A stretch of DNA of 20,774 nt from a virus: IMG/VR virus record IMGVR_UViG_3300003635_000031, positions 1 to 20,774 of that record. One strand, written 5' to 3'. Shown piece by piece: positions 1 to 20,774 of the stretch. Each line of letters opens with the position of its first letter. Within the stretch, counting starts at the first letter, position 1. The notes beneath the pieces were generated by a model. The model was not told the DNA's origin. It saw only the letters and a list, made by a program, of their open reading frames with translations, and made no database searches. The translations under genes and the position numbers were made by a program.

Positions 1-54
1 AGGTCAGATTTTCTAGGGTGGTGTCTTTTTTATTTACAGTGCATAATCATCCGC

Positions 55-465
55 ATGGCGAATCCAGAATATGAAGAAGCGCGAGCCAGGAAGGTCGCGG
101 CAGAGGCAGAAATCACACAACTAGAACTCGCAAAAGTTCGTGGAGAGCTTGTCGTGGCGGAAGATGTCATCTCCGCTTGGTCTGACACGCTCAGTAGTCT
201 AAAAGCTAAATTGATATCGATCCCATCTAAGGCAGCACCCATCGTGGCGGCAGAAGACGAAGCAGGAATCTGCCAGAAAATCATTGAGGATCTGGTAAGA
301 GAGGCATTGGAAGAGCTAAGTAACTATGAGCCGAGAATTAGTCCCACAAGCACACAAGGAACTTCAGCAGCATCTGAGGAAAGCGTTTCAGGTGATGAAA
401 CCACCGCCGCGCCTAAGCGTAAGCGAGTGGGCCGACCTAAAAAGACGGCTGGACTCTCAAAGTAG
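55..465 (+). CDS. terS: Terminase small subunit (Nu1/TerS-like) with C-terminal AT-hook
   Basis: This 136-residue protein should recognise the packaging site on phage DNA and recruit the large terminase. The N-terminal 90 residues are helical and carry the pattern of lambda Nu1-type subunits from the linker onward: an Ala/Arg-rich helix, a RGELV turn (res 29-33), the EDVISAW helix (36-42) and an EELSNY helix end (86-91). The N-terminal winged helix of lambda Nu1 is absent. Residues 121-130 (KRKRVGRPKK) form a classic AT-hook (GRP core flanked by Lys/Arg), which may replace the missing DNA-binding domain. No convincing Shine-Dalgarno precedes this ATG, and the frame is open to base 1 without another ATG, so an upstream start outside the window is possible, although the residues encoded there do not look like a Nu1 winged helix. 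It lies directly upstream of terL and overlaps it. Function is inferred from pattern and position. Confidence 0.78.
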   Translation: MANPEYEEARARKVAAEAEITQLELAKVRGELVVAEDVISAWSDTLSSLKAKLISIPSKAAPIVAAEDEAGICQKIIEDLVREALEELSNYEPRISPTSTQGTSAASEESVSGDETTAAPKRKRVGRPKKTAGLSK

Positions 466-2197
466 TGCGGAACCTGGACGTTGGTACACTTCGAGAGCTG
501 AGTATCAGCGCGGCATCATGGACGCTTGTTCCGATCCTGCTGTGCGTGAAGTTGTGGTTATGGCTGGCGCGCAGCTCGGCAAGACAGAAGCGATCCTTAA
601 TATCATTGGCTACCACATGGATCACGATCCATGTCCTGTTCTTGTACTACAACCTACGCTTGAGATGGCGCAGGCTTTCTCGAAAGACCGTTTGGCTTCG
701 GGACTCATTAAAGCAACACCCGCGATTCGCGGGAAGGTGAAAGATCCTCGTGCAAGAGACGCAAACAACACGACGTTACACAAAGTATTCCCAGGCGGAG
801 CGATCACTATCGTTGGCGCAAACAGTCCGGCTGGCCTTGCTTCGCGCCCTATTCGGCTAGTGCTCTGCGATGAGGTGGACCGCTACCCGACATCAGCGGG
901 ATCGGAAGGCGACCCAATCCAGTTGGCGAGAAAGAGAAGCGCGACATTCTGGAACCGCAAGGTTGTCATGGTCAGCACTCCAACTAATAAAGGTGACTCG
1001 CGCATCGAGCAAGCATACGAGCAATCAGACATGCGCCAATATAACGTGCCATGCAAACATTGTGCCAAACCTCAAGTTTTGAAGTGGTCAAACGTCGTTT
1101 GGCGAGATAACAACCCAGATACTGCGGGTTACGCATGCGAGCATTGCGGAGTCGTCTGGTCTGATTCTGATCGTGCATACGGGATCGCGCACGGTTATTG
1201 GCAGGCACAATCTGAGTTTAAGGGCGTTGCTGGCTTTGCAATCAATGGTTTGTGCTCACCTTGGACGCCTCTATCAGATGGAGTCAGGGACTTCATTAAC
1301 GTGCGTAGAAATCCGCAGCAGCTTCGTGTGTGGACAAACACATATCTTGGCGAGACTTGGGAAGACGAAGGCGAAACGGTTGACGAATACTCACTGTTTG
1401 AGCGTCGGGAAGACTTTGGCGGCAAAGTACCAGAAGAGGTTGCGTTTATTACATGCGGAACGGACGTACAGGATGATCGATTGGAGCTGAGTTTGATTGG
1501 ATGGTCAACAGATGATGAGTCGTTTGTGTTAGATCACAAGATTCTGTATGGCGACCCATCGACACCGCAACTATGGAATAACCTTGCATCGATCTTGTTC
1601 AGCTCATGGGAAACGCATGACGGCAGAGAGCTTCCGATCAGAGCGACATGCATCGACTCTGGCGGACACCATACGCAGGCTGTCTACAACTTTTGTAAGA
1701 AACATGCAGCGCATCGTGTCTTCGCAATCAAGGGGATTGGCGGCGAGATTGGATCAAAGCCGATTGCTGGTCGCCCAAGTAAAAACAACTCAGGCAAGTG
1801 CCCATTGTTCCCGATTGGCGTAGATACAGCCAAAGATTTACTGTTCAGTCGCTTCCGCATCACAGAAGAGGGTGCGGGCTATATTCACTTCTCAGAGCAC
1901 CTTCCTGACGAGTATTTTAGGCAACTGACAGCAGAAAAGATTGTCACGCGCTTTCATAAGGGGTATAGCAAGCGAACTTTTGTTAAGATACGTCCCAGAA
2001 ACGAAGGTTTGGACTGTATGGTCTATGCATTGGCGGCGTACAATATCTTAGGCGTGAATGTCAACGCGATTATGGCTAAAATAGAGGAGCGTCGGCAGAC
2101 GGTTGAAGAAGTGGTAGATCAACCAGAGCCATTAACGCGAGTCAGACGGCCTGGTAGGGGCGGTCGCCCAGGTGGGTTCGTAAATAATTGGAGATAG
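326..2197 (+). CDS. terL: Terminase large subunit, lambda gpA type
   Basis: This is the ATPase-nuclease motor that cuts concatemeric DNA and pumps it into the prohead. ATPase motifs are visible: Walker A-like AGAQLGKT (res 80-87), Walker B LVLCDEVD (178-185, catalytic E183) and coupling motif STPT (217-220). A four-Cys zinc site (C243, C246, C271, C274) sits between the domains, as in gpA. The nuclease acidic residues are D380 (in CGTDVQDD), D444 (CIDSGG) and D563 (EGLDC). The length of 623 residues fits the family. I prefer the start at 326: its first 25 residues resemble the helix before the VSEWAD motif in lambda gpA. ATG 395 (residue 24) or GTG 392 are alternatives. The start lies 140 bases inside terS, so the AT-hook region is coded in two frames. 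The C-terminal tail is basic and Gly/Pro/Arg-rich (604-617). Confidence 0.97.
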   Translation: MSRELVPQAHKELQQHLRKAFQVMKPPPRLSVSEWADLKRRLDSQSSAEPGRWYTSRAEYQRGIMDACSDPAVREVVVMAGAQLGKTEAILNIIGYHMDHDPCPVLVLQPTLEMAQAFSKDRLASGLIKATPAIRGKVKDPRARDANNTTLHKVFPGGAITIVGANSPAGLASRPIRLVLCDEVDRYPTSAGSEGDPIQLARKRSATFWNRKVVMVSTPTNKGDSRIEQAYEQSDMRQYNVPCKHCAKPQVLKWSNVVWRDNNPDTAGYACEHCGVVWSDSDRAYGIAHGYWQAQSEFKGVAGFAINGLCSPWTPLSDGVRDFINVRRNPQQLRVWTNTYLGETWEDEGETVDEYSLFERREDFGGKVPEEVAFITCGTDVQDDRLELSLIGWSTDDESFVLDHKILYGDPSTPQLWNNLASILFSSWETHDGRELPIRATCIDSGGHHTQAVYNFCKKHAAHRVFAIKGIGGEIGSKPIAGRPSKNNSGKCPLFPIGVDTAKDLLFSRFRITEEGAGYIHFSEHLPDEYFRQLTAEKIVTRFHKGYSKRTFVKIRPRNEGLDCMVYALAAYNILGVNVNAIMAKIEERRQTVEEVVDQPEPLTRVRRPGRGGRPGGFVNNWR

Positions 2198-2200
2198 CGA

Positions 2201-2794
2201 ATGGCTAATGCTTTTGATGCCGCAAACGCACCTGAAGGCGAACCGTCTGAAGTCGTTGTAGGCGATTTTATTCAGTTTAAGCGGTCTGATCTGGTCGCGG
2301 ATTATCCACCATCAGAGTACACAGCAACATATATCGCTCGCATTACTGGCGGTGGAGCCAGTGAGATTCAGCTTACCGGTACAAATTACAATTCTGGCGA
2401 AGCCTATCTTTTCACTGTGGCGTCAACAGACTCTGCTGATTTCAATCCTGGTTACTATCATTGGCAGCTTGAGATCGTCAGAAACTCAGACAGCAATCGA
2501 GTTGTTGTTGATCGTGGCGCATTTACCGCGATTGTTGACTTAGATGTCAACAACTCCGATCCACGTACACATGATGAGATCATGTTGACCAAGATTCAGA
2601 CGATCTTAGAGGGTCGAGCTGATGGCGATGTTGAGAGTTACTCGATTCAGGGACGTTCACTCACAAAGATTCCAATCAAAGAGTTGATGGAGTGGGAGCG
2701 CCATTACCGGCAGCGTGTAGAGCGTCAAAAGAAGAAAGAGGATATCCGGTTGGGTCGTAAGACGGATAGCACGATTAAGGTGAGGTTCAGTTAA
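2201..2794 (+). CDS. gpW-like head-tail joining protein with N-terminal beta domain
   Basis: The 197-residue protein lies between terminase and portal, exactly where lambda has gpW (68 residues), which plugs the portal after packaging. The C-terminal part (about res 140-197) has the gpW-like build: a short beta hairpin (SYSIQGRSLTKIPIKEL, 147-162), a long charged helix and a short tail ending in an aromatic. The first 115 residues are an extra beta-rich domain (many alternating hydrophobic/polar stretches, YYHWQLEI at 85-92) joined by a helix (122-139); I do not recognise it with certainty. A GGAG ribosome site precedes ATG 2201. The stop overlaps the portal start (TAATG). Position and C-terminus support a head-tail connector; the role of the added domain is unknown, possibly outward-facing on the virion. 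Confidence 0.68.
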   Translation: MANAFDAANAPEGEPSEVVVGDFIQFKRSDLVADYPPSEYTATYIARITGGGASEIQLTGTNYNSGEAYLFTVASTDSADFNPGYYHWQLEIVRNSDSNRVVVDRGAFTAIVDLDVNNSDPRTHDEIMLTKIQTILEGRADGDVESYSIQGRSLTKIPIKELMEWERHYRQRVERQKKKEDIRLGRKTDSTIKVRFS

Positions 2795-4269
2795 TGGGCA
2801 TGTTAGATTTTTTCCGCAAGTCAAAGCCCGTTAGCAAGCGTCGTTATGACGCGGCATCGGTCGGGCGTCTGTTCTCAGACTTCAAGCCATTCCAGAAGTC
2901 AGCAGATGCAAACATTCGCCATGATCTTCTGACAATTCGCAATCGAGCGCGCGATCTTTCTCGCAATAACGAATACGCCAAGCGTTATCTTCGCTTACTG
3001 CGTCAGAACGTCGTAGGCGAACGTGGTGCTACATTGCAAGTCAAGGCGCTCGGTTTAGACAACCGTCTGGACGTGGCGGGTAATGACATCATCGAGACAG
3101 CATTTCGTGATTGGACTCGCAAGCAAAACTGTACAGTGACCGGCACGATGACATTCATCGATTGCCAGAATCTCTTTATCGAGTCTTTGGCGCGCGATGG
3201 TGAAGTGCTGATCCGCAAGGTGCGTACTCGTACTGAGCATGGATTCGCCATTCAGTTTCTTGAGCCAGATCATCTCGATGAGAAGAAGAATGAGCGCTTA
3301 CCCAACGGCAACTTCATTCGCATGGGCGTCGAGTATGACAAGTTCCGCCGTCCGGTCGCATATCACATTCTGACAGAGCACCCTGGTGACATTGAATATG
3401 CGTCTGCGACACGTCGCACTGAGCGAGTTCCGGCGGACAATATCTTACACATCTATGACCCTGATCGTGCAGAGCAGTCTCGCGGAGTGCCATGGTTTGC
3501 AACGGCACTGTCTGCATTAAAGATGCTTCACGGTTACCGCGAGGCTGAGTTGGTCGCTGCGCGGACGTCGGCGAGCAAGATGGGTTTCTTTACGTCACCA
3601 ACTGGCGATGGATTCACTGCTGATGATTTGGAAGATTCGATCGTGCCAATCATGGAAGCAGAGCCGGGAACATTCCATCAGTTGCCACAAGGCGTCAACT
3701 TCACACCTTGGGACCCTGCACACCCAACCACTGCGTTTGGCGACTTTGAGAAGTCAGTGCTTCGCGGTATCGCAGCGGGACTTGGCGTTTCATATCACTC
3801 GCTAGCGAACGATCTGACACAAACGAGCTACTCATCAATCCGCCAAGGAGCGATCGAGGATCGTGAGTTTTATAAGCAGATGCAGCGGTTCATGATTGAC
3901 CACTTCATCATGCCAATCTACGAGGAGTGGCTGAACTCAGCAATGACTTATGGCAAGGTGCAGATCCCGCTTCGCCGGTTTGACAAGTTCTTCAATGCAT
4001 CAATGTTCCAGCCACGCGGATTCTCATGGATTGATCCGCAGAAAGAGATCAACGCGCACGTTACTGCGTTGCAGAATGGCTTGATTTCGATGCAGGATGT
4101 CCAGAACAACTATGGACGCGATGTTGATGAGACGTTTGCTCAGATTGCGCGCGACAAGCAACTGGCGGAACAGTATGGATTGAAGATTGCATTTGAACCA
4201 TTTGGCGCGAACACCAACGCAGTCGATCCAGATATCACAGGAGAAGACGATGAGTTACAAGCCGACTGA
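2794..4269 (+). CDS. Portal protein, lambda gpB family
   Basis: The 491-residue protein forms the dodecameric ring at the capsid vertex through which DNA enters and leaves and to which the tail joins. The family pattern is visible throughout: an N-terminal helix with RDLSRNNEYAKRYLRLL (res 53-69), the QNVVGE turn after it, SLARDGEVLIRK (wing/stem start), FLEPDHLD, DNILHIYDPDRAEQSRGVPW, and the C-terminal FSWIDPQKE (410-418) followed by a helical crown region. Length matches lambda-type portals (about 500-530). It starts at an ATG overlapping the previous stop by one base and its end overlaps the next gene by 20 bases, so expression is translationally coupled. There is no fusion of a minor head protein. 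Confidence 0.96.
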   Translation: MGMLDFFRKSKPVSKRRYDAASVGRLFSDFKPFQKSADANIRHDLLTIRNRARDLSRNNEYAKRYLRLLRQNVVGERGATLQVKALGLDNRLDVAGNDIIETAFRDWTRKQNCTVTGTMTFIDCQNLFIESLARDGEVLIRKVRTRTEHGFAIQFLEPDHLDEKKNERLPNGNFIRMGVEYDKFRRPVAYHILTEHPGDIEYASATRRTERVPADNILHIYDPDRAEQSRGVPWFATALSALKMLHGYREAELVAARTSASKMGFFTSPTGDGFTADDLEDSIVPIMEAEPGTFHQLPQGVNFTPWDPAHPTTAFGDFEKSVLRGIAAGLGVSYHSLANDLTQTSYSSIRQGAIEDREFYKQMQRFMIDHFIMPIYEEWLNSAMTYGKVQIPLRRFDKFFNASMFQPRGFSWIDPQKEINAHVTALQNGLISMQDVQNNYGRDVDETFAQIARDKQLAEQYGLKIAFEPFGANTNAVDPDITGEDDELQAD

Positions 4270-7105
4270 GGGCATGGTTGAGGAGGCTGAACGTGGTCTT
4301 GAATGGCGCAGAGAATTTGGTCGTGGTGGCACAGAAGTTGGCATAGCTCGTGCTAGGGATATCTCGAATGGCGAAAACCTAAGCGAGAGCACCGTAAAGC
4401 GCATGTTTTCATTCTTCAGCCGTCACGAAGTGGATAAAGAGGCTGAAGGCTTCCGTCCTGGTGAAGATGGTTATCCGTCAAACGGTCGGATCGCTTGGGC
4501 TTTATGGGGCGGAGACGCAGGATTCTCTTGGTCACGTCAAATCACAGACCGGCTAAAGGCCGAGGAAGAGCGCATGGAAGAGCGTAACGACGCTGAGATA
4601 TCTGATGCAGTTGAAAAGAATCTGCGTAAACAGGTTGAAGAACATAACGAAGATGTCGGGAATGCCGAGTCTAAGCGCACGAACTACCGCACATTGGCGG
4701 CAGTATTCCGTCGTGGTGTTGGTGCTTACTACACCAATCCAGAGTCTGTTCGTCCTACGGTAAAGTCACCTGAGCAGTGGGCTTATGCGCGCGTATCTTC
4801 ATACCGTTATGCGCTTCGCAACGGCAAGTTCCGCAGTGGGAAGCATGACACGGATCTATTACCGGCGGGACATCCAATGTCTAGCAAGGAAAGATCAATG
4901 GAAGAGATGCGACCATATCCGAATGAGCATGCTGCTCGTATCAATGACCCCGCAAAGTATGACGAGTTCCGTCGTGAAAATGATGCTGGCGGAGCCGGTG
5001 TAGACTTTATCTATGGCATCTTTACTGAAAACGAAGAGCGCAAATCAGAGCTGCAGGCTATCCGATTTGACAAGGATCAGTATACAATGGAGCAAGCACG
5101 GGCTTGGTTGGATGAAAACAACTTCAGTCCGATTGAATTTGAAGAGGCTACAGGTGAGCGTATGGACAAGCGACATATTGTTTCTATCACAGAGACAGAT
5201 GACTCGTTCCTGATCGAGCTTGGCAAGAGCGAGATGTATGAGGGCGTCAACCTGATGCCTGAGCAAATCGAAGAAGCGGAAGGTGAAGAAGAGACTTCTG
5301 CGATGCCAGAGATGGAAACAGAGCGTCTAATGAAGAGCGAGAAGCTAACTCGCGCACAGCACATGGATGCCGAAGATGTTGATGATCGGCGTGTGCGGAT
5401 GTCAATTTCTTCTGAGGCGGCTGTAGAAAGGTCGTTTGGCGATGAAGTTTTAGACCATGGTGAAGGGTCGATTGATCTGTCATTCCTTCGCTCTGGCAAT
5501 GCGCCACTGCTTTTGGATCATGATCCAGAGAAGCAGATTGGCATTATTGAATCTGTCGAACTCGACGGCTCGGCACGGCGACTCCGTGCGACGGTGCGTT
5601 TTGCAACAAATGCACTTGCCAACGAGGTATATACAGATGTCAAAGATGGTATCCGTAAGAATGTATCGATCGGTTACCGGATTGACAAAATGGTTCGTGA
5701 TGATGATAACCCTACGGTTTATCGCGCAACATCATGGCGACCAATGGAGGCCAGTATTGTTGCCTTGCCAGCCGACGTGACTGTTGGGGTTGGGCGCAGC
5801 ATTGAATCCACCGAAGAACCTAAAGTTGAAACAGTTTCCATTACGGAGGTACGGACAATGGAACAGCAAAACGAACAGGTCCGCGATGACAATGTTGCGG
5901 CCTACAAAGAAGTGAGCGAGATCTTAGATATCGCTGCGAAGCACAACCAACGCGCCTTGGCTGACGAGTGTATCCGTAAGGGATATAACCTCGCTGAGTT
6001 CCGTGGCATGTTGCTTGAGAAGTTGGCGGACAAGCCACTTGAGCTTAACGATGTTGACATGACTCCAAAGGAAGAGCGCAAGTATTCTTTGATGCGCGCT
6101 ATCCGTGGCGTTGCAACTGGTAAGTTCGATGGTCTTGAGCGTGAAGTATCAGACGAACTTTCTCGTGTACATGGTAAAGACGCGCGTGGTTTCTATGTAC
6201 CACACAGCATCTTCAAGCGTGACATCCTGACTTCTTCACCAGCTAACGGATCAAACTTGGTCCCTGAAGACCACCTGGCTGATGAGTTCATCGATGCGCT
6301 TCGTGCGAATCTCGTGATCTCTGGATTGGGTGCTCGCATGATGTCTGGACTCAAGGGTGACGTTGCAATCCCTGCATTGAATGCAAAGACTTCTGTCGCA
6401 TTCGTTGCTGAGAACAACGCTCCATCTGAAGGTGCTCCAACATTCCGTCAGGTAACTATGACTCCTAAGACTTGCGTATCTTATGTAGATATCTCTCGCA
6501 AGTTGATGATGCAGTCTGATCCATCAGTTGAACAGATCTTGCGTCAGGACATGACTCAGCAATTCGCTTCTAAGATCGACGAAGTTGCGATCGAAGGCGG
6601 CGGCGCGAATGAGCCAACAGGTATCCTCGGTACTAACGGCATCGGTTCTGTTGCTATCGGTACTAACGGTGGCGCGATCACTTACGCTTCTCTGGTTGAC
6701 CTAGAGCGCGAAGTAGCGATCGACAACGCCTTGGCAGGAAACCTAAACTACCTGACCAACCCGAAGGTTGTCGCAGAAATGCGTCAAACTCCACGTCAGA
6801 CTTCAGGCGTTGAAGGCAACTTCATCCTGAACGATAGCAACACAGTATTGGGCTACAACGTAGCATCAACTACTTTAGTGCCATCTGACCTGACTAAGGG
6901 TACTTCATCTGGCGTGTGTTCAGCGGTTGTCTTCGGCAACTTTGCTGACCTCATGATCGGCATGTTCGGCGGATTGGATATCCTCGTTGATCCTTACACT
7001 GGTTCTTCAACTGGTGCTACTCGGATCGCGATGTACCAAGACATCGACGTGGCAGTACGCCATGCGGAATCTTTCGCGGCAATCAAGGACGTTACTACGT
7101 CCTAA
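4250..7105 (+). CDS. Fused accessory domains + HK97-type prohead protease + major capsid protein
   Basis: One 951-residue frame holds at least five parts. (1) res 4-94: a phage domain with KPTEGM, RGGTEVGIARARDIS, FFSRHEVDK and IAWALWGGD. (2) res ~125-212: a second recurrent phage domain (LRKQVEEHN, NYRTLAAVFRRGVGAY, FRSGKHDTDLLPAGHP). (3) res ~223-301: a domain with PNEHAARINDP and SELQAIRFDKD. (4) res ~382-517: HK97-type prohead protease with the catalytic His in LLLDHD (H424) and Ser in KNVSIGY (S473). (5) a charged helical delta/scaffold region and then the HK97-fold capsid (about 655-951). I chose ATG 4250, with AGGAGA 6 bases upstream, over an ATG 63 bases earlier that lacks support and lies deep in the portal gene. 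The protease should cut the delta region and mature the shell. An internal start at 5858 probably yields capsid protein alone. No separate scaffold or decoration gene is seen. Confidence 0.93.
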   Translation: MSYKPTEGMVEEAERGLEWRREFGRGGTEVGIARARDISNGENLSESTVKRMFSFFSRHEVDKEAEGFRPGEDGYPSNGRIAWALWGGDAGFSWSRQITDRLKAEEERMEERNDAEISDAVEKNLRKQVEEHNEDVGNAESKRTNYRTLAAVFRRGVGAYYTNPESVRPTVKSPEQWAYARVSSYRYALRNGKFRSGKHDTDLLPAGHPMSSKERSMEEMRPYPNEHAARINDPAKYDEFRRENDAGGAGVDFIYGIFTENEERKSELQAIRFDKDQYTMEQARAWLDENNFSPIEFEEATGERMDKRHIVSITETDDSFLIELGKSEMYEGVNLMPEQIEEAEGEEETSAMPEMETERLMKSEKLTRAQHMDAEDVDDRRVRMSISSEAAVERSFGDEVLDHGEGSIDLSFLRSGNAPLLLDHDPEKQIGIIESVELDGSARRLRATVRFATNALANEVYTDVKDGIRKNVSIGYRIDKMVRDDDNPTVYRATSWRPMEASIVALPADVTVGVGRSIESTEEPKVETVSITEVRTMEQQNEQVRDDNVAAYKEVSEILDIAAKHNQRALADECIRKGYNLAEFRGMLLEKLADKPLELNDVDMTPKEERKYSLMRAIRGVATGKFDGLEREVSDELSRVHGKDARGFYVPHSIFKRDILTSSPANGSNLVPEDHLADEFIDALRANLVISGLGARMMSGLKGDVAIPALNAKTSVAFVAENNAPSEGAPTFRQVTMTPKTCVSYVDISRKLMMQSDPSVEQILRQDMTQQFASKIDEVAIEGGGANEPTGILGTNGIGSVAIGTNGGAITYASLVDLEREVAIDNALAGNLNYLTNPKVVAEMRQTPRQTSGVEGNFILNDSNTVLGYNVASTTLVPSDLTKGTSSGVCSAVVFGNFADLMIGMFGGLDILVDPYTGSSTGATRIAMYQDIDVAVRHAESFAAIKDVTTS
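5845..5860 (+). promoter_or_regulatory. Internal ribosome binding site and ATG between protease and capsid domains
   Basis: GGAGGT (5845-5850) stands seven bases before an in-frame ATG (5858-5860). It falls in the linker right after the protease domain and before the capsid delta region, where a separate capsid gene would begin. Sequence and spacing are close to ideal, stronger than the site of the full-length frame at 4250. Confidence 0.75.
5858..7105 (+). CDS. Major capsid protein (HK97 fold), internal-start product
   Basis: Translation from the internal ATG gives a 415-residue protein of ordinary length for an HK97-type capsid precursor. The first ~100 residues are charged and helical (delta/scaffold domain). 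Then come the usual landmarks: ARGFYVP, NLVPEDHLADEFIDALR (N-arm), GLKGDVAIPAL, KLMMQSDPSVE, QFASKIDEVAIEGGG with ANEPTGIL (the classic loop before the A-domain) and IDVAVRHAESFAAI at the C-terminus. It would form the capsid shell, with hundreds of copies needed per virion against few protease copies, which explains a second, strong start. Capsid identity is certain; that this start is used in vivo is inferred from the ribosome site and domain border. Confidence 0.8.
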   Translation: MEQQNEQVRDDNVAAYKEVSEILDIAAKHNQRALADECIRKGYNLAEFRGMLLEKLADKPLELNDVDMTPKEERKYSLMRAIRGVATGKFDGLEREVSDELSRVHGKDARGFYVPHSIFKRDILTSSPANGSNLVPEDHLADEFIDALRANLVISGLGARMMSGLKGDVAIPALNAKTSVAFVAENNAPSEGAPTFRQVTMTPKTCVSYVDISRKLMMQSDPSVEQILRQDMTQQFASKIDEVAIEGGGANEPTGILGTNGIGSVAIGTNGGAITYASLVDLEREVAIDNALAGNLNYLTNPKVVAEMRQTPRQTSGVEGNFILNDSNTVLGYNVASTTLVPSDLTKGTSSGVCSAVVFGNFADLMIGMFGGLDILVDPYTGSSTGATRIAMYQDIDVAVRHAESFAAIKDVTTS

Positions 7106-7110
7106 TGATA

Positions 7111-7138
7111 AAGAAGGGGGCTTCGGCCCCCTTTTTTT
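7111..7138 (+). terminator. Rho-independent terminator with UUCG tetraloop after the capsid gene
   Basis: A perfect 6-bp stem GGGGGC (7116-7121) / GCCCCC (7126-7131) closes a TTCG loop and is followed by seven T (7132-7138). Flanking A residues (7111-7115) can pair with the T run. The capsid stop is at 7103-7105. The next gene's ATG starts at 7139, directly after the last T. It probably reduces transcription of downstream genes relative to capsid. Confidence 0.93.
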
Positions 7139-7672
7139 ATGCAAAAGATAGAGCACTACAAGAATTATCACGAAGGGGAAACATGCGCCGTTTTATGTGG
7201 CGGACCATCACTTCCTTTGGACTTACGCAATCTACCCGAAGAAGTGGACGTTCTGATTGGCGTAAATCAACACAGCTTGATTCTTCCATGCGATTACATT
7301 GTCTTCAGTGATCGTCACATGTGGCCTTTGATTGAATCTATCAAGGACTGCAAATACATTACTCATCTAAATAAGTTTGATACCAGTAGAACAATTCACG
7401 CTAGCATTTGGCCTTCGATGGGCTATTCCGGTCAGCGCGCTATTTACGCAGCAGATTACATGGGCTTTGAAAAAGTGTATGTTTGCGGCATGAATCAATA
7501 TGACCAGAATGAAAAACGGGAGTATTGGTGGGAAGGTCCGCAGTGCAAAGAGATGCAAAAGCATACACATTGCAAAGCCGATCTTGGCAGAGTTAAAGAG
7601 TTTGTTGATTCATTGAATCACCCTGAACGCATTTATTTTGTATCTGGACAGTTGAAGGAGATACACCAATGA
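7139..7672 (+). CDS. DUF115/MptE-like Rossmann protein, putative glycosyltransferase
   Basis: The 177-residue protein has a nucleotide-sugar or pterin-diphosphate type Rossmann pattern: a first strand ending in CAVLCGGPSLPLDL (res 16-29, GGPSL loop), a VLIGVNQ strand (38-44), CDYIVFSDRH (51-60), and YSGQRAIYAADYMGFEKVYVCGM (from 96), the SGQ helix plus strand common in DUF115/MAF_flag10-like and related sialyltransferase-like proteins. It is short for that group and lacks other domains. The only possible start is ATG 7139, directly abutting the terminator T run, with no ribosome site in the usual window. It is the first of three sugar-related genes placed between capsid and head-tail joining genes. 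The 3' end overlaps the next gene (ATGA). Substrate and acceptor are unknown; virion glycosylation is a guess from context. Confidence 0.7.
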   Translation: MQKIEHYKNYHEGETCAVLCGGPSLPLDLRNLPEEVDVLIGVNQHSLILPCDYIVFSDRHMWPLIESIKDCKYITHLNKFDTSRTIHASIWPSMGYSGQRAIYAADYMGFEKVYVCGMNQYDQNEKREYWWEGPQCKEMQKHTHCKADLGRVKEFVDSLNHPERIYFVSGQLKEIHQ

Positions 7673-7899
7673 GAGTCGAACTAACCCGTGGAATCATTTG
7701 GGATAAATTGGCCCGTGACCCCGGAACAGTATTAGAAGTCAGCGAAGTAGATGGATTCACCTTAATCGACAAGGGGAAAGCGCGCCTATATAAGGACCCT
7801 GTTTTCGAGACTACAAATCGCTCTGTCGGTCTTGAGAACAGCGCACCAGAGCAGAAAGTAACGAAGCGTCGTACATATAAGAAGAAGACGACACAGTGA
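7669..7899 (+). CDS. Small basic-tailed phage protein, unknown function
   Basis: A 76-residue protein with a compact beta-rich N-terminus (MRVELTRGIIWD, PGTVLEVSEVDGFTLIDKGKARLY, res ~18-41) and a basic, Lys/Arg/Thr-rich tail (64-75). The pattern of a Val-rich strand followed by LIxxGKA is common in short proteins found next to capsid genes of siphoviruses, sometimes in the place of lambda FI, but I cannot assign a function. AAGGAGA (7655-7661) gives a good ribosome site and the start overlaps the preceding stop (ATGA). The stop overlaps the next start (GTGA). It may be an original head gene now embedded in the glycosyltransferase insert. Confidence 0.75.
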   Translation: MRVELTRGIIWDKLARDPGTVLEVSEVDGFTLIDKGKARLYKDPVFETTNRSVGLENSAPEQKVTKRRTYKKKTTQ

Positions 7900-8486
7900 A
7901 GTTTGCGACTGTTCTTCGTGGCGGTCGAGAATACACTACGGAGCATGTACACAAGTTGCGCGACATGGTGCAACAACATGCTCCTGATATGGATTTCGTT
8001 TGCCTGACTGACTCTTCGCCACAATGCAATCGCATTGCCTTGACCAAGAACTATCCTGGTTGGTGGGCAAAGATGGAACTGTTTAGGCTTCAAGGTCCTG
8101 TGCTTTACATGGACTTAGACACCATCATCTGCGGAGACATGTCACGCTGGCTTGATCAGATTAAACATAGCAAATTTGCTATATTGCGTGACGTGTATCG
8201 AGACAAACGAGATCCGCATGCCATGCAGTCATCCATCATGTACTGGTCTGGCGACATGTCAGAGATATGGGATGATTTTTCATCAAGGCCCGACTTCTCG
8301 CACCCAAATGGCGATCAAGGTTGGCTAGAGCAGCATCTTGGCGATGTGGCTTACATACAAGACTTTACTGATGATGTTGTCTCATATAAGGCACAAATCA
8401 AGAACGGCTATCCCATAGCGGATGCGAGTGTAATCTTCTTTCATGGCAAGCCAAGACCATGGGAACAAAAAGATGTCCCTTACTGA
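7896..8486 (+). CDS. GT8-like (GT-A fold) glycosyltransferase
   Basis: This 196-residue protein should transfer a sugar from a nucleotide-sugar donor. It shows the GT-A hallmarks: N-terminal strand MKFATVLRGG, VCLTDS (35-40), the WWAKMELFRL helix (56-65) leading to VLYMDLDT with a DxD metal site (D73, D75), GDQGWLEQ (139-146), resembling the DQD segment, and the C-terminal FFHGKPRPW (181-189), matching the HxGxxKPW type metal/donor motif of family GT8. It starts with GTG overlapping the preceding TGA (GTGA). All catalytic motifs are present, so it looks functional. Its 3' end overlaps the next glycosyltransferase by 14 bases. The acceptor could be a virion protein, a host surface glycan or phage DNA; the sequence does not say which. 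Confidence 0.85.
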   Translation: MKFATVLRGGREYTTEHVHKLRDMVQQHAPDMDFVCLTDSSPQCNRIALTKNYPGWWAKMELFRLQGPVLYMDLDTIICGDMSRWLDQIKHSKFAILRDVYRDKRDPHAMQSSIMYWSGDMSEIWDDFSSRPDFSHPNGDQGWLEQHLGDVAYIQDFTDDVVSYKAQIKNGYPIADASVIFFHGKPRPWEQKDVPY

Positions 8487-9123
8487 TCGAAACATGATCC
8501 ACATCTGGATCGGCCCAAAGCCACAACCAATGAAATGGATGGAGACGTGGCGATTAAAGCATCCTGAGTGGAAATACTTTGTCTACACAGATGCCATGTA
8601 CCGATGCCGAACCTGGAAGAATCATCACTTGATGAAGCATTACTATGACCAAGGAAAGTTCAATGGCGTTGCAGATCTAATGAGGTATGAGCTGCTTTAT
8701 GAGATGGGCGGGTTTGTTCCGCCAGCCGATTCTATCTGTCATCACCCGATTGATGAGTTGCTAACAGAAGATGAACATTTTTGTTATGGCGTTTACGAGA
8801 ATGAGCGACTGAGACCGGGGCTAGTCTCTCCGATCTATGCGGCAAACAAGGAGAACAAGTTTGTTGGCATGCTCATTGATAAATTGCATCAGCTTAGTCC
8901 AAGTGATCTGAATCCATCACCTTGGCGATCAACCGGCAATCTGTTTATTAAGAACATGATCGAGACACATGAGCCGGACATCAAAATCTGGCCTTCGCAC
9001 TATTTCATACCCAAACATCACGATCCATCGTCATCGCGCTATAATGGCCCAGACAGAATTTATGCTGATCAGATGTGGGGTTCCACGCCTGGCGGAAACG
9101 ACTACGAAAGCGGAAGGAAATAA
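8473..9123 (+). CDS. GT32-like (Och1-type) glycosyltransferase with altered DXD motif
   Basis: The 216-residue protein carries the sugar-binding DXD region pattern of family GT32: IHIWIGPKP (9-17) at the N-terminus, WRLKHPEWKYFVYTD (26-40), and ADLMRYELLYEMGG (67-80), the usual lead-in to GG-x-Y-x-D-x-D. Here the motif reads GGFVPPADS (79-87), so the first Asp is replaced by Pro while the second (D86) is kept. The C-terminal part (NLFIKNMIETHEPDIKIWP) fits the family. The start at 8473 overlaps the preceding gene; ATG 8494 is an alternative and neither has a strong ribosome site. It may be weakly active, metal-independent, or rely on another acidic residue. It closes the sugar cassette; its end holds the ribosome site of the gpFII-like gene. 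Confidence 0.78.
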   Translation: MSLTDRNMIHIWIGPKPQPMKWMETWRLKHPEWKYFVYTDAMYRCRTWKNHHLMKHYYDQGKFNGVADLMRYELLYEMGGFVPPADSICHHPIDELLTEDEHFCYGVYENERLRPGLVSPIYAANKENKFVGMLIDKLHQLSPSDLNPSPWRSTGNLFIKNMIETHEPDIKIWPSHYFIPKHHDPSSSRYNGPDRIYADQMWGSTPGGNDYESGRK

Positions 9124-9124
9124 C

Positions 9125-9415
9125 ATGGCCTTTGTAGAGACAGCAGATGACCTAACTATCTTTTTTGCCGATGCTGATTCAGCAACGATTGATGGAGTCA
9201 CAGTGAAGGGTCATTTCGAGAATGAGCACGATCCAGTGAATGCAGGCGGCATGGTTGAGTTTTCAATTCAGTCTGCCACGTTTACATGCAAGACATCGGA
9301 TGTCACCGGTATTGCCGAAGGCTCGCTCATCACCATCAACGGATCAAGCTACGCAGTAACCGATTTACAGCCGGATGGAACTGGCGTAACAATGTTGATA
9401 TTAGAGGCGCAGTAA
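9125..9415 (+). CDS. Head-tail joining protein, gpFII-like
   Basis: The 96-residue protein resembles lambda gpFII, which binds the portal-gpW ring and offers the tail a docking surface. Shared order: an acidic start, GVTVKGHFENEHDPV (aligned with lambda GVFDDPE), an exposed loop with EFSIQSATFTCKTSDV (lambda PSLFVRTDEV), then EGSLITINGSSYAVTDLQPDGTG (lambda RGDTLTIGEENFWVDRVSPDDGG). The start ATG 9125 has AAGGA about 7 bases upstream; an earlier in-frame ATG at 8969 lies inside the GT32 gene and is rejected. TAATG overlap with the next gene. Position after the head genes and before tail genes agrees. Slightly shorter than lambda's 117 residues. Confidence 0.78.
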   Translation: MAFVETADDLTIFFADADSATIDGVTVKGHFENEHDPVNAGGMVEFSIQSATFTCKTSDVTGIAEGSLITINGSSYAVTDLQPDGTGVTMLILEAQ

Positions 9416-9858
9416 TGGCACACGTTAGAAAGACTATTCGTGAGTACTTTGGCAGTCAGCTTACTGGACTAACCACAACTGGTTCAAATGTTTTTGAGTC
9501 TCGCGTCTATCCCATGCAGTCAGCCAAGCTCCCTGCGATCATCATCTACACGACAACAGAAAGCTCTGAGGAAGTGGCGTTTAGTTCTAAGCGTGTCCAG
9601 AATCGTATGCTGAGTGTGGAGGTTCAGGGATTCGTCAGGGCTATTTCCAACTTCGACGACACGCTTGATCTGATCGCCAAGGAGGTTGAGGTTGCCATTC
9701 TTGATGACCCAAGTCTCGGTGGACTGGCTATCAACACAGAACTTACAAATACCCAAGCAGATTACTCCGGCGAAGGCGAACAGCCTGTTGGTACGATTCG
9801 CTTGACCTTTGATGTACAATACCGTACAGAGACGGGGCAACCCGAAACAGCCATTTAA
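9415..9858 (+). CDS. Tail terminator, gpU-like
   Basis: The 147-residue protein looks like lambda gpU, which stops tube polymerisation and joins tail to head. Shared layout: an N-terminal helix, VFESRVYPMQSAKLPAIIIY (res 25-44; lambda FFDGRP..FPAVAVY), then RMLSVEVQGFV (aligned with LHIEVFLPA), a helix DDTLDLIAKEVEVAILDDPSLGG and a final beta stretch GTIRLTFDVQYRT. A gpZ role cannot be excluded because only one gene lies between gpFII and the tube where lambda has two (Z and U). The start overlaps the previous stop by one base; an upstream in-frame ATG at 9286 inside the gpFII-like gene has no support. Confidence 0.74.
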   Translation: MAHVRKTIREYFGSQLTGLTTTGSNVFESRVYPMQSAKLPAIIIYTTTESSEEVAFSSKRVQNRMLSVEVQGFVRAISNFDDTLDLIAKEVEVAILDDPSLGGLAINTELTNTQADYSGEGEQPVGTIRLTFDVQYRTETGQPETAI

Positions 9859-9870
9859 GGAGGCTTTACA

Positions 9871-10260
9871 ATGGCAACACATACCGCTGCAAACGGGGTG
9901 ATTAAGGTAGGCTCAAATGCCGTTGCTGAAGTCACCGGATACAACATCGAGTACATGTCAGACACAGTTGAAGATACTGTGATTGGCGATGCCGCACGTA
10001 CTTACAAGCCAACGCTCAAGTCTTTCACCGCCTCTTTGGATGCGATGTGGGACGAGACGGACTCTACAGGCCAGGGTGCATTGGTTGTTGGAACGGAAGT
10101 CACCTTTGCCATCTACCCCGAAGGCGACGACTCCGGTGACACGTACTACACAGGTTCTGGAATCATCACTGGTCGCACAGTCTCAACATCTGTTGGCGAA
10201 ATGATCACAGCAAACTTCACGGTTCAAGGAACGGGCGACCTGACTGAAACCACTGTATAA
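9871..10260 (+). CDS. Major tail (tube) protein
   Basis: A 129-residue beta-rich protein that would stack in rings to build the tail tube. The Thr/Ser/Gly/Val-rich sequence has the tube pattern: VIKVGSNAVAEVTGYNIEY start, EDTVIGDAARTY (the long loop before the core strand), SFTASLDAMWDETDSTGQGAL, VTFAIYPEGDDSGDTYYTGSGIITG, and SVGEMITANFTVQGTGDL at the C-terminus. It lacks the C-terminal Ig domain of lambda gpV. A full TAAGGAGG (9856-9863) lies seven bases before ATG 9871 and overlaps the preceding stop, the strongest ribosome site in the tail region, as expected for the most abundant tail protein. Confidence 0.9.
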   Translation: MATHTAANGVIKVGSNAVAEVTGYNIEYMSDTVEDTVIGDAARTYKPTLKSFTASLDAMWDETDSTGQGALVVGTEVTFAIYPEGDDSGDTYYTGSGIITGRTVSTSVGEMITANFTVQGTGDLTETTV

Positions 10261-10268
10261 GGTGACAT

Positions 10269-10595
10269 ATGAGTCTCTTAGATAAGCTGAAAGACGCAAT
10301 CGAAGCAGATACGATTGAGATTGAAGTGCCTGCCTGGAAGGAGACATTTTATGTGTCTCCTCTCAGCGTTCAGGAGTTATCAAAGTTGCAACGCAAGTTT
10401 CCTGACTTTCTAAGCAACAACTCAGTCGAAGCTGCTGTCGAACTAATTATGATGAAGGCGATGACGAAGGATGGCGAAAAAGCATTTACGCTTGAGCACA
10501 AGCCATTCCTGCTGAAGCAACGCGCAACCATCGTAATGAAATTTTATTCTGTACTGGTCGGCACTGCCTTGGCGGAGGACCACGAAAAAAACTAA
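10269..10595 (+). CDS. G: Tail assembly chaperone gpG-like (unshifted product)
   Basis: The 108-residue protein precedes the tape measure and matches the gpG role: it binds the tape measure during tail assembly and is absent from the finished virion. Visible features are a short N-terminal helix, EIEVPAWKETFYVSPLSVQELSKLQRKFPDF and a C-terminal helical half (VEAAVELIMMKAM, FLLKQRATIVMKFYSVL). AAGGTGA stands just upstream of ATG 10269. It ends at TAA 10593-10595 immediately after the A AAA AAC slip site, so a fraction of ribosomes should continue into gpT in the -1 frame. Confidence 0.86.
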   Translation: MSLLDKLKDAIEADTIEIEVPAWKETFYVSPLSVQELSKLQRKFPDFLSNNSVEAAVELIMMKAMTKDGEKAFTLEHKPFLLKQRATIVMKFYSVLVGTALAEDHEKN

Positions 10596-10771
10596 GGGAC
10601 GACCCGCTTAGACTGAGTTTGTTTCGGCTAGCGGGTCATCTTGGAAAAACAGTACAGGAACTTGAGCGTATCCCATACACTGAACTGCTAGAATGGGTTG
10701 CATTCTTTAAGATCGAGGCAGAGCAATATGGCAGCAGCAACTCAGAAAATAATCATCCACGCGGACGATAA
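10269..10771 (+). CDS. GT: gpGT-like fusion by programmed -1 frameshift
   Basis: A -1 slip on A AAA AAC (10586-10592) bypasses the stop at 10593 and continues from base 10592 for 59 more codons to TAA 10769-10771, giving about 167 residues. The extension contains DPLRLSLFRLAGHLGKTVQE and ELLEWVAFFKIEAEQ, the usual T-domain pattern (short helices, a hydrophobic WxxFFxIE helix) in siphoviruses. There is no start codon or ribosome site for a separate T gene. In lambda gpGT is made at a few percent of gpG and its T part binds tail tube protein. The tape measure start (10728) lies inside the T frame, 44 bases overlap. The frameshift itself is inferred from sequence. Confidence 0.88.
10586..10592 (+). 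promoter_or_regulatory. Slippery heptamer A AAA AAC for -1 frameshifting
   Basis: In the gpG frame the codons read GAA AAA AAC TAA. The heptamer A AAA AAC fits X XXY YYZ exactly, lies at the last sense codons of gpG, and the -1 frame is open through a full T domain. Confidence 0.92.
10601..10637 (+). promoter_or_regulatory. Candidate frameshift-stimulating stem-loop
   Basis: GACCCGCT (10601-10608) is perfectly complementary to AGCGGGTC (10630-10637), giving an 8-bp stem with a 21-base loop. It begins 8 bases after the slip heptamer, the distance usual for stimulatory structures. No clear pseudoknot partner longer than four bases was seen. Confidence 0.72.
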
Positions 10772-12179
10772 AACTGGTTCTGCTATTGCATCTGCCGTTC
10801 GCAACTCTAAGAAGCTAGATAAACAAATTCAGCGTACTGGCGATAAGATGCGGACTGCCACTCGGCAGTCTCGTGCTCATCTCGGTCAGCTTGGTCATCA
10901 GGTGCAGGACGTTGCGGTTCAGTTCCAGATGGGCATGAACCCGCTGATGATTTTAGGTCAGCAGGGTTCTCAGGTTGCATCGATCTTCGGAACCAAAGGA
11001 GCACTCTTTGGTGGTATCTTAGCCGTGTCCGCTTTGCTCGTTCAGCAGTTAGTTCCGAGTCTTGGCGAGACTAATCGAGAGCTTAAAGACCTTCTTGACA
11101 TTGCTGACAGAGCTGGCAAGAAGCTAGCCGATATCGCTCCACGTAGAGTTTCTGATGAACAGAAAGAATTGGCTGACGCCTTAGAAGAAGCAAAGGCAAG
11201 TCTACAAGCTGAAATCCAAGAGCTAGAGAGGCTGAAGGTTGCACAAAAGGCAGCTACAGCGACAGCGGCGGCTATGCCAGAGACTGTATTGAGTCTTGGG
11301 GCCGCTAACGAAAATGCCGCCGCGACTTCTGCTCAATTCGCCACTGCGATGGAGACCCAGAAGGATAAGATCGAGGCTGCAAATACCGCAGTTCTAGAAG
11401 CCACTCAAGCATTGGAAGATTTCAGGGAACAAGTTGGCTTAACGGATGAAGCGGCCTCCGGCATGAAAGTGGAGCTTCCGACTCCTCCAACTGTTAAAGA
11501 GTTTACGCCGGAAGATGACCCTCTTGAAGGATTGAGGCGTCGAGCTGATGCGTTAAAGCGCTCGCTTGATCCAATGAAAGAGTACCAGGCTGAACTGCAA
11601 GAGCTTCAGGCAATGGAGGCGAACAACCTGATCACAACGGCGGAGTTCACTCAGGCTGTCAAGGAGTTGCGTGAGCAGTTCGTTGAGACGGGTGATGAAG
11701 CAGAAAGGTTCGGTCTGACCCTTGATGATGCAAAGCGAACAGGTATTGATTCATTAGAAGATGGTCTTGTTGGTCTGATTGGAGGCACGAAGTCGGTCAA
11801 GGAAGCGTTCAGCGACATGGCGCGCAGTGTTGTCTCAGATTTGATTCGCATGCAGATTCAACAATCGATTACAAATCCTTTAGCGGCTGCCTTGGGAATA
11901 AAGCGTGGCGCTGCTATCGGGGGTCCTGTTGAGGGTGGAAGACCGTATCTTGTTGGCGAGAAGGGTCCTGAGATAATGGTCCCCAACGGATCGGGTCGCG
12001 TTATACCTAACAACAAGATGGGCGGCTCATCAAACAACGTCGTCGTCAACGTCAACATGCAGACCGGCGAAACATCCACTGATGACGCCAACAAACTTGG
12101 CACGCTGATTGGCAACGTCGTGAAGGCTGAACTGGTACGTCAGAAACGTCCTGGCGGCTTACTGATGGCGGGAGCATAA
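10728..12179 (+). CDS. H: Tail tape measure protein, gpH type, short
   Basis: At 483 residues it sets tail length and may reach the host membrane on ejection. The N-terminal third has GQLGHQVQDVAVQFQMGMNP (52-71) and GQQGSQVASIFG, a pattern seen in many tape measures, then a hydrophobic segment (91-109). A long helical part follows, with heptad-like coiled coil (145-180, 208-240, 282-325), and a C-terminal domain with AIGGPVEGGRPYLVGEKGPE (396-415) typical of gpH C-termini. ATG 10728, reached 30 bases after an earlier in-frame ATG (10698), has GAGG about 10 bases upstream and begins the conserved part. At roughly 1.5 angstrom per residue the tail would be some 70 nm, much shorter than lambda's. 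C-terminal cleavage, as in lambda gpH, is possible but not visible. Confidence 0.9.
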   Translation: MAAATQKIIIHADDKTGSAIASAVRNSKKLDKQIQRTGDKMRTATRQSRAHLGQLGHQVQDVAVQFQMGMNPLMILGQQGSQVASIFGTKGALFGGILAVSALLVQQLVPSLGETNRELKDLLDIADRAGKKLADIAPRRVSDEQKELADALEEAKASLQAEIQELERLKVAQKAATATAAAMPETVLSLGAANENAAATSAQFATAMETQKDKIEAANTAVLEATQALEDFREQVGLTDEAASGMKVELPTPPTVKEFTPEDDPLEGLRRRADALKRSLDPMKEYQAELQELQAMEANNLITTAEFTQAVKELREQFVETGDEAERFGLTLDDAKRTGIDSLEDGLVGLIGGTKSVKEAFSDMARSVVSDLIRMQIQQSITNPLAAALGIKRGAAIGGPVEGGRPYLVGEKGPEIMVPNGSGRVIPNNKMGGSSNNVVVNVNMQTGETSTDDANKLGTLIGNVVKAELVRQKRPGGLLMAGA

Positions 12180-12180
12180 G

Positions 12181-12516
12181 ATGGCAACATTCACATACGT
12201 CGCATCTTATGGTGCATCGGTCACACAAAGCCCAAGAGTTCGCCAGATTCAGTTTGGCGATGGCTATGAGCAACGCGCCACATTTGGAATCAATACAGAC
12301 GCCAGGACTTGGACTCTCGACTTCCGTGGACGCGATGATACGGATGCAAATGCAATCATTGCTTTCTTCGAAGCCAGAGGTGCGGTCGAAGCATTTGATT
12401 GGACGCCGCCATATGGTTCGGCAGGGAAGTGGATATGCCGGTCGTGGAGTCGATCTGTGATTTCTGATGGACTCAGCAATATATCAGCGACATTTGAAGA
12501 GGTCTTTGAATCGTGA
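12181..12516 (+). CDS. M: Minor tail protein gpM-like (distal tail)
   Basis: A 111-residue protein resembling lambda gpM (109 residues), part of the tail-tip complex that closes the tube. Matching blocks include VRQIQFGDGYEQRATFGINTD (lambda VRKVRFGDGYSQRAPAGLNAN), TWTLDFRGRDDTDANAIIAFFEA, AFDWTPPYG (lambda SFLWTPPYE) and a final beta strand SNISATFEEVFE (lambda VEFSAEFEQVV). It starts one base after the tape measure stop (TAAG ATG) and ends overlapping gene L (GTGA). It fits the M-L-K-I-J order. Confidence 0.94.
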   Translation: MATFTYVASYGASVTQSPRVRQIQFGDGYEQRATFGINTDARTWTLDFRGRDDTDANAIIAFFEARGAVEAFDWTPPYGSAGKWICRSWSRSVISDGLSNISATFEEVFES

Positions 12517-13226
12517 CGACTCCGCAGTCAATTACGAGTGAGATTCAGAAACTTGATCCCAGTGGCGTAGTCGAGCTATTCGTGCTTGATGCCACGGCAT
12601 TTGGCGGCGAAGAGGATATCTACTATTTTCACGCCGGAACCAATGGCCTAAAAGCCAACATCACTTGGCAAGCTCAGGAATATACAGCCTATCCCATAGA
12701 AGCGACCGGATTCGATTACATCACCGGCGAGCAGATTCCACGCCCACGGCTGCGCGTATCTAACGTCAGCGGAATCATCACTGCATTGGTTTTGTTGTAT
12801 GACGATTTGATTGGCGCAAAGTTGACCAGAAAGCGCACGATGGTGAAGTATCTTGATGCCGTGAACTTCCCTGGCGGAACAAACCCAGACGCAGACGATA
12901 CAGCAGAGTTTCCTGACGACGTGTATTACATCGACCAAAAGGTCAATGAGAACATGAGCATCGTCGAGTTTGAACTGGCTGCATCTTTTGATGTGCAGGG
13001 CGTGAAGCTGCCAAAGCGTCAGATCGTACAGAATGTTTGCCCGTGGGTGTATCGAAGCTCTGAGTGCGGATATACCGGCACGGACTACTACGACAAAGAC
13101 GACAATGAAGTTGCAACGGCTGGACAGGATGTGTGCGGCAAACGACTCAGTTCATGCAAGATACGTTTTGGTGAGAATAATGAATTGCCATTTGGCGGGT
13201 TTCCGGCAGCGGGATTGATCAAGTGA
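12513..13226 (+). CDS. L: Minor tail protein gpL-like with Fe-S Cys motif
   Basis: A 237-residue tail-tip protein homologous to lambda gpL. The N-terminal two thirds contain the beta domain (GVVELFVLDATAFGG, YPIEATGFDYITGEQIPRPRLRVSNV). The C-terminal domain keeps four cysteines C176, C185, C208 and C215 in the pattern VCPW...SECGYTG...VCGKRLSSCKIRFG. In lambda gpL this domain binds an iron-sulfur cluster. The GTG start overlaps the M stop (GTGA), and the end overlaps gene K in the same way. The C-terminus PFGGFPAAGLIK fits the family (usually ...FGGFPG...). Length is as expected. Confidence 0.95.
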   Translation: MTTPQSITSEIQKLDPSGVVELFVLDATAFGGEEDIYYFHAGTNGLKANITWQAQEYTAYPIEATGFDYITGEQIPRPRLRVSNVSGIITALVLLYDDLIGAKLTRKRTMVKYLDAVNFPGGTNPDADDTAEFPDDVYYIDQKVNENMSIVEFELAASFDVQGVKLPKRQIVQNVCPWVYRSSECGYTGTDYYDKDDNEVATAGQDVCGKRLSSCKIRFGENNELPFGGFPAAGLIK

Positions 13227-13945
13227 TCTTGAACGATAAGGTCAAACAAGACTGCATCGACCACGCAAAAAAAGACGATCCGCGTGAAGCATGTGGTTTG
13301 ATCATTATTAAGAAAGGTCGGCAGCAGTATTGGCCCTGCAATAACCTGGCGGTAAAGTCAGACAATTTCGTACTCGATCCGAACGATTACGCAGAAGCTG
13401 ACGAGGCTGGCGATATTGTTGCGGTATTCCACAGTCACCCAAGCATGTCCTGTAAGCCATCAGAAGCCGACAAGGTGGCTTGTGAAGAAAGCGGACTGCC
13501 TTGGTTCATTGCTGGCCTACCAAGCGAGCAGTGGCACTTTATGGAGCCATCAGGATACGAAGCACCATTGGTCGGTCGCCAGTGGAGCCACGGCGTCTTG
13601 GATTGTTATGCATTGTGTCGTGACTACTACAAGCGCGAGCACGGACTTGATCTGTATGACTTTGACCGGCGCGACGAATGGTGGCATCAAGGCGAGAATC
13701 TATATCTGGATAACTTCGCCAGCCAAGGATTCTATGAAATAGAAATGGATGACTTGCAGCCTGGCGATGCAATTTTGATGACGGTGATGTCGGAAGTTCC
13801 GAATCATGCAGCGATCTATTTGGGTGATAATGTTATCCTGCACCACATACACGGGCGGCTATCGACACGCGACATCTTCGGTGGCTATTGGATGAAAAAC
13901 GCAGTGAAGTATTTGAGACATGAGAAAGGTCCGTTTACTCGGTGA
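13223..13945 (+). CDS. K: Tail tip peptidase gpK-like: JAMM plus NlpC/P60 domains
   Basis: The 240-residue protein has two hydrolase domains, as lambda gpK. An N-terminal JAMM/MPN+ metallopeptidase has E22 (REACGLI) and the HxH...SxxD motif (H70, H72, S80, D83 in FHSHPSMSCKPSEAD). A C-terminal NlpC/P60 cysteine peptidase has C128 (GVLDCYALC), H195 (PNHAAIYLG) and a polar third residue near H207-H210. Both domains appear to keep their catalytic residues. The second probably cleaves peptidoglycan during DNA entry; the first may act in tail-tip assembly. GTG start overlapping the L stop; the end overlaps gpI by 26 bases. Confidence 0.95.
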   Translation: MILNDKVKQDCIDHAKKDDPREACGLIIIKKGRQQYWPCNNLAVKSDNFVLDPNDYAEADEAGDIVAVFHSHPSMSCKPSEADKVACEESGLPWFIAGLPSEQWHFMEPSGYEAPLVGRQWSHGVLDCYALCRDYYKREHGLDLYDFDRRDEWWHQGENLYLDNFASQGFYEIEMDDLQPGDAILMTVMSEVPNHAAIYLGDNVILHHIHGRLSTRDIFGGYWMKNAVKYLRHEKGPFTR

Positions 13946-14498
13946 GCTAGGCAAGAAGTTTGGCAAAGTCATTCAGTTGGACGTAAAGACTCCGGCTGAA
14001 GCGGTGCGTGCGTTGTGCGTCAATTTCCCTGAGTTCGCAAAGTTCGTTGGAAGTTCTGATGAGCGCGGCGTTGGTTATCGCGTGATCGTCAACAAGAAAG
14101 ATCGCGCAGTCGAAGAACTGCATGATCCTGTAGGCAAGTCAGATATTAAGATCGTTCCGGTTTTGATGGGATCGAAGCGCGGCGGCTTGGGTCAGATTAT
14201 CGTTGGCGGCATCCTGATTGCTGCCGGTTATCTGGGCAACGTGTTTTTCCCTGGCAACCCTGTTTCGCCTTATTTGGTCAACGCCGGTGTGGCGATGGTC
14301 TTGGGCGGTGTTGTCCAGTTGCTGACGCCATTGCCTGACACGCCAGATGAAGGGCCGGAGAATAGGCCGTCATACATATTCAATGGTGCGGTCAACACGA
14401 GCGCACAAGGTTATCCTGTACCCGTTGGGTATGGTCGCATGATCGTTGGGTCTGCGATTATTAGTGCAGGGATTGATACGGACGACATACCGGTATGA
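13920..14498 (+). CDS. I: Tail assembly protein gpI-like
   Basis: The 192-residue protein corresponds to lambda gpI. Residues 1-80 form a ubiquitin-like domain (RKVRLLGELGKKFGKVIQLDV, TPAEAVRALCVNFPEF, DIKIVPVLMG). Two hydrophobic Gly-rich segments follow (89-110 and 118-137), then a tail with GYPVPVGYGRMIVGSAIISAG (164-184), the usual gpI ending. It is required for tail-tip assembly and is probably proteolytically released or membrane-associated; details are not certain for this family. Start overlaps gpK by 26 bases with only a weak ribosome site, and the stop overlaps gpJ (ATGA), so coupling is likely. Confidence 0.93.
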   Translation: MRKVRLLGELGKKFGKVIQLDVKTPAEAVRALCVNFPEFAKFVGSSDERGVGYRVIVNKKDRAVEELHDPVGKSDIKIVPVLMGSKRGGLGQIIVGGILIAAGYLGNVFFPGNPVSPYLVNAGVAMVLGGVVQLLTPLPDTPDEGPENRPSYIFNGAVNTSAQGYPVPVGYGRMIVGSAIISAGIDTDDIPV

Positions 14499-17400
14499 CA
14501 GAGAAAATGAAACAAGCGATCCGTGGTTCGGGCGGCGGAGGTGGCGGCAAAGGCGGCGGTGGCGGTCATACCCCCATAGAAGAGCCGGATACGCTCCGAT
14601 CCAAAGCCTATGCACGGGTTCTTGATCTAGTTTCTGAAGGTGAAATCGAAGGTTTGGCGGAAGGAATGCAGTCGATATTTCTCGACGAAACGCCGCTGCA
14701 AAATTCCGATGGCACGTTCAACTTCGACAACACATCCGTGCGCGTCACGAACGGGACGCAAGGTCAGAGTTATTTGCCTGGATTCCCTGCAGTCGAAAAC
14801 GAAACATTCGTCAGTACCGAAGTCACAGCCGAAACGCCGATCATTCGCACAATTACGAATCAAGACATTAACTATGTCCGTGTTCGCATGTCCGTACCGC
14901 AACTCACCCGATTAAAAGATAACGGCGATCTGGTCGGTACATCGGTGCAATATGAAATCGACGTACAGACTGATGGTGGTGGTTATGTGCCACAGATTCT
15001 TTCGCCACAATGGCGAAGCGGTGTTGTCAACATTTCTGGTGGCACATTGGCTCAATCCACAATCAACGGGTATCAGATGCAAATCATCGTCGAAGCAAGC
15101 GATGATGCTGAATACACCGTCGAATATCGCAAGCAAGGCACTGTGACCTGGCTGACCGACGGGTTGACTCAGCGCGATTTTACACTCGACTTCGGTAAAT
15201 TTGGGCCAATTATTTCACCTCAATTTGGTGAAAGATGGTTAATGCCGACTGTTTCTGAATTTGCCAAATACGAAATGCGAATCGTTGTAACATCTGGAAC
15301 TGCAGCGATCACTCTTTCAACCGTCAACATTGGCGGATCAACTGCCACAATTTCCGGCAAGACCACATCAAAGTATGAGCGCACCCATCTGATTCCATTG
15401 ACCGGTGATGCGCCGTGGGACATCCGTGTGCGTCGAATCACTGAGGACTCAGGCAGTGTGCGCTTGGTCAATGCAACATTTTGGGAATCTTTCACTGAGA
15501 TTATCGACGGGAAATTAAGATACCCGAACTCAGCATTGGTCGGATTGCGGTTCGATGCAGCGCAATTCCAGAACGTGCCAAAGCGTTCTTACGACATGAA
15601 GATGCTGCGCGTTCAAGTTCCAGACGTTTACGATCCAGAAACCAGGACATACAGCGGCGTTTGGAGCGGTACATTCAAAACTGCTTGGACGGACAATCCG
15701 GCGTGGTGTTTCTACGATCTATTGACCAACTCACGGTATGGCCTTGGCGAATATATTGATGCAACTCAGGTAGACAAATGGACATTGTTTGCCATTGCAC
15801 AATACTGCGATGAGCTAGTGCCAGATGGCTTTGGCGGACAAGAACCGAGATTCACTTGCAACATCTATCTGCAAACACGGAACGAGGCATACAACATCGT
15901 CAATGCGATGGCTTCCATATTCCGTGGTATGCCGTACTGGCAGACCGGATCAATCACGCTTGGCTATGATGCACCGGCTGATCCGACGTATCAGTTCACC
16001 AACGCGAATGTCGTTGATGGCATGTTCAACTACTCAGGTTCAGCATCTAAGGCACGGCACACGGTCGCACTGGTGACCTGGAACGATCCAGAAGACTTCT
16101 ACCGTCGCAAGGTCGAATACGTGGAAGACACGGCAGGAATCGCACGGTATGGCGTTATTCAACGCGAAGTAGCAGCGATTGGCTGCACATCACGCGGACA
16201 GGCGAATCGTGTCGGTCGGTGGATTTTGAACAGTGAGCAAAGCGAAACTGAGATGGTCACGTTCAAGACCGGTTTGGAAGGCTATCCACTACGTCCATCT
16301 GCAATCATCCAGATTGCCGATGAGATGCGAGCAGGCGATCGTCGAGGCGGTCGCATCACGGCAGCGACATCAACGACCGTGACGCTTGATGAAGATTTGA
16401 GCGGAGTCACAGGCATTGATTCGGGGTCAATCTCTGTAATCTTGCCGGATGGTTCGCTTGAGACAAAAGACATTGCATCGGTCAGTGGCGCAACGATCAC
16501 GACAAGTGCCTGGAGCACGACGCCAGATACGAACGCGATATTTATGGTTGAAACTGCGGCGGTAGAAGCGCAGCTATTCCGTGTAATCTCGATCATTGAA
16601 CAGAACGATGGCATTGAGGTCACTGCACTTCAGCACAATCCAAATAAGTACGACGAAGTTGAGCAAGGTCTGAATTTACCGGAGCGCACGATTACGTCAT
16701 TGACCACTGTACCGGATGCGCCACGCAACCTGTCTGTGGCAGAAGCATTGTATGAGATCGGCACACAGGTCGAAGTTCTGGTTTCTGTGTCTTGGGAGCC
16801 AGTACGTGGAGCCACAGGCTATATCGTGTCGTACAAAGTCGATGACGGAAACTTCGTCAGCCTGGCGCAAACAACTGCGACATCGATTGATATTCGACAA
16901 GCCCAAGAGGGTCAGTACGTGATCCGCGTACAGGCGGTCAATGGTATCGGGCGACGATCTACTACGGCGGAAATCAGTCAGGAAATTTACGGTAAAACGC
17001 TGCCTCCGGCGGATGTCGAAAACTTTTCAGTCAACGTGGTTGGCTCAGAATCGCACTTCACTTGGACTGCCGTGCCTGATCTGGATTTGTCGCACTACAA
17101 GATTCGATACAACCGTGCGACCACTGGCGCAACGTATGAAAACTCAACCGACGCCTATCCACGGGTTCCGCGTCCAGCGACATCGGCAACATTACCGGCG
17201 CGGACTGGCACATATTTCATTAAGGCAATCGACAAGTCTGGATTCCAATCAGAGAACGCGACTGAGATTGTTACGATTATTGATGCAGTCAGCGGTCTGA
17301 ATGTCGTTGAGACGGTCAATGAGCACCCTGACTTTGCCGGATCGAAAGATGGCGTTGTGGCAGTCGATAGCACATTGATTCTGGATACGTCGATTGACTT

Positions 17401-18079
17401 TGATGATGCGGAAGGCGACTTCGATGATGCGGTTGGATTCTTCGATGGTGGCGGTGGATTCGTTGCGGAATCTGGAACCTACGATTTTGATAACGTGGTT
17501 GACCTTGGCTTAAAGTACACATCTCGCGTCACTGCACTGGTCGATACGACTCGCGTGGATTATGTTGGATTATTCGATGATGCATCTGGACTGTTTGATG
17601 CGCGGGAAGGTCAGTTCGATGGCGCATCCGATGCATTTGATGATGTGAACGTCGAACTGTATGTATCGACGACCAATGACGATCCGGCTGGCGCACCCAC
17701 TTGGTCCGACTATCGGTTGTTCCAAGTTGGAGATTATACGGCTCGCGCATTGCGATTCCGCGCACGATTGACATCGCAGAAGTCGCAATCAACGCCCAGC
17801 GTGTCTTTCTTGCGTGTGACAGTAGACATGCCGGATCGCGTTCTGGCGGATTCAGATATTGCATCTGGAGCTGGCGCGAAAGTGGTTTCATTCCTGCCTG
17901 CATTTAAGGCGACGCCATCAATCGGGATCGCAGCACAGAATTTGCAACAGGGTGACTACTACACAATTACCGCAAAATCAGCATCATCGTTTACAATTAC
18001 GTTCTATAACGCATCAGATGTCGCAGTGGATCGCACTTTCGACTATGTTGCGAGAGGATATGGCGAACAGGCCGCATAG
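14495..18079 (+). CDS. J: Central tail tip / host specificity protein gpJ-like
   Basis: The 1194-residue protein forms the tail tip and likely contacts the receptor. It opens with a Gly-rich arm (res 11-24) and SEGEIEGLAEG (47-57; lambda SEGPIEGPVDG). The core strongly resembles lambda J: WESFTEIIDGKLRYPNSALVG (330-350), AWCFYDLLTNSRYGLG (403-418), VDKWTLFAIAQYCDE (426-440), VPDGFGGQEPRFTCN (442-456), ARYG and GCTSRGQANR (550-572). About 120 residues (165-288) are extra relative to lambda. Two FN3-like domains follow (about 740-835 and 836-930), then two FD heptad clusters (969-989, 1027-1050) in a beta-rich region, and a C-terminal domain ending FDYVARGYG (1182-1190), common at J and fibre ends. 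ATGA overlap with gpI. Confidence 0.96.
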   Translation: MTEKMKQAIRGSGGGGGGKGGGGGHTPIEEPDTLRSKAYARVLDLVSEGEIEGLAEGMQSIFLDETPLQNSDGTFNFDNTSVRVTNGTQGQSYLPGFPAVENETFVSTEVTAETPIIRTITNQDINYVRVRMSVPQLTRLKDNGDLVGTSVQYEIDVQTDGGGYVPQILSPQWRSGVVNISGGTLAQSTINGYQMQIIVEASDDAEYTVEYRKQGTVTWLTDGLTQRDFTLDFGKFGPIISPQFGERWLMPTVSEFAKYEMRIVVTSGTAAITLSTVNIGGSTATISGKTTSKYERTHLIPLTGDAPWDIRVRRITEDSGSVRLVNATFWESFTEIIDGKLRYPNSALVGLRFDAAQFQNVPKRSYDMKMLRVQVPDVYDPETRTYSGVWSGTFKTAWTDNPAWCFYDLLTNSRYGLGEYIDATQVDKWTLFAIAQYCDELVPDGFGGQEPRFTCNIYLQTRNEAYNIVNAMASIFRGMPYWQTGSITLGYDAPADPTYQFTNANVVDGMFNYSGSASKARHTVALVTWNDPEDFYRRKVEYVEDTAGIARYGVIQREVAAIGCTSRGQANRVGRWILNSEQSETEMVTFKTGLEGYPLRPSAIIQIADEMRAGDRRGGRITAATSTTVTLDEDLSGVTGIDSGSISVILPDGSLETKDIASVSGATITTSAWSTTPDTNAIFMVETAAVEAQLFRVISIIEQNDGIEVTALQHNPNKYDEVEQGLNLPERTITSLTTVPDAPRNLSVAEALYEIGTQVEVLVSVSWEPVRGATGYIVSYKVDDGNFVSLAQTTATSIDIRQAQEGQYVIRVQAVNGIGRRSTTAEISQEIYGKTLPPADVENFSVNVVGSESHFTWTAVPDLDLSHYKIRYNRATTGATYENSTDAYPRVPRPATSATLPARTGTYFIKAIDKSGFQSENATEIVTIIDAVSGLNVVETVNEHPDFAGSKDGVVAVDSTLILDTSIDFDDAEGDFDDAVGFFDGGGGFVAESGTYDFDNVVDLGLKYTSRVTALVDTTRVDYVGLFDDASGLFDAREGQFDGASDAFDDVNVELYVSTTNDDPAGAPTWSDYRLFQVGDYTARALRFRARLTSQKSQSTPSVSFLRVTVDMPDRVLADSDIASGAGAKVVSFLPAFKATPSIGIAAQNLQQGDYYTITAKSASSFTITFYNASDVAVDRTFDYVARGYGEQAA
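17399..17464 (+). repeat. FD heptapeptide repeats, cluster 1 in gpJ-like protein
   Basis: F969, F976 and F983 each start a seven-residue unit FDDAEGD / FDDAVGF / FDGGGGF. The DNA (TTTGATGATGCGGAAGGC and its copies) is diverged in third positions, so the repeat is kept at protein level. Confidence 0.85.
17573..17644 (+). repeat. FD heptapeptide repeats, cluster 2 in gpJ-like protein
   Basis: F1027, F1034, F1041 and F1048 mark four exact seven-residue steps: FDDASGL, FDAREGQ, FDGASDA, FDD. The cluster repeats the motif of cluster 1 about 40 residues after it, on the far side of a beta stretch. Confidence 0.87.
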
Positions 18080-18087
18080 GAGCAAAC

Positions 18088-19494
18088 ATGAGTCAGCACG
18101 ACTTCAACATCGCAAACCAAGGTTTTCCGGCATTCCGTGCCGATCTGAATAATGCCCTGGGCGCATTGGCGACCAATTCGGCAGGATCGACAGAGCCATC
18201 AACCACATACGCATATCAGTATTGGTACGACGAAACGGCCAATCTGCTGAAGATGCGAAACGCAGCAGACGATGCGTGGATCACTCTGGCGTTCTTCGAT
18301 CAGACCAATGATGAATGGGAAGTTCGCTCTGCGGTCATTCAGGCGGTGGATTCAGCGGGTGTAGTCATCAAGACAGATGATGGTACGACTCGGATCGAGG
18401 TTCAGGATGATGGCGATGTGTCGATTGATTCTGGGACTCTGTTTGTTGATGCGTCTGCGAATAGTGTAGGGATTGGGACGAGTAGTCCACTAGGTATTCT
18501 AGACGCATCTTACGGTGGCTATACAGCCGCACAGAAAAAAGCACTTGTTGTTGGGGCAGACATTGGTGCAAACACATCAAGAACTTCAAATACTCGAAAA
18601 ATTGGAACCATTGCAGCTCCGCATTACGATAATGGCAATGAAATTGCATTGATGCGGGTTGATAGTTATTCAAGCGCTACTGATTTAATGATTGGCGGGA
18701 CAGGTGAACTGCGTGGTGCAACATCTATTCAGTTTCGCACAGCCTCAACTACAACAGCGGCACCGGACGAACGCATGCGCATCGACTCCAGTGGTAACTT
18801 GCTAGTTGGAAGTCAAACTGCTGTCACATCAGTAGGAACTTATGGGCTTCAGTTGTATACAGGTAGTGGCTCTCAAGGACGTATAAATGCGGGCAAAACA
18901 GCTTCAGGAACGGCGTCTGCTTTAGCAAACTATCATAATGGGTCATATGTAGGCGGTGTGACGTACAGCGACACAGCCACAGCATTTCCTACCAGTTCAG
19001 ACTATCGACTAAAAGAAGACTGGCGCCCAATGGAAGACTCCATTGATCGTATAAAATCATTAAATCCAGTAAATTTTGCTTGGAAACTTAATGGCGAAAG
19101 AGTCGATGGTTTCTTAGCACATGAAGCGCAAGAGATTGTTCCTGAAGCTGTTACAGGCACTAAGGATGCAATGCGTACTGAGGAGTATGTAGTTGAGCCT
19201 TCACTAGGTGATATTTATGTTCCTGCAAGTGAAGCAATTCTTGATGAAGAAGGTAATGTAGTCACTGAAGCGCAGGATGAGCAAATTGTCTCATCCGATG
19301 TTGAGCGTCCAGAGACTTTAGAAGAAGGTCAACAATGGCGTGAAACAACTCCTGCTGTTATGGGTGAGCGTGAAGTTCCTGATTATCAGGGCATAGATCA
19401 GGCGAAACTTGTTCCGTTGCTCACAGGTGCATTGCAGGAAGCGATTGCAAAAATCGAAGCACTCGAAGCGCGTGTTCAGGCATTAGAATCTTGA
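18088..19494 (+). CDS. Tail fibre with C-terminal S74 self-cleaving chaperone
   Basis: A 468-residue trimeric fibre candidate. The N-terminus (about 1-75: QHDFNIANQGFPAFRADLNN, YQYWYDETANLLKMRNAADD) is an attachment domain frequent in tailed phages. The middle is beta-helix-like, with GIGTSSPLGILDA (128-140) and ERMRIDSSGNLLVG (228-241), patterns usual before S74 domains. The C-terminal Peptidase_S74 intramolecular chaperone starts at TSSDYRLKED (302-311): S304 and K309 are the likely catalytic pair and cleavage would be just before S304. A coiled coil (448-467, ALQEAIAKIEALEARVQALE) ends it. AGGAG (18078-18082) overlaps the gpJ stop. From about 18480 the sequence becomes more AT-rich than the N-terminal part, suggesting that the receptor end was exchanged. 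Confidence 0.93.
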   Translation: MSQHDFNIANQGFPAFRADLNNALGALATNSAGSTEPSTTYAYQYWYDETANLLKMRNAADDAWITLAFFDQTNDEWEVRSAVIQAVDSAGVVIKTDDGTTRIEVQDDGDVSIDSGTLFVDASANSVGIGTSSPLGILDASYGGYTAAQKKALVVGADIGANTSRTSNTRKIGTIAAPHYDNGNEIALMRVDSYSSATDLMIGGTGELRGATSIQFRTASTTTAAPDERMRIDSSGNLLVGSQTAVTSVGTYGLQLYTGSGSQGRINAGKTASGTASALANYHNGSYVGGVTYSDTATAFPTSSDYRLKEDWRPMEDSIDRIKSLNPVNFAWKLNGERVDGFLAHEAQEIVPEAVTGTKDAMRTEEYVVEPSLGDIYVPASEAILDEEGNVVTEAQDEQIVSSDVERPETLEEGQQWRETTPAVMGEREVPDYQGIDQAKLVPLLTGALQEAIAKIEALEARVQALES

Positions 19495-19500
19495 TACAAT

Positions 19501-19531
19501 AGTGACCGAAACCAACAGGGAGTAGGTCGCT
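19501..19531 (+). promoter_or_regulatory. Hairpin presenting the ribosome site of the first lysis-region gene
   Basis: AGTGACC (19501-19507) can pair with GGTCGCT (19525-19531), seven pairs including one G-U. The ribosome site AGGGAG (19517-19522) lies in the 17-base loop and the 3' arm abuts ATG 19532. It is not followed by a T run, so it is not a terminator. Confidence 0.5.
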
Positions 19532-19717
19532 ATGTCTACAACTGCTGAAACGACAAAACACGCCATCGATGCAGTCTCTGTGTTCACTGTGATCGGTACA
19601 TTATCAGACGCATTGCCACCATTGGCAGCACTCTTTACTATCCTATGGACAAGCCTTCGTATTTACGAAAGCGATACCGTCCAAGGTTTACTCAACAAAA
19701 AGAACGATGATGAGTGA
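19532..19717 (+). CDS. Small membrane protein, putative holin
   Basis: A 61-residue protein with a hydrophobic stretch in two parts (res 15-23 and 28-43: SVFTVIGTL, LPPLAALFTILWTSLR) followed by a charged tail RIYESDTVQGLLNKKNDDE. This size, the Pro-Pro kink and the LRIYES..VQGLL tail are typical of small phage proteins annotated as holin-like and found right after tail fibres. It begins the lysis module. The ribosome site AGGGAG is nine bases upstream inside a predicted hairpin. Whether it forms lethal holes or acts as an accessory (pinholin or antiholin) cannot be told, since a second holin candidate lies 800 bases downstream. Confidence 0.65.
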   Translation: MSTTAETTKHAIDAVSVFTVIGTLSDALPPLAALFTILWTSLRIYESDTVQGLLNKKNDDE

Positions 19718-20157
19718 TGGACCCATTAACCGCAATTGCGGCATTCAACGCCAGTTACGCAGTCGTTAAGACCGCAGCCCAAAACGCTGGCGAAATCACT
19801 GACATCTTCGCAGGCATCGGCAAGATGCTATCCGCGAAACAAGCCATCGAGAAAGCAGCGCCAGATGACCCAGAGAAATCTGACCTAGAGCTATACGCTG
19901 CCAAGGTGGAAATTGATCAGAAATGGCAAGAAGTGGTCGAAATTCTGAAGTGGACCGGACACTGGGACGGCTATCAAAAATTCGTACAAAATCGACGCGA
20001 AGAAGAGAAACGAGTGCGTATCAAGGCCATCCGTGAGGCACAGGCTAGAAAGAAACAGATCATCGACGCTGCCATCATCACCGGCGGAATCGTTGCCTCA
20101 GTGGTTGTTATAGTTACCTTTTTATGGGCAATTGGTAAGTTCAAAGGAGCTGCATGA
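19717..20157 (+). CDS. Helical protein with C-terminal membrane anchor, unknown (lysis region)
   Basis: The 146-residue protein has an Ala-rich N-terminal helix (DPLTAIAAFNASYAVVKTAA), a long charged coiled-coil-like middle (EKAAPDDPEKSDLELYAAKVEID to RREEEKRVRIKAIREAQARKK), and one transmembrane helix near the C-terminus (about 117-137: DAAIITGGIVASVVVIVTFLWAIG) with a short basic tail. Proteins of this shape, starting MDP and ending in a single anchor, are frequent in the lysis region of marine podo- and siphoviruses and remain mostly unnamed. Start ATG 19717 overlaps the preceding TGA (TGATG); GTG 19714 would add one residue. A role as an inner-membrane lysis helper is possible, but i-spanins normally have the anchor at the N-terminus. 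Confidence 0.68.
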   Translation: MDPLTAIAAFNASYAVVKTAAQNAGEITDIFAGIGKMLSAKQAIEKAAPDDPEKSDLELYAAKVEIDQKWQEVVEILKWTGHWDGYQKFVQNRREEEKRVRIKAIREAQARKKQIIDAAIITGGIVASVVVIVTFLWAIGKFKGAA

Positions 20158-20339
20158 TGTGGATGCTATTCGTAATCGTACTGGAGACTGATCGTTATTT
20201 CGTGTCGCCCCAGGGTCCATTCCCGACGATGCAAGTTTGCTTTGAGGCGCGTGAGTTTGTAATGCAATCTGCACCACAGCCAAAGATCAACTATGAAGCA
20301 GTCTGCATTCAGACTGACCACAACATTGGAGGCGCATGA
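20157..20339 (+). CDS. Small protein with N-terminal hydrophobic segment, unknown (lysis region)
   Basis: A 60-residue protein beginning MWMLFVIVLET, a very short hydrophobic segment, then a polar part with two cysteines (C28, C50) and an aromatic F/Y-rich pattern (RYFVSPQGPFPTMQVCFEAREF). No lipobox is present, so it is not a typical o-spanin; a periplasmic protein with a disulfide is plausible. AAGGAG (20144-20149) precedes the tandem ATG ATG at 20154 and 20157; the second is better spaced (seven bases) and overlaps the previous stop as TGATG. It pairs with the gene before it in a way seen in marine phages. Function unknown. Confidence 0.62.
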   Translation: MWMLFVIVLETDRYFVSPQGPFPTMQVCFEAREFVMQSAPQPKINYEAVCIQTDHNIGGA

Positions 20340-20704
20340 TGTTTAGCGTGATTAGCAAGATGCTTGGCTCAGGCAACGTGATCGAGCAAGGCTTGGACCT
20401 GATCGACAATATGCACACCAGCACAGAGGAAGAGATCGCCGCGAAAGCGAAAGCAAAAACGGATTTGCTCTCCGCATATGCACCGTTTAAGTTAGCGCAG
20501 CGTTACCTGGCACTCATGTTTGGTCTGACATTTTTAGGCAGCTACGCCCTAGTCCTGGCGATGACAATCTCAGGCCAGGGTGACCCCGATGCCGTCACAA
20601 AGGTGATGGAACAATTCAGCATCAACTATGCGATGTTGATAATTTTGTCATTTTATTTTGCTGGAGGCGCAGTCGAGGGCTTTTTGGAGAAGAAAAAGAA
20701 ATGA
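20339..20704 (+). CDS. GTA_holin_3TM-type holin
   Basis: A 121-residue membrane protein with N-terminal amphipathic helix, an acidic/Ala-Lys helix (TSTEEEIAAKAKAKTDLLSAYAPFKLAQRYLALM, 28-60) and two clear hydrophobic segments (57-77 and 95-113), ending in the basic tail EGFLEKKKK. This resembles the holin family of Rhodobacter gene transfer agents and alphaproteobacterial phages (EEK/A-rich helix, AQ turn, then membrane segments). It should open the inner membrane for the endolysin. GGAGG (20328-20332) lies six bases before ATG 20339, again an ATG ATG pair with a TGATG junction. The 3' end overlaps the endolysin start (ATGA). Confidence 0.76.
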   Translation: MFSVISKMLGSGNVIEQGLDLIDNMHTSTEEEIAAKAKAKTDLLSAYAPFKLAQRYLALMFGLTFLGSYALVLAMTISGQGDPDAVTKVMEQFSINYAMLIILSFYFAGGAVEGFLEKKKK

Positions 20705-20774
20705 GTTGGAGTTCACCTTACTTTACAAAAGATGAAATGAAATGCAGCCACACAGGGATCGAGATGATGGACCC
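20701..20774 (+). CDS. Endolysin, M15-type peptidase (5' end only)
   Basis: Only 24 codons are inside the window. SPYFTKDEMKCSHTG (5-19) fits the N-terminus of Peptidase_M15 D-Ala-D-Ala carboxypeptidase-like endolysins (YFxxDEMxC...), which cut the peptidoglycan stem peptide. The catalytic His/Asp/His residues would lie outside the window. It is coupled to the holin by an ATGA overlap, a standard holin-endolysin pair. Confidence 0.72.
   Translation, partial: MSWSSPYFTKDEMKCSHTGIEMMD

Follow-up and report, generated by a model that had tools for sequence, protein, structure and literature searches.

A putative virion glycosylation cassette with exchangeable outer enzymes beside the capsid gene of a lambda/HK97-type siphophage

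The capsid and tail tube of mycobacteriophages Che8, Corndog and Myrna are glycosylated by the phages' own enzymes (Freeman et al. 2023, as related in PMC12363180 and PMC11256854). The cassette described here, found in a 20,774-base virus record (the window), is similar in that phage-encoded glycosyltransferases have the phage's own structural proteins as their proposed targets. In the mycobacteriophages the glycans themselves were seen; for the window cassette they are predicted. It also differs in that an enzyme with a predicted GT42 fold (g1) forms a core linked to the capsid gene, around which the outer enzymes change. That phage enzymes can glycosylate virions is already known; what this variant appears to add is the capsid-linked GT42-fold core with its exchangeable outer enzymes. 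A second comparison is offered by the Maf flagellin glycosyltransferase, whose domain (PF01973) has a CstII-like structure and O-glycosylates flagellin (PMC11339370). Like Maf, g1 has a CstII-like predicted fold, and its gene is linked to genes of a repetitive surface assembly; unlike Maf, g1 is only 177 aa long, lacks the additional domains of Maf and falls short of the curated PF01973 cut-off (18.7 vs 34.6 bits). In phage P1, the pmgO-pmgP-ppp-pmgQ genes resemble the cassette in that DUF115-like genes adjoin a GT8 gene whose product, PmgQ, is a homologue of g3 (34% identity), but they do not lie beside the capsid gene. Under laboratory conditions P1 does not need pmgO, pmgP or pmgQ (PMC10695390). 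CRP-822-type roseophages (PMC12629253) share the head gene order of the window and have capsids 41–45% identical to its own, but the two isolates that we examined, CRP-811 and CRP-831, carry only small genes at the site and neither g1 nor g3. The map legend of that article includes 'GLY' for glycosyltransferase, and we found no analysis of it. Our search of the open-access literature turned up neither an account of a GT42-fold core that is linked to the capsid and followed by an exchangeable GT8/GT32/FkbM tail, nor one that connects it with P1 pmgO/P/Q.

The window carries the late gene set of an aquatic siphophage of the lambda/HK97 type: terL, a head-tail joining protein, the portal, a protease-capsid fusion (MCP), a gpFII-like Hc1 protein, the tail terminator, the tail tube, the tape measure, minor tail proteins, a J-like central fibre and a tail-fibre-like protein. 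One other contig (L002) is nearly identical to it, over 11,705 bases at 99.97%. The cassette lies in a variable site whose right border is the Hc1 (Phage_attach/Hc1) gene (Table 1). The three parts of MCP all lie in a single frame of about 951 aa, matched by PF05065 (E 1e-38), PF04586 (E 2e-10), phrog_617 (E 4e-141), NF045541 (protease/capsid fusion) and TIGR01554, and MCP is the gene that g1 travels with.

Table 1. Features of the variable site and its borders in the window
Feature	Position	Strand	Description
MCP capsid gene	4250..7105	+	phrog_2859-like N-terminal part, S78 prohead protease and HK97-type capsid
Intrinsic terminator	7116..7138	+	GGGGGC-TTCG-GCCCCC-T7, between the MCP stop and the g1 start
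g1	7139..7672	+	DUF115/MptE-like, GT42 (CstII)-like predicted fold; proposed initiating glycosyltransferase
g2	7669..7899	+	Small basic protein resident at the site; weak DUF7210/DUF7302, phrog_2616
g3	7896..8486	+	GT8-family glycosyltransferase, P1 PmgQ homologue; proposed extending enzyme
g4	8473..9123	+	GT32-type (Gly_transf_sug), altered DxD (PPADS); proposed capping enzyme
Hc1 / gpFII-like head-tail attachment protein	9125..9415	+	PF05354 E 4e-15, phrog_82 E 3e-18

A preliminary description of this DNA had reported four packed ORFs, three of them sugar-type enzymes inside the head operon, with a GC content below that of the capsid gene. The packing is borne out by the sequence: g1 and g2 overlap by ATGA (7669–7672), g2 and g3 by GTGA (7896–7899), and g4 starts with an ATG at 8473, in a 14-nt overlap with g3, and stops at 9121–9123. 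The description had overlooked the terminator at 7116–7138, which lies between the MCP stop codon (TAA, 7103–7105) and the ATG of g1 at 7139. The three enzymes are upheld by the family and fold matches given below. The GC dip is real yet small, and most marked in g1 (42.4% in g1, 47.4% in g2, 46.9% in g3 and 46.2% in g4, against 49.9% in MCP and 51.7% in the tail tube gene). The dN/dS values of g1 (0.05–0.12) and g3 (0.10–0.13) indicate purifying selection, and because their motifs are also conserved, we regard both as real genes.

The match of g1 to the MptE-like family PF01973 (E 0.0015) is the one below the cut-off mentioned above, and its sequence match to GT42 is weak (E 0.02). The preliminary description had suggested comparing predicted structures. 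The AlphaFold model of g1 (pLDDT 86) has CstII (1ro8) as its best match by TM-score (TMq 0.62; Foldseek E 2.6e-4), and it also matches SteA, CstI, human ST6GALNAC2, MptE and thiamin pyrophosphokinase. In a profile alignment, the invariant Y121 and Y129 of g1 align with Y156/Y162 of CstII, which are phosphate-binding residues, and the invariant N43 aligns with N31. A histidine is present in the linker after these tyrosines in 25 of 29 sequences, where the catalytic histidine of CstII (H188) stands. The profile link between g1 and PmgO/PmgP is no more than suggestive (hhalign probability 52%, P 1.5e-4). A search with g1 against cultured phages gave no match. From the structural model, g1 is probably a minimal CstII/Maf-like (GT42-fold) enzyme and the proposed initiator. 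In P1 (L164, 3144–4330), pmgO and pmgP are themselves DUF115/sialyltransferase-like (phrog_4603, weak PF01973), and pmgQ, the GT8 gene, belongs to the same late region.

The second enzyme, g3, matches phrog_1962 ('glycosyltransferase') with E 7e-39 and, in a profile search of the PDB, GT8 enzymes with E 9e-7; a Pfam scan gave no hit for it. Its model (pLDDT 95) has a GT8 fold and matches glycogenin, Skp1 galactosyltransferase and LgtC in Foldseek (E 1e-7 to 1e-8). The motifs D73-L-D75, GDQ (139–141) and HG-P-PW (183–189) are invariant in 23 sequences, and K185 is present in 18 of them; g3 thus has both the metal-binding DxD and the C-terminal HGxKPW-type motif of GT8 (GT-A, retaining) enzymes. 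The g3 family, which is wider than that of g1, is labelled 'moron' in PHROGs and given a 'putative morphogenetic function' in the P1 annotation. In freshwater-type phages, a homologous GT8+FkbM pair lies between terL and the portal gene, with terL upstream in 107 of 116 and the portal downstream in 105 of 107 such loci (some contigs counted twice).

The last enzyme, g4, passes the curated cut-off of PF04488 (Gly_transf_sug; 28.1 bits vs 23.0), while a sequence search of the PDB with g4 gave nothing meaningful. It is without a canonical DxD, as the first aspartate is lost (GGFVPPADS); a more distant homologue has GGITLDVDS. By locus, the site reads PPADS in the window and PPADA in L176, and is kept as DVDS in L169. 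Besides the window's twin, relatives of g4 were found at one distinct viral locus and in two records of one spring phage. The position of g4 is filled differently across relatives: 14 of the 22 lineages that bear g3 have an FkbM methyltransferase there, and the other sets consist of a methyltransferase with a second GT8-like gene, a TupA-like ATP-grasp, a polysaccharide pyruvyltransferase, a radical SAM protein with a GT2, a second DUF115-like gene (L088, recognized by its GPS motif, with no Pfam match) and, in the window, the GT32. In the largest version of the cassette that we saw (L190, 7390–9676), two GT8 genes are followed by a methyltransferase-like ORF, a radical SAM/SPASM protein and a GT2. 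L176, a phage contig on which UvsX/UvsW-like ORFs occur, contains a large sugar cluster at 3081–8239, which includes an epimerase, a GT8, a methyltransferase, a GT8–GT32 pair like g3–g4 and a GT25. This cluster suggests that the g3–g4 pair moves between unrelated phages.

The small basic protein g2 had been counted as part of the cassette. Nearly all relatives have it at this position, whether they carry sugar enzymes or not, and we have rejected it as a cassette member; Pfam and PHROG profile searches gave no enzyme match of any kind for it.

We then compared the site among relatives having the same capsid and gpFII, as the preliminary description had proposed. The capsid-related viral contigs that read through the site carry g2 only, g1+g2, g1+g2+g3, or these three with further enzymes, so that g2-only, g1-only and full versions were all found. 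When 71 distinct capsids are placed on a tree (quick maximum likelihood, no bootstrap), whose lineages are not independent of one another, the enzyme content proves to be nested: 22 lineages have none, 27 have g1, and 22 have g1+g3. g3 always occurs with g1 (22/22 lineages) and never without it. The minimum number of changes on this tree is 4 for g1, 6 for g3 and 10 for the last enzyme, and the nesting may partly be a product of shared ancestry.

Cassettes are exchanged at gene borders between close relatives. The window and L003 have capsid proteins that are 99% identical, and their DNA is 95.6% identical up to 7141 and 94% from 9125. Inside the site, identity is 92% and 86% for the DNA of g1 and g2 and 51% for the g3 protein; in L003 the last gene is different and an ATP-grasp gene is added. 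In L006, DNA similarity to the window extends to 8484 and resumes at 9114, and g4 alone (8485–9113) is replaced, by an FkbM gene. The cassette had been taken for a later insertion. This fits g3 and g4 better; g1 on the other hand is old in the family, as its most distant copies here are about 35% identical.

A search with g1 alone found 80 viral loci. Among those with enough flanking sequence, a capsid gene lies upstream within 1.6 kb in 74 of 76, g2 lies directly downstream in all 71, and Hc1 is downstream in 52 of 53. Bacterial genomes yielded 8 loci. In three contigs of Chloroflexi/Armatimonadetes MAGs (L236, L237 and L238), which have a different head cluster, a g1 homologue lies between large-terminase-like and portal-like ORFs, roles that we assign by the sequence and the order of the ORFs. 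A MAG contig of 582 kb with the label Akkermansiaceae (L235, 2458–11567) contains a phage relative with the same g1–g2–g3 site. Its portal, capsid and g1 frames are broken, and it may be a prophage remnant or reflect sequencing error or misbinning.

In the RNA, the terminator between MCP and g1 reads GGGGGC-UUCG-GCCCCC-U7, and its last base directly precedes the g1 start codon. A GC-rich hairpin follows MCP in 76 of 77 distinct loci, where about one is expected in shuffled sequences. The hairpin is followed by a T-run in 51 of 56 loci with g1 vs 4 of 21 without it, a correlation that rests on 3–4 independent contrasts and cannot reach significance. We infer from the sequence that this hairpin is a partial terminator, which would lower enzyme expression relative to that of the capsid. 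The preliminary description had the enzymes expressed with the late genes: they do lie in the head operon, but the capsid gene is split from g1 by a strong hairpin and its T7 run. As the g1 start codon follows the T-run immediately, there is no room for a ribosome-binding site, and the same is seen in about half of the relatives having g1. In L070 (8673–9611) and L071 (8415–9353), a gene lies between the capsid gene and g1 whose 312-aa product has an HTH domain and a calcineurin-like phosphoesterase domain, and other freshwater relatives have 0.3–1.2 kb without a clear gene there.

On balance, these sequences argue that the cassette is probably a modular system for the glycosylation of a virion protein, with g1 as its capsid-linked core and g3 and g4 as extension and cap. 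We infer the donor sugars, the acceptor protein, the order of the steps, the expression level and the benefit as follows. g1 would transfer a first sugar, from a host-made nucleotide sugar, onto a Ser/Thr residue of a head (or tail-tube) protein. g3 would then add a second sugar and g4 a third, while in sister phages the last step would instead be methylation by FkbM, pyruvylation or another transfer. Near-identical phages would thereby come to display different surface sugars. Because of the hairpin-terminator 3' of the capsid gene, there would be little enzyme compared to capsid, and the benefit may lie in varying the particle surface or in protecting the particle.

The virion-directed reading is based on the ties of g1 to the capsid gene and to g2, on its place in the head clusters of other phages as well, on the homologous GT8+FkbM pair between terL and portal in freshwater phages, on the GT42-like fold of g1 with its CstII-aligned invariant Tyr and Asn residues together with the GT8 fold and motifs of g3, and on the mycobacteriophage precedent of capsid and tail-tube glycosylation. 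An initiating role for g1 is suggested by the fold that it shares with the flagellin-glycosylating catalytic domain of Maf, an ordered pathway by the nested presence of g1, g3 and the last enzyme, and the building of a glycan by the tailoring types (FkbM, pyruvyltransferase, GT2, GT32) among the last enzymes. Virion proteins had already been named as acceptors in the preliminary description. In view of the linkage of g1 to head genes, this is the most economical reading, but no acceptor site emerged from the sequences: when lineages with and without g1 were compared at the conserved S/T/N/Y columns of the portal, MCP, g2, Hc1, the tail terminator and the tail tube, no MCP or portal column followed both losses of g1. 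Tail-tube columns 96 and 105 do so (2 of 18 conserved S/T columns vs 1 of 47 others), a weak, post-hoc lead.

More tentatively, this may be one case of a widespread capsid-linked module, in which an enzyme of GT42 fold, passed on together with the capsid gene, would start an O-glycan, rapidly exchanged GT8/GT32/FkbM/pyruvyl enzymes would build phage-specific caps and so create a serotype-like variable surface, and P1 pmgO/pmgP/pmgQ would be a distant version. If so, variable particle sugars would be no speciality of mycobacteriophages but common, modular and fast-evolving in aquatic tailed phages, with consequences for phage adsorption, grazing and antibody recognition. It would also provide a hypothesis for three P1 genes of unknown function, pmgO, pmgP and pmgQ.

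Alternatively, the target of the enzymes might be the LPS or some other surface glycan of the host, altered late in infection, and the place beside the capsid gene would be a tolerated insertion hotspot. The altered receptor would keep progeny from being lost on debris, or would exclude competitors. The families FkbM, GT32 and pyruvyltransferase are indeed characteristic of surface polysaccharide loci, a g3 homologue in Chlobot is a stand-alone, moron-like gene adjoining the tail fibre gene, and the related GT8–GT32 pair of the unrelated phage L176 shares its larger sugar cluster with a GT25, an LPS-type family. We nevertheless consider this explanation unlikely: hardly any copy of g1 turned up at a distance from head genes, and both g1 and the GT8+FkbM pair occur in the head clusters of several unrelated phages. 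Furthermore, an integrase was not found in 8 near-complete relatives, and therefore lasting lysogenic conversion is not expected. As for a gtrABC O-antigen moron, Pfam searches of the window cassette and of the cassette genes of several relatives found no GtrA flippase or GtrB bactoprenol glucosyltransferase.

A different possibility concerns g1, whose sialyltransferase-like Rossmann fold could belong to a protein that assembles the head or binds nucleotides, with g3 and g4 as unrelated passengers. Its fold family does include non-transferases such as MptE, SteA and thiamin pyrophosphokinase, and in the 27 lineages without g3 it stands directly before g2. However, g1 is dispensable for assembly, since it is missing from 22 capsid lineages, including L022, which is close to the g1-bearing L019. 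The invariance of the CstII-aligned Tyr and Asn, and the pairing of DUF115-like genes with a g3 homologue in P1, phiNP and JK004, also speak against such a role, which we regard as improbable.

Phage glycosyltransferases that modify DNA are well known from T4-like phages, and a close relative of the window, L006, has a C5-cytosine methyltransferase; it is nonetheless very improbable that the enzymes glycosylate modified phage DNA bases to shield them from restriction, as they are linked to head genes and not to replication genes, and searches for thymidylate-synthase-type PF00303 (0/10 related records, control positive), TET/JBP-type PF12851 (0/20, control likewise silent) and C5-methyltransferase (1/20) gave DNA hypermodification no support. 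The C5-cytosine methyltransferase gene of L006, the single case among these 20 related or comparison records, lies in its early region (L165, 4716–5786).
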